Shown here: one piece after another, positions 1 through 48,806 of the stretch
How the letters are laid out: each line of letters begins with the position of its first letter
Numbering within the stretch: the first letter of the stretch is position 1
Assembly: GCF_944327125.1 (NCBI RefSeq)
Contig: NZ_CALVGO010000005.1
Location: forward strand, 1 to 48,806
Source: an uncultured Faecalicoccus sp.
Lineage (GTDB): Bacteria > Bacillota_I > Bacilli_A > Erysipelotrichales > Erysipelotrichaceae
DNA: 48,806 nucleotides
Direction of reading: 5' to 3'
Notes under the pieces: generated by a model
Seen by the model: only the letters and a program-made list of their open reading frames with translations
Told to the model about the DNA's origin: nothing
Databases searched by the model: none
Position numbers and translations under genes: made by a program

Positions 1-129
1 GTTTGTTTCTTCTGTCTGATTGATAATGATTTCAGGCGTAGGTTCTTCCTGAGCAAACGTGATTGTCATACCCGAAACAAAAAGTCCTAAAACCATGATC
101 AAAGAACAGATCTTACTCCGTATCTTCAT
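1..129 (-). CDS. Secreted protein, N-terminal part only (runs off the left edge)
   Basis: Only 43 codons are in the window. They start at an ATG at 129 preceded by AAAGGA. The residues form a typical Sec signal peptide: two basic residues (MKIRSK), a hydrophobic core around residues 8-24 (LIMVLGLFVSGMTITFA), then a probable signal-peptidase site after TFA. The mature part begins acidic and polar (QEEPTPE). No domain is visible, so the function is unknown. The downstream FprA gene has its own terminator at 217-246, so this gene is probably transcribed separately; a TATACT -10-like box lies just upstream. Confidence 0.6.
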   Translation of the reverse strand, partial: MKIRSKICSLIMVLGLFVSGMTITFAQEEPTPEIIINQTEETN

Positions 130-216
130 AAGCCCTCAATCCTTTCTTATAGTATATAGAGTAATCTTAGTTTAACTCTTTCTCTTTAGCTTTGTTCTGT
201 ACGGACCGAATTGGAC

Positions 217-246
217 TAAAAAAATAACGCGAATCGTCGCGTTATT
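217..246 (-). terminator. Intrinsic terminator of the FprA gene
   Basis: A 9-bp perfect stem (AATAACGCG / CGCGTTATT) with a 6-nt loop is followed, in the minus direction, by a U-tract (A-run 217-222 on the plus strand). The FprA stop codon at 242-244 lies inside the stem. Confidence 0.85.
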
Positions 247-1441
247 GTGCTTTTAATGATTGTGTGATCGCATCAGCGAAGTTATCTAATTTTTCTTCAT
301 CGTTGAGCGAACTCATGATTTTTACTTCTGTATCCAGGATCGTCATATCCTTCATGGATTCCAGAATCTTTTTCATCGCATTTCCTGCAGTACTTGCCCA
401 GGAACCATTTTCCATAATACCCACGGTTCGATTTTGAAGATTCAACATTTTCAGATGTTCCAGGAAATCTTTCATTTTCGGGAAGATATCCGCATTGTAT
501 GTGCTCGATGCCAATACGATGTGTGAATATTTGAATGCTTCGGATACCAGATACGAAACATCGATATTGGATACATCATAAACCGAAACATCTTTCACTC
601 CATTTTGAACCAGTTTCGAAGCCAATGCCTGAGCCGCACTTTCTGTATGTCCATATATAGAAGCATATACGATCATAACACCCTGAACTTCTGGTGTATA
701 AGAAGCCCAGTGTTTGTGTTTGTCAATAAAGTATTCCAGATCATTACGCCAGATCGGTCCGTGCAGCGGACAGATGCGGGCAATCTCCAGACCAGAAGCT
801 TTTTTCAAAAGGTTCATTGTCTGAGCTCCATATTTTCCTACGATATTGGTATAGTAGCGACGCGCATCATCGATCCAGTCACGGTCAAAATTCACCTCAT
901 CGTTGAATAATTTACCATCTAAGGCGCCAAAAGTTCCAAAAGCATCGGCTGAAAACAATGTCTTATCCAGTGTATCATAAGACACCATGACTTCCGGCCA
1001 GTGCACCATTGGTGCCATCACAAAGGTCAAAGAATGTTTTCCCGTCGAAAGGACGTCGCCTTCTTTAACGGCCTGGGCCTTGGCAGATACATCAAAGCCA
1101 AACTGTTGCATCATGGAAATAGCTTTAGCACTTGCGACGATCTGTGCCTCTGGATATCGCAGCATCACTTCGCCAAGACTTGCCATATGGTCAGGCTCAA
1201 CATGATGAACGATGATATAATCCAATGTTTTTCCTTCTAATAAATGCGATAAATTTTCTAAAAACTGGGGGCATACAGACCAGTCCACGGTATCCAGTAA
1301 TACATTTTTTTCATCCATCAATACATAAGAGTTATAGGAAACGCCTCTGGGAATGGGATGAATATTCTCAAAAAGCGCCAGGCGATGATCACTGGCTCCT
1401 ATCCAATATAAATCATTATAAACTTTACGAACATTATACAT
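242..1441 (-). CDS. FprA-family A-type flavoprotein (flavo-diiron oxygen/NO reductase)
   Basis: A 399-aa protein with the two-domain plan of flavo-diiron proteins. The N-terminal metallo-beta-lactamase-like diiron domain (about 1-250) carries the ligand pattern H-x-E-x-D-H (HHVEPDH, near residue 80). Further candidate ligands are in MVHWPEV, SADAFG and CPLHGPIW. The C-terminal flavodoxin domain (about 255-399) binds FMN (phosphate loop near IVYASIYGHTES). The family reduces O2 to water or NO to N2O in the cytoplasm of anaerobes. It is a single gene: AAGGAGGAG precedes the ATG, a TTGAAA-16-TACAAT promoter lies at 1469-1496, and a terminator overlaps the stop. The electron donor is not encoded nearby, and O2 versus NO preference cannot be read from the sequence. 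Confidence 0.93.
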   Translation of the reverse strand: MYNVRKVYNDLYWIGASDHRLALFENIHPIPRGVSYNSYVLMDEKNVLLDTVDWSVCPQFLENLSHLLEGKTLDYIIVHHVEPDHMASLGEVMLRYPEAQIVASAKAISMMQQFGFDVSAKAQAVKEGDVLSTGKHSLTFVMAPMVHWPEVMVSYDTLDKTLFSADAFGTFGALDGKLFNDEVNFDRDWIDDARRYYTNIVGKYGAQTMNLLKKASGLEIARICPLHGPIWRNDLEYFIDKHKHWASYTPEVQGVMIVYASIYGHTESAAQALASKLVQNGVKDVSVYDVSNIDVSYLVSEAFKYSHIVLASSTYNADIFPKMKDFLEHLKMLNLQNRTVGIMENGSWASTAGNAMKKILESMKDMTILDTEVKIMSSLNDEEKLDNFADAITQSLKAQ

Positions 1442-1468
1442 CGAATCTCCTCCTTAGTATCCACTTCT

Positions 1469-1496
1469 ATTGTACCTTGATTTCTTTTTGTTTCAA
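1469..1496 (-). promoter_or_regulatory. SigA-type promoter of the FprA gene
   Basis: On the minus strand TTGAAA is separated by 16 bp from TACAAT. It lies about 30 nt upstream of the FprA start codon and its AAGGAGGAG ribosome binding site. Confidence 0.65.
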
Positions 1497-1512
1497 GTTT
1501 TTGTGCTCATAC

Positions 1513-1533
1513 AAAAAAAGAGGCAGCGCCTCT
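1513..1533 (-). terminator. Intrinsic terminator of the thioesterase gene
   Basis: Stem AGAGGC/GCCTCT with a 3-nt loop is followed by seven U residues in the minus direction. The thioesterase stop codon (1532-1534) overlaps the stem. Confidence 0.75.
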
Positions 1534-1897
1534 ATTTTCCGTACGTCTTCTGTAAGAATCGCTCACTGTCCACAATAAAGCGCTGATGATCGCCTTTCCC
1601 AATGCAGGCACCATCCTGAAAAGCCGAAACTTTGAAAACCAGTTTACGTCCGTCCTGTTCAATCAAGTCCGCATGGATCTCAATTTTAGCCCCCAGCGGA
1701 CTGGCTTTGTCATGACTTACAGACATAAATGTCCCCACACTGGTTTTCCCTTCTTCCAAGTTTAAAGCCAGACAGCTGGCTTCTTCCATCCAGGCAATCA
1801 TCTGCGGAGTGGCCAGCACATCCAGCGAACCGCTCTTCATTTGTGAAGCCAGGTGTTTTTCTTCAACAATTCTTTCTATAATTACACTTTTTGACAT
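1532..1897 (-). CDS. Hot-dog fold thioesterase (fluoroacetyl-CoA thioesterase-like)
   Basis: A 121-aa protein starting at MSKSVI; this ATG has AAGGAG at a good distance, whereas an in-frame start further upstream (1930) does not. It matches the short hot-dog family: a central helix around WMEEASCLAL and a sheet strand TSVGTFMSVSHDKASPLG, which resembles the active-site region of FlK-type thioesterases (H/E/T residues). The end GKGDHQRFIV is also typical. The probable role is hydrolysis of an acyl-CoA thioester in the cytoplasm; the substrate is unknown. It is transcribed divergently from the membrane protein at 1929, and the two -10 boxes overlap (1914-1921). Confidence 0.8.
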   Translation of the reverse strand: MSKSVIIERIVEEKHLASQMKSGSLDVLATPQMIAWMEEASCLALNLEEGKTSVGTFMSVSHDKASPLGAKIEIHADLIEQDGRKLVFKVSAFQDGACIGKGDHQRFIVDSERFLQKTYGK

Positions 1898-1919
1898 TCG
1901 AATCTCCTTTTCATATAAT
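1891..1919 (+). promoter_or_regulatory. Perfect consensus SigA promoter reading into the membrane-protein gene
   Basis: TTGACA (1891-1896), a 17-bp spacer and TATAAT (1914-1919) lie on the plus strand. The -35 box overlaps the start codon of the divergent thioesterase gene. The expected transcription start (about 1926) is only about 3 nt before the ATG at 1929, so the mRNA would be leaderless or nearly so. Confidence 0.8.
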
Positions 1920-1928
1920 ACATTTAAC

Positions 1929-2900
1929 ATGGAAAAGATGAATTATCAACAAAAGGATGCGATTCTTTATCAAAAGGCAAAAACCCGAACTTCAATACGG
2001 CTTTTCTTTTCTTATATTTTTTTGGTGCTGTATTTTGTCGGGTCATTTTTCTTATTGAACCTTGATTTTCTGGATAACCCATTGCCTCCGTTATTTTTGA
2101 TCATCCTGGCCGGCGGTCAGCTGGCTTTGTATCTTATTTTATTTTTGATGCTGGTATCGGGTGCTAAAGTATTTCGAATTTTTTACTGGATCTGTTTTTT
2201 CTTTGAATTCCTGCTGGTCGCCTTGCCGGTTTATTATTTGATCCAGGACATTCCCAGTTTCATGTTCTATGCCGCGTGGATTGGCTGCATGCTTATAAAG
2301 CTGATTTTCCTGTATGCGGTTGGTCATAGTCTGGGACACAACCGCTGGAGCAAGATCTTATACGATCATGTCGTTGAGATCGATGAAGAATCCGAAGAAG
2401 AGGAATATGGAGAGTACGACCAGGAAGAAGAACTCTATGAGCCCATCAAAAAACCAGTCTATCCAAAATATGAATATGAAGAGAAAGACTATGAAGCGGA
2501 GCCTTATACACTTCCTCAGGTCTCTGTTCGGCTGGGAATCTGTATATATGCCAGTTTGATGGTCTTCCCTATTGTGGTGCAGATATTCTCAAACTTCTTT
2601 GTCAGCAACGATCTGCAAACGGTCTTTGCGACAAAAGACATTTTTATTCTCTCCATCATCACAGCGGTGATCTGGACCATTCCGATATTCTTTATGTATT
2701 ATAACCACCCTTATTCAAAACGCATCCTGATCGGATGCGCTATAGGAGAAATTATTTCACTGGCGGCGTACATGCCCAAATTTATTGGTTACATCACTTC
2801 CGGAGCGTATCCGATTCGCGTTTTCATTCTTTTCGCAATCGTAGAACTTGTTCGCTATGCGATCCTTTTGTGGGCGTTACGTCCTTTAACCAAAACTTAA
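1929..2900 (+). CDS. Multi-pass membrane protein with an acidic central loop, unknown function
   Basis: A 323-aa protein from the ATG at 1929; another ATG at 1938 is possible. About eight hydrophobic segments form two groups, near residues 25-128 and 198-315. They are separated by a strongly acidic, tyrosine-rich soluble stretch at about 147-195 (EIDEESEEEE, then many Y/E/K/P). I do not recognise the family. The reading frame upstream of 1929 is also open, but a perfect promoter at 1891-1919 puts the transcript start right at this ATG. No Shine-Dalgarno is seen. Its stop codon overlaps the stop of the convergent histidine kinase gene (2897-2900), with no clear terminator between them. Confidence 0.75.
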   Translation: MEKMNYQQKDAILYQKAKTRTSIRLFFSYIFLVLYFVGSFFLLNLDFLDNPLPPLFLIILAGGQLALYLILFLMLVSGAKVFRIFYWICFFFEFLLVALPVYYLIQDIPSFMFYAAWIGCMLIKLIFLYAVGHSLGHNRWSKILYDHVVEIDEESEEEEYGEYDQEEELYEPIKKPVYPKYEYEEKDYEAEPYTLPQVSVRLGICIYASLMVFPIVVQIFSNFFVSNDLQTVFATKDIFILSIITAVIWTIPIFFMYYNHPYSKRILIGCAIGEIISLAAYMPKFIGYITSGAYPIRVFILFAIVELVRYAILLWALRPLTKT

Positions 2901-4276
2901 TGATCCTTTACTAAAACAGGCAGGGACAGCGTGATGGCTGTTCCTTTTTTTTCTTCACTTTCCAGTTTTATCGACCCATCATAGTACTGAACGATATGCT
3001 TCACGATGGCAAGACCCAGGCCCGTTCCCGAGATCACTTTGGATCTTTGTTTGTCCGCCCGATAGAAGCGCTGGAACACTCGTTCCTGATCTTCTTTTGA
3101 AATACCAATTCCCGTATCCTGTATTTTAAAGATCATATCCTGGTTCACCCCATAACAGGCAATGGATATTTTTCCACCCTGGACATTGTACTTAACCGCA
3201 TTGCTGATGAGATTTTCGAAAAGTCCTTCAATGTGTCTTTTATCGGCATAGACAAGAAGCGGATCACATTGCACATCCACAATAAGCCCCATTGTCTCCA
3301 TCGAGACTTGAAACCGGTCCAATACAGCGTTCATCAGCTCAGGGATAGACACATGACTCAAAGAAGCCTTATATTCTTCGCTTTCCAGTTTTGAAATGGT
3401 CAAGATATCTTCCACCAGCTGCTTCATGTGCTGACTTTCTTTCATGATCAGATCCAGGCAGCGCTGTTTTTGTTCTTTATCGGTGATCGTGTTCGTTTTT
3501 AAAAGCTCTGTATACCCTATGATCGAAGTCAGCGGCGTTTTCAATTCATGGGAAGCGTTTGAAAAGAATTCCTGACGAATCTTTTTTTCTTTTTCGAGCT
3601 GACTGATGTTTTCACTGATTTCTTCATTCATCGATTCAATCGCTTCCGTGATCTCATAAAGCTCCGGATATTGATACATTTCAAATCGGATCTTTTCCTT
3701 GCCGATACGCGTCGTCCATATTTTCTGAGAGATCTCCTGCAAAGGCAAAATGATCGTGGAAGCCATGCGCTTTGAAATAAACCAGACGGTAACCAATGCG
3801 ATCAAAAAGGCCATGATAAAGCTGGGAAGCAAGGCAAAGGAAGATTGTGCGATCCCGTCAAAAGGCGTAGCCAGACGCACAATGATGTGACTGGTCTCAT
3901 CGTAGATAGCTGTATAAAGATAATCGATATTCGTTGTATCCGATTTTCGGACCGCACTTCCCTGGGTTTGTGCCAAAGCCTGTTTCACTTCGCTTCTTTC
4001 TAAATGATTTTCGTCGATCGTATCCACGATATTATCATATAAAACCTGTCCATCCTCATCGATCACGGTCAGACGGGAATCCAGTTTTTCCAAATATTTT
4101 CCAACATCTTTCTTTTCGACCTCATTCATGTTCTCAATGATCCGCAGCTGATCAAACTGACGGGTCTGCTGTGTATTTAAAAAGACCATGTACATGATGC
4201 CAAACAAGATAGTAAAGCCAATCAGAAAAGAAATCAGAAAGGTAAACATAAAAGAGCGGATGATCTTTTTACGCAT
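2897..4276 (-). CDS. Sensor histidine kinase (PhoR-like)
   Basis: A membrane-bound sensor kinase of about 459 aa. A first transmembrane segment (about 9-31) is followed by an extracytoplasmic sensor region (to about 150) and a second membrane segment (about 152-172). Then come a HAMP-like linker, the H-box ASHELKTPLTS (phospho-acceptor His), the N-box ENLISNAVKYN, and the G-boxes DTGIGI and GTGLGLAIVKH. The start is ambiguous: GTG 4291, ATG 4282 or ATG 4276. I chose 4276 because GGTGA sits 5 nt before it and it overlaps the end of the response regulator gene, which suggests translational coupling. The signal is unknown. The architecture matches PhoR/WalK-type kinases but lacks an obvious PAS domain. 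Confidence 0.92.
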   Translation of the reverse strand: MRKKIIRSFMFTFLISFLIGFTILFGIMYMVFLNTQQTRQFDQLRIIENMNEVEKKDVGKYLEKLDSRLTVIDEDGQVLYDNIVDTIDENHLERSEVKQALAQTQGSAVRKSDTTNIDYLYTAIYDETSHIIVRLATPFDGIAQSSFALLPSFIMAFLIALVTVWFISKRMASTIILPLQEISQKIWTTRIGKEKIRFEMYQYPELYEITEAIESMNEEISENISQLEKEKKIRQEFFSNASHELKTPLTSIIGYTELLKTNTITDKEQKQRCLDLIMKESQHMKQLVEDILTISKLESEEYKASLSHVSIPELMNAVLDRFQVSMETMGLIVDVQCDPLLVYADKRHIEGLFENLISNAVKYNVQGGKISIACYGVNQDMIFKIQDTGIGISKEDQERVFQRFYRADKQRSKVISGTGLGLAIVKHIVQYYDGSIKLESEEKKGTAITLSLPVLVKDH

Positions 4277-4955
4277 TTCCATCACCCGCACTGAAACGAT
4301 AGCCTAACTGGCGTACCGATTTAATATAATTTCGGCCAATGGGCCCCAGTTTTTTTCGAAGAGAATTGATATGAACATCCAATGTTCTTGTTTCTCCGAC
4401 AAAATCATAGCCCCATACCTGATTCAATAGTTCTTCTCTGGAAATGGCACGTCCGGGATTGTTCATCAAATACTTTAAGAGTTCAAATTCTTTAAATGTC
4501 AATTCCACCGGCTGATTTTCCACCTGAACGATTCTTTGATCCAGATCAACCGAAAGAACGCCTTCTTCCATAATATTGACATTCTTTTTCGTTCTTCGTA
4601 ATAAGCCGCGGATACGAGCCGCCAGTTCCAGTACACTGAACGGTTTGGTCATATAGTCGTCTGCCCCAAGATCCAGTCCCAAAATCTTATCGACTTCCTG
4701 ATCTTTTGCGCTTAGGATAATGACCGGCGTTTCTTTATTGATACTTTTTTGACGAAGGCCTTTTAAGATCTCATAGCCGTTTTTCTTTGGCAGCATTAGA
4801 TCCAGGATCGCCAGATCCACTTTATTTTCCTGAAGATAATGATCAGCATCTTCCCCGTTGTCAAAATCTACGATCTCATATTGAAAATTCTCCAATGTCA
4901 GTTTCAACAACTGGCGTATGCTTTCATCGTCTTCGACTACGCATATACGAACCAT
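4269..4955 (-). CDS. OmpR/PhoB-family response regulator
   Basis: A 228-aa two-domain regulator. The receiver domain (1-120) has the acidic pair E8/D9/D10, phospho-acceptor D52 (LAILDLMLP) and the conserved lysine in MTKPFS. The C-terminal winged helix (about 130-225) includes LTFKEFELLKYL and TLDVHINSLRKKLG, the recognition-helix region of the OmpR class. It should be phosphorylated by the kinase encoded directly downstream (8-bp overlap). AGGA precedes the ATG, and an extended -10 (TGaTAAAAT) lies at about 4980-4988. The target genes are not evident from this window. Confidence 0.94.
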   Translation of the reverse strand: MVRICVVEDDESIRQLLKLTLENFQYEIVDFDNGEDADHYLQENKVDLAILDLMLPKKNGYEILKGLRQKSINKETPVIILSAKDQEVDKILGLDLGADDYMTKPFSVLELAARIRGLLRRTKKNVNIMEEGVLSVDLDQRIVQVENQPVELTFKEFELLKYLMNNPGRAISREELLNQVWGYDFVGETRTLDVHINSLRKKLGPIGRNYIKSVRQLGYRFSAGDGNA

Positions 4956-5029
4956 GTTTCATTCCTCATTTCATACCTTATTTTATCATAGATGCGACAA
5001 GGCAAAGTAAAAATCCTGTAAAACCGGTC

Positions 5030-6301
5030 CTATTTGCGTATCTTATGCTTGATGTTTCTCAATGTGTTGTACAACTTATATTTTTTGGGATCCACGATGT
5101 ATTCAAAATCTCCAATCAGCTCAACGACTTCTCCCTGGAATCCTTTCTTAAATAAATAGACCCCATAGTCTTCCGCATCCGGACTGAAGTTTCCACTGGT
5201 TCCATATAAGTTATACCGATCCATTCCATGTTCTATACAATAGTTCATCATCTTCCAATGCATGGCATAAGGTGCCGCAAAACGCGTATATTTTTCATAA
5301 ACACCGCTCATGAGGCAAAGAACTTCGCTTCCATATGTGAAAAAGATACCGCTGGCAAGATCCAGGACCTCTCCATCATTGGCAATCATCTGGTCAGCTT
5401 CGTTTAATTTGGCATGAAGCTGATCGATCTGCTCTTTTGCCAGTTCCATTTTTTTCTGGATCTTGGGACTTTCCTGCGTTTCCAGACGTTTTCTGGAAGA
5501 TTCATAAACATCTTCCTGTTTCTTGAGATCTTTTAAAAGGTCTTTTTTATAATCCTGCAGATTCACGGTCGCATTCAAAAACTTTACATATCCATCGTCA
5601 TGGAAGGCATCGTACAGACGATGATGATATTCATCGTCTCTTCCTTCAAACCCTCTTTTTTCGCTGGTCTGTTTCAATACGTTTTCATAGACATAAATAT
5701 GATCACGGTCCAGCTCATTGACCTGCACGTTATAATTCAAGGCTTTTTTGATGCTTCGCATCGTTTTCCTTTCAAACTGTTTCATCAGTTCTTCCGGCGT
5801 TTTATCTTTTAAAGGAACCGTATAGATCCATCGTGGTTCACGAGTTAAATCAATACCGCGGGTAAATCCTTCATGACGATATCCCAGTTTTTTTAACAGT
5901 TCGACTACGTCCTTATTGTCCCAGCTTCCTTCAATCACATTTCCATCCAGATCATGGGGCACATAAGGCACATAAGGATCGATATGAAAATAAAGACAGT
6001 TCTTTTTTTTTAGATATTCGATCAAATGTTCATGAAAAAAACGCACCATTTTTTCATCTTTATAGTCTAAAAGCGGTCCGCGAAGAGCCTGAACCAGTGT
6101 CGAGCCCATAAATACCGGAATGCTCGAAAGCATCGATCCGGCAAGAATATTTCCCTGGTCGTCTTTGATGCCGACATAATCCGTAGAAAAACCTTTTGCT
6201 TCCCGCATTTTTGCCATATTCGAAGTTTGCCAGAAGTTTCTTAATGGATGATGCAAGGCAAACTGATCAAATTCATTCTGTGTCAATTCCGTAAAAATCA
6301 T
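5030..6301 (-). CDS. FemAB/MurM-family aminoacyltransferase (lipid II interpeptide bridge)
   Basis: A 423-aa protein with the Fem family plan: two GNAT-like halves (about 1-235 and 320-423) separated by a charged helical hairpin (about 245-315, rich in K/E/L/Q), like the antiparallel coiled-coil arm of FemA/MurM. Such enzymes use aminoacyl-tRNA to add the first or next residues of the peptidoglycan cross-bridge on lipid II at the inner membrane face. The start at 6301 is preferred over 6307: AAGGAG lies 8 nt from the first and only 2 nt from the second. An extended -10 promoter (TGgTATAAT) lies just behind the gpmI terminator, so it is a separate transcript. The amino acid added cannot be predicted. 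Confidence 0.87.
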   Translation of the reverse strand: MIFTELTQNEFDQFALHHPLRNFWQTSNMAKMREAKGFSTDYVGIKDDQGNILAGSMLSSIPVFMGSTLVQALRGPLLDYKDEKMVRFFHEHLIEYLKKKNCLYFHIDPYVPYVPHDLDGNVIEGSWDNKDVVELLKKLGYRHEGFTRGIDLTREPRWIYTVPLKDKTPEELMKQFERKTMRSIKKALNYNVQVNELDRDHIYVYENVLKQTSEKRGFEGRDDEYHHRLYDAFHDDGYVKFLNATVNLQDYKKDLLKDLKKQEDVYESSRKRLETQESPKIQKKMELAKEQIDQLHAKLNEADQMIANDGEVLDLASGIFFTYGSEVLCLMSGVYEKYTRFAAPYAMHWKMMNYCIEHGMDRYNLYGTSGNFSPDAEDYGVYLFKKGFQGEVVELIGDFEYIVDPKKYKLYNTLRNIKHKIRK

Positions 6302-6326
6302 AGTCATCTCTCCTTAAGCGTAAACC

Positions 6327-6335
6327 ATTATACCA
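6327..6335 (-). promoter_or_regulatory. Extended -10 promoter of the FemAB-like gene
   Basis: TG-G-TATAAT on the minus strand lies about 25 nt before the start codon and directly after the gpmI terminator. No good -35 box is visible. Confidence 0.5.
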
Positions 6336-6369
6336 TGAAAAAAAGGACCAAAGCGAAACTTTAGTCCTT
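6336..6369 (-). terminator. Intrinsic terminator of gpmI
   Basis: An 11-bp stem (AAGGACTAAAG / CTTTGGTCCTT, one G-U pair) with a 5-nt loop is followed by a run of U in the minus direction. Confidence 0.88.
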
Positions 6370-6380
6370 AAAAACGATTT

Positions 6381-7958
6381 CTACTTTTCAATAATGCTTT
6401 CGTTCCAGTGTTCGTTTGGTTCAACACCCAGCAAATCCGCAACCGTGCTTGCGATATTGGACAATCCTAAAGTGTCATCCTGTTTCAAAGTCACATCCGC
6501 TCCATACACGATGAATGGAACACGATTCAATGTATGCGATGTTTTTGACTTGATTGGAGCCCCTTCTTTTTTAGGCTTATCATACATTTCATCCGCATTT
6601 CCATGGTCAGCTGTCACCAACAGGATACCATTGACTTTATCCACCGCTTTGATCAAACGAGCCAGAGCCAGATCGACCGATTCCACTCCAATGATCGTCG
6701 CTGGAAGACTTCCAGTGTGTCCTACCATATCTCCGTTAGGATAATTGGTACGCAAGAAATCATACTGCTGGCTTTCAATGGCTTCGATCAGCTGATCTGT
6801 GATTTCTGCCGACTTCATCCAAGGACGCTGTTCAAACGGAATCACGTCACTTGGAATTTCTACATAGGTTTCCAAAGCTTCATCAAATTTTTCCGAACGG
6901 TTTCCATTCCAGAAATACGTTACATGTCCATATTTCTGTGTTTCAGAGATCGCATATTCTTTGATTCCGTGTTTACACAGTTCTTCTGTCAATGTGTATT
7001 TGATCTTTGGCGGTTCGGTCAAATATTTATGAGGGATGTCCAGGTCGGCATCATACTGAAGCATACCGGCATACAGCACTTTCGGATTTTTAACACGATC
7101 AAATTTGTCAAAACTTTCATCCGTATCAAAAGCTAAAGACAATTCCTGAGCACGGTCTCCACGGAAGTTGAATAAGATCACGCTGTCGCCATCTTCAATG
7201 GTTCCCACCGGTTTTCCATCTTTGGCAATGACAAATCCAGGAAGATCCTGATCGATCACACCCAATTCTTCACGGTATGTTTCAATAGCCTGGGTGGCGT
7301 TTTCAAACTGACGGCCGTCTCCCATAACATGGATATGCCATCCTTTTTCAACCATGCCCCAGTTGGCTTCGTAACGGTCCATCGTGATCTGCATACGTCC
7401 GCCGCCGCTGGCAATGCAGGCATGGAAGGTATCATCATTCAAACCCGCCATGTAGTTTTCAATATCTTCTACATACGTCAAGGCACTTGTTTCCGGTACA
7501 TCACGTCCATCCAACAAAGCGTGTACACGGACTTCATGGATTCCTTCTTCTTTTGCCTGAGCAATCAAAGCTTTCAAGTGATTGATGTGAGAATGCACAT
7601 TTCCATCACTGAGCAAACCGATAAAATGCATAGTATGCCCTTTCGCATTTTCTGCCAGTTCTTTCCATGTTTTTGATTGGAAAATTTCTTTTGTTTCAAT
7701 ATTTTCGTTAACCAGTTTGGCTCCCTGCGAATAGATCTGACCGCAGCCAATCGCATTATGTCCTACTTCTGAATTTCCCATATCTCCATCGCTAGGAAGT
7801 CCCACAGCCAAACCATGAGCGCGAAGCTGTGTATGAGGACATTCATTCCATAATTTGTCCAAAGTCGGTTTATTGGCCAATGCCACGGCGTTTCCAAATT
7901 CGCTTTTGTTGATTCCAACACCGTCCATTACAACCAAGATTACAGGTCTTTTGTTCAT
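6381..7958 (-). CDS. gpmI: 2,3-bisphosphoglycerate-independent phosphoglycerate mutase
   Basis: A 525-aa protein of the alkaline phosphatase superfamily that interconverts 3- and 2-phosphoglycerate in glycolysis. The N-terminal metal motif VVMDGVG (D12) and the phospho-serine motif GNSEVGH (S63) are intact. The substrate-binding region HALLDGRDVPETSA is present, as are the C-terminal metal ligands in NYPNGDMVGHTG and TADHGNADEM. Length is normal for bacterial Mn-dependent iPGM. GGAGGAA precedes the ATG. It is a single gene with its own promoter (7985-8013) and terminator. It is separated from the other glycolytic genes in the window (pfkA-pyk), although both promoters share a TGgTATATT box. 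Confidence 0.97.
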   Translation of the reverse strand: MNKRPVILVVMDGVGINKSEFGNAVALANKPTLDKLWNECPHTQLRAHGLAVGLPSDGDMGNSEVGHNAIGCGQIYSQGAKLVNENIETKEIFQSKTWKELAENAKGHTMHFIGLLSDGNVHSHINHLKALIAQAKEEGIHEVRVHALLDGRDVPETSALTYVEDIENYMAGLNDDTFHACIASGGGRMQITMDRYEANWGMVEKGWHIHVMGDGRQFENATQAIETYREELGVIDQDLPGFVIAKDGKPVGTIEDGDSVILFNFRGDRAQELSLAFDTDESFDKFDRVKNPKVLYAGMLQYDADLDIPHKYLTEPPKIKYTLTEELCKHGIKEYAISETQKYGHVTYFWNGNRSEKFDEALETYVEIPSDVIPFEQRPWMKSAEITDQLIEAIESQQYDFLRTNYPNGDMVGHTGSLPATIIGVESVDLALARLIKAVDKVNGILLVTADHGNADEMYDKPKKEGAPIKSKTSHTLNRVPFIVYGADVTLKQDDTLGLSNIASTVADLLGVEPNEHWNESIIEK

Positions 7959-7984
7959 TATTGTTCCTCCATTTTACCGTTCTT

Positions 7985-8022
7985 AATATACCACTAACAA
8001 AGGTTGAATTCAACGAATTCGT
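7985..8022 (-). promoter_or_regulatory. gpmI promoter with two overlapping palindromes at the -35 box
   Basis: On the minus strand TTGAAT-17-TATATT, with an extended TG-G before the -10. The -35 box sits inside a 12-bp perfect palindrome (GTTGAATTCAAC, 8003-8014) which abuts a 10-bp palindrome (ACGAATTCGT, 8013-8022). The palindromes are a candidate operator. Confidence 0.6.
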
Positions 8023-8027
8023 ATGGA

Positions 8028-8786
8028 CTAACCCGCAATCCATCCGCCATCGACGATCAATGTATCCCCGCTGACATACGATGATTCATCGCTGGCCAAA
8101 AAGAGAGCCGCATTGGCAATATCTTCCGGCATTCCCATTTCCGGAGCAGCCGCTAAGATCTTCTGCACACGGCCATAACCTTCCATGTTCGGCATCCCCA
8201 TAGAATTGCTGATTTCCGTCTGAATACCGCCTGGGGCAATGGCGTTGCAGCGAATCTTATCCGGGAAATACATAAAAGCAGTATTTTTCGTCATCGATAA
8301 CACTGCCGCCTTGCTGGCGCAATAGATGGCACCGGCTACCGAACGCATCCCGCCAACGCTGGCAACGTTGATGATGTTGCCGCCATTTCCCTGTTCTTTA
8401 AATACTGAAACAGCCTTACGCATGGCACACATCGGTCCATAAACGTTGACCTTCATAACTTGTTCGAATTTTTCATCGGTCGCATCGCCTATCCCGGACA
8501 TGTCGTCCATGATCCCGGCATTGTTGACAAGTACATCCAGTTTGCCAAATTCTGAAATTGCCAGATCGATCATTTTTTCATTATCTTCCCGTTTGGACAC
8601 ATCGCCCTGGAAGATCACCACTTTTCCAGGTTCTTCTTTCAAACTCTCTTTCAATTCTTCAAGCCTCTGGTATCTTCTGGCCACCGCCACAACATAGGCG
8701 CCTTCTTTCACAAAGCGTTCCACGATGGCTTTTCCCATTCCTGAGCTCGCACCAGTTACTACAATTGATTTTCCTTCTAGACGCAT
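8028..8786 (-). CDS. Short-chain dehydrogenase/reductase (SDR) family oxidoreductase
   Basis: A 252-aa classical SDR. The Rossmann cofactor motif TGASSGMGKA (TGxxxGxG) is near residue 13, NNAG is at about 90, and catalytic Ser and Tyr/Lys are in NVASVGG and YCASKA. A C-terminal SSYVSGDTLIVDGG closes the protein. Similar proteins are glucose 1-dehydrogenases, 3-oxoacyl-ACP reductases or hydroxysteroid dehydrogenases; the substrate cannot be assigned. The start at 8786 has GGAGGG at ideal spacing; the longer open frame upstream would run through the NhaC terminator. An extended -10 (TGaTATAAT, 8812-8820) lies just upstream. No terminator follows before the gpmI promoter, so some read-through into gpmI is likely. 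Confidence 0.9.
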   Translation of the reverse strand: MRLEGKSIVVTGASSGMGKAIVERFVKEGAYVVAVARRYQRLEELKESLKEEPGKVVIFQGDVSKREDNEKMIDLAISEFGKLDVLVNNAGIMDDMSGIGDATDEKFEQVMKVNVYGPMCAMRKAVSVFKEQGNGGNIINVASVGGMRSVAGAIYCASKAAVLSMTKNTAFMYFPDKIRCNAIAPGGIQTEISNSMGMPNMEGYGRVQKILAAAPEMGMPEDIANAALFLASDESSYVSGDTLIVDGGWIAG

Positions 8787-8811
8787 AACAGGCCCTCCTC
8801 TTCTTACCTTT

Positions 8812-8820
8812 ATTATATCA
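8812..8820 (-). promoter_or_regulatory. Extended -10 promoter of the SDR gene
   Basis: TG-A-TATAAT on the minus strand. A TTGACA upstream is only 14 bp away and belongs to the NhaC terminator hairpin, so the extended -10 is the main signal. Confidence 0.5.
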
Positions 8821-8823
8821 AAG

Positions 8824-8849
8824 AAAAAAAGTGTCAACCGACACTTTTT
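8824..8849 (-). terminator. Intrinsic terminator of nhaC
   Basis: A 10-bp stem (AAAAAGTGTC / GACACTTTTT) with a 4-nt loop and a following U-tract. The nhaC stop codon (8848-8850) overlaps the stem. Confidence 0.85.
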
Positions 8850-10275
8850 ACTCGATAGGAGACGCTTCTGCCTTGTTTTTTCCCCACATCTTTTCCCCTT
8901 TTGTATTCCAGATCCCAATTCCGGTTACCGCACACAGGATCGAGAAAACAGGAACGAGGAAAATAAACCAGCAGTAAGGAATATACGAAGCATCCACACT
9001 TAACACACTCATGACATAGATCGTGGCAACACCCCAAGGAACAATGGGAGCACTTAAGGTTCCGGCATCTTCCAACGTTCGCGATAACACCTTGCGATGA
9101 ATCCCCATTCGATCATAGGTTTCTTCAAACGTCTGTTCCGTGACAATGATGGAAACGATCTGTCCTCCAGCGGCCAGAAAATTCACGATGTAACAATAAA
9201 TCAGCGATGTAAATACCAAAATCACGCGATTTTTGATAAAACGCAATAAAACATTTTTGGCAATCACATCCAGGATCCCGGTGGAAGTGATCACAGCGCC
9301 CATAACCGAAGCCACCATAAAGATCCCTAAAAGCTCCATCATACTGGTAACACCGCCGCGATTGAGCATCGGATCCACGATGGATACTCCGGTTTCAATA
9401 CTAAATCCGTTGAAGGCATAGTTCATCAGTTCGACAAAGCCAACCCCTTGAAACAACATCGCAAAGCCGGCACTGACAATTACGGTCAAACCCATGCCCA
9501 GAATCGCCGGCATCTTAAATACCGATACCAGAAGAACCAGGATCGCCGGTACGATCAGTAACAGACTCATATTGAAATTATTTTCCAATGTCGTCATGAT
9601 CAGCTGCGACTGGCTGGCATCCATGCTGCCTCCGCCAGAGACAAAACCGGCAATTGCGAATAAAACGATTGCCACAACGGCCGCCGGCAAGGTCGTATAC
9701 ATCATCGAACCGATATGATCATACAGCGGCACCTTGCTGACACCGCTGGCCATATTGGTCGTATCCGATAAAGGCGACATTTTATCGCCCAGCCACGCAC
9801 CGGAAACCACCGCCCCGACAACAAGGGGAATGGATAAATCGGTCGTCATGGCAATTCCCACCATGGCAAGCCCCATCGTCGCCACCGAGCCAAAAGAAGT
9901 CCCGGTAAAGATAGAAGTAATACTCGATAGAATAAATGCCAGCGGCACCAGGATCGAAGGCGAGATCAGCTTCATGCCATAATACATCAAAGCCGGCACG
10001 GTTCCTCCTGCCATCCAGATCCCGACAAGCATGCCGACCATGATCACGATCAAAAAGGTAGGTGTACTGTCGGCAATGACTTGTTTGATCGTATTTTCGA
10101 TCTCTTCCCAGGAGATTCCTAACGCCAGGGCAATGCCTACCGCAACCACCGCTCCAATAAAAATAGAGACGGTCGTATTGACGCCCAGATTGATCAGTAC
10201 GACCAGAACGGCAATGATCAATAAAAAGGAGCCTAAGGCAAAGGCTGTAGTTGGCTTTTTCTTTTCTCTTTTCAT
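8848..10275 (-). CDS. nhaC: Na+/H+ antiporter, NhaC family
   Basis: A 475-aa polytopic membrane protein with 11-13 hydrophobic segments. It matches the NhaC family (ion transporter superfamily): the loop SGAWLGDKMSPLSDTTNMASGV carries the conserved acidic and polar residues, and the second half has GGQIVSIIVTEQTF and SAPIVPWGVATIY. The family exchanges Na+ (or an organic anion pair, as in malate-lactate antiporters) for H+ across the cytoplasmic membrane. Its ATG overlaps the TGA of the upstream alpha/beta hydrolase by 4 bp, so the two are co-translated and probably act in one process. The ion is inferred from the family only. Confidence 0.88.
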   Translation of the reverse strand: MKREKKKPTTAFALGSFLLIIAVLVVLINLGVNTTVSIFIGAVVAVGIALALGISWEEIENTIKQVIADSTPTFLIVIMVGMLVGIWMAGGTVPALMYYGMKLISPSILVPLAFILSSITSIFTGTSFGSVATMGLAMVGIAMTTDLSIPLVVGAVVSGAWLGDKMSPLSDTTNMASGVSKVPLYDHIGSMMYTTLPAAVVAIVLFAIAGFVSGGGSMDASQSQLIMTTLENNFNMSLLLIVPAILVLLVSVFKMPAILGMGLTVIVSAGFAMLFQGVGFVELMNYAFNGFSIETGVSIVDPMLNRGGVTSMMELLGIFMVASVMGAVITSTGILDVIAKNVLLRFIKNRVILVFTSLIYCYIVNFLAAGGQIVSIIVTEQTFEETYDRMGIHRKVLSRTLEDAGTLSAPIVPWGVATIYVMSVLSVDASYIPYCWFIFLVPVFSILCAVTGIGIWNTKGEKMWGKNKAEASPIE

Positions 10276-11054
10276 CTTGATTCCCCCAAACTTTTTATTA
10301 AAAACTGAACTGCGCTATCCATTCGCGCTTTCCGGTAGTCCATAGACAAGAAACGATGTTCAGCTCCCTCTACGATTGTCAGCTGTGCACGTTCCTGATA
10401 GATCTCTTTCAAACGATAAGACACCTGAGGACTGGCTGTGATATCCTGATCGCCATGCACAAGATTGACCGGCCCCGTATACAGGCTTGCGACCTGATAC
10501 GGATCCAGATTCAGACAGTCTTTATAAAAATCCAAAGAAAGCATAAGCCCTTCGACATCGGCATATCCTTTTTCTTCGATATCAAAGACATCCATGCCGC
10601 AAAGATTTTTCTTTTGTAAGTTATAGACAAGATCAAGGGCCGGACACCACAAGCTTAAAGCACAGACGTCTTCTTTCCGCAGCCCGGCCACCATACTGGC
10701 AACACAGCCGCCTAGAGAGAGCCCATGCAAAGCAACCCGGCGCTTATCCACAAAGTCCAGATTTAAAACATAGTCTAGAATATCGATCCCATTCTGGATC
10801 TCTTTGGATACCGTAATGTCCGAAAAGGTGCCATCGCTTTCTCCACTTCCCAAAAAATCGAAGCGAACCGATCCGATGCCGGCCTGACACAGGCGGCGGG
10901 AAAGCTCGGTGTGAACAAAATTGATTTCGTTTCGATCGTCTTGAAAGCCATGAAACAAGATCACAAACGGGATCGAAGAGGATATTCCTTCCGGAATATG
11001 CATCATCCCCCGCAGGACGTTTCCCTGACTGTTCAGTTCTACATATTTCTCCAT
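10272..11054 (-). CDS. Alpha/beta hydrolase
   Basis: A 260-aa alpha/beta-hydrolase fold protein. The oxyanion-hole motif LFHGFQDDRNE is near residue 35 and the nucleophile elbow GLSLGG (Ser) is near residue 105. An Asp in NLVHGDQDITAS and a His in EGAEHRFL complete the expected triad. It resembles cinnamoyl ester hydrolase/serine aminopeptidase-like (BAAT) enzymes; the ester or amide substrate is unknown. The start at 11054 (MEKYVEL) has AAGGAA upstream, and a good promoter (11086-11114) begins between it and the longer open frame start at 11114. It is the first gene of an operon with nhaC. Confidence 0.85.
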   Translation of the reverse strand: MEKYVELNSQGNVLRGMMHIPEGISSSIPFVILFHGFQDDRNEINFVHTELSRRLCQAGIGSVRFDFLGSGESDGTFSDITVSKEIQNGIDILDYVLNLDFVDKRRVALHGLSLGGCVASMVAGLRKEDVCALSLWCPALDLVYNLQKKNLCGMDVFDIEEKGYADVEGLMLSLDFYKDCLNLDPYQVASLYTGPVNLVHGDQDITASPQVSYRLKEIYQERAQLTIVEGAEHRFLSMDYRKARMDSAVQFLIKSLGESR

Positions 11055-11085
11055 ACTCAATTCCTTTTCTATAAAAACACGTTTT

Positions 11086-11114
11086 ATTTTAAGCCTAAAA
11101 AGAGAATATGTCAA
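11086..11114 (-). promoter_or_regulatory. Promoter of the hydrolase-nhaC operon
   Basis: TTGACA-17-TAAAAT on the minus strand. The predicted start site is near 11079, giving a leader of about 25 nt before the ATG at 11054. Confidence 0.72.
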
Positions 11115-11129
11115 CGTTTCGTGAATATA

Positions 11130-11148
11130 TGTTTACGATACGTAAACA
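11130..11148. promoter_or_regulatory. Inverted repeat upstream of the hydrolase-nhaC promoter (candidate operator)
   Basis: TGTTTACG-ATA-CGTAAACA: perfect 8-bp arms with a 3-bp spacer. Its centre is about 60 bp upstream of the predicted start, a position typical of an activator site; a related sequence (AACGTTTCGT, 11113-11122) lies nearer the -35. The stretch 11149-11197 that follows shows no further clear element. The binding protein is unknown. Confidence 0.5.
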
Positions 11149-11197
11149 TTCCTTATAGGCGCGCTGTCAAAAATTTCGCTTTTTCAGTGCAAATCAC

Positions 11198-11227
11198 CTG
11201 ACAAATGGACTCCATTCAAGCTATACT
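11198..11227 (+). promoter_or_regulatory. Candidate distal nrdD promoter
   Basis: CTGACA-18-TATACT on the plus strand would give a leader of about 210 nt. A second, weaker candidate lies nearer the gene (TTGTTT-16-TATACT, 11348-11375). I saw no typical NrdR box in this roughly 390-bp intergenic region. Confidence 0.4.
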
Positions 11228-11392
11228 GTTTAAGCATTTTACTAATTTTTATGAACCCAATTTGCACATTTTAACACGTGAAAAATTTCTTTTTTTTCGA
11301 CTTTCCTTTATTTATGGGATTTTCAAAAAATTGGTCCAAACTGGCCCTTGTTTTTTCAACGAAACAAAGTATACTTAGAAGTACATCGAATA

Positions 11393-11416
11393 AAATAGTT
11401 GACGGTTCAACTATTT
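11393..11416. promoter_or_regulatory. 10-bp inverted repeat just upstream of nrdD
   Basis: AAATAGTTGA-CGGT-TCAACTATTT is a perfect dyad with a 4-nt centre. It ends 25 nt before the nrdD ATG and just upstream of the GGAG site. It could be a repressor site or a 5'-UTR hairpin. It does not resemble the known NrdR consensus. Confidence 0.5.
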
Positions 11417-11441
11417 CAATAAAAGAAAAGGAGCACACACT

Positions 11442-13616
11442 ATGAAAGTAATCAAACGAAGCGGTGAAGAAGTCATTTTTGACGTCCAGAAAATCGAAAA
11501 TGCGATCCGCAAAGCAAACAAAGCAACTTCTCATTCACAAATGAGCGAAGCCACCATCCTTAAAATCGCCAAACTGGTCGAAAATCAATGCGAGGCCATG
11601 AAACGAAGCCCAAGCGTAGAAGAAATCCAGGATATGGTTGAAACCGCCATCATGAAAGAAGAATACTTTGCGGTTGCCCACAACTATATCACCTATCGTT
11701 ATGAAAGAGCTCTGGTTCGAAAAGCCAATTCCACCGACCAGCAGATCATGTCTTTACTGGAAAGAAACAACGAAGAAGTCAAACAGGAAAACTCAAACAA
11801 AAACCCTCTGGTCAACAGCGTACAGCGTGACTACATGGCCGGAGAAGTTTCCAAAGATATCACAAAACGATTCCTGCTTCCACAGGATATCATCGAAGCC
11901 CACGAACAAGGGCTGATCCATTTCCACGATTCTGACTACTTTGCCCAGCATATGCATAACTGCTGCCTGGTCAACCTGGAAGACATGCTTCAAAACGGTA
12001 CGGTCATCTCAGAAACCATGATCGAAAAACCGCACAGTTTCTCTACAGCCTGCAACATTGCCACCCAGATCATTGCTCAAGTGGCAAGCAGCCAGTATGG
12101 AGGTCAAAGCATCACTCTTTCTCATTTGGCTCCTTTTGTTCAGGTCAGCCGCGAAAAAGCACGCAAGGAAGTTCGCGATGAATTTAAAGCCATGCAGATG
12201 GATGTAGACGATGACAAGATCAACAAGATTGCGGAAATGCGTGTATTAAGAGAAATCGAAAAAGGGGTGCAGATGATCCAGTACCAGGTCATCACTTTGA
12301 TGACAACCAACGGACAGGCCCCATTTGTTACTGTGTTCATGTATCTTGATGAAGTGCCGGAAGGACAGACTCGTGACGATTTGGCATTGATCATTGAAGA
12401 AGTCATGAAACAAAGGATCCAGGGCGTTAAAAATGAAAAAGGAGTTTGGATCACACCGGCCTTCCCTAAGCTGATCTACGTTTTGGAAGAAGACAATATC
12501 CACAAAAACAGCAAGTACTACTATTTAACCGAACTGGCAGCCAGATGTACCGCAAAACGTATGGTTCCAGATTACATCTCCGAAAAGATGATGAAACAGT
12601 TAAAAGTCGATCAAAATGGAGAAGGTCAGTGTTATCCATGCATGGGATGCCGTTCATTTTTGACCCCATACGTTGATGAAAACGGAAAGCCAAAATATTA
12701 CGGACGTTTCAACCAGGGCGTTGTCACCATCAATTTGGTCGATGTGGCCTGCTCTTCAAAAGGAGATGAGAAACGTTTCTGGCAAATCATGGATGAGCGT
12801 TTAGACTTATGCTACCGCGCCCTGATGTGCCGCCATGAACGTTTGAAAGGAACCCCAAGCGACGTAGCTCCAATTTTGTGGCAGAACGGAGCCCTGGCTC
12901 GTTTGGAAAAAGGCGAAAAGATCGATAAGCTTCTTTACGGCGGATATTCAACGATCTCGTTAGGATACGCCGGCCTGTGCGAATGTGTACAGTATATGAC
13001 GGGCGTTCCGCACACAGAAGAACCAGGAACTACGTTTGGCCTTCGTGTCATGCAGTATCTTAACGATGCCTGTGCCAAATGGAAAAAAGAAAACAACATG
13101 GACTTCTCTTTGTATGGCACGCCAATGGAATCGACAACTTATAAGTTCGCCAAAAAACTGCAGGATCGCTTCGGTGTGATCCCAAAAGTTACCGATAAAA
13201 ACTACATCACAAACAGCTACCATGTCCACGTAACCGAAGAAATCAACGCCTTTGATAAGCTGACGTTTGAATCACAGTTCCAGAAGCTTTCACCTGGAGG
13301 AGCCATCAGTTATGTTGAAGTACCGAATATGGAAAATAACATCCCTGCCGTTATGGCTGTGATCCAGCACATTTACGACAACATCATGTACGCTGAACTC
13401 AACACCAAGAGTGACTACTGTCAGGAATGCGGATACACCGGTGAGATCCAGATCATCGAAGATGAAAACCACAAACTTGTCTGGGAATGTCCAAACTGCG
13501 GAAACCGCGATCAGGAAAAAATGAACGTGGCCCGTCGTACCTGCGGTTATATTGGAACCCAGTTCTGGAATCAGGGACGTACTCAGGAAATCAAGGAACG
13601 CGTTCTGCATTTATAA
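11442..13616 (+). CDS. nrdD: Anaerobic (class III) ribonucleoside-triphosphate reductase
   Basis: A 724-aa glycyl-radical enzyme that makes deoxyribonucleotides without oxygen. The N-terminal ATP-cone (about 1-95, starting MKVIKRSGEEV) is the allosteric nucleotide site. The catalytic barrel includes HMHNCCLVN and PCMGCRSFL. The C-terminal zinc site has two cysteine pairs (CQECG, CPNCG), and the radical loop RRTCGYIG puts the radical on G702. Length is typical. AAGGAG precedes the ATG. The activase gene nrdG follows, separated by a terminator. The radical is oxygen-sensitive, which supports an anaerobic host. Confidence 0.97.
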   Translation: MKVIKRSGEEVIFDVQKIENAIRKANKATSHSQMSEATILKIAKLVENQCEAMKRSPSVEEIQDMVETAIMKEEYFAVAHNYITYRYERALVRKANSTDQQIMSLLERNNEEVKQENSNKNPLVNSVQRDYMAGEVSKDITKRFLLPQDIIEAHEQGLIHFHDSDYFAQHMHNCCLVNLEDMLQNGTVISETMIEKPHSFSTACNIATQIIAQVASSQYGGQSITLSHLAPFVQVSREKARKEVRDEFKAMQMDVDDDKINKIAEMRVLREIEKGVQMIQYQVITLMTTNGQAPFVTVFMYLDEVPEGQTRDDLALIIEEVMKQRIQGVKNEKGVWITPAFPKLIYVLEEDNIHKNSKYYYLTELAARCTAKRMVPDYISEKMMKQLKVDQNGEGQCYPCMGCRSFLTPYVDENGKPKYYGRFNQGVVTINLVDVACSSKGDEKRFWQIMDERLDLCYRALMCRHERLKGTPSDVAPILWQNGALARLEKGEKIDKLLYGGYSTISLGYAGLCECVQYMTGVPHTEEPGTTFGLRVMQYLNDACAKWKKENNMDFSLYGTPMESTTYKFAKKLQDRFGVIPKVTDKNYITNSYHVHVTEEINAFDKLTFESQFQKLSPGGAISYVEVPNMENNIPAVMAVIQHIYDNIMYAELNTKSDYCQECGYTGEIQIIEDENHKLVWECPNCGNRDQEKMNVARRTCGYIGTQFWNQGRTQEIKERVLHL

Positions 13617-13642
13617 AAAAAGAGAGTGTTCTCTCTTTTTTT
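13615..13642 (+). terminator. Intrinsic terminator between nrdD and nrdG
   Basis: A-rich stem AAAAGAGAG / CTCTCTTTT with loop TGTT and a U-run, starting at the nrdD stop codon. nrdG therefore depends on read-through or on a TATAAT box at 13647-13652, which lacks a clear -35. Confidence 0.82.
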
Positions 13643-13676
13643 ACTATATAATGGAAGAAAGAATCGAGGATTGCCT

Positions 13677-14198
13677 ATGAATTACGGAAATATAAAAAAA
13701 TATGACATAGCCGATGGCGAAGGTGTTCGCGTTACTTTGTTCGTTTCAGGCTGCACAAACAAATGCCCCGGCTGTTTCCAGCCGGAGACATGGGATTTTC
13801 AGTATGGTGCTCCTTATACAGAAAAAACCGAACAAGAGATCCTGGACGCATTGAAACCAGAATATATCCAGGGACTCACCCTGTTAGGCGGAGAGCCTTT
13901 CGAAATCGAGAACCAGAAAGTGCTTGTATCGCTTCTAAAAAAAGTGAAAGAAACCTGCCCGGAAAAAGATATCTGGGCGTATACCGGATTTGTTCTGGAC
14001 CAGGATCTATTGGACGGCGGCCGAAGACACTGCGAAGTCACTGATGAGATGCTCTCGTACATCGACATCTTAGTGGATGGCCCGTTCAAACAGGAACGAA
14101 AGAATATTTCTCTTGCGTTTAGAGGCAGTGAAAATCAACGTGTGATCGACTTGAAGAAAAGCTTAAAAGAAAAGGAAGTTATTCTCTATTTAGAGTAA
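13677..14198 (+). CDS. nrdG: Anaerobic ribonucleotide reductase activating protein (radical SAM)
   Basis: A 173-aa radical-SAM protein. The CxxxCxxC cluster motif is at C26/C30/C33 (SGCTNKCPGC); the glycine-rich SAM contact LLGGEPF and a DILVDGPF segment follow. It generates the glycyl radical on NrdD using SAM and a [4Fe-4S] cluster. The start at 13677 (MNYGNIK) has GAGGA upstream and matches the family N-terminus; the longer open frame to 13626 would run through the terminator. Its stop codon is inside the bidirectional terminator at 14171-14206. Confidence 0.95.
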   Translation: MNYGNIKKYDIADGEGVRVTLFVSGCTNKCPGCFQPETWDFQYGAPYTEKTEQEILDALKPEYIQGLTLLGGEPFEIENQKVLVSLLKKVKETCPEKDIWAYTGFVLDQDLLDGGRRHCEVTDEMLSYIDILVDGPFKQERKNISLAFRGSENQRVIDLKKSLKEKEVILYLE

Positions 14199-14206
14199 CT
14201 TCCTTT
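14171..14206. terminator. Bidirectional terminator between nrdG and the alcohol dehydrogenase gene
   Basis: An 11-bp stem (AAAGGAAGTTA / TAACTTCCTTT) with an inner CTCT/AGAG stem. There is a U-run on the plus side and an A-run on the left that gives U on the minus transcript. The nrdG stop (14196-14198) lies in the stem and the convergent gene ends at 14210. Confidence 0.85.
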
Positions 14207-14209
14207 TTC

Positions 14210-15376
14210 TTATAAACACGCTTTATAGATTGCCAAAACATCCTTTTCATACAACGTTTTGTATCCTTGCACACTTCCGCCCTTGGTTTCCACACAGCTT
14301 TTTGCCATTTCCGGCAAGCTTTCCTCAAGGATGCCCAGCTGCGAAAGTGAACGTGGAAGCTGTAAAGTTTCAAACAGGAATTCTTCTGTTTTCTGGATGG
14401 CTTTGCGGGCAATCTCAAAATCGTCCAGGTTTGCATCGATTCCCCAGACCTCGACCCCATACTTTTTGAATCGGGAGATCGTGGATTCATCAAGAATATA
14501 ACGCATCCAGCGAGGCGTTAAAATCGCAAGACCCACCCCATGGGTCACATCATAATAAGCACTCAGTACATGTTCCATAGGATGACAGGACCATCCCATA
14601 GAGTATCCCGTTTTCAACAGTCCGTTTAACGCCATCGGCGCCGCCCACATCAAATTGGAACAAGCCTCATAGTTGGAAGGATCCTTTAACACGATCGGTC
14701 CGTAATGGATACACGCTTTCATACAGCCCACAGCCAATCCATCCTGTACATAGGCATCTTCCACATCCGTAAAATACTGTTCGAACAAATGCGACAAGAT
14801 ATCCGCAATGCCGGCAGCCATTTGCGAAAAGGGAACGGTAAACAAATTTTCCGGATCTAAAAAAGAAACTGTCGGACAGATATGATCATCATGCAGACCG
14901 ATCTTCTGGTGAAGATCCCAGTTGGAAATGACAGCCGTATCATTCATCTCCGAACCGGTAGCACTCATCGTAACCACACAGGCAATCGGAAGAGCCTGAC
15001 TGACTTTTGCCTTCCCTACAACAAGATCCCAGGGATCTCCATCATAGAAACAAGCAGCGGCGATCGCTTTGCTGCAATCAAATACACTGCCCCCTCCTGC
15101 CGCAACGATCACATCAATTCCGTGTTCACGGCAAAGATCTGCCCCTTCTTTTACTTTATCAACGCGAGGATTGGGCATCACATCGCTAAGCTCCCAAATC
15201 TCATGATTGGAAAGCTGGCTGCATATCTTATCATAGACGCCGTTTTTCTTGATGCTTCCCTTCCCATAGACCAGAAGGACCTTCTTTCCCAAAGGACCGA
15301 TATATTTTTTCATTTGATCCAAAGCCCCTTTTCCAAAAACAATGCGTGTAGGGGAATGAAAACTAAAATTATTCAT
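14210..15376 (-). CDS. Iron-containing alcohol dehydrogenase
   Basis: A 388-aa group III (iron-dependent) alcohol dehydrogenase. The cofactor motif GGGSVFDCSKA is near residue 90. The metal-ligand residues are in DILSHLFEQYF and HPMEHVLSAYYDVTHGVGLAI (D/H/H/H pattern). It closely resembles butanol dehydrogenase-type NAD(P)H enzymes, which reduce aldehydes during fermentation. The start at 15376 (MNNFSF) has a perfect AGGAGG 7 nt upstream; the upstream start at 15397 does not. It ends into the shared terminator with nrdG and is probably a single-gene unit. Confidence 0.93.
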   Translation of the reverse strand: MNNFSFHSPTRIVFGKGALDQMKKYIGPLGKKVLLVYGKGSIKKNGVYDKICSQLSNHEIWELSDVMPNPRVDKVKEGADLCREHGIDVIVAAGGGSVFDCSKAIAAACFYDGDPWDLVVGKAKVSQALPIACVVTMSATGSEMNDTAVISNWDLHQKIGLHDDHICPTVSFLDPENLFTVPFSQMAAGIADILSHLFEQYFTDVEDAYVQDGLAVGCMKACIHYGPIVLKDPSNYEACSNLMWAAPMALNGLLKTGYSMGWSCHPMEHVLSAYYDVTHGVGLAILTPRWMRYILDESTISRFKKYGVEVWGIDANLDDFEIARKAIQKTEEFLFETLQLPRSLSQLGILEESLPEMAKSCVETKGGSVQGYKTLYEKDVLAIYKACL

Positions 15377-15411
15377 AACAGAACCTCCTGGTTTCATTGT
15401 ATCACCTTCAC

Positions 15412-15441
15412 AAAAAAATAGCCGCCTTACAGCCGCTATTT
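15412..15441 (-). terminator. Intrinsic terminator at the end of the ftsX-M23-ftsE-ftsX-S41 operon
   Basis: Stem AAATAGC / GCTATTT with an imperfect inner extension and a long U-run. The S41 stop codon (15436-15438) lies in the stem. Confidence 0.75.
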
Positions 15442-16875
15442 GATCTGTTCAATGGCTTTTTCTACCTGCGTATCCGAAGCCAGTGTTTCTTTATTGTATT
15501 TCAATAATGCCTGCTCCTTTAATAGCTTCCATGTGTCTGGATCACAGTCACCGGTTGCTTCCAAACCATTTTGGGTCTGGAACTCTTTTAGAGCTTCGCT
15601 GGAGGCAGGGCTGAAGTACTCATCAACGCGATCAACTTTATATCCCAGATATTCCAGGAACTGCTGAAGGGCACTGGCATTGGCGCTGACCGTATCCTTT
15701 TTTATCGTGTTCTCTTCTTCAGTGGTTGAATAACTAATTTGGGAAACCGCTGAAGGCTGTGCTTCTACATCCGGCTCAAATCCTTTTTCATGGATCGATG
15801 TTCCTTTTGGGGTCAGCCATTTGGCAATCGTATACTTGATGCTGGTTCCATCACTAAATGGTACGGTGCTTTGTTCCGTTCCTTTTCCATAGGTCGTCGT
15901 TCCCACCGTGGTGACCACATCGCCCAGATTATCTTTTAAAGCACCGATCAATGCTTCACTGGCACTGGCAGTGCTTTCATTTTGAAGGATGACAATTTGA
16001 TCCATTTCAACCTGCCCATAAGAATCGTTGGTTTTTTGTTCGGTTGTATTTCCCTCTTTATCTTCTTCCAGAAACACAACGCTGTCTTTTGGCAGCAAAG
16101 AACTGGCAATATCCAGAGCCGCACTCAAGTACCCTCCTGTATTGTCGCGAAGATCCAGGATCAGCTGATGGATTCCGGCCTTTTGGATCTGGCCCATGGC
16201 TTTCGCAAAATCTTCCCCGCTTTGTTCAGAGAAGCTGGATAAAGCAATCAGTGCATACCCTTTTTCTTCGTTAAGCTCCAAAGAGACTGTTTCATCGTAT
16301 TCAGAAGGTACGATATGGGCCGTTTTGGTTGTTTGCCCTCTTTGAAATTCGATTTCAATCGACTTTCCTTCACTTTGTTGGATTCGTTTCACAAGTTTAC
16401 TGGAAGCCGTGGAAGAACATTCGGCGCCATCGACTTTGGTGATCACATCGCCTTTTTGAAGACCGGCTTTTTCGGCAGGAGAGCCGATAAAGATTTGCCG
16501 AAGGACAAAATTATCATTCTCATCTAAAAAGTAAGAAAATCCCAGGCCGACATTGGAACCTTCCAAAACATCGGAAAACTGTTTGGCGGATTCAAGGTCA
16601 AAATATTCTGTATGCGGATCCTGTTCCAAAGATGTCATTCCCTGGATCGCCTGCTCCATCAGTGTCTGGTCGATATCTTCCACTTCATCGGAAAAATACC
16701 ATTCGTTCTTTAAGAGGTCATAGACCGCATCAAATTTTTCCGTTTCAGACACGCTTTCTTCTTTACCGCTGCGATCAAAAACCAGAGGAACCGCCACACC
16801 TAGGGCAAAGAAAACCAAACAGAGGATCACAACAAGAAGGGTAAAAGTATATTCTCTTGTCTTCGCTTTTTTCAT
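15436..16875 (-). CDS. S41-family C-terminal processing peptidase (CtpA-like) with peptidoglycan-binding domain
   Basis: A 479-aa exported serine peptidase. An N-terminal membrane anchor (about 10-34) is followed by a PDZ domain (about 95-185; PAEKAGLQKGD). The S41 catalytic core has NESTASASEAL (nucleophile Ser) and TTYGKGTEQS (catalytic Lys). A C-terminal PG_binding_1 domain (about 400-460; LKEFQTQNGLEATG) points to the cell wall. It is the last gene of the ftsX1-M23-ftsE-ftsX2 operon, 13 bp behind ftsX2. This suggests it processes or turns over a wall-remodelling component such as the co-encoded M23 peptidase (inference). Confidence 0.93.
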   Translation of the reverse strand: MKKAKTREYTFTLLVVILCLVFFALGVAVPLVFDRSGKEESVSETEKFDAVYDLLKNEWYFSDEVEDIDQTLMEQAIQGMTSLEQDPHTEYFDLESAKQFSDVLEGSNVGLGFSYFLDENDNFVLRQIFIGSPAEKAGLQKGDVITKVDGAECSSTASSKLVKRIQQSEGKSIEIEFQRGQTTKTAHIVPSEYDETVSLELNEEKGYALIALSSFSEQSGEDFAKAMGQIQKAGIHQLILDLRDNTGGYLSAALDIASSLLPKDSVVFLEEDKEGNTTEQKTNDSYGQVEMDQIVILQNESTASASEALIGALKDNLGDVVTTVGTTTYGKGTEQSTVPFSDGTSIKYTIAKWLTPKGTSIHEKGFEPDVEAQPSAVSQISYSTTEEENTIKKDTVSANASALQQFLEYLGYKVDRVDEYFSPASSEALKEFQTQNGLEATGDCDPDTWKLLKEQALLKYNKETLASDTQVEKAIEQIK

Positions 16876-16888
16876 ATTTTTCCTCCTT

Positions 16889-17791
16889 TTACCGCTTTGC
16901 TTTGATCGTTTTTCTCACCGCAAAGAAGCTGGCAAAAAAGCCGACAAAAAGTCCGCATCCCAGCATGCCAAAACCGACGATATAACGAATCGTAGAACTA
17001 TCGATCAAAGAAAACAAACTGGCAAATAAGACACCATTCATTCTTTCATAGAGTATCGGATACCCAAAATATACCAACAAAAATGGAATCAAAGCCCCCA
17101 GCAGGCCAATCAATATGCCTTGTACTTCAAAAGGTGTGCGAATAAAACTATCCGTCGCCCCTACCGTACGCATGATATTGATTTCATCCTGACGGGAATA
17201 AATTGTCGTACGAATCGTATTATATATAAGATACAGTGATAAAATCAACAATAACGCCGATAAAACATATCCCGCTTTTCGGACAACGTCCATCAAATGA
17301 ATCAATTCTGTCACGCTGGAGCCGCCAAACGCTGTAGAATCAACCCCCTCAAGCGTTTCGATTTCCGCAGCAGTTTCCTCGATCATCGAGCTCTCTTTGA
17401 CGACGACAAAAAATGCATGGGATAAGGGATTCTCTTGGCCTCGATACTGACTGAAGGCCTCCCCTTTTTCACGGATCATCAATTCCAGCTCATCGTCCTT
17501 GCTGGAGAAAATCACCGTTTCTACATTATCGATCTTTTTGATTTTTTTCTCCATGGAATCGATTTCGTCCTGCGATGTAAGGTTGGAATCCAGCACAACA
17601 TGGATCTGCATGTCTTGTTGAACATTAGCGGCAAAATGATCGACATGGATCCCGATCAAAAGAAAACAGCCAATCAAGAAAACAGATACCGCCATGGAAC
17701 TGATAGCCGAAAAGCTGAGAACCAAATGTTTACGGATTCCTCGAAAGGCATATTTCAACTCATATAGAAACAAGTTTAAAATACGTTTCAT
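16889..17791 (-). CDS. ftsX: Cell division protein FtsX (second copy, ftsX2)
   Basis: A 300-aa four-TM protein typical of FtsX: a cytoplasmic N-terminus, TM1 (about 24-47), an extracytoplasmic domain (about 48-170), then three TM segments (about 172-194, 220-245, 268-292). The cytoplasmic loop DEINIMRTVGATDSFI is the usual coupling region. FtsX signals through the membrane to a peptidoglycan hydrolase when FtsE hydrolyses ATP. Its start overlaps the ftsE stop by 4 bp. It is full length and differs clearly from the ftsX at 19853-20755, so it is not a recent duplicate. Confidence 0.93.
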   Translation of the reverse strand: MKRILNLFLYELKYAFRGIRKHLVLSFSAISSMAVSVFLIGCFLLIGIHVDHFAANVQQDMQIHVVLDSNLTSQDEIDSMEKKIKKIDNVETVIFSSKDDELELMIREKGEAFSQYRGQENPLSHAFFVVVKESSMIEETAAEIETLEGVDSTAFGGSSVTELIHLMDVVRKAGYVLSALLLILSLYLIYNTIRTTIYSRQDEINIMRTVGATDSFIRTPFEVQGILIGLLGALIPFLLVYFGYPILYERMNGVLFASLFSLIDSSTIRYIVGFGMLGCGLFVGFFASFFAVRKTIKAKR

Positions 17792-18471
17792 AGGCTGACA
17801 TAGCCGCCTTTCTTAGAATCTTTGACCACAAAACCCTGGTCCAATGTTACCGTTCTTTTCTTGAACTTTTCCACTAGGACGATATCGTGAGTCACCATCA
17901 AAACCGTTGTTCCCATCGCGTTGATCTTTTCAAGCAACTCCATGATTTCCTTGGACTTTTCCGGATCGAGATTCCCGGTCGGTTCATCCGCTATCAAAAG
18001 TTTAGGCTTATTGGCAATCGCACGGCCTATGGTTACACGCTGCTGCTGACCGCCGGATAATTCATCGGGATAGGCTCGGGCCTTTTCTTTTAAATCGACA
18101 AGGTCCAGGATCTCTGTCACACGCTTGCGGATCTTTTTTTTGGAGATTCCCAGGACTTCCAGGGCAAACGCTATATTTTCCTGAACTGTCAATTTAGGAA
18201 GAAGGCGGTAATCCTGAAAAATACAGCCTATATTCCGACGATAGTATGGAACTTTACGGTGTTTGAGAGCCCCTACATTGATGCCATCCACGACCACCGT
18301 TCCCGAATCGGGCACTTCTTCTCCATTCAATATCTTAATGATCGTACTTTTCCCCGAACCTGTAGGCCCTATGATATAAATAAACTCACCATCTTCAATC
18401 GATAAAGAGATTCGATTTAAGGCATGAACTCCATTAGGATATGATTTGGTGACATTTCTTAATTCAATCAT
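17788..18471 (-). CDS. ftsE: Cell division ATP-binding protein FtsE
   Basis: A 227-aa ABC ATPase. The Walker A motif GPTGSGKST is at 35-43, followed by a Q-loop (IFQDYRLLP), signature LSGGQQQR, Walker B LLIADEPTGNLD and the H-loop VTHD. The near-invariant FtsE end (TLDQGFVVKD) is present. It powers FtsX at the septum to activate wall hydrolysis. It lies between the M23 peptidase gene (14 bp upstream) and ftsX2 (4-bp overlap). It is the only FtsE in the window although two FtsX proteins are encoded. Confidence 0.96.
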   Translation of the reverse strand: MIELRNVTKSYPNGVHALNRISLSIEDGEFIYIIGPTGSGKSTIIKILNGEEVPDSGTVVVDGINVGALKHRKVPYYRRNIGCIFQDYRLLPKLTVQENIAFALEVLGISKKKIRKRVTEILDLVDLKEKARAYPDELSGGQQQRVTIGRAIANKPKLLIADEPTGNLDPEKSKEIMELLEKINAMGTTVLMVTHDIVLVEKFKKRTVTLDQGFVVKDSKKGGYVSL

Positions 18472-18485
18472 TCCAATCCTCCTGC

Positions 18486-19856
18486 TTAATTAGTAAAGAA
18501 TCGTTCCGGCCGTTCGCGGCATGGGGTCCCATATCCGTTTTCACAAGCGGTTGCGGTGGAATTCCAACCGGTACCCCAGGCAAAATCCGCTGAGCCGGAA
18601 AAACGGGAAACGGCTTCTTCCAAAGACATATTTCCCAGATTGTATACTTCAATATGACAATGCGGACCGCTGGAATTGCCCGAATTGCCCGTCAAGGCAA
18701 TCGTTTGTCCCTGGGCAACCGACTGTCCGGCACTTACCGCAAAACCTTCTCTGGATAAATGGGCAAAACTTACTGCGTAGGTCGTTCCATTGACCCGGCA
18801 TACCATTTCAATCGTATTTCCGCCGCCATAAGGATATCCAGACCAGTTTCCCAGATAACCTCCGTTGGATGGCGCAGGATTATCAGCGTATAAGATCACG
18901 CCGCTGGCAGGTGCCAAGACCGGTGTTCCAATCGGAACCGCATAATCCATTCCTAAGTGAAGGCCTCCCCCAGGATAGGCCCACGTATGAGCCGAAATAC
19001 GCCCGCCGCTGATTGGTGCTGTAAATCCGCTGACATTAGGCAGCGTCCCAGAATAACTCACCGAGATCATGTTGGAGCGAATGGATTCAATATCGTTGAA
19101 AGCAGCCCGTTTGGCAGCTTCCAGATCGGCCATCTGTTTTTTATACTGTTCAACGAGTTGATTGTATGAATCCTCCAGCTCTTTGGCCTGACTTTTCTGT
19201 TCTTCCAGCTGATTTTTCTTACTTTTTGTCTCTTCTTCCAAGCGCACTTGTTCTGATTTTTGAAGATTGAGCTCCTCTTTTAAACGATTCAATTGATTAA
19301 TTTGATCTTGATCGTCTTCTGTGATCCGCTCGATCCCTGTGATCCGCCGAAGCATATCATTCAGATCCTGCGCCCCCATGATCAAATCAATCAACATATT
19401 GGTGCCTGTAGAAGCCTGTTCATTTTTCATTCGCGTTTTGATCTGTTTATCCCAGGTATCAATTTCTTTTTGTTTCTTCTGGATTTTTTCATCCAGACTT
19501 TTGATTTCCTTTTCAATCGAATCGATCATTGTTTGTTTTTCCTGGATCTGTGACTCCAGCTGTTTCTGAAGATCTTTCTGGGTCTTGGCCAAAGCCTCCA
19601 TCTTTTCTGTATCCGATTCCAGGCTTTCGATATCTTTGGAATATTGTTCTACATCTTTTTGAAGCTGATCATAGCGTTCCTGCTGATAATCCTGAAAGCC
19701 CTGGCAGGCATTGACCCCTTCCTGTGTGGTCTGGGGTTTTGAACATTGTTCGATCCACGCGTCTTCATCACTGTAATCCTGTGCATATACAGGATGGATC
19801 ATACCGCCGATACAAGCCAGCGCACAAAAGAAACTGATCCATTTTTTTTGTTTCAT
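18486..19856 (-). CDS. Secreted M23 (LytM) peptidase with coiled coil, EnvC/PcsB-like FtsEX partner
   Basis: A 456-aa exported protein. A signal peptide (1 to about 25, ending VYAQ) is followed by a long coiled coil (about 50-245, K/E/Q/L-rich) and a C-terminal LytM/M23 metallopeptidase domain (about 280-410). The zinc motifs HLGMD (HxxxD) and GPHCHIE (HxH) are intact, so unlike E. coli EnvC it should be a working endopeptidase. The coiled coil plus hydrolase plan and its position between ftsX1 and ftsE indicate an enzyme gated by FtsEX. The start at 19856 has GAGGTG at 6 nt and shares ATGA with the ftsX1 stop; the longer GTG start at 19865 is less likely. Confidence 0.92.
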   Translation of the reverse strand: MKQKKWISFFCALACIGGMIHPVYAQDYSDEDAWIEQCSKPQTTQEGVNACQGFQDYQQERYDQLQKDVEQYSKDIESLESDTEKMEALAKTQKDLQKQLESQIQEKQTMIDSIEKEIKSLDEKIQKKQKEIDTWDKQIKTRMKNEQASTGTNMLIDLIMGAQDLNDMLRRITGIERITEDDQDQINQLNRLKEELNLQKSEQVRLEEETKSKKNQLEEQKSQAKELEDSYNQLVEQYKKQMADLEAAKRAAFNDIESIRSNMISVSYSGTLPNVSGFTAPISGGRISAHTWAYPGGGLHLGMDYAVPIGTPVLAPASGVILYADNPAPSNGGYLGNWSGYPYGGGNTIEMVCRVNGTTYAVSFAHLSREGFAVSAGQSVAQGQTIALTGNSGNSSGPHCHIEVYNLGNMSLEEAVSRFSGSADFAWGTGWNSTATACENGYGTPCRERPERFFTN

Positions 19857-20755
19857 CGAGTCCACCTCAAATACTTTCTAGTCGCCAGATAACTTCCCAG
19901 CATTCCCACCAAAATACCAATACCCAATAACATCAGTACAACGTAGATCGTAAACGGATACGGTTTTATTAGAGTGAACATATCTGACATCAACGTTCCA
20001 TTTAACGCATTGTATAACGAAGTATAACCTAAAACACAAAAAAGCGAAGGAAGTAAAGCACCAAAGAATCCCGTAAGCATCCCTTCTAAAACAAAGGGAA
20101 ACAAAATGTACCAGTTGGTGGCGCCCACGGTTTTCATGATCGATATTTCATCTTTTCGAACCTGGATCGCCAGCTTGACCGTATTGCGAATCAGGAAAAT
20201 TGCCAGAAAAATCAAAGCTGCTACAAAAATCATTCCACCGATTCTTAGACCGGAAAACATCTGTACCATCGTATTGACTGTGCTGGTGCCATAAGTTGCC
20301 TCCATGACCCCGTCAAGCTTTTGAATCGCAGAAGTCGTTTCTTCGATTTTGGCATTGTCTTTCAGTTCAACCAGAAAAACATCGTAGAGGGGATTTTTAT
20401 CTTCTCCCTGATACTGGGCAAAGGTTTCCCCATAATCTTTGATCAGTTTATCAAGCTCTTCTTCCGAATCGCTGTATTCAATCGTTTTTACATTTTTGAT
20501 CGTTTGTAATTCATCTTGAAGATTTTCTATCTCATCGTTTTGAAAAGTGGGATTGATGGAAACCTGGATCACAAGCTGTTCTTCAATATTCTCCGTAAAA
20601 TAAGACACATTGACGGCCAGTACCGTCATGACCATAGCCATCAGCAACGCAATCGCAATCGATAACGAGGAGGAAAAAGTCAAAACAAAATGGCGCTTTA
20701 GATCTTTATTTGCCTGAGAAAACAAACGAGGCAGACATTTCAAGAATAAAAACAT
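19853..20755 (-). CDS. ftsX: Cell division protein FtsX (first copy, ftsX1)
   Basis: A 300-aa FtsX-type protein: TM1 (about 24-46), an extracytoplasmic domain (about 48-165, EENIEEQL to ATYGTST) and three C-terminal TM segments. DEISIMKTVGATNWYI is the conserved cytoplasmic loop. I start it at 20755 (MFLFLKC). The ATG at 20779 lies inside a TATAAT promoter box on the minus strand, so it would not be in the transcript, while GGGAG lies just before 20755. It is the first gene of the operon. Compared with ftsX2 it shares the fold and loop motif, but most extracytoplasmic residues differ. Confidence 0.92.
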   Translation of the reverse strand: MFLFLKCLPRLFSQANKDLKRHFVLTFSSSLSIAIALLMAMVMTVLAVNVSYFTENIEEQLVIQVSINPTFQNDEIENLQDELQTIKNVKTIEYSDSEEELDKLIKDYGETFAQYQGEDKNPLYDVFLVELKDNAKIEETTSAIQKLDGVMEATYGTSTVNTMVQMFSGLRIGGMIFVAALIFLAIFLIRNTVKLAIQVRKDEISIMKTVGATNWYILFPFVLEGMLTGFFGALLPSLFCVLGYTSLYNALNGTLMSDMFTLIKPYPFTIYVVLMLLGIGILVGMLGSYLATRKYLRWTR

Positions 20756-20777
20756 ACTCCCACTTCCAATCCTTGTC

Positions 20778-20783
20778 ATTATA
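20778..20783 (-). promoter_or_regulatory. -10 box of the ftsX1 operon promoter
   Basis: TATAAT on the minus strand. The -35 region is weak (TTTTGG at about 17 bp). The predicted start near 20771 leaves a leader of only about 16 nt before the ATG at 20755. Confidence 0.5.
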
Positions 20784-20868
20784 ACATATACGGTAAAGAA
20801 CCAAAAAAACTCGATAATTTTACAAATTATTTTGAAATGTCACATACTTTCACATAACCATCTAATAA

Positions 20869-20898
20869 TTGAACGATAACTTTATCTTAAATTATAAT
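20869..20898 (+). promoter_or_regulatory. Promoter of the candidate small RNA
   Basis: TTGAAC-18-TATAAT on the plus strand. It faces away from the ftsX1 operon and has no coding sequence downstream before the terminator at 20961-20993. Confidence 0.6.
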
Positions 20899-20904
20899 TG
20901 TGTT

Positions 20905-20993
20905 AAGGGAACACGATAAACACCCTTCATATCTCTCTCCTAAATTACAATATCATCAAGAATAACACCTCAAAGATCGGGGTGTTATTTTTG
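20905..20993 (+). ncRNA. Candidate small RNA of about 90 nt (no known family)
   Basis: A promoter (TTGAAC-18-TATAAT) and a strong intrinsic terminator (AATAACACC / GGTGTTATT plus U-run) bracket about 90 nt. No ATG occurs in this stretch and no ribosome-binding site with a usable start codon. A 5' hairpin AAGGG/CCCTT (20905-20927) precedes a pyrimidine-rich unpaired stretch (ATCTCTCTCC) that could base-pair with purine-rich Shine-Dalgarno sites. The sequence does not look like SRP RNA, 6S or tmRNA. It lies between the divergent ftsX1 operon and the tRNA pair. Confidence 0.5.
20961..20993 (+). terminator. Intrinsic terminator of the candidate small RNA
   Basis: A 9-bp stem AATAACACC / GGTGTTATT around an 11-nt loop, followed by a U-run. 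No protein-coding gene on this strand precedes it. Confidence 0.8.
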
Positions 20994-21016
20994 TGGAATT
21001 TTTTTTATTTTTTTAT

Positions 21017-21045
21017 TTGACATTGCTATAGGTGGATGCTATTAT
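21017..21045 (+). promoter_or_regulatory. Promoter of the tRNA-Ile/tRNA-Ala unit
   Basis: TTGACA-17-TATTAT on the plus strand, about 20 nt before the tRNA-Ile 5' end. Confidence 0.82.
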
Positions 21046-21064
21046 ATTAAGGCAGTCAGCAAAT

Positions 21065-21141
<77 letters not shown>

Positions 21142-21168
21142 TTTGTTGTCTTCCACATATATCTTTGT

Positions 21169-21244
21169 GGGGTGTTAGCTCAGCTGGGAGAGCACCTGCT
21201 TTGCACGCAGGGGGTCAGGAGTTCGATCCTCCTACGCTCCACCA
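21169..21244 (+). tRNA. tRNA-Ala (anticodon TGC)
   Basis: 76 nt with an encoded CCA end. The acceptor stem is GGGGTGT/ACGCTCC (one G-U pair). The D-arm is AGCTCAGCTGGGAGAGC. The anticodon loop TTTGCAC gives TGC, and the T-arm contains AGTTCGATCCT. It lies 27 nt after tRNA-Ile; the pair usually sits inside rRNA operons, but no rRNA is present here. Confidence 0.97.
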
Positions 21245-21254
21245 TTTAAAAACA

Positions 21255-21284
21255 AAGCCTTTATCGAAAGATAGAGGCTTTTTT
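21255..21284 (+). terminator. Intrinsic terminator of the tRNA unit
   Basis: An 11-bp stem AAGCCTTTATC / GATAGAGGCTT with a GAAA tetraloop, then a U-run. Confidence 0.88.
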
Positions 21285-21291
21285 CATGTTC

Positions 21292-21316
21292 ACAAAAAAA
21301 GACGACCGCGTCGTCT
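21292..21316 (-). terminator. Intrinsic terminator at the end of the NAD operon
   Basis: Stem AGACGAC / GTCGTCT with a 3-nt loop and a U-run in the minus direction. The CPBP stop codon (21315-21317) touches the stem. Confidence 0.8.
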
Positions 21317-22187
21317 AGAAACTTAAGCCAAACAATACAAATAAAATAAGATATACGATCATTGTCCAGCAGCTGAAAAACATCTTTCCATACGGATAAT
21401 CACAATGTTCGCGTTTAAAGAGTTCCGGAATTTTATCCTTGTGCCTATGCAACAAGTATACCATCCCCACAAAACATGCGATCAATCCCAAAGAAAAGAA
21501 GATGGACAATACCGGAAGTGCCACCGACAATACCGCAACCAAATTATTGACGATATGCAATACGATTGGCAAGGTCATCGATTCTTCTTTCAGGCTGGCA
21601 TAGGCCAAAACACAGCCTATAAAGAAAGTGGTAACGCCCTGGGAAAGATTCATATGCATCATACCAAACAAGGCCGAGCTGACCAAGATCGCAAAAGTTC
21701 TATGATATTTATCCAGGGTTCGAAGAATGACGCCTCGAAAAAGAAGTTCTTCAAAAACCGGGCCAATCAGCACGGTATACGCTAAAATCACCAGATCGAT
21801 CCAAACCGTTCCGGTAAATAGTATGCTTATATCGGTTGTCGGTACATCGAAATGATTTATGACAAGCTGGTAGATAAAGGAAACATAGAAATTGACACCT
21901 AATAAGATTACCAGATAACTGAAAAAATGCGGTAATTTCTTAGAAAAGAGCCTTCGGTCCAAATTCGGTTTGAGCCATGCTTTCCCTAAAAAGAACATTC
22001 CCATCGTGATTGCCATAGGAATCAGAGCACTCAAAAGCATGATCATTGAAAACGAAATTTCCATTCTAAAGATCAGAGCAACAAGGACCATACTCAGGAT
22101 AAGCACCAGGGTACTATGTACGAGCACAAGTCCTGATACCTTTCTAAACTCTTTTTTTACCGCATCAAATAAAGTACTTTTTTTCAT
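21315..22187 (-). CDS. CPBP-family intramembrane glutamic endopeptidase (CAAX protease-like)
   Basis: A 290-aa polytopic membrane protein with about 7-8 TM segments. Motif 1 EELLFRGVILR (EExxxR) is near residue 145, motif 2 MMHMN near 173, and a third HIVNNLV near 210. These are the catalytic motifs of the Rce1/CPBP (ABI) family, which in bacteria can process peptides or confer bacteriocin immunity. It is the last gene of the nadA-nadBC-niaR operon, 9 bp after niaR, with no strong Shine-Dalgarno, which suggests coupled translation. A direct role in NAD metabolism is not indicated by the sequence. Confidence 0.85.
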   Translation of the reverse strand: MKKSTLFDAVKKEFRKVSGLVLVHSTLVLILSMVLVALIFRMEISFSMIMLLSALIPMAITMGMFFLGKAWLKPNLDRRLFSKKLPHFFSYLVILLGVNFYVSFIYQLVINHFDVPTTDISILFTGTVWIDLVILAYTVLIGPVFEELLFRGVILRTLDKYHRTFAILVSSALFGMMHMNLSQGVTTFFIGCVLAYASLKEESMTLPIVLHIVNNLVAVLSVALPVLSIFFSLGLIACFVGMVYLLHRHKDKIPELFKREHCDYPYGKMFFSCWTMIVYLILFVLFGLSF

Positions 22188-22196
22188 AAAATTATT

Positions 22197-22697
22197 TTAA
22201 CAGAGAATATGATGTTTGTCTAAACATGCCTTGACCTCTTCCAGAGCATCCAGAGAAGGGGCATGGATCGTGTGATAGTGGATCCCCTGCGTCAGTTTAT
22301 TCAAAGGCTGTGCCTTTTCTTTCCGAATCTTTTGAAGAAACGCTTTAACATCCCTTCGTGAACGAATCATCAGTTCCACTTCAATATGACCATACGTGGG
22401 ATGTTCCACAAAGACATTTTCGACCCACGCCCCACAGTCCACAATGATATTCAATTCTTCTTCCATCTGCTTTGAAGAATGAGAAACCTTGATGATCTCT
22501 TTGACTCCCTGATCAGGAAGAATATATCCCCGATTGGTCGAGAGCACCGGCACATCACTGGCTTTTAATAAAGCGATATCCTGGACGATGACTTGTCTTG
22601 ATACATGCAGTTCTTTAGCCAGGGCACTTCCTGACATGGGTTCTTTTGTATTTTCCAATAAGTTCTTCAAAGCTTCCAAACGTTCATTTTTTGTCAT
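22197..22697 (-). CDS. niaR: NiaR-type transcriptional repressor of NAD biosynthesis
   Basis: A 166-aa protein. An N-terminal winged helix (1 to about 60; ALAKELHVSRQVIVQDIALLK) is followed by a 3H domain (about 75-165) with the expected histidines (YGHIEVELM, LTQGIHYHTIHA). NiaR binds nicotinic acid and represses niacin uptake and nad genes. It is encoded 1 nt after nadBC in the operon it is expected to control. The candidate operator is at 25776-25797 over the nad promoter. The operon would be autoregulated. Confidence 0.93.
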   Translation of the reverse strand: MTKNERLEALKNLLENTKEPMSGSALAKELHVSRQVIVQDIALLKASDVPVLSTNRGYILPDQGVKEIIKVSHSSKQMEEELNIIVDCGAWVENVFVEHPTYGHIEVELMIRSRRDVKAFLQKIRKEKAQPLNKLTQGIHYHTIHAPSLDALEEVKACLDKHHILC

Positions 22698-22698
22698 A

Positions 22699-24831
22699 TT
22701 ACACCAGCTTTAAATTTTTCAAGGAAAGATCCAGGATCTTGGCCGAATGTGTCAGGGCTCCGCTTGAAATATAATCAACGCCTGTCGAGGCAAGCTGGGC
22801 AATGTTTTCTCGGGTCACATTGCCACTGCATTCCGTTAAGGCCCGTCCCTGGATATACTCCACAGCTTCTTTCATCTGTTCAATGCTCATATTGTCCAAC
22901 ATGATGATATCCGCCTGGGCTTCCACCGCTTCTTTGACCATCTCCATATTTTCAACTTCCACTTCGATCTTGCGGACAAACGAAGCATATTCTTTAGCCA
23001 TCTTGACCGCATTGGCGATCCCGCCGGCCGCGGCAATATGATTGTCCTTTAATAAGATTCCGTCACTGAGATTGTAACGATGATTGTATCCGCCTCCAAC
23101 TTTGACCGCATATTTTTCAAACACTCTCATGTTTGGGGTTGTCTTTCTTGTATCCAGCAGTTTGATTCCTGTCCCTTCTAACAGTTTGGCCGTCTCATGA
23201 GTATAGGTCGCAATGCCTGACATTCGCTGCAAGTAGTTCAACGCTGTCCGTTCCCCAGTTAAAAGCGAGCGTATATCGCCATAGATCTCTGCGACCAGCT
23301 CTCCTTTTTTTACGGCATCGCCATCTTCAAAAAAGAAAGTGACCTCGGTTTTAGGGTCTACAAGATGAAATACCCGTTCAAATACCGGAAGTCCGGCCAA
23401 GACTCCATCTTCTTTGCAGATCAGCTGCACACTTCCAGAATGATAGCCTTTCATGATCGCATTGGTCGTAATATCTTCGCTTGTCACATCTTCCCGCAAA
23501 GCCTGCAGAATCAGTGTATCAACATTCATTGACATTGTAATTGAATTCATTTTCTTCCCTTCTTTCTTTTTCCTGATCACATTCCAGATCATGTCTGGAT
23601 ATTCTTCGGTATTGAGTTTCTCAACACATTGTTTGACCAATTCTTCAAAATGAGAAGAACGGATACTTTTTTTATGACAAATATCTTCCATCGCCCTTTG
23701 GGCAAACACAAGACTTTCCAAAAGCGAGTTGCTGGCAAGGCGATTGGCTCCATGGACACCGTTGCATGCGGTTTCCCCTACGGCATAAAGCTGCTCCATG
23801 GTTGTTCTGGAATACGCATCCACATGGATCCCGCCCATAAAATAGTGCTGCGCTGGGACAACCGGGATCCATTGCCTGGTGCAGTCGTACCCTTCCTCCA
23901 GACAGTGCTGATAAATATGCGGAAAATGTTTTAGGATCTGTTCTTTTCCCAAAACCGTCATATCCAGCCAGACATAAGGCATGTTATCTTTTTTCATTTG
24001 TTTGTAGATCTCCTGAGTCAGAAGATCCCGTGGAAGCGTTTCTTCGGCAAACCGTTTTCCATCTTTGCCGTAAAGTTTGGCGCCTTCGCCGCGGACACTT
24101 TCACTGATCAAAAATCGTCTTCCCTTTCGTTTTGAATAAAACGAGGTAGGATGGATCTGAATATAATCCGGATGCTCCAGGGCCACATGGTGCTTTAAAC
24201 TGATGGCCAGAGCATCGCCGGTCAAATGAGGATAGTTCGTTGAGTTTTTAAAGAGTCCGCCGATCCCGCCGGTGGCAAGGATCGTAAAATCACTCTCAAT
24301 TGAAAAGAGTCCGTCTTTATCTTTTGCCAGGATCCCAAAACATCGATTGTCCTCCTCGATGATATCCAGCATTTCGGTATGCTCCATCCAGACAATGTTT
24401 TTCCTTTTCAAGGCCGCTGTCAAAAGATGGCTGGTGATTTCTTCTCCGGTGATGTCCTCATGAAACAAGATTCGTGCCTTAGAGTGACAACCTTCCCGGG
24501 TATAGACAAAATTCCCCTGGGGATCCTTGGTAAAACGAACCCCATAGTCTTCCAGCTGAGAAATAATATTCTTTGAAGATCGAATCATGATATCCACCGA
24601 CTGCCTGCGGTTTTCATAATGTCCTGCTTTGATCGTATCTTTAAAGAAACTGTCATAGTCCTGTTCATCCTTTAAGACACAGATCCCGCCTTGAGCCAGG
24701 TAGGAATCACTTTCTTTCAGTGTTTTCTTGGTCAGGAGCACGATTTTTTTATCTTCTGGAGCATGAAGGGCCGCAAACAATCCGCTGCATCCGCTCCCAA
24801 CGATCACCAGATCGGTTTGAATGGTTCTCAT
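22699..24831 (-). CDS. NadB-NadC fusion: L-aspartate oxidase plus nicotinate-nucleotide pyrophosphorylase
   Basis: A 710-aa single reading frame covering two enzymes of de novo NAD synthesis. Residues 1-427 are NadB-like: FAD motif VIVGSGCSGLFAAL, SYLAQGG, SESVRGEGAKLYG and HGANRLASNSLLE. Residues 428-710 are a full-length NadC: RKTTPNMR, KVGGGYNHRYNLSDGILLKDNH, VEVENMEMVKEAVEAQAD. The join is a lysine-rich linker (RKKKEGKK) directly before an internal ATG at 23550; the DNA there (AAAGAAGGGAAGAAA) resembles a Shine-Dalgarno site. The NadB part is short compared with about 530-aa enzymes and lacks most of the C-terminal helical domain. The start overlaps nadA by 4 bp. Confidence 0.92.
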   Translation of the reverse strand: MRTIQTDLVIVGSGCSGLFAALHAPEDKKIVLLTKKTLKESDSYLAQGGICVLKDEQDYDSFFKDTIKAGHYENRRQSVDIMIRSSKNIISQLEDYGVRFTKDPQGNFVYTREGCHSKARILFHEDITGEEITSHLLTAALKRKNIVWMEHTEMLDIIEEDNRCFGILAKDKDGLFSIESDFTILATGGIGGLFKNSTNYPHLTGDALAISLKHHVALEHPDYIQIHPTSFYSKRKGRRFLISESVRGEGAKLYGKDGKRFAEETLPRDLLTQEIYKQMKKDNMPYVWLDMTVLGKEQILKHFPHIYQHCLEEGYDCTRQWIPVVPAQHYFMGGIHVDAYSRTTMEQLYAVGETACNGVHGANRLASNSLLESLVFAQRAMEDICHKKSIRSSHFEELVKQCVEKLNTEEYPDMIWNVIRKKKEGKKMNSITMSMNVDTLILQALREDVTSEDITTNAIMKGYHSGSVQLICKEDGVLAGLPVFERVFHLVDPKTEVTFFFEDGDAVKKGELVAEIYGDIRSLLTGERTALNYLQRMSGIATYTHETAKLLEGTGIKLLDTRKTTPNMRVFEKYAVKVGGGYNHRYNLSDGILLKDNHIAAAGGIANAVKMAKEYASFVRKIEVEVENMEMVKEAVEAQADIIMLDNMSIEQMKEAVEYIQGRALTECSGNVTRENIAQLASTGVDYISSGALTHSAKILDLSLKNLKLV

Positions 24832-25733
24832 GACTTTGTCAGCTCCAACATGCGATCCATGGCACCGGCAGCCTTAGTCATCGTTTCTGGATCCAATTCG
24901 ATTTCATTGATTTCCTTGTCCAGACATTCATATACTTTATCTAAAGTGACTTTCTTCATATTGTCACAAACCAGCTTATCGCTCATTAAATAGAATGTCT
25001 TGTCCGGATTCTGTTTTTTCAGTTCGTATAAAACACCCATTTCCGTTCCAATAATAAATTCACTTTGATCACTTTGCCGGGCATAGTTTAAGATTCCTGC
25101 CGTACTTCCGGCATAATCCGCACATTGGACAACTTCGCTTTTGCATTCGGGATGCACCAGAACAAGCGCCTGCGGATGTTGTTCTTTGGCTTTTAATACA
25201 TCTTCTTTGGTCAAGGCATGATGGGTCGCACAATACCCTTCATTTAAAATAATGTTTTTGTTTGTCAGTTTTGCTTTGACAAAGGAAGCCAAATGCTGAT
25301 CAGGAATAAAGTAAATATTTTCATTGGGCAGTTTTTCTACGATCTGCATCGCATTGGAACTTGTGACACAAACATCGCTCACTGTTTTTAGCTCCGCGGT
25401 TGAATTTACGTAACAAACCACAGCCAGATCTTTCACCGTTTCTCTCATTTCCTTTACTTTGTTCACATCGGCCATATGCGCCATCGGACAATCGGCTTCC
25501 ATATCCGGCATCAGCACTTTTTTATCCGGATTTAGGATCTTGGCGCTTTCTCCCATAAAGCGAACGCCCGCAAAAACAATAATATCCGCCTCTGTCTCTT
25601 TTGCCTTTTTCGCAAGAGCAAATGAATCTCCTACAAAATCCGCAATATCCTGTACATCTTCCGGTACATAATAATGAGCCAGAAGAATGGCATTTTTTTC
25701 TTTTTTCAGTTTCTGTATCTCTTCCTTTAACAC
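24828..25733 (-). CDS. nadA: Quinolinate synthase A
   Basis: A 301-aa [4Fe-4S] enzyme that condenses iminoaspartate (from NadB) with dihydroxyacetone phosphate. Conserved features are AILLAHYYVPEDVQDIADFVGDS and the cluster-ligand cysteines in EADCPMAH, HPECKSEV and DKLVCDNMKK. I place the start at GTG 25733, which has GGAGGG 7 nt upstream. The first in-frame ATG (25772) overlaps the promoter -10 region and precedes the predicted transcript start (about 25757). It is the first gene of nadA-nadBC-niaR-CPBP. Confidence 0.94.
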   Translation of the reverse strand: MLKEEIQKLKKEKNAILLAHYYVPEDVQDIADFVGDSFALAKKAKETEADIIVFAGVRFMGESAKILNPDKKVLMPDMEADCPMAHMADVNKVKEMRETVKDLAVVCYVNSTAELKTVSDVCVTSSNAMQIVEKLPNENIYFIPDQHLASFVKAKLTNKNIILNEGYCATHHALTKEDVLKAKEQHPQALVLVHPECKSEVVQCADYAGSTAGILNYARQSDQSEFIIGTEMGVLYELKKQNPDKTFYLMSDKLVCDNMKKVTLDKVYECLDKEINEIELDPETMTKAAGAMDRMLELTKS

Positions 25734-25763
25734 GATCGTTCCCTCCAAAAATCTTTCTCGGAC

Positions 25764-25797
25764 ATTATACAACGACTGTTTACAGGTGACAAGACAG
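25764..25797 (-). promoter_or_regulatory. nad operon promoter with candidate NiaR operator
   Basis: TTGTCA-17-TATAAT on the minus strand (-10 at 25764-25769, -35 at 25787-25792). A near-palindrome, CTGTcTT ... AAaCAG (25776-25797), covers the -35 and spacer, where a repressor would block polymerase. Assignment to NiaR rests on niaR being in the operon and on general resemblance to the CTGT/ACAG half-sites I recall for this regulator. Confidence 0.65.
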
Positions 25798-25865
25798 TGA
25801 AATAAAAATAATGATTTCCTTCTCTGGTTTGTGATACACTTGTCTAGGAAAAGGAGATGTTTTCT

Positions 25866-27059
25866 ATGAAATATGATTTTTATTCAAAGCTGGACCGCGA
25901 AGGCCATGACGCCCTGGCACTTGATTCTCTACCTATAAAAGATGCCTGTGTCGACCCTAATTTTTCCAAGATTCCTATGTGGGTGGCCGATATGAATTTT
26001 AAAGTGTTCCCCGGCATTCAGGAAGCTGTACGATCCCGTCTGGATCAACCGCATTTTGGTTATTTTTCCCTGCCGGAAGCCTACTATGATCGCATTATCC
26101 AATGGCAGAAAGATCGTCACGATCTGATTGTCCGTAAAGAACATATTGGTTATGAAAACGGTGTGTTGGGCGGCGTAGCCAGCGTGATTCAGACTTTTAC
26201 CAAAGAAAACGATCCTATTTTAGTTCACTCTCCAACGTATATTGGATTTACCTCTACCCTTAAAAACAACCATAGAACGATCATACATTCTTCTTTGATT
26301 CAGGATGAAAACGGAATCTGGAGAATGGATTATGAAGATATGGATCAAAAAATCAAACAGTATGGAATCAAAGTTTGTATCTTTTGTTCCCCGCACAATC
26401 CAACCGGGCGCGTCTGGGATAAAGAAGAAATCAAAAAGGCAATGGACGTCTATCGCACCAACCAATGTATCGTCATCAGCGATGAGATCTGGAGCGATCT
26501 GGTTCTACCTGGATACAGGCACATCCCTACCCAGTCTGTTTCAAGGGATGCCAAAAACCGCGTAATTTCTTTATACGCTCCATCCAAAACATTCAATCTG
26601 GCGGGGATGGTAGGATCCTATCACATCATCTACAATCCAGAACTGAGAGAAGCCATCTTAAAAACAGAGGCAAGATCTCATTACAATTCACCCAACATTT
26701 TATCCACCTACGCTTTGATAGGTGCCTACACCAAAGAAGGGGGCATCTGGGTCGATGAATTATGCCAGGTCTTGGATAAAAACATTCACTACGCCCTGGA
26801 TTTCATTCATCACAACTTCCCCGATCTTAAGGTGAGTGCACCGCAGGGAACGTATATGCTCTATCTCGATTGTACCGAATATCTTGAAAAGAAAGAGATA
26901 TCTTTAGATGAATTGCTGAGAAAAGGCATTAAAGTCGGTGTCCTGTGGCAGGACGGACGGCCTTTCCAGAAAAAAAATACGATTCGTATGAATCTGGCGC
27001 TTCCTTTTGAACTGGTTCAGGAAGCTTTTGATCGTTTAAAAACTTATGTTATCCGATAA
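25866..27059 (+). CDS. MalY/PatB-family PLP-dependent aminotransferase (cystathionine beta-lyase type)
   Basis: A 397-aa fold-type I PLP enzyme. It opens with YDFYSKLDREG and IPMWVADMNF, signatures of the MalY/PatB group. Other elements are CSPHNPTGRVW, the Asp in VISDEIWSDL and the Schiff-base lysine in APSKTFNLAGM. The family cleaves C-S bonds of cystathionine or cysteine conjugates, giving homocysteine or thiols, pyruvate and ammonia; some members also act as regulators. The start at 25866 has AAGGAG at a good distance, and the ATG at 25857 overlaps that site. It is divergent from the NAD operon and followed by a terminator. Confidence 0.92.
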   Translation: MKYDFYSKLDREGHDALALDSLPIKDACVDPNFSKIPMWVADMNFKVFPGIQEAVRSRLDQPHFGYFSLPEAYYDRIIQWQKDRHDLIVRKEHIGYENGVLGGVASVIQTFTKENDPILVHSPTYIGFTSTLKNNHRTIIHSSLIQDENGIWRMDYEDMDQKIKQYGIKVCIFCSPHNPTGRVWDKEEIKKAMDVYRTNQCIVISDEIWSDLVLPGYRHIPTQSVSRDAKNRVISLYAPSKTFNLAGMVGSYHIIYNPELREAILKTEARSHYNSPNILSTYALIGAYTKEGGIWVDELCQVLDKNIHYALDFIHHNFPDLKVSAPQGTYMLYLDCTEYLEKKEISLDELLRKGIKVGVLWQDGRPFQKKNTIRMNLALPFELVQEAFDRLKTYVIR

Positions 27060-27060
27060 A

Positions 27061-27084
27061 GCGAGCCTCAAGGTTCGCCTTTTC
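27061..27084 (+). terminator. Intrinsic terminator of the MalY/PatB-like gene
   Basis: Stem GCGAGCC / GGTTCGC with a TCAA loop and a short U-run, directly after the stop codon. Confidence 0.68.
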
Positions 27085-27087
27085 TAT

Positions 27088-27114
27088 AAAAAAAGACCGG
27101 CAATAAGCCAGTCT
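27088..27114 (-). terminator. Intrinsic terminator of the degV pair
   Basis: Stem AGACTGGC / GCCGGTCT with a 5-nt loop and a U-run in the minus direction. The stop codon of the second DegV gene (27113-27115) overlaps it. Confidence 0.82.
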
Positions 27115-27964
27115 ATGCATTTTCGTTGAATACTTGAAGGGCCAGGCATCCTAATCCTGTGTGGATTCCCACAACACTGACAAGATCAATGATCTTGACC
27201 TTTGCCCCTTCAAAAGATCTCTGGATCTTCTGTGCATAATCTACCGCCGCATCGATCACATCGACATGAGCGACAATAAACGTATAATTGGATTGAACTC
27301 CTTTATCCTGGATAAATTTGATTACCCTATCCTGGGCTTTTGACATCGTCCGGACCTTGGCCATTACATCAACACGTCCTTTGGTTCCTTTATCCAGATA
27401 AAGGATCGGTTTGATTTTTAATAAGCCGCCTAATACAGCCGCAGCTGGCGTCAATCTTCCGCCTCTTTTCATATGTTGGAGATCATCACAAAGAAGGATC
27501 GTTTCACAGCTTTCCGCAATTCGTTCCAGTCTTTGGATCGTTTCTTCAATGGAAGCCCCGGATTCGATCATCTCTTTAGCTATCTCGATCATGCGTGTCT
27601 GCACGACCGCCGTCACATAACAGTCGACCCCATAAAACTGCAGTCCCACCTGATTGGCAATCATTTCCAAAGAATCATACGTACTGGAAAGTCCTTTACA
27701 AATAGGAACACAGAATACCGCATCATAGCCTTCTTCTTTTAAGCGGGCGAAGCAGTCCTCAATCACACCCAGCTTTGGAAGGCTGGTCTTCATCAACACT
27801 TCATTATGCAGATTTTCGATTACTTTTGAATAAGGAATCGAGACGAATTCATCATAAGAGTTTCCATTGTATTCGATTTGAAGTGGAAAACAATGGATGC
27901 CTTTTTCTTCCCAATAAGAAGGATCTTTGCCGGTTCCTGTATCCGTCACAAAGGCAATTTTCAT
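27113..27964 (-). CDS. DegV family protein (fatty-acid binding), second of two
   Basis: A 283-aa DegV/FakB-type protein. The N-terminal IAFVTDTGTG carries the lipid-binding Ser/Thr region (usually DSxxD). KTSLPKLGVIEDCF, CVPICKGLSSTYDS, MKRGGRLTPAAAVLGGLLKIKPIL and SVVGIHTGLGCLALQ are the conserved blocks. Such proteins bind a fatty acid for phosphorylation by the FakA kinase, feeding phospholipid synthesis. No FakA is encoded in this window. Its ATG directly follows the TAA of the first DegV gene, so the two are co-translated. Confidence 0.9.
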   Translation of the reverse strand: MKIAFVTDTGTGKDPSYWEEKGIHCFPLQIEYNGNSYDEFVSIPYSKVIENLHNEVLMKTSLPKLGVIEDCFARLKEEGYDAVFCVPICKGLSSTYDSLEMIANQVGLQFYGVDCYVTAVVQTRMIEIAKEMIESGASIEETIQRLERIAESCETILLCDDLQHMKRGGRLTPAAAVLGGLLKIKPILYLDKGTKGRVDVMAKVRTMSKAQDRVIKFIQDKGVQSNYTFIVAHVDVIDAAVDYAQKIQRSFEGAKVKIIDLVSVVGIHTGLGCLALQVFNENA

Positions 27965-28831
27965 TTATTCGGCTCCTTTCACTTTTTTACAGTATTGATA
28001 AGCCACCGAGCCTAATCCTGTATGGGATGCAATTACACTGCAGATCGGCTCTCTTTGGATCGGAAGATCTTTTCCCATCAATTCCTGCAGTTCCTTGATA
28101 CACAGCTGGGCATTTTCTTCCGAAGCAGAATCCACAACAAAGAAGACACAGTCGCCGGCTTCCTTAGCCCCTTTGGCCACCAGCTTGGCCGCTTTGGAGA
28201 TTGCCTTGCTCATGGTTCTTACTTTTTCGCAAGTATCGACTTTTCCTCCGGAATTTTTACTGATTTCCAGGATCGGTTTGATTTTTAACATGCCTGCCAT
28301 CTTGGCCGCCATAGGCGTCAGTCGCCCTCCACGGGCCAAATGGTCAAGATCTTCCGGGATCAGGAACCCTTGGGAATAATCAAGAACTTCATCCAAACGA
28401 TGAATGATCTCTTCAGGCACATAGCCTTTTTCATTTAGTTTTGCGGCACTGATCGCCAAATATCTTTCAATGGCCAAAGTCGTAAAGATATCCAAAGTGT
28501 GTAATTGGATATCATGCCATTTTGCGCTGGCCTGAATGGCCTGATTGGTTCCTGACAAGCCGCTGGATAAGGTCACCGCAACAACGTCGGTAACGCCTTC
28601 TTCTTTATACTGATCGAAAAGCTGTTCGATCATACCTAAAGGCGGCATACTGGTTTGCGGCATATATCCTTTATCCACCAGATCATATAGCTGATCGATG
28701 GTCAGGTCGATCCCATCCAGATACGTTTTATTATCAACAATGACCTGCAAAGGTAAATAATCTAAATTATATTGGGCTGCTTCTTCTTTTGTCAGACCCG
28801 ATCCACTGTCTGTCAACACTCTTACTTTCAT
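27965..28831 (-). CDS. DegV family protein (fatty-acid binding), first of two
   Basis: A 288-aa protein with the same DegV blocks: RVLTDSGSGLTKEEA at the start, QTSMPPLGMIEQLF, VTLSSGLSGTNQA, LARGGRLTPMAAKMAGMLKIKPIL and SVIASHTGLGSVA near the C-terminus. The DSGSG start fits the canonical pattern better than its neighbour does. AAGGAG precedes the ATG and a TTGTGA-17-TACGAT promoter lies upstream. Two different FakB-like proteins often bind different fatty acids (for example saturated versus unsaturated); this is only an inference here. Confidence 0.91.
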   Translation of the reverse strand: MKVRVLTDSGSGLTKEEAAQYNLDYLPLQVIVDNKTYLDGIDLTIDQLYDLVDKGYMPQTSMPPLGMIEQLFDQYKEEGVTDVVAVTLSSGLSGTNQAIQASAKWHDIQLHTLDIFTTLAIERYLAISAAKLNEKGYVPEEIIHRLDEVLDYSQGFLIPEDLDHLARGGRLTPMAAKMAGMLKIKPILEISKNSGGKVDTCEKVRTMSKAISKAAKLVAKGAKEAGDCVFFVVDSASEENAQLCIKELQELMGKDLPIQREPICSVIASHTGLGSVAYQYCKKVKGAE

Positions 28832-28861
28832 ACTCGATTTCTCCTTTTTTAATTCGGTACT

Positions 28862-28890
28862 ATCGTATCACGAAGTCCTTTTTTTCACAA
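28862..28890 (-). promoter_or_regulatory. Promoter of the degV pair
   Basis: TTGTGA-17-TACGAT on the minus strand, with an extended TG-A before the -10. Confidence 0.6.
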
Positions 28891-28916
28891 TCCAGTCCTC
28901 AGAAATTAGCGTCTCA

Positions 28917-28925
28917 TGATATAAT
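28917..28925 (+). promoter_or_regulatory. Extended -10 promoter of the ABC exporter operon
   Basis: TG-A-TATAAT on the plus strand, about 22 nt before the ATP-binding protein ATG. The -35 region is weak. Confidence 0.5.
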
Positions 28926-28947
28926 GATTCTAGAACGAAGGTGCATT

Positions 28948-29652
28948 ATGTCTGATTTTATTACATTTGAAAATGTCAAGAAAACATACACGATGGGCGA
29001 AGTTAAGATCCATGCCCTTGACGGCGTTTCATTTACGATCGACCAAGGTGAATTTGTGATCATCGCCGGCGCCAGCGGTGCAGGAAAAAGCACGATCTTG
29101 AATTTATTAGGCGGAATGGATACTGTCAGTGAAGGCAAGATTTTTGTCGATAATAGCGAAATCAGTGCCTATAATGAAAGAGAAATGACCTTGTACCGCC
29201 GTTATGATGTCGGTTTTGTGTTCCAGTTTTATAACCTTGTACAAAACCTGACATTAAAGGAAAATGTTGAATTGGCAACCCAAATCTGTAAAGAACCTTT
29301 AAATATAGAAGATACGATTCGCTCTGTTGGATTGGAAGAAAGAATGGACAACTTTCCAAGTCAGCTTTCTGGCGGAGAACAACAGCGTGTAGCCATCGCC
29401 AGGGCCCTGGCCAAAAATCCAAAGCTTTTACTTTGCGATGAACCCACAGGCGCCTTGGACTACAAAACCGGAAAGCAAGTTTTGAAAGTGCTGCAGGACA
29501 CTTGCAGAGAGCAGAAAAAAACCGTGATCGTTATCACGCACAATCTGGCATTGACTCCGATGGGAGACAAAGTCATTAAAGTAAAAAGTGGTAAGATCGA
29601 CTCTGTTGAGATCAACGAACATCCAATGGACATCGATGAAATTGAATACTAA
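28948..29652 (+). CDS. ABC transporter ATP-binding protein (MacB/LolD/SalX type)
   Basis: A 234-aa ATPase. Walker [11 protein letters not shown]-loop [12 protein letters not shown], signature LSGGEQQR, Walker [13 protein letters not shown] and the H-loop ITHN are all intact. The subfamily pairs with FtsX/MacB-like permeases and typically exports or extracts peptides and lipoproteins from the membrane rather than importing. The start at 28948 ([10 protein letters not shown]) has AAGGTG upstream; the open frame continues upstream through the divergent promoter region and is not coding. Its TAA overlaps the ATG of the permease by 1 nt. Confidence 0.93.
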
Positions 29653-32600
29653 TGCCTAAAACCTTTTTAAAGAATATATTTTTAGAAATGAAAAGCTCCT
29701 TAGGACGATTCTTATCCATTCTTTCCATCGTCGCCATTGGAGTGGCCTTTTTTGCGGGCGTTAAAGCCAGTGCCCCGGATATGAAGTATTCGGCTGACCA
29801 GTATTTTGATCAGCAGAATCTCCAGGATATCCAGATCTATTCCACGCTGGGGCTGACCAAGGAAGATGTCAAAGCCATCCAGGAAATCAAAGGGGTCAAA
29901 ACCGCAGAAGGCGTTTTTTCTATGGACGTTTTGACCCAGAAGGAGAACACCCAGCTGGTTTTAAAACTCTTCTCTTTGCCGGACAAACAAAATGTCAATA
30001 CCATTCGGCTTATCGATGGACGAATGCCAAAAAAAGAAAATGAATGTCTGATCGAAGCGGAAAGTGCAACCAATCAACTGTTTGGCGGATTAAAGATCGG
30101 AGACACAATCACTTTGACCAGCGGAACGGAAACGCCCATCAGCGATTCCTTGAAAAGCGATACCTATACGATCGTTGGAACTTGTTACACACCGACGTAT
30201 CTGAGCTACCAGAAAGGAAGCAGCGAGATTGGTTCCGGAAATCTGGATTCTTTTATCTTTGTCCCTGAAACCAATATCCTTTCCGAATATTACACAGAAG
30301 TCGATGTCCTGGTAAAAGGAGCCAAAGAATATAATTCCTATGACGAAGAATATTTTGATGTCATAGATCCTGTTCTCCAGCGGATTGAAAAGATTGCCGA
30401 CGATCAAATCGAAATACGTATCCAGGAAAGTCAGGATGCTCTCAACGAACAAAAAAAGGAATTCGATACCCAGATACAGGATGCCTCTTCACAGATCGAA
30501 GAAGCTAAAGAAAAACTCACACAGGGGCAAAACGAACTGGATCAGGGAAGCCAGCAGTTGGCTGCCTCTCGAAACCAGTTAGACAGCGGCTGGGCCGATT
30601 ACTATAACAGTTTAGCTTTGTTGGACAATCTTCCAACATTGGAAAATGCCATCGCGGAAATCGAAAAAGGAGAAAGCTCTTTGCCTCAGGTCAATGAAGG
30701 CATTGCCCAGATCCAGTCCGGATTGGATTTATTGATCCAGAAACAAAGCGAACTCCAGGAAACATATGATCAGGCAATCCAGACAAAACCGACATTGGAA
30801 GCCACCTTAAAGGCCATTGAAGAACAGCTTGCCTTAGACCCGGAAAACACGAGCCTTCAGACACAAAAAGAAACTGTAAGCAATCAGCTCTCTTTGATCG
30901 AACAAGCAATCACCGGCTATGAATCCATAGGACCGCAAATCGAGTCCCTGCAGTCTCAACTGACCAATCTGCAAAATACAAAAGCCCAGATTGAAAACGG
31001 CATTGCCCAGAAGGCAACATTGATTTCCCAAAGAGATGCTTTGTATAATGCCCAGGTTCAGCTGCAGGAAGCCTACAATCAGCTGGTGGAAGGAGAAGCA
31101 CAATACGCTTCCGGTCTGCAGGAAATCGAAAATGCCAAACAGGAGCTGCAGGATGGGCAAGCTCAACTCAATAAAAACATTGAAGAATTTGAATCCCAGA
31201 AACAAAGTGGTTCTGAACAAATCGACGAAGCCCAAAAACAAATTGATGAACTCGAAGGAGAATGGATCGTTTTAGACCGGAATTCTCATTATTCGTATCG
31301 CGATTATGGGGCTTGTGCAGACCGCATGGATGGAATTGCCGCTGTGTTCCCTGTCTTCTTCTTTATGGTTGCGGCCCTTGTCTGTATGACGACCATGACC
31401 CGAATGGTCGATGAACAGCGCAATGAAATCGGAACCTTGAAGGCATTGGGATATTCGAAATTCCAGATTGCCAGTAAATACTTGATCTATGCTTTGATTG
31501 CCAGTCTCATTGGATGCGTACTGGGTTGTTCCATTGGCATGTATATCTTCCCAACCGTGATCTTCAGCGCCTGGAACATGTTATACAACTTAGAAACGAT
31601 CCATTTCCTATGGCAGCCTGGATTGATCTTACTAGCCAGTGGATCGGTAACCGGCATCACACTTTTGGCCACTATTCTTTCCATCTATTCTGAACTGATG
31701 GAAGTTCCTAGTCAGCTTATGCGGCCAAAGGCATCGAAAGCCGGAAAGAAGATTCTATTAGAAAGAATCAAGCCTCTTTGGAATCGCCTGTCCTTCTTAC
31801 ATAAAGTCACCGCCCGAAATATTTTCCGTTATAAAAAACGATTCTTTATGACGATCATTGGAATCGCCGGATGCAGCGCCTTACTGGTATCTGGTTTTGG
31901 GATCAATGACAGCATCGGTGACATTGCCCGGCAGCAATATGGAAACATCTATTTGTATAACGCCACGATCGGAACTGACCAGGACAATGAATCGCTTCAA
32001 AGTGAAATTGAAAAGATCAAAGGTGTTCATGAAGTATTCAAAGAACAGCAGCTTGCCGGTACCGCTTATTACGAAGATGAAGATCATACAGTGTCCCTTC
32101 ACATCATTCAGGATAAAAAACATTTCAGTGATTTCACATCCTTAAAGAATCACAAAAATGAAGCTTTGAAACTGAATGACAATGGCGCCATGATCTCTCA
32201 AAAACTGGCAGATAAAATGGGCCTTGAAGTAGGAGATGAAATCACAATCACCGGAACAAATGATCAAAAAATCGTTATGAAAGTCAAAGGCATTTTTGAA
32301 AATTATGTAGGACACCATATTTATGTCACATCTGCATACTTTGATACTCTGGATTACGCAGAGAAACCGGATTCGATCTACATGATCAAGACCGACAAAC
32401 AAACCGAAGCCTTTGAAGAAAAGCTGGGCAACCGGTTAATGAAGCTGGACGGCGTCAACAGCGTAACGTTCTACTCCTCCCTTCAAAAAAACTTCACCGA
32501 TATGATTTCCAGCATTTCCTTCGTCGTGGTTGTACTGGTCATCAGTGCCGCGGCCCTGGCCTTTGTCGTATTGTACAACTTGAGCAATGTCAATATCAGT

Positions 32601-32915
32601 GAAAGGGTTCGGGAAATCGCAACGATCAAAGTACTGGGATTCACTAAAAAAGAAGTCAATCAATACGTAAACCGTGAAGGAATCTTACTTTCAATCATGG
32701 GTGCCTGTATTGGATTGGTAATAGGAATCGGTTTACACCATCTGATCATGAATCTTGCGGAAATGGACGATGTCATGTTTGGACGAACAATTCTTCCAAT
32801 TTCTTACATATACAGTTTCTTACTGACCATGTTGTTTACTTTCATCGTAAACTTCTTCATGAGTTTCAAATTAAAAAAGATTCAAATGGTGGAATCCTTG
32901 AAAGCCGTCGAATAA
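29652..32915 (+). CDS. Large FtsX-like ABC transporter permease with coiled-coil extracytoplasmic domain
   Basis: A 1087-aa permease with a TM segment at about 18-40 and then a long extracytoplasmic region (about 41-555). That region begins with a MacB-like periplasmic core (to about 250) and ends in a long Q/E/L-rich coiled coil (about 255-540) with repeated heptads. Three TM segments carry the FtsX domain motif DEQRNEIGTLKALGYSKFQI. After another TM and a second extracytoplasmic domain comes a second FtsX domain with VREIATIKVLGFTKKEV. It partners the ATPase just upstream. The substrate is unknown; such exporters may move peptides, lipids or lipoproteins. Confidence 0.9.
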   Translation: MPKTFLKNIFLEMKSSLGRFLSILSIVAIGVAFFAGVKASAPDMKYSADQYFDQQNLQDIQIYSTLGLTKEDVKAIQEIKGVKTAEGVFSMDVLTQKENTQLVLKLFSLPDKQNVNTIRLIDGRMPKKENECLIEAESATNQLFGGLKIGDTITLTSGTETPISDSLKSDTYTIVGTCYTPTYLSYQKGSSEIGSGNLDSFIFVPETNILSEYYTEVDVLVKGAKEYNSYDEEYFDVIDPVLQRIEKIADDQIEIRIQESQDALNEQKKEFDTQIQDASSQIEEAKEKLTQGQNELDQGSQQLAASRNQLDSGWADYYNSLALLDNLPTLENAIAEIEKGESSLPQVNEGIAQIQSGLDLLIQKQSELQETYDQAIQTKPTLEATLKAIEEQLALDPENTSLQTQKETVSNQLSLIEQAITGYESIGPQIESLQSQLTNLQNTKAQIENGIAQKATLISQRDALYNAQVQLQEAYNQLVEGEAQYASGLQEIENAKQELQDGQAQLNKNIEEFESQKQSGSEQIDEAQKQIDELEGEWIVLDRNSHYSYRDYGACADRMDGIAAVFPVFFFMVAALVCMTTMTRMVDEQRNEIGTLKALGYSKFQIASKYLIYALIASLIGCVLGCSIGMYIFPTVIFSAWNMLYNLETIHFLWQPGLILLASGSVTGITLLATILSIYSELMEVPSQLMRPKASKAGKKILLERIKPLWNRLSFLHKVTARNIFRYKKRFFMTIIGIAGCSALLVSGFGINDSIGDIARQQYGNIYLYNATIGTDQDNESLQSEIEKIKGVHEVFKEQQLAGTAYYEDEDHTVSLHIIQDKKHFSDFTSLKNHKNEALKLNDNGAMISQKLADKMGLEVGDEITITGTNDQKIVMKVKGIFENYVGHHIYVTSAYFDTLDYAEKPDSIYMIKTDKQTEAFEEKLGNRLMKLDGVNSVTFYSSLQKNFTDMISSISFVVVVLVISAAALAFVVLYNLSNVNISERVREIATIKVLGFTKKEVNQYVNREGILLSIMGACIGLVIGIGLHHLIMNLAEMDDVMFGRTILPISYIYSFLLTMLFTFIVNFFMSFKLKKIQMVESLKAVE

Positions 32916-32943
32916 GGAGACAAAACTCTCCTTATTTTTTTTG
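32911..32943 (+). terminator. Intrinsic terminator of the ABC exporter operon
   Basis: A 10-bp stem AATAAGGAGA / TCTCCTTATT with a 6-nt loop and a U-run. The permease stop codon (32913-32915) lies in the stem. Confidence 0.87.
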
Positions 32944-32997
32944 TCAAAAAAAGAATAAAATCACACATTTTCACCGTATATATATCTGGTGATATCA

Positions 32998-33984
32998 ATG
33001 AATCAAATTTTATCCGATACTCTGGAAAAGAAAATGAATGCATACGATGAATGCGTAAAGAAGATCCTGTCTCACAAACAGATCCTTTCCTACATCCTGA
33101 AAGAATGTGTTTCTTTCTTTTCGAACCTGTCCATTCAGGAAATCCAGGATCGCCTGGGTCCCTGGTTTCATGAGATCTTGAAATCACATAACACCGAGGA
33201 TCAGAGTGTATTCAGTGCCAGGATCCAGTATGATCTACTCTTTGAGATTGAAGGCCATCGGATCAATATCGAGGCCCAGCAGAAAGAACCTTCCTATCCC
33301 CTGATTCGAAGAGCCGTTTATTATGGGACAAGACTGCTTGCCGGACAGAAAAACGATCCTTCCGGCTTTCAGAAAGACGAGTATCCGAAGATGAAAAAAG
33401 TACATACGATCTGGATCTGTATGCATCCGGCCACCCGAAAAGAAGACTCCATTCTGAAGTATTCCTTACATCAAAACATTCATACAGGACAATACAGGGA
33501 AGATCTAAAAAATTATGACCTTCTTTCCATTGTCATGATCTATCTGCCAAAAAGAAAAGACGAACTGAAAAAGGACATGATGTCTTTACTGTATGTGCTG
33601 TTTGTGATGAAAGAGGAACCACAGTACATAAAGAAGATACTCACAGAAAAATATGATATACTGATAACAGAAGAACTCGACAGGGAGGTAAATAAAATGT
33701 GCAATTTCAGTCAGGGGATCTATGAAGATGGGCTACAAGAAGGAAGAAAACAGGGCTACTCCCAGGGGCAAAAACAAGGTTATTCCCAGGGACAAAAACA
33801 GGGCTACTCTCAAGGACAAAAACGAGGCTATTCCCAAGGTCATCTGGAATCAACGGTTCAACATGTCTGGAATCTGATGAAGGCACTGCATATAGATGCC
33901 GACCAGGCCATGGAAATCCTGAAAGTGGATGCTAGGCTGAAGGAAACCGTCTCAAAAAGAATTCAGGATCTAAGTGTGAACTAA
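32998..33984 (+). CDS. Rpn family recombination-promoting nuclease / PD-(D/E)XK nuclease
   Basis: A 328-aa protein of the Rpn (YhgA-like, PDDEXK_2) family. The N-terminal nuclease domain (1 to about 220) has the acidic strand YDLLFEIEGHRINIEAQ (D...ExQ), then RAVYYGTRLL and LSIVMIYLPK. The C-terminal tail contains four near-perfect repeats of KQGYSQGQ (33748-33843) and ends in a small helical module (VQHVWNLMKALHIDADQAM). Rpn proteins stimulate RecA-independent recombination or act in phage defence. I start it at ATG 32998 (GGTGAT upstream); GTG 32989 is possible. Confidence 0.85.
   Translation: MNQILSDTLEKKMNAYDECVKKILSHKQILSYILKECVSFFSNLSIQEIQDRLGPWFHEILKSHNTEDQSVFSARIQYDLLFEIEGHRINIEAQQKEPSYPLIRRAVYYGTRLLAGQKNDPSGFQKDEYPKMKKVHTIWICMHPATRKEDSILKYSLHQNIHTGQYREDLKNYDLLSIVMIYLPKRKDELKKDMMSLLYVLFVMKEEPQYIKKILTEKYDILITEELDREVNKMCNFSQGIYEDGLQEGRKQGYSQGQKQGYSQGQKQGYSQGQKRGYSQGHLESTVQHVWNLMKALHIDADQAMEILKVDARLKETVSKRIQDLSVN
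33748..33843 (+). repeat. Four 24-bp in-frame tandem repeats inside the Rpn-like gene
   Basis: The units are at 33748-33771, 33772-33795, 33796-33819 and 33820-33843. Each encodes K-Q/R-G-Y-S-Q-G-Q/H. The first three are almost the same at protein level but differ at synonymous sites. Repeat units of 24 bp can change in number without a frameshift, so the tail length may vary between strains. Confidence 0.95.
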
Positions 33985-34007
33985 AAAAAAGCCTGATTCA
34001 CAGGCTT
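33983..34007. terminator. Terminator between the Rpn gene and pyk (both directions)
   Basis: Stem AAGCCTG / CAGGCTT with a 5-nt loop. There is a strong U-run for the pyk transcript (minus) and a weaker one for the plus strand. Confidence 0.82.
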
Positions 34008-35436
34008 AGTTTTCAGTAATTTCTACGATTCTCATCATGTTTGTAGCGCCATGTCCTTCCGGATAACCAGCGACTACAATAATGAAATCTCCATAGTGAC
34101 AACCTTTCATCAAGGCAATGTTTTTGGCAAGATCGACATCATTTTCTCGTGTATTTTGAATTTCACTGAAATAAGGATCAACGCCGAAAATTGGAAGCAT
34201 TGAACGTTCTGTTACTTCATCGAAACATACACCGATAATTGGCGCCTGTGGTCTAAAACGAGCCAAGCGACGAGCTGTCAATCCGCTTTGCGTAAAGGCG
34301 ATGATACACTTAATATCCAAGGCAATCGATGTATCTGCCGCGCTGACACCAATGGCATCGTTCAATGAATTGCGGGACGTGCGAATTCCTTCTTTTAATC
34401 TTTGACGGTACGGAATCATTGGTTCAATGGCATTGGCAATGCGATGCATCGTCTGCACACATTCAACCGGATAATTTCCGGCAGCACTTTCACCTGACAA
34501 CATAATACAATCTGTTCCATCCATGATCGCATTGGCAACGTCACTGGCTTCCGCACGTGTTGGACGAGGGTTTGTCTGCATACTTTCCAGCATATGTGTC
34601 GCAGTGATGACTGGCTTACCTAATTCATTGGCAATAGAAATGATCTGTTTCTGATAGATTGGAACCATTTCCAAACTAACATCGACACCCAGATCTCCAC
34701 GGGCAACCATCACACCGTCACTGACTTCCAGGATCTCGCGAAGGTTATCAAACCCTTCTTGATTTTCAATCTTAGGGAAAATCTGAATACTGTCTTTTCT
34801 CTCCGAAATCAAGATCTTACGAATCGCTAAAACATCATCTTTACGGCGAGTAAAACTTGCGGCAATATAATCAACATCCTGCTGACAACCAAAACGGATA
34901 TCCGCTTCATCCTTTTCAGAGATAAACGGCATTGTCAACACAACGCCCGGCAAGTTACACCCTTTCCGGCTCTTTAAGTAATGTGGATTTTCGATACGTC
35001 CCTTGATCATATCATCACTGACTTCAAGCACTGTAACTTTCAGTTTTCCATCATCCATTAAAATAGAATCTCCCACTTTAACATCATGGAATACTTCTGG
35101 GCAACGGAGGGTAAATTGTTCATGCGTTCCTTCCACTTCATCTTTAAGGATCTTGACAACATCCCCTGTTTCAAACTGACATCCGCCATCTTTGAAATCT
35201 CCCAAACGAATCTCTGGACCTTTTGTATCCAACAAGATTCCAATTGGCGTATTTAATTCTTTAGATACTTCACGAATCAGTTTGATACGGTTTCCATGTT
35301 CTTCATAACTTCCATGAGAGAAATTCAACCGGGCAATGTTCATTCCTGCCTGTACAAGGCGCTTTAAAGTTTCTTTATCCTCGCTGGCAGGGCCAATCGT
35401 ACAGATAATCTTTGTTTTCTTGTCACTAATACACAT
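34006..35436 (-). CDS. pyk: Pyruvate kinase
   Basis: A 476-aa glycolytic enzyme making pyruvate and ATP from phosphoenolpyruvate. Motifs seen: KIICTIGPAS, the substrate loop NIARLNFSHGS, LLDTKGPEIR, FPKIENQEG, MVARGDLGV and TATHMLESM with ESAAGNYPVE. The C-terminal regulatory domain (about 350-476) is present, without the extra PEP-utiliser domain found in some Bacillota. The start at 35436 matches the family N-terminus; an upstream TTG at 35463 is in frame, and GGAAGGAA lies between them, so the exact start is uncertain. It lies 34 bp after pfkA in one operon. Confidence 0.96.
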   Translation of the reverse strand: MCISDKKTKIICTIGPASEDKETLKRLVQAGMNIARLNFSHGSYEEHGNRIKLIREVSKELNTPIGILLDTKGPEIRLGDFKDGGCQFETGDVVKILKDEVEGTHEQFTLRCPEVFHDVKVGDSILMDDGKLKVTVLEVSDDMIKGRIENPHYLKSRKGCNLPGVVLTMPFISEKDEADIRFGCQQDVDYIAASFTRRKDDVLAIRKILISERKDSIQIFPKIENQEGFDNLREILEVSDGVMVARGDLGVDVSLEMVPIYQKQIISIANELGKPVITATHMLESMQTNPRPTRAEASDVANAIMDGTDCIMLSGESAAGNYPVECVQTMHRIANAIEPMIPYRQRLKEGIRTSRNSLNDAIGVSAADTSIALDIKCIIAFTQSGLTARRLARFRPQAPIIGVCFDEVTERSMLPIFGVDPYFSEIQNTRENDVDLAKNIALMKGCHYGDFIIVVAGYPEGHGATNMMRIVEITEN

Positions 35437-35470
35437 AAATGTTTTCGATTCCTTCCTTTTCAACTTTTCT

Positions 35471-36433
35471 TTACACTAATCTTTCAAATAAGTTTTGTAA
35501 CGACTTACGAGATTCCGCCGGCATGCTCAGTGCCTTTTCAATTGGATAAGATACGATCTTGTTGTCGCGAATGCAGACACAATGTCCTCCAATTCCCTGC
35601 ATCAGAAGATCCACTGCCTTTTCCCCCATTTGGCTGGCCAACATACGGTCATACGGACATGGAGATCCTCCTCGCTGGATGTGACCTAATACCGTTGCCC
35701 TTCCTGAAAATCCAGTATTCAATGTCACTTTTTTAGCGAATTGGTCCACATCGGTAATTTTCTCTGAAATTACCACGATGGCATGTTTTTTCTTCTTGAT
35801 GATATCCAAATCGCGTAAACGATCCAAAACGTCATTTTCATCAAAGCCTGTTTCACTGGTTACGATCATATCGGCCCCAGATGCGATACCAGACCATAAT
35901 GCCAGGTCCCCGCAACGGTTTCCCATAACTTCGACAATGGAACAACGGTGGTGCGAGTTAGAAGTGTCACGCAGTTTATCGATGGCGTCTACAACTGTTT
36001 CTAATGCAGTGTGGAACCCAATCGTAAAGTCGGTGCACGTAATATCGTTATCAATGGTTCCTGGCAAGCCGATACAGTTGATACCCATCTCTGTCAATGA
36101 CAGGGCGCCTCGGTATGAACCGTCGCCTCCGATGACCACAACGGCTTCAATTCCCCGTTTGCCTAACTGATGAATGGCTTTACGGCGTACTTCTTCATCT
36201 TTGAATTCTGGCAAACGAGCGGAACCAAGAATCGTTCCTCCGCGGTTTACGATCTCACGAATCGTCTCTCTTGTCATTGGCTCAATATACCCTTCTACCA
36301 TGCCTTTATAGCCATTGTAGATACCAAATACTTCAAGACCGCTGTTTAATCCAACCTTTGTAACAGCACGGATGGCTGCATTCATCCCTGGCGAATCGCC
36401 ACCGGAAGTTAAAATCCCGATTCTTCTAACCAT
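35471..36433 (-). CDS. pfkA: ATP-dependent 6-phosphofructokinase
   Basis: A 320-aa enzyme phosphorylating fructose 6-phosphate. The nucleotide loop GILTSGGDSPGMNAAIRA is followed by VIGGDGSYRGA, the catalytic GTIDNDI and the allosteric/substrate motif EVMGNRCGDLAL. HIQRGGSP is near residue 245. Length is typical of the ATP-PFK of Bacillota. The start at 36433 has AGGAGG; an in-frame start at 36475 lies upstream. It leads the pfkA-pyk operon, the common arrangement in Gram-positive bacteria. Confidence 0.97.
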   Translation of the reverse strand: MVRRIGILTSGGDSPGMNAAIRAVTKVGLNSGLEVFGIYNGYKGMVEGYIEPMTRETIREIVNRGGTILGSARLPEFKDEEVRRKAIHQLGKRGIEAVVVIGGDGSYRGALSLTEMGINCIGLPGTIDNDITCTDFTIGFHTALETVVDAIDKLRDTSNSHHRCSIVEVMGNRCGDLALWSGIASGADMIVTSETGFDENDVLDRLRDLDIIKKKKHAIVVISEKITDVDQFAKKVTLNTGFSGRATVLGHIQRGGSPCPYDRMLASQMGEKAVDLLMQGIGGHCVCIRDNKIVSYPIEKALSMPAESRKSLQNLFERLV

Positions 36434-36479
36434 ATTTGTTCCTCCTAAGAATGATTTAGAACCATTCTCTAGCACTTTA

Positions 36480-36488
36480 AATATACCA
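36480..36488 (-). promoter_or_regulatory. Extended -10 promoter of pfkA-pyk
   Basis: TG-G-TATATT on the minus strand, the same extended -10 as in the gpmI promoter. No convincing -35 box is seen. Confidence 0.45.
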
Positions 36489-36518
36489 TAATGCGAATCG
36501 AAAAAGAAGTAAAAGAAT

Positions 36519-36541
36519 GGTAAGTTTTTTCCTTACAACAT
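36519..36541 (-). terminator. Weak hairpin after the PTS EIICB gene (possible terminator)
   Basis: A 5-bp stem (GTAAG / CTTAC) with a 7-nt loop, followed in the minus direction by a mixed U-rich stretch. It is weaker than the other terminators here. Confidence 0.3.
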
Positions 36542-36555
36542 CTCTCTGACTATTA

Positions 36556-37959
36556 TCAGATATAATATTTTTGCAGCATATCATAAATGTGTTCTGCTTG
36601 TACTCCATAAACAATTTGTACTTCGTTGGACAAAAACTTATAATCTATTGCCCCTGTATTTTCTAACTCTTTAAAGTTAAACTTTTCTGTGTTTTTCAAT
36701 TCTATTCTTAGTCTTGTCGTACAATAATTCACATGTACAATGTTTTCGCTGCCACCGCATGCTTTTATAATTTTGGTAACTACATCATTGATGTCCTGAT
36801 TCTCTATATAATTTCCTTCTTCCAATCCAACTATTCTTCCAACTGTATGGAAATTAAAATGTCGGATTAAAAACGAAAATGAAAAATAATAGATTCCAAA
36901 AAATAGAATACAGAGAAATAAGATATTTAACGGATGATTAGCTAAAGGCATTGCCAAAGACAAGATATAATCAATCAAACCTGCTGAAAAGCTAAAACCG
37001 GCTATCCATTTCAAACTGGCACATAAGAACAAACTAAATCCGCATAATATCGCGTGAAATATATACAGTATGGGCGCCTGATACATAAAGGAAAATTCCA
37101 GAGGTTCCGTTATCCCCGTCAATATTGAAGACAGTCCTGCTGAAAAATAAAAAGATTTTAATCTTTTTTTCTGTGTAGTAAAAGAATTCTTGTACATAGC
37201 CAAGGCCATCGCAGGAACTCCAGCCAACATAATGGGATAAAATCCGGCTTGATACATTCCGGTAATCCCTTTTATACCTTTTGATGACCAAAAGTTTCCA
37301 ATATCGTTGATTCCTAGCACATCAAACCAAAACACAGAATTTAACGTATGATGCATTCCTATAGGCAATAACAATCGGTTTAAAAGGCCATAAATACCCG
37401 CACCTATTGGACCGAGTTCACTAATCATTCTTCCTAGATCTAACAACATAGAATATAATAAGGGCCAGAATAACACCAAAACTAAAGATAAAAAGATCAT
37501 GGATGCAACAGAAACAAAAATACCGGAAAACATTGCATTGTCTTTTTTTACAGTAAGCCAATAGCGTAAAACCGCAACAGACAGAACCCCGGATAAAATA
37601 CCAATAAACTGATTATCACTATTTAAAAAAGCTTCTTTGATAATTTCCGGTTTCATGCCAAACATTTCTAGTGGCTGATTATGTATAAGAATGTTTTTTA
37701 CAACTAAATAACATAGCAGACCATTCAGAGCATATATATTTTTTCTTTCTTTCCCTAAACCAAAGGCTACACCTATGGCAAATAGCATAGGCATTTGATC
37801 AAGTACCATATTACCAATGGACTTAAACAAGGTCGCAAATGCATAAAGCGCTTTAATTTGAACTCGTTCTAAAAAGTAGCCTAGTCCGTTTAATATCGCA
37901 GCCAAAGGGAAAATTGCGATTGGCAGTTGTAATGAAGATCCAATGTCTTTTAATTTCAT
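36556..37959 (-). CDS. PTS sugar transporter EIICB (glucose superfamily), catalytically intact
   Basis: A 467-aa PTS permease. The EIIC domain (about 1-385, about 10 TM segments) has LPIGMHHTLNSVFW (the GxHH motif) and the substrate motif GITEPLEF. The C-terminal EIIB domain (about 390-467) has the phosphocysteine motif CTTRLRIELKN after NIVHVNY. It phosphorylates its sugar during uptake, taking phosphate from HPr through an EIIA encoded elsewhere. The glucose/GlcNAc/beta-glucoside branch fits, but the sugar is unknown. The start at 37959 has a GGAAAGG site. It is the last gene of an operon behind a LicT-type antiterminator. Confidence 0.92.
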   Translation of the reverse strand: MKLKDIGSSLQLPIAIFPLAAILNGLGYFLERVQIKALYAFATLFKSIGNMVLDQMPMLFAIGVAFGLGKERKNIYALNGLLCYLVVKNILIHNQPLEMFGMKPEIIKEAFLNSDNQFIGILSGVLSVAVLRYWLTVKKDNAMFSGIFVSVASMIFLSLVLVLFWPLLYSMLLDLGRMISELGPIGAGIYGLLNRLLLPIGMHHTLNSVFWFDVLGINDIGNFWSSKGIKGITGMYQAGFYPIMLAGVPAMALAMYKNSFTTQKKRLKSFYFSAGLSSILTGITEPLEFSFMYQAPILYIFHAILCGFSLFLCASLKWIAGFSFSAGLIDYILSLAMPLANHPLNILFLCILFFGIYYFSFSFLIRHFNFHTVGRIVGLEEGNYIENQDINDVVTKIIKACGGSENIVHVNYCTTRLRIELKNTEKFNFKELENTGAIDYKFLSNEVQIVYGVQAEHIYDMLQKYYI

Positions 37960-37980
37960 AAATGTCAGCCTTTCCAATCA

Positions 37981-38817
37981 TCAACTTATTATCTTAATAA
38001 TATGAATCATCAAATAAACTTTTTCACTTTCCTGTAAAACATAATTATAGTCATGTTCCACCATAGCAGAAATTTCATTCACACATTCAAGGATTCGATC
38101 ATTTCTTTTTGTCAAAAACGAAAATAGATCATCCACCTTGATTTCATTATGACCAGATTCTTTAGAAAAAATATGCTGACCTAGAAATTTTAGATGAGTG
38201 ATAAATCGTGCATGGTTTAAATCTTGTTCATTGAACTCAATGCTGTAAAACTCTTCTACAATTCTTTGGACATCCTTGATAAATCGAAGAATTTTACTAA
38301 TTTGGGTATATTCTGTATCCGAACCTACCATAGCATTCACTATATGCATTGCGATATACCCAGCTTCATTTTCATCCAATGCAATCCCTGTGTTTACCTG
38401 AATAAATTTTATTGCCCATAAGCCAATTTTAAATTCCTGTTTATAAAGGCTTCGAATTTCATTAAGCATAAGATTAGGAACCGATATTCCTTTTCTCTTT
38501 CTCTCTACGGCATAGCATATATGATCACTTAAAGATATTAATATCTGGTTGCTCAACTGAACTTGGAGCTTCTCGCTTGCTTTAGATGCAATAGCCTCTG
38601 AAATACGAAAATATAATAAAGGAACACGATCCAACAATTGTTTAAGCTGGCTTTGCTGACGTGATTCAAATGTATATATTTTATCCACTTTATTCTTGTC
38701 AATAAGATCTCCCGGTTTCTTTTTAAAACCAATACCCGAACCCACAATAATAACTTCAGATCCTTCTTTATCCGCGGAAACAATATTGTTATTATAGACC
38801 TTTAAAATTTTCATCAT
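37981..38817 (-). CDS. BglG/LicT-family transcription antiterminator
   Basis: A 278-aa protein: an N-terminal RNA-binding CAT domain (1-55; ILKVYNNNIVSA, IVGSGIGFKKK) followed by two PTS regulation domains (PRD1 about 65-170, PRD2 about 175-278). The phosphorylatable histidines are present in SDHICYA, YIAMHIVNA, THLKFLGQHIF and LMIHIIKI. When dephosphorylated at PRD1 (sugar present), such proteins bind a RAT hairpin and prevent termination. A RAT-like hairpin overlapping a terminator lies at the head of this operon (41133-41190). The gene overlaps the end of the degenerate PTS gene by 26 bp. Confidence 0.94.
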   Translation of the reverse strand: MMKILKVYNNNIVSADKEGSEVIIVGSGIGFKKKPGDLIDKNKVDKIYTFESRQQSQLKQLLDRVPLLYFRISEAIASKASEKLQVQLSNQILISLSDHICYAVERKRKGISVPNLMLNEIRSLYKQEFKIGLWAIKFIQVNTGIALDENEAGYIAMHIVNAMVGSDTEYTQISKILRFIKDVQRIVEEFYSIEFNEQDLNHARFITHLKFLGQHIFSKESGHNEIKVDDLFSFLTKRNDRILECVNEISAMVEHDYNYVLQESEKVYLMIHIIKIIS

Positions 38818-40102
38818 CTATTTCACCATCCAATTTCATCATCGCTAAGTTTTCATGATATTTTTCCATAAAAATACGACAGGCTCGCTCTTCATCATAA
38901 AAAAAGTCTATAATATAGTATTCATTTTTATGAAAAAACTGATACATTTTACTTTCTTCGATTTGCTTTGAATCAATAAATTCAGGATCTATTAACTGGA
39001 TTTTCAGTCGATTACTTTCGGACTTCATCTCCAAAATATTTTCTACGCCTCCCAGGGAATCCAATATGTTTTCCGCATCCGCTTCTGTGATGACAGGAAA
39101 TATCAATTGCAAGCTTATTTTATTATTATGGTAGTGCGCGAAAAGAATCAAAATAACAAAGACAGTGCAGAAAATCACCAAAAGGTTTATCCCATCATAA
39201 AGTAAAATGGTAAACAGGCCATTTGCCACAACTAGAAATAACCAGCAAACCGGATCACATATCATTAAAAGGTACATCAAAGATTCAAAATGGAATGTGA
39301 ATACACCCACAGCCAAACAAAAAAAGAGATAATAAAAAACGGTTTTTATAGTTCTTTTTTGGTAAAGGATCAAAATAACAATCATAACGAGAAAAACGCT
39401 TATATAACGGTATCCCTGATCCATTCCCGTTAAAATGTAAAAAGAAGGAAACAAATCATTCAATCCTATGACTTGTAAAAAAGTATCCATACTGGCTGCT
39501 AAGCCAAGACCTAATGTATTCCACGAATAAAATAAATCCATAATGGACTTAAACGCATGAAATATTATCGAATAAAAAACATAAACCAGAGGTGCTATGC
39601 CAATCATAATCAATGTTGTGATAATAGGGACCGATTTCCTTCCCGAAAAGAAGGCAATCGCATTGGGAAGACGTAAATCTGAAAAACGATTAAACACTTT
39701 TGCTGCCACACAACCTGTGAATAAGCCAATCAAAGGATTTTCTAAATACATGCAACTGCTATCAACTTTTAAACGCATATAATAAAACGCTTCATTCAAA
39801 ACATCTGCATTTAAGACAGAGATTAAAATCAAATATGCGATTGCACCGCTAATTACCGCACTTCCATCTTGTGTTTTGGAAAGTTTATAGGCTAAAGTAC
39901 TGGATAATATAAGCGGTAAAAAATCTAAATATAAATCAGGCAAGGAAATTAGAACATTAAGATAATTAATATTAATGATCATCATTATTCGTTGGGCTAA
40001 AAATGACGTCATGTACATAAATGGAAAAAGACTTATCGGCAGCCAGCAAAGTGCCCATAAGTTTTTAAGTTTATCCCATAAATTGAATAAGATTTTCACC
40101 AT
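38792..40102 (-). CDS. Degenerate PTS EIICB-like membrane protein, catalytic residues lost
   Basis: A 436-aa protein with the same layout as PTS EIICB: about 10 TM segments (1 to about 335) plus a C-terminal EIIB-like domain (about 342-410; ENILDSLGGVENILEM). Each catalytic motif is altered. Where the neighbour has GMHH this protein has GLAAS; where it has GITEPLEF this has GVFTFHFE; and where the EIIB phosphocysteine should be (CTTRLR) it reads ESNRLK. It cannot take part in normal phosphotransfer. The intact frame, a good GGAG site and its position beside a LicT-type regulator suggest it is functional, perhaps as a sugar sensor or a partner of the active EIICB. I do not know a named family for it. 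Confidence 0.85.
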   Translation of the reverse strand: MVKILFNLWDKLKNLWALCWLPISLFPFMYMTSFLAQRIMMIININYLNVLISLPDLYLDFLPLILSSTLAYKLSKTQDGSAVISGAIAYLILISVLNADVLNEAFYYMRLKVDSSCMYLENPLIGLFTGCVAAKVFNRFSDLRLPNAIAFFSGRKSVPIITTLIMIGIAPLVYVFYSIIFHAFKSIMDLFYSWNTLGLGLAASMDTFLQVIGLNDLFPSFYILTGMDQGYRYISVFLVMIVILILYQKRTIKTVFYYLFFCLAVGVFTFHFESLMYLLMICDPVCWLFLVVANGLFTILLYDGINLLVIFCTVFVILILFAHYHNNKISLQLIFPVITEADAENILDSLGGVENILEMKSESNRLKIQLIDPEFIDSKQIEESKMYQFFHKNEYYIIDFFYDEERACRIFMEKYHENLAMMKLDGEIDDENFKGL

Positions 40103-40117
40103 ATCATCTCCATTAAA

Positions 40118-40158
40118 GCAAAAAGTTGCAAAAAGCTCAAAAATATTGAACTTTTTGC
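40118..40158 (-). promoter_or_regulatory. Mutually exclusive hairpins before the degenerate PTS gene
   Basis: In the mRNA, a 13-bp hairpin (40128-40158, 5-nt loop) competes with a 10-bp hairpin formed by the same 5' strand (AAAAAG core) and a duplicated downstream copy (40118-40127). No clean U-run follows, so it is not an ordinary terminator. It lies between the EEP lipoprotein gene and the PTS-like gene, about 16 nt before the start codon. Confidence 0.45.
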
Positions 40159-40172
40159 AAAAACCTTTAAAA

Positions 40173-41069
40173 CTATTTTAATTCAAGAGTTACAACTATT
40201 GGATTATGGTCAGATAATTTTGAATCTACCATTTTGACAGATTTTATTTTAATATTTTTAGATACGATCACATTATCGACACTATTAACGTTCATAGTAT
40301 CATCAGTCCCATTGAATGTATCTAACCATTTGCCGTCTTTTCCATTGGAAATATTATAATCTTCTTTAAACAAATCAAATTCTTTTGTTGATTGAGTCGC
40401 ATTAAAATCTCCAACCAAGATTTTATATTCACAAGTATCTTCATCCAAAGCTTCTTTTAATGTTTCCATCTGCTGCTTTCTTAGATCCATATCTTCATAA
40501 CTAAGATGGGTATTATAGAACGCAATTTTCTTTCCGTCTTTTTCAAAAACAACCCTTTGATAATATCTTGGTTCAACCGGTCCTTTGGCAGATACTGCAT
40601 CTAAAGCATCATTGGAAGCTTGATCGTCTGGATCATTATTCATATATGCTTCTTTCAACTCATTGGCCAATTCTTCGCCTTTAAAAAGATCGCTGTATAA
40701 TTTTGTTTCAGATGTTTCTTGCAGTTCATATTGAGAAATAGTAGCAATACCATATTCTCCGCCTTGGAATCCAATACAGTTTGTGTAGTACCCATCTTGA
40801 TATGGATCTTGAGCAAATTTTTCTACAACATCATAGTTATTTCTTTTTGTCTTTTTATCCACTTCTTGAAGACCAACAATTTCCACATTGTTTTCGGCCA
40901 TTAAATCGCGCTGTGCTTCAACATCGGGTTGCGATTTAGCATCAATATTAAAGGTCCCCACGATCAGTTCTTCACCATTAGCCTTTGAATCTTCCGTGGT
41001 TCCGGAACTACATGCCGCCAAAGACGTAATAACAGTGGCAGCACACAATATAGATAGTAATTTTTTCAT
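40173..41069 (-). CDS. Endonuclease/exonuclease/phosphatase (EEP)-fold lipoprotein
   Basis: A 298-aa exported lipoprotein with signal peptide and lipobox LAAC (C20). The mature part has the EEP fold motifs in order: VGTFNID, VGLQEVD (metal-ligand Glu), YNTHLSYED (catalytic His), LVGDFNATQ (D/N pair), DNVIVS and SDHNPIV (Asp-His). The superfamily includes DNase I-like nucleases, sphingomyelinases and other phosphodiesterases. It sits on the outer face of the membrane. It is the first gene of an operon with two PTS-type proteins and a LicT regulator, so it may release or process the phosphodiester that carries the transported sugar (inference). The true substrate is unknown. Confidence 0.86.
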   Translation of the reverse strand: MKKLLSILCAATVITSLAACSSGTTEDSKANGEELIVGTFNIDAKSQPDVEAQRDLMAENNVEIVGLQEVDKKTKRNNYDVVEKFAQDPYQDGYYTNCIGFQGGEYGIATISQYELQETSETKLYSDLFKGEELANELKEAYMNNDPDDQASNDALDAVSAKGPVEPRYYQRVVFEKDGKKIAFYNTHLSYEDMDLRKQQMETLKEALDEDTCEYKILVGDFNATQSTKEFDLFKEDYNISNGKDGKWLDTFNGTDDTMNVNSVDNVIVSKNIKIKSVKMVDSKLSDHNPIVVTLELK

Positions 41070-41132
41070 AATGCCCTCACATCTCCTTTTTGAGTTAGTA
41101 AAAATAATATCATGAGCTCATAAATTAAGAAG

Positions 41133-41168
41133 AAAAAAGGCATAAGTATCCCGTCGGAAACTTATGCC
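41133..41168 (-). terminator. Leader terminator controlling the EEP-PTS operon (attenuator)
   Basis: A 9-bp stem GGCATAAGT / ACTTATGCC with an inner TCC/GGA stem and a U-run, lying between the promoter at 41216-41244 and the first gene (start 41069). Its 5' strand overlaps the RAT-like hairpin, so the two structures cannot form together. Confidence 0.88.
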
Positions 41169-41190
41169 TGCATAACCAGTTACACGTTTT
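41158..41190 (-). promoter_or_regulatory. RAT (ribonucleic antiterminator)-like element for the LicT-family protein
   Basis: The leader RNA contains GUAACUGGUUAUGCAGGCAU (20 nt), which matches the LicT-type RAT pattern (ACUG, 5-6 nt, GCAGGCA). The upper stem CUG/CAG is flanked by internal loops UAA and GCA, with a lower stem AAAC/GUUU. The 3' side (CAGGCAUAAG) overlaps the terminator at 41133-41168. A LicT/BglG protein is encoded in the same operon. Confidence 0.75.
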
Positions 41191-41215
41191 CTCTTCTTTT
41201 ATCTTTACATTGAAA

Positions 41216-41244
41216 ATAATAAGATTCTTTTCTGTGTTTGTCAA
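41216..41244 (-). promoter_or_regulatory. Promoter of the EEP-PTS-LicT operon
   Basis: TTGACA-17-TATTAT on the minus strand. The predicted start is near 41209, so the leader before the EEP ATG is about 140 nt and contains the RAT and attenuator. Confidence 0.82.
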
Positions 41245-41269
41245 TAAAAAAAGACCGAATTTATCGGTC
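41245..41269 (-). terminator. Intrinsic terminator of the lysine ABC operon
   Basis: Stem GACCGA / TCGGTC with a 5-nt loop and a U-run. The stop codon of the ATPase gene (41261-41263) lies in the loop. Confidence 0.82.
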
Positions 41270-41998
41270 AAAATAACGAGATAGAAATTGTTTGGTCCGA
41301 TCTTGTTCCGGATTTTCAAAGATCTTCTGTGGCGACCCTTGTTCCGCAATGACACCTTTATCCATAAAGATCACTCGATCACTGACATCTTTGGCAAACT
41401 GCATCTCATGGGTCACAATAGCCATTGTCAAGCCTTCTTTGGCTAGTGTCTGCATAACTTCTAAAACATCTCCAACCATTTCCGGGTCCAATGCAGATGT
41501 CGGTTCATCAAACAATAAGACTTCCGGATCCATACATAAAGCACGGGCAATCGCCACACGCTGTTTTTGCCCACCGGATAAACGAGTCGAACTGGCATCG
41601 GCAAAATTCTGCATACCAACTTCTTCCAAGTGCTGCATGGCAATTTTTTGTGCTTCTTCTTTCGAACGCTTTAAGACTTTGATCTGACCGATCATACAAT
41701 TTTCTAAAACGGTCTTATTCGCAAATAAATTAAAGCTTTGAAAAACCATTCCCACTTTGGAACGATAGGTTGTCAAAGGAAGTTTGCCACTTAAAATGTC
41801 TGTTCCTTTATATAAAATGTTTCCGCCATCCGGAATCTCCAATAAGTTGATACAGCGAAGAAGCGTACTTTTTCCCGAACCGGAAGATCCAATGATCGTC
41901 ACCACTTCCCCTTTGTTGATTTCAAAATCAATATCGTTTAAAACTTGAAGATCTCCAAAATGTTTTTTCAGATGTTGTACTTGAATGACTGTTTCCAT
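41261..41998 (-). CDS. Amino-acid ABC transporter ATP-binding protein (probably lysine)
   Basis: A 245-aa GlnQ/HisP-type ATPase. Walker [11 protein letters not shown]-loop [13 protein letters not shown], signature LSGGQKQR, Walker [13 protein letters not shown] and the H-loop VTHE are intact. It belongs to the polar amino acid transporter (PAAT) group. It is the third gene of SBP-permease-ATPase; the lysine riboswitch at the operon head indicates lysine import. Confidence 0.94.
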
Positions 41999-42007
41999 AC
42001 AAACCTC

Positions 42008-42736
42008 CTATGCACAGTTTTCCTTGATTGTTACTGTCTTTGTCTTGTTGATTTTTCTTTCCACAGCATTCAGGATCAATGTTGCGATCGTTGTTAAGGC
42101 AAGGTAAATCACCATCTCCAAAAAGTAAACTTCGGCAAATTTCATGTTACTTCCGGCTACCGAAGAAGACTGGAAGTAAAGCTCTGTTACCTGGATCGCA
42201 TTTAACATACAGCTGTCTTTGATATTGACGATCAGCTGATTTCCAATCGTCGGGAAGGTGTTTTTGATGGCTTGCGGAAAAATAATGGAAACCATCGTTT
42301 GAAACGTTGTCATCCCCAGGGATTTTGCCGCTTCGCTTTGTCCGGCATCAATAGACTGAATACCGCCACGAATGATTTCCGCCATATACGCACCGGTATT
42401 GACCGAGATGATGATCAAACCGGCCGAGAAACCCGTCCATCCTAAAATAGGACGAAGCAAGTAGAAAAAGAACAAGGCCTGTACCATCATCGGTGTACCT
42501 CTAAAAAACCAGACATAGAAGCCTACGATCCATTTCGCAAGCTTCTTTAAAATCTTAACAGGAAGTGAATCCATAGGATCTTCCGGAATTGCACGCAAGG
42601 CTCCGGTTATCAATCCCAGGACCAGTCCGACAACCGTACCGACGATTGCGAATAAGAGAGTGTTTTGGATACCGTAAGAAAACAAGCTCCAATTCTCTAT
42701 AAATATTTCATATGCCCTTCCAAAATCGATACTCAT
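42008..42736 (-). CDS. Amino-acid ABC transporter permease (probably lysine)
   Basis: A 242-aa HisM/GlnP-type permease with about five TM segments. The EAA-loop GQSEAAKSLGMTTFQTMVSIIFPQAI contacts the ATPase, and VWFFRGTPMMVQ is typical of the PAAT family. Only one permease gene is present, so it may act as a homodimer. It lies between the substrate-binding protein and the ATPase in a riboswitch-controlled operon. Confidence 0.94.
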   Translation of the reverse strand: MSIDFGRAYEIFIENWSLFSYGIQNTLLFAIVGTVVGLVLGLITGALRAIPEDPMDSLPVKILKKLAKWIVGFYVWFFRGTPMMVQALFFFYLLRPILGWTGFSAGLIIISVNTGAYMAEIIRGGIQSIDAGQSEAAKSLGMTTFQTMVSIIFPQAIKNTFPTIGNQLIVNIKDSCMLNAIQVTELYFQSSSVAGSNMKFAEVYFLEMVIYLALTTIATLILNAVERKINKTKTVTIKENCA

Positions 42737-42752
42737 GGATCATCAAACCTTC

Positions 42753-43580
42753 CTATTCTTCGGTTGGTGCGTTTTCAACCGCAGTTTTCATATATTCATT
42801 TCTTGTATCCTGGCTAATTGAATCCAATGCGTCCTGTACGCTCTTGAAGAAATCTGAATCGCGAGTTCCTTCTTTCAAACCGATAGATACTGTGGTATCC
42901 ACTTCAAAGCCATGCCCATCTTCAAACTGTACAATCGCAAGTCCTGGATTGGCGGCTACCACACCTTCGGCAACCGGCATTTCCGCTGTAATACCATCGG
43001 CCACTCCATTTTGAAGGGCAGCAACCAGTTCAGGATATGTGGCTAATGGTGTCTGATGATCTACACCTTCGATCTGATCGATAACGGTATCATAATTTGT
43101 ATTTTTCTGGCCGATGACTTTATGACCGGAGAAATCCTGAATATCCGTATAGTTTGCCATTTCACTGTCGGCACGAACGATCATGACCATTCCTTCACTT
43201 TCATAGTATGGAGTCGTAAAGTCGATGCCTTCTTCACGCTCATCGCTGGCTGTCATACCGGCAACGATCGCATCAATTTCTCCGGAATCCAAAGCAGGCT
43301 GCAGTCCATCCCATGAAATTTTCTTCACTTCTAATTTTTGGCCCAATTCATCGGCAATGGCTTGTGACATCATTACATCGTATCCGTCACAATATCCTCC
43401 ACCGCCGCTGATTTCTACGGCAGAGTCCGTTTGGGCATCGGAAGTTTGCCAGTTAAACGGCTGATACCCACACTCCATTCCTACGGTAAACGTATCATCC
43501 TGAGCTGAATCGGCTCCGGATCCTGAACATCCTGCCAAAGCGAATGTTCCAACTGCGATTGCGGCTAATAATTTTTTCAT
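42753..43580 (-). CDS. Amino-acid ABC transporter substrate-binding lipoprotein (probably lysine)
   Basis: A 275-aa SBP_bac_3 family lipoprotein with lipobox LAGC (C18). The mature part has VGMECGYQPFNWQ at the ligand pocket entry, GYDVMMSQAIADELG, GLQPALDSGEIDAIVAGMTASDERE and FTTPYYESEGM, the standard blocks of polar amino acid binders. It is the first gene behind the lysine riboswitch and terminator, and GGAGGA precedes the ATG. The ligand assignment rests on the riboswitch. Confidence 0.94.
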   Translation of the reverse strand: MKKLLAAIAVGTFALAGCSGSGADSAQDDTFTVGMECGYQPFNWQTSDAQTDSAVEISGGGGYCDGYDVMMSQAIADELGQKLEVKKISWDGLQPALDSGEIDAIVAGMTASDEREEGIDFTTPYYESEGMVMIVRADSEMANYTDIQDFSGHKVIGQKNTNYDTVIDQIEGVDHQTPLATYPELVAALQNGVADGITAEMPVAEGVVAANPGLAIVQFEDGHGFEVDTTVSIGLKEGTRDSDFFKSVQDALDSISQDTRNEYMKTAVENAPTEE

Positions 43581-43611
43581 TTTTCTTCCTCCTAAAGTAT
43601 CATGAAAATAG

Positions 43612-43640
43612 AAAAAAAACCATATGTGTTATCCATATGG
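43612..43640 (-). terminator. Expression-platform terminator of the lysine riboswitch
   Basis: Stem CCATATG / CATATGG with a 7-nt loop and an eight-U run. The loop contains GATAAC, which is the exact complement of GTTATC in the 3' strand of riboswitch P1, giving a clear antiterminator alternative. Confidence 0.88.
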
Positions 43641-43658
43641 CTTATTGACTTTGCCCTC

Positions 43659-43816
43659 AAGATAACCCCTCTTCTTACGAAGGAGTGCAGTGGGTATTTC
43701 CCAAAGCCCCAAGAAACGCTATTGCCATACCGTCTCTTTCGGCGATGATTACCTTTTCCATACTTCACTGCCTGCCGGCTCCCTATGGTACTCTGATGCA
43801 TCGCTACCTCTATCTT
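43659..43816 (-). promoter_or_regulatory. Lysine riboswitch (L box)
   Basis: About 158 nt between the promoter and the substrate-binding protein gene. Conserved L-box segments are AGAGGTAGCGA with CAGAGTACC at the 5' side, CATCGCCGAAAGAG in the middle, and GGGGTTATCTT closing helix P1 with AAGATAG (7 bp). Lysine binding would stabilise P1 and release the terminator at 43612-43640, switching the importer off. Confidence 0.9.
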
Positions 43817-43840
43817 CATCTGATTTACTTTTATGCAGTC

Positions 43841-43869
43841 ATTATAGGCATTTTATCCAGACATGTCAA
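43841..43869 (-). promoter_or_regulatory. Perfect consensus promoter of the lysine importer operon
   Basis: TTGACA-17-TATAAT on the minus strand, about 25 nt upstream of riboswitch helix P1. Confidence 0.88.
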
Positions 43870-43881
43870 GGGGCTTTGCCC

Positions 43882-44280
43882 TTACCGTGCCATCATTGAA
43901 AGAATATGCGCAAGAACGCTGGTTTCATCAAAAACCATGGGGACATCGGGAAAAATAAAGATCATGCGGTAAAGATAATAGACAAACATACACCCCACCC
44001 AGATCCAGACCAGGCAATTTCTTCCCTTGACATCCTTCTTCAAATGTCTCCACAATACCAGAATTGCGAAAATCATGGTCGGAATCAACAAACCATGATA
44101 GAAAAGTGAAGCCTCTATATTTCCATGAAGAAGGTAATACAGGCTGGTCGTCATATTGCAGCCTGGACAAGGGATGCCAAACACCGCCTGAAACGGACAA
44201 TGGATCCCTTCCAACAGAAGAAACAGGAGCAACAATACAATTGCTCCTATCAGTTTCATTGATTTCTTATTGATTTCCAT
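43882..44280 (-). CDS. DUF2752 domain membrane protein
   Basis: A 132-aa protein with three hydrophobic segments (about 8-25, 55-80, 95-120). The DUF2752 signature is CPFQAVFGIPCPGCNMTTS (cysteines at CP and CPGC). The function of the family is unknown. It overlaps the end of the zinc-ribbon/GYF gene by 14 bp from the ATG at 44280; a start at 44259 or 44295 is also possible and no good Shine-Dalgarno is present, which suggests coupled translation. A short GC hairpin (43868-43883) follows but lacks a U-run. Confidence 0.8.
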   Translation of the reverse strand: MEINKKSMKLIGAIVLLLLFLLLEGIHCPFQAVFGIPCPGCNMTTSLYYLLHGNIEASLFYHGLLIPTMIFAILVLWRHLKKDVKGRNCLVWIWVGCMFVYYLYRMIFIFPDVPMVFDETSVLAHILSMMAR

Positions 44281-45283
44281 AACGGCTGATATCATTCAAA
44301 GAACTTTGACAAATAGCCATAGAAATGATGCCTAAACCAACGACCGGCAATACCAGCATAACGATACTGTTGTCCGGGACCTTGAAGCCATTGTCGAAAT
44401 CCAGTTCGTTAAGCACCTTGCCCGCTTTCCAGTAAAAGTAAATCCCATACAATCCGCAAGTCACTATGGTCAAAAGGACAACCATCCCCGGATCTCCAGG
44501 ACTCGCCTTTCCCTTTGCCTGACAGCAGCGTTCAATATCATTGGCCAGACAATACAGCCAATAGTAAGAATAAATGCTACAGGTCACAATCGAAAGAAGG
44601 ATACACATTCCGATGCTTCTTTCTGAGATATAGATGGGCTGATTTGTGCCTGAATACACAGAATCGGTAAAAGCCTGAGCTAAATCGGCCAGTTCAGTCT
44701 CTTTCAGACGCTTCCAGTCCGGCATTCCCGTTTTCCACACAAAGGTATTTCCATAGATTTGCTTCGAACGGACCATGTTTTCCATCTGTTCTTTGGTATA
44801 CGGACCATTTTGATTGCCATTGGCATCAATGTAATACCAGGATTGCGGTTCGTCTTTGGTTTCCGACTGTGCAAGATAAGCGCTTAACTCCGTTTCCCCC
44901 AGCTTTTTCCAGTCTTCAAAACCATTTTTCCAGACAAGCGTATCTTTTCCAATTTCTTTTTTCTCGATAAGCTCCTGCATCATTTTTTCTTCAAAAGGGC
45001 CGGCCGCTTCAGAACCTTTGACATAATACCACTGGATTGGATCTTCCTGTGAATCTTCGGGTTCCTTATCAACGTCCGATGCTTCGGATTCCAATTCAGA
45101 AGCCGGTTTTAAATCTTCCTCAACCGGTTCTTCTTTCACATCTTCAGCTTCATCGATCAGTTGCGTGCTTTCTTCTTGAATTTCCTGTGTTTCTTCGATT
45201 TCTTCCTTTGTAACCGGAGTTCCACAATTTGAACAAAACTTTGCCTCATCAGAAAGTTCCATACCACAGTTTTTACAGATCAT
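44267..45283 (-). CDS. Zinc-ribbon, double GYF_2 and DUF4234-like membrane protein
   Basis: A 338-aa protein. It begins with a zinc ribbon (CKNCGMELSDEAKFCSNCG, residues 3-21), then an acidic linker (about 30-80). Two GYF_2/DUF4339 domains follow (about 85-130 and 145-195; both WYY...GPF/Y...W), likely to bind proline-rich peptides. The C-terminus has about four TM segments arranged as a DUF4234-like pair (CILLSIVTCSIYSYYWL and VVLLTIVTCGLYGIYFYW). The cytoplasmic domains and membrane part suggest an adaptor, but no function is known. AAGGAG precedes the ATG and the downstream DUF2752 gene is co-transcribed. Confidence 0.85.
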   Translation of the reverse strand: MICKNCGMELSDEAKFCSNCGTPVTKEEIEETQEIQEESTQLIDEAEDVKEEPVEEDLKPASELESEASDVDKEPEDSQEDPIQWYYVKGSEAAGPFEEKMMQELIEKKEIGKDTLVWKNGFEDWKKLGETELSAYLAQSETKDEPQSWYYIDANGNQNGPYTKEQMENMVRSKQIYGNTFVWKTGMPDWKRLKETELADLAQAFTDSVYSGTNQPIYISERSIGMCILLSIVTCSIYSYYWLYCLANDIERCCQAKGKASPGDPGMVVLLTIVTCGLYGIYFYWKAGKVLNELDFDNGFKVPDNSIVMLVLPVVGLGIISMAICQSSLNDISRYGNQ

Positions 45284-45311
45284 TTAAATCAACTCCTTGT
45301 ATTTAAACTAA

Positions 45312-45339
45312 ATTATACAGTATTTGATATAAAATACAA
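45312..45339 (-). promoter_or_regulatory. Promoter of the zinc-ribbon/GYF gene
   Basis: TTGTAT-16-TATAAT on the minus strand, about 30 nt before the start codon. Confidence 0.62.
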
Positions 45340-45354
45340 CGAAACTCAAAGCTA

Positions 45355-45387
45355 TAAAAAAAGATCTGCCAATAATTTGACAGATCT
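45355..45387 (-). terminator. Intrinsic terminator of nagB
   Basis: Stem AGATCTG / CAGATCT with a 12-nt loop and a U-run in the minus direction. Confidence 0.82.
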
Positions 45388-45396
45388 CAAATCCCT

Positions 45397-46119
45397 TTAC
45401 TTTGATAATAAGCTTGCGGCCGCTTCATCCACAACAACCGTTACATCTGGATGATTCTGAAGAACAGAAGCCGGCATATCCGTAGTAACAGGACCTTCAA
45501 CCATTCCTTTTACCGCTTCGGCTTTATCCGTTCCAGAAACAACCATCAGAATCTTCTTTGATTTCATGATTGTACCGATTCCCATGGAAATTGCCTGTTT
45601 TGGAACTTTGTTCATATCATTGTCGAAGAAACGAGCGTTCGCTTCGATCGTACTTGGCGTCAAGTCAACAATATGTGTCAATTCTTCAAATGGTGTTCCT
45701 GGTTCGTTGAAACCAATATGACCATTGCGTCCGATTCCTAACAGCTGTAAATCGATCGATACTTTATCCAGCTCTTTTTCATAAGCTTCACAGTCTTCTT
45801 TACAGTTACCATAAGGAACATGGGTGTTGGCCGGATCGATATCAACATGATCAAACAAATTTTCTTTCATGAATGTATAGTAAGACTGAGGGTCGTTACG
45901 GTCGATTCCTACATATTCATCCAAATTATACGTTCTTACATTTTTGTAGCTGGTTCCATTATCTTCGTGATCTTTCACCATGCACTGATACAGCCCAACT
46001 GGCGAGCTTCCCGTAGCCAGACCCAGCACAACATCCGGCTTGCTGGTAACGACTTCTTTCATTACCTCGAATGCCTTCGCAGACATTTCATCATAATCTT
46101 TGCATACGATTAATTTCAT
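45397..46119 (-). CDS. nagB: Glucosamine-6-phosphate deaminase
   Basis: A 240-aa enzyme converting glucosamine 6-phosphate to fructose 6-phosphate and ammonia. Motifs seen: GLATGSSPVGLY (phosphate/sugar loop), YNLDEYVG (catalytic Asp), LLGIGRNGHIGFNEPG (catalytic His and Glu) and KAEAVKGMVEGPV. Length is that of the short Gram-positive NagB form. GGAGGT precedes the ATG, and an extended -10 (TGaTATAAT) lies close upstream at about 46145-46153. It is a single gene divergent from the GatZ-like gene. No nagA is in the window. Confidence 0.96.
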   Translation of the reverse strand: MKLIVCKDYDEMSAKAFEVMKEVVTSKPDVVLGLATGSSPVGLYQCMVKDHEDNGTSYKNVRTYNLDEYVGIDRNDPQSYYTFMKENLFDHVDIDPANTHVPYGNCKEDCEAYEKELDKVSIDLQLLGIGRNGHIGFNEPGTPFEELTHIVDLTPSTIEANARFFDNDMNKVPKQAISMGIGTIMKSKKILMVVSGTDKAEAVKGMVEGPVTTDMPASVLQNHPDVTVVVDEAAASLLSK

Positions 46120-46172
46120 GATTTTACCTCCAACTTTAAAAAAATTATATCACAGGCATCTTCTTTCCTCGT

Positions 46173-46220
46173 ATCTTTTTTAAGTAAGGTTTTATCTTTT
46201 TTGACAACTTTTATCTTTTT
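46173..46220. repeat. Three spaced TATCTTTTT elements in the nagB-gatZ intergenic region
   Basis: The core ATCTTTTT begins at 46173, 46194 and 46213, a spacing of 21 and 19 bp (about two helical turns). The latter two share TTTTATCTTTT. They lie between the divergent nagB and GatZ-like promoters and may be binding sites or phased A-tract bends. The same gap also holds an 8-bp palindrome, TTGTACAA (46258-46265). Confidence 0.5.
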
Positions 46221-46302
46221 GCATTTTTTATTTGTATATTTCATGAATTAGATGAAGTTGTACAAATGATAGAGTATAATAAAAGACATAGGAGGGGTTT
46301 TT

Positions 46303-47631
46303 ATGCCAAAACAAAATCCATTATTAAACATCATAAAATTACAGAAAGCAGGGAAAAGCGTCGGCGTTTATTCCTGCTGCTCCAGCAACAGTTTTGTGAT
46401 CGAAGCCGCTATTGAAACCGCCAAGAAACAAAACTCTCTGGTACTGATCGAGTCCACAGCCAATCAGGTCGATCAAAACGGCGGTTATTCAGGAATGACA
46501 CCGAAAGATTTCTATAATTACTGTTTAGAAACCGCCGAGAAAATCGGTTTGCCAAAAGACAGAGTCTTCCTGGGAGGAGACCATTTAGGTCCGCTTACTG
46601 TTTCCAGTAAACCGGAAGCGGAAGCCATGGACTACGCCAAAACACTGGTCCACGATTATGTGCGTGCCGGATTTACCAAGATCCATATCGATACCAGTAT
46701 GAAAGTCGCTGATGACGATCCAAACACACGTTTGAGCGATGAAGTCATCGCCAAACGAGGAGCGACTTTGGCAAAAGTCTGTGAAGAAGCCTATCAAGAA
46801 TTATTGGAAGAGAATCCTGAAGCCGTTCATCCTGTATACATCGTGGGTAGTGAAGTTCCTATTCCGGGCGGTGCCGTCGAAGAAGATGCCGGTATGCAGG
46901 TGACAAAACCGGAAGACTTCAAGGCAACCGTATCCACCTTTGAAAAAGCTTTTGAGGAATTAGGAATTCACGACGCATGGCAATATGTCATGGCCGCTGT
47001 CGTTCAGCCAGGCGTTGAAGAAAAAGATGCCGGATGCGAAGAATACGACAGAGAACGTGCCAAAGATCTGATGGCTTCCATCAAAGATTTTGACAATCTG
47101 GTATTCGAAGGTCATTCAACAGATTACCAGACAAAATACAAACTGAAAGAACTGGTTGAAGACGGTGTCGGAATCTTGAAAGTAGGACCAGGGCTTACTT
47201 ACGCAGCCCGTGAAGGAATCTTCTCTCTTTGCTGCATCGAAGAAGAACTGGCTGAAGTTTATGGATTTGAAACCAGTCATTTTAAAGAAGTCTTAGACGA
47301 GGTAATGTTGGAGAACCCTGGAAAATGGGCCCCATACTATCACGGAACCGATAAAGAGATCGCATTCAAAAGAAAATATTCTTTCTCGGATCGTTCCCGT
47401 TACTACATGCCAAATCCAAAAGTACAGAAAGCATTGAATACACTGCTTACAAACTTACATGAACATCCGGTATCTCTTCCGCTTTTATCCCAATATATGC
47501 CAATCCAATATACATTGGTACGGGAAGGAAAACTGGAAAACACACCAGAAGCCCTGATCAAGGCCAGAGTTGCCTACACGATCGAAGAATATACCTTCGC
47601 AACGCATCAGGAAGAACTCGTTAAAGAGTAA
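46303..47631 (+). CDS. GatZ/KbaZ-like tagatose-bisphosphate aldolase non-catalytic subunit
   Basis: A 442-aa barrel protein. It begins NPLLNIIKLQKAGKSVGVYSCC and has LIESTANQVDQNGGYSGMTP, FLGGDHLGP, KIHIDTSMK, YIVGSEVPIPGGA and LVFEGHSTDYQT, the standard blocks of the GatZ/KbaZ/AgaZ family. The family supports the catalytic class II aldolase (GatY/KbaY) that cleaves D-tagatose 1,6-bisphosphate; it has no full catalytic activity itself. No GatY is encoded in the window, so its partner is elsewhere or it has another role. AGGAGG precedes the ATG, with a TATAAT box at 46275-46280. It is divergent from nagB, which suggests amino-sugar or galactitol-type metabolism. Confidence 0.9.
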   Translation: MPKQNPLLNIIKLQKAGKSVGVYSCCSSNSFVIEAAIETAKKQNSLVLIESTANQVDQNGGYSGMTPKDFYNYCLETAEKIGLPKDRVFLGGDHLGPLTVSSKPEAEAMDYAKTLVHDYVRAGFTKIHIDTSMKVADDDPNTRLSDEVIAKRGATLAKVCEEAYQELLEENPEAVHPVYIVGSEVPIPGGAVEEDAGMQVTKPEDFKATVSTFEKAFEELGIHDAWQYVMAAVVQPGVEEKDAGCEEYDRERAKDLMASIKDFDNLVFEGHSTDYQTKYKLKELVEDGVGILKVGPGLTYAAREGIFSLCCIEEELAEVYGFETSHFKEVLDEVMLENPGKWAPYYHGTDKEIAFKRKYSFSDRSRYYMPNPKVQKALNTLLTNLHEHPVSLPLLSQYMPIQYTLVREGKLENTPEALIKARVAYTIEEYTFATHQEELVKE

Positions 47632-47662
47632 ACAAGTTGGAAAACTCCAACTTGTTTTTTTT
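47631..47662 (+). terminator. Intrinsic terminator of the GatZ-like gene
   Basis: An 11-bp stem AACAAGTTGGA / TCCAACTTGTT with a 4-nt loop, then eight U. The stop codon (47629-47631) touches the stem. Confidence 0.9.
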
Positions 47663-47663
47663 A

Positions 47664-47672
47664 TGTTAGAAT
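47664..47672 (+). promoter_or_regulatory. Extended -10 promoter of the HNH gene
   Basis: TG-T-TAGAAT ends at 47672. The expected start site falls at about 47679, the A of the ATG, so the mRNA may be leaderless. The -35 region is poor. Confidence 0.45.
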
Positions 47673-47678
47673 GGAAGT

Positions 47679-48566
47679 ATGAATAAATCAAATCTGAAAC
47701 AAGTCATTCTTGCGATCAACGAAGCAAGTCTGATATGTGACACAAAGAGAAAACTCTTTCGTGAGATCAAAGATCGAACCGGGCTATCCGACACTAAAAT
47801 ATATAAAGTCATCGATTTATTGGAAAAACACCGAGGATTGGAATGGCTCAACGAAGAAATCGATCTGTTCCCTTGCGCTGTGATCTATGCGCGTTCAAAG
47901 ACCAACAGTTTGATTGAAAACCTCTCGTTTTGGGAAATGTTCAAAGATGATGAAGAACTGCTGGAAGAAATTGGTTTTGAAGTCAAAGATCATCGCATGC
48001 TGGAATATATGGACCGAATCCGAAAAGAAGACCCAGACAAGATCGTGAGTGATACATTGTCGATCCTCTATACAAATTCGATTGTACAAAGGACAAAAAA
48101 CATGCCTCACAAAAACGAAAATCGAAGCATTGTTCCTTTGCCTAACCGTGACTTTTTATACCAAATCATGCCTAAAAGAGGAATCCCGACAAACCGAGAT
48201 GTATCCAAAGATCTCCAGATCTATTTTAAAGACACGCTTATGCATGAGTTCAACCGAACTTGTCCTGTCTGCGGGATCCATTTGCCCCATATGCTGATTG
48301 CCAGTCATATCAAGCCGTTTCGTGACTGTGCCCATATCTTTGAGGCCGCCGACCACAACAACGGATTATTGCTGTGCCGAAATCATGACTATCTCTTCGA
48401 TCAGGGATATATCACGTATACCGATGAAGGAAAATTAGTTGTATCCCGACAGTTAAAACATCCAGAACATTATCAGCTTCACGATTTAAATAAAAAAATC
48501 ATGACCGAAAACCGCAAACTGTATATGGATTATCATAGAAAACACATCTTTTTAGGCAAAATCTAA
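47679..48566 (+). CDS. HNH_2 endonuclease domain protein
   Basis: A 295-aa protein. The N-terminal half (1-180) has no recognisable family; it contains a helix-turn-helix-like stretch (GLSDTKIYKVIDLLEKH) and charged helices. The C-terminal half (about 190-260) is an HNH_2-type nuclease: CPVCG, IASHIKPF (first His), DHNNGLLLCRNHDYLFDQGYI (Asn and His) and TDEGKLV. The domain is found in restriction-like and repair nucleases. It is probably monocistronic, starting at 47679 very close to the -10 box, with only a weak GGAAG before the ATG. No methyltransferase is adjacent, so a restriction role is not supported. Confidence 0.85.
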   Translation: MNKSNLKQVILAINEASLICDTKRKLFREIKDRTGLSDTKIYKVIDLLEKHRGLEWLNEEIDLFPCAVIYARSKTNSLIENLSFWEMFKDDEELLEEIGFEVKDHRMLEYMDRIRKEDPDKIVSDTLSILYTNSIVQRTKNMPHKNENRSIVPLPNRDFLYQIMPKRGIPTNRDVSKDLQIYFKDTLMHEFNRTCPVCGIHLPHMLIASHIKPFRDCAHIFEAADHNNGLLLCRNHDYLFDQGYITYTDEGKLVVSRQLKHPEHYQLHDLNKKIMTENRKLYMDYHRKHIFLGKI

Positions 48567-48624
48567 GATCACTTTTCAATTTGCACATGATAAGGTAAAA
48601 TAGAACTACATTTTGGAGGTTTTT

Positions 48625-48806
48625 ATGACTCAGAAACAATATCCTGTTCTTTATGCAACAAGCACAAAAGGAACTTTTTTTAAACATTGCAGCATCAATC
48701 AAACTCTGTACTTTAAAATGATCAAAGATGAAGAACGAGCAAAGGCAGATCCTGATTATGACCTATATATGGATGCGATGGTCGATGAATGCTATGACGC
48801 AATCGT
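48625..48806 (+). CDS. Hypothetical protein, N-terminal part only (runs off the right edge)
   Basis: 60 codons from the ATG at 48625, preceded by a strong GGAGG. The visible sequence is polar and soluble with no signal peptide (MTQKQYPVLYATSTKGTFF). I do not recognise the family. Confidence 0.6.
   Translation, partial: MTQKQYPVLYATSTKGTFFKHCSINQTLYFKMIKDEERAKADPDYDLYMDAMVDECYDAI

Follow-up and report, generated by a model that had tools for sequence, protein, structure and literature searches.

The NagE/PtsG-type EIICs whose structures have been solved are homodimers, and each of their chains carries both an active site and the cytoplasmic loop (CL) that joins TM4 to TM5. In E. coli IICB-Glc (PtsG) the CL extends to the transport domain of the opposite protomer, F146 of that opposite protomer gates together with M17, H211, H212 and E298 in the inward occluded state, and R151 forms a bond with S21 in the opposite chain (PMC11393339). 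Contacts from the CL to the neighboring chain are also reported for a V. cholerae EIIC (PMC12900739). Since the glucose-superfamily EIICs were solved as homodimers while the protomers of IICB-Glc are thought to act independently (PMC11393339), the purpose of dimerization is not obvious. With respect to gene arrangement, a close described system is nagY-nagE of E. faecalis, in which a LicT-type antiterminator is followed by NagE and a RAT sequence overlaps a terminator, and for which no dead EIICB gene is described (PMC9981650). In B. subtilis, SacX, an EII-like protein that serves mainly as a sensor, is found beside the PRD antiterminator SacY (PMC6148471).

The window analyzed here, a stretch of 48,806 nucleotides from an uncultured Faecalicoccus sp., resembles nagY-nagE in that a LicT-type gene precedes a NagE-like EIICB gene (the partner), and differs from it by an additional gene for an EIICB-like protein devoid of catalytic motifs (the dead protein). 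The minus-strand gene row reads lipoprotein, dead EIICB, LicT and intact EIICB (Table 1). The fold and domain order are those of NagE/NagP-type EIICBs (TIGR01998) and of IICB-Glc; the catalytic motifs, however, are in the partner and the CL motif is in the dead protein, so that what the solved homodimers hold on each chain is split here between two.

Table 1. Features of the locus, in window coordinates.
Feature	Position	Strand	Remarks
Intact NagE-like EIICB partner	36556..37959	(-)	467 aa; H203, H204, E285 and C413 present
Eroded TM4-TM5 loop of partner	37522..37554	(-)	Residues 136-146 (TVKKDNAMFSG); 6 residues shorter between anchor columns; Met at the F146 position
LicT/BglG-family antiterminator	37981..38817	(-)	CAT_RBD and two PRDs; four PRD histidines
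Dead EIICB-like protein	38792..40102	(-)	436 aa; scaffold and gate subunit in the proposed heterodimer
Conserved cytoplasmic loop of dead protein	39623..39670	(-)	Residues 145-160, LPNAIAFFSGRKSVPI; F151 is equivalent to F146 of E. coli PtsG
15-bp hairpin between lipoprotein and dead genes	40126..40160	(-)	May be a partial terminator; such sites are no more numerous than expected by chance
Exo_endo_phos lipoprotein (predicted)	40173..41069	(-)	First gene of the transcript
RAT-like sequence overlapping strong terminator-like hairpin	41133..41190	(-)	RAT-like from 41190, TGTAACTG..CAGGCATAAG; hairpin with T run 41168-41133
Promoter-like site	41216..41244	(-)	TTGACA-17-TATTAT; recognized by consensus alone, with no excess of such sites over chance in this region
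nagB, glucosamine-6-phosphate deaminase	45403..46119	(-)	Supports an amino-sugar substrate

Run against 273 genomes of the family, and next against 316 from the order, a profile of the five dead proteins recovered five loci in four genomes at E<=1e-166, followed by a gap to 1e-47 (ordinary NagE); as the profile was built from these same proteins, it is the gap to the rest that is informative and not the E-value itself. Besides the window, four further copies are thus found in three other genomes of the same family (one of the genomes carrying the module is Erysipelotrichaceae bacterium MTC7), and all five dead proteins form one clade. The gene order, dead protein, LicT-type antiterminator and intact NagE-like EIICB, is constant at all five loci. 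The original prediction, made on the letters of the window, had described a dead EIICB retained next to LicT and an intact EIICB, and had proposed a search for homologues and their neighbors; its description holds, and the four copies show the same losses in the same gene order. No further members were detected in samples of 395 genomes of the class and 392 of the phylum, the dead gene is absent from the same-genus genomes G001-G003, and a search of viral contigs returned two matches, neither recognised as a member. The window's dead protein as a lone query gave no match in the genome contigs, and among the matches examined an alignment-based contig scan yielded L066, a known module, and ordinary EIICs.

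Dead, partner and LicT proteins form one clade each with a shared topology, ((window, G238),(G069,(G070a,G070b))), the dead and partner proteins having been placed in one tree from which the CL columns were excluded. The fork joining the window and G238 is weakly supported among the partners (86/31), and long branches leave the exact position of the dead clade among EIICs unsure. The matching topologies indicate that the three genes were passed on together as one module, and that the duplication in G070 involved the whole of it.

The dead gene has 436 open codons in an EIIC plus EIIB layout, with GGAG as ribosome binding site 5' of its ATG, and its end overlaps the start of the LicT gene by 26 bases. 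Its product matches PTS-II-BC-nag (TIGR01998) weakly, with 100 bits against a cut-off of 553 (E 1e-28); Pfam PTS_EIIC is not reached at E<=1 by this protein and is reached by all four of its orthologues. Motifs were compared, in PtsG numbering, in an alignment that combined E. coli PtsG and 174 other EIIC proteins with the five partners and the five dead proteins. In the window's dead protein H211 and H212 are replaced by N and D, R203 by T, T297-E298-P299 by F-E-S and C421 by E. R203, H211, H212, the GITEP motif and C421 are absent from all five dead proteins, the C421 column reading E, M, N, A and N. A Glu in the E298 column is found in the window's protein only, outside a GITEP motif, the orthologues having D, I, N and L. 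The substrate Glu in GITEP, the HP1 His pair and the EIIB phosphocysteine that mark a functional glucose-superfamily EIICB are accordingly missing, and the glucose-superfamily EIIC fold is recognizable by homology in sequence and structure.

The original prediction was therefore right about the loss of motifs from a protein of EIIC plus EIIB plan, about the missing EIIB phosphocysteine (ESNRLK), and about the open frame and ribosome binding site. It mispaired GMHH with GLAA, since GMHH aligns to GLND (residues 213-216) and GLAA sits further upstream at the GIYG position; the loss of GITEPLEF is real at the level of the motif, with the reservation that one Glu still falls in the E298 column. 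The transport domain has also shrunk, to 134-144 residues in the dead proteins; it has 192 in the partners, and the median of other EIICs is 195. In the AlphaFold model of the dead protein the EIIC scaffold has a pLDDT mostly of 75-95 and the poor transport domain mostly of 50-75, and an EIIB fold is present. The model matches PtsG and MalT chains (Z 21.6 and 19.6) and its EIIB fold matches the EIIB chain 1o2f (Z 10.3), matches that are not independent because an EIIC alignment served as input to the models.

Such losses could be read as the decay of a paralogue whose frame has stayed open by chance or through translational coupling to LicT, and both the overlap of the two genes and the low identity of transport domain and EIIB among the dead proteins would fit. 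We find this very improbable. The four orthologues are only 21-29% identical to the window's protein (they are saturated for dN/dS) and all are intact, whereas simulated neutral drift of 0.1 substitutions per site introduced about 5 in-frame stops and left an open frame in 0 of 300 runs. Moreover, 34 columns are invariant among the five divergent copies, and one loop has remained 68% identical. The earlier view that the gene is no decayed pseudogene is thereby upheld.

That loop carries the one strongly conserved stretch of the dead proteins, LPxxxAFFSG[RK][RK]xVPI, and it is the CL. L140, P141, F146, F147, G149, P154 and basic residues at 150/151 (PtsG numbers) are kept in all five. Their partners, conversely, all keep R203, H211, H212, T297, E298, P299, C421 and R424, and all have lost 4-6 residues of the CL together with its motif, a loss seen in 0 of the 174 other EIICs, a set retrieved in part by a pattern in which the CL is represented. 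The stretch from G125 to the Trp column of TM5 spans 46 residues in 173 of these 174 (47 in one) and in the five dead proteins, as opposed to 40-42 in the five partners. In a neutral subset, 36 proteins newly obtained from the TIGR01998 search, the CL is of full length in all 36 and F146 is present in 33. At L241, L244, L245 and L096, a full-length CL with an altered FF-G-KR motif (e.g. GTFSGSSF) was observed.

Within the five modules, identity in the CL is 68% among dead proteins versus 15% among partners, and the relation is reversed in the transport domain (18% versus 65%) and in EIIB (19% versus 44%). When 359 sliding windows of 19 residues were compared over EIIC, the highest conservation of dead over partner proteins fell on the CL (best start 140), a region that had not been chosen beforehand. 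TM1, which bears the same-chain gate residue M17, is conserved in the partners and lost in the dead proteins. In AlphaFold models the TM4-TM5 loop of the partner consists of 4 residues, and that of the dead protein of a loop plus a short helix. By homology to PtsG, the trans-acting parts are kept on the dead chain and the cis-acting parts on the active chain. The five modules go back to one ancestral duplication, and the reciprocal loss should consequently be counted as one evolutionary pattern and not as five independent tests. No CL motif residue is common to the five partners, and the remnants differ from one partner to another, as ongoing erosion would predict. Dead and partner proteins are not told apart by the positions that make scaffold dimer contacts in PtsG (50, 54, 74-76, 87 and 91). 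At PtsG column 118, a scaffold position that touches the transport domain in PtsG, Gln is found in all five partners versus Pro or Ser in the dead proteins.

The retention of the CL in the dead protein and its absence from the partner point to an obligate heterodimer. Either chain could afford its losses only with the missing part provided by the other, and an obligate heterodimer with one working elevator is the simplest reading; based on conservation and on homologous structures, we consider it probable. According to our hypothesis a homodimeric NagE-type transporter was duplicated and its labor divided. The partner would be the sole chain with a functional transport domain and with a phosphocysteine EIIB, would contribute the TM1 gate that acts on its own chain, and would perform all transport and phosphorylation, whereas the dead subunit would provide the second half of the scaffold of the dimer and, with its FF-SG-RK loop, close the partner's inward-facing sugar site in trans. 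Erosion of the partner's own CL would then cost nothing, because that loop faced the useless transport domain of the dead subunit, and a single working side appears feasible given the presumed independence of PtsG protomers (PMC11393339). Both transport and phosphorylation of the sugar, probably GlcNAc, would take place on the partner chain only. Same-chain phosphotransfer would agree with the cis preference of engineered EII heterodimers, in which, according to work cited in PMC6148471, phosphate passes to sugar better within one chain. Points against this hypothesis are the degenerate transport domain and the EIIB fold that the dead subunit has kept, neither of which the heterodimer needs, the single duplication behind all five modules, the unsure position of the dead clade and the negative search for a Glc-type EIIA in the window's own genome; the remaining EIIB leaves room for a second, regulatory function.

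The same pairing evidence could be accommodated if the dead protein were an optional subunit, with a CL-less partner homodimer that works by itself and mixed dimers in which the dead protein throttles or stabilizes transport. The partner does keep all tested substrate and phosphotransfer residues. Its homodimer, however, would have a CL on neither side, a state without counterpart among the 174 other EIICs, which makes this reading quite unlikely. The original prediction, in suggesting a subunit that modulates the active EIICB, pointed in the right direction, although an obligate heterodimer is favored here over modulation.

Its other suggestion, a sugar sensor, deserves consideration in view of the precedent of SacX next to its antiterminator (PMC6148471). 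The dead EIICB would bind LicT or the active EIICB and tune PRD phosphorylation as in SacX/SacY, being dispensable for transport. The dead gene adjoins LicT at all loci in a constant order, and its product has kept an EIIB fold. But SacX, an EIIBC of the beta-glucoside family, needs a phosphorylatable EIIB that acts on the antiterminator, and in the dead proteins the Cys is gone from all five and EIIB identity is low. Having lost the sugar pocket, about 50 residues of the transport domain and the phosphocysteine, the dead protein cannot sense as SacX does; what it has kept is the loop acting on the other protomer. A sensor would also leave unexplained both the strong retention of the CL in the dead protein and its loss from the partner. 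We thus regard this role as unlikely, and favor the obligate heterodimer.

Regulation of the operon may be of the ordinary kind. The putative antiterminator shows the features of LicT/BglG antitermination, namely a CAT_RBD, two PRDs with four His, and a RAT overlapping a terminator, and the four PRD histidines are present in LicT at all five loci. Ordinary LicT control via the partner's intact EIIB is therefore possible, and in the heterodimer hypothesis LicT, phosphorylated through that EIIB, would control the operon by means of the RAT and terminator. A RAT-terminator element also precedes the lipoprotein orthologue in G238, and in G069 (L063 5555 (-)) one follows an EIIA gene and precedes a nagB-like and a PP-loop ATPase gene. 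The Exo_endo_phos lipoprotein gene lies directly behind RAT and terminator both at L062 7639-8676 (+) and at window 40173-41190 (-), the proteins being 66% identical; its orientation relative to the PTS genes is the same in one of two genomes and divergent in the other.

The partner has the GITEP Glu, the His pair and the EIIB Cys of a NagE-type transporter and lacks the trans-acting TM4-TM5 loop (FF-G-KR); it scores 431 bits against the NCBIfam equivalog cut-off of 553 for TIGR01998. Its own genome (G000) encodes no NagE-type EIIC besides the partner at E<=1e-70, and thus offers the dead protein no second candidate of this type for pairing at that threshold. A short EIICB after LicT in G148 (C191) was considered as another partner and rejected, as its loop, with FFGGEK, is of full length and no dead gene adjoins it. 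The PTS genes of the window are immediately followed, on their own strand, by genes for pyruvate kinase and 6-phosphofructokinase (window 34006-36475 (-)).

The substrate is likely GlcNAc or a related amino sugar, as suggested by TIGR01998 being the family nearest to the partner, by nagB in the window and by the neighbor genes of the relatives. Both modules of G070 have NAGidase (GH84) genes next to them, and that of G069 has a Glc-type EIIA and a gene of the glucosamine-6-phosphate isomerase type. As for phosphate supply, HPr is present in the window's own genome; Glc-type EIIA (PF00358) gave no match at E<=0.01 in that assembly, the completeness of which is rated at 100%.

Our search of the literature, outside which most subscription papers fell, found no described heterodimeric EIIC. 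A likeness exists in ZnT5-ZnT6, where, within a homodimeric zinc-transporter family, one subunit without a metal site pairs with an active one (PMC10932157); this CDF family is unrelated, and the likeness covers the loss in the dead subunit only, not the reciprocal loss in the active one. As a warning to annotators, a protein labeled 'PTS transporter subunit EIIC' may be a subunit without catalytic function. If our hypothesis is true, trans gating matters enough for selection to keep it on an otherwise dead protein, and the pair would offer a transporter with a single site, suited to direct tests of what is contributed in cis and in trans.
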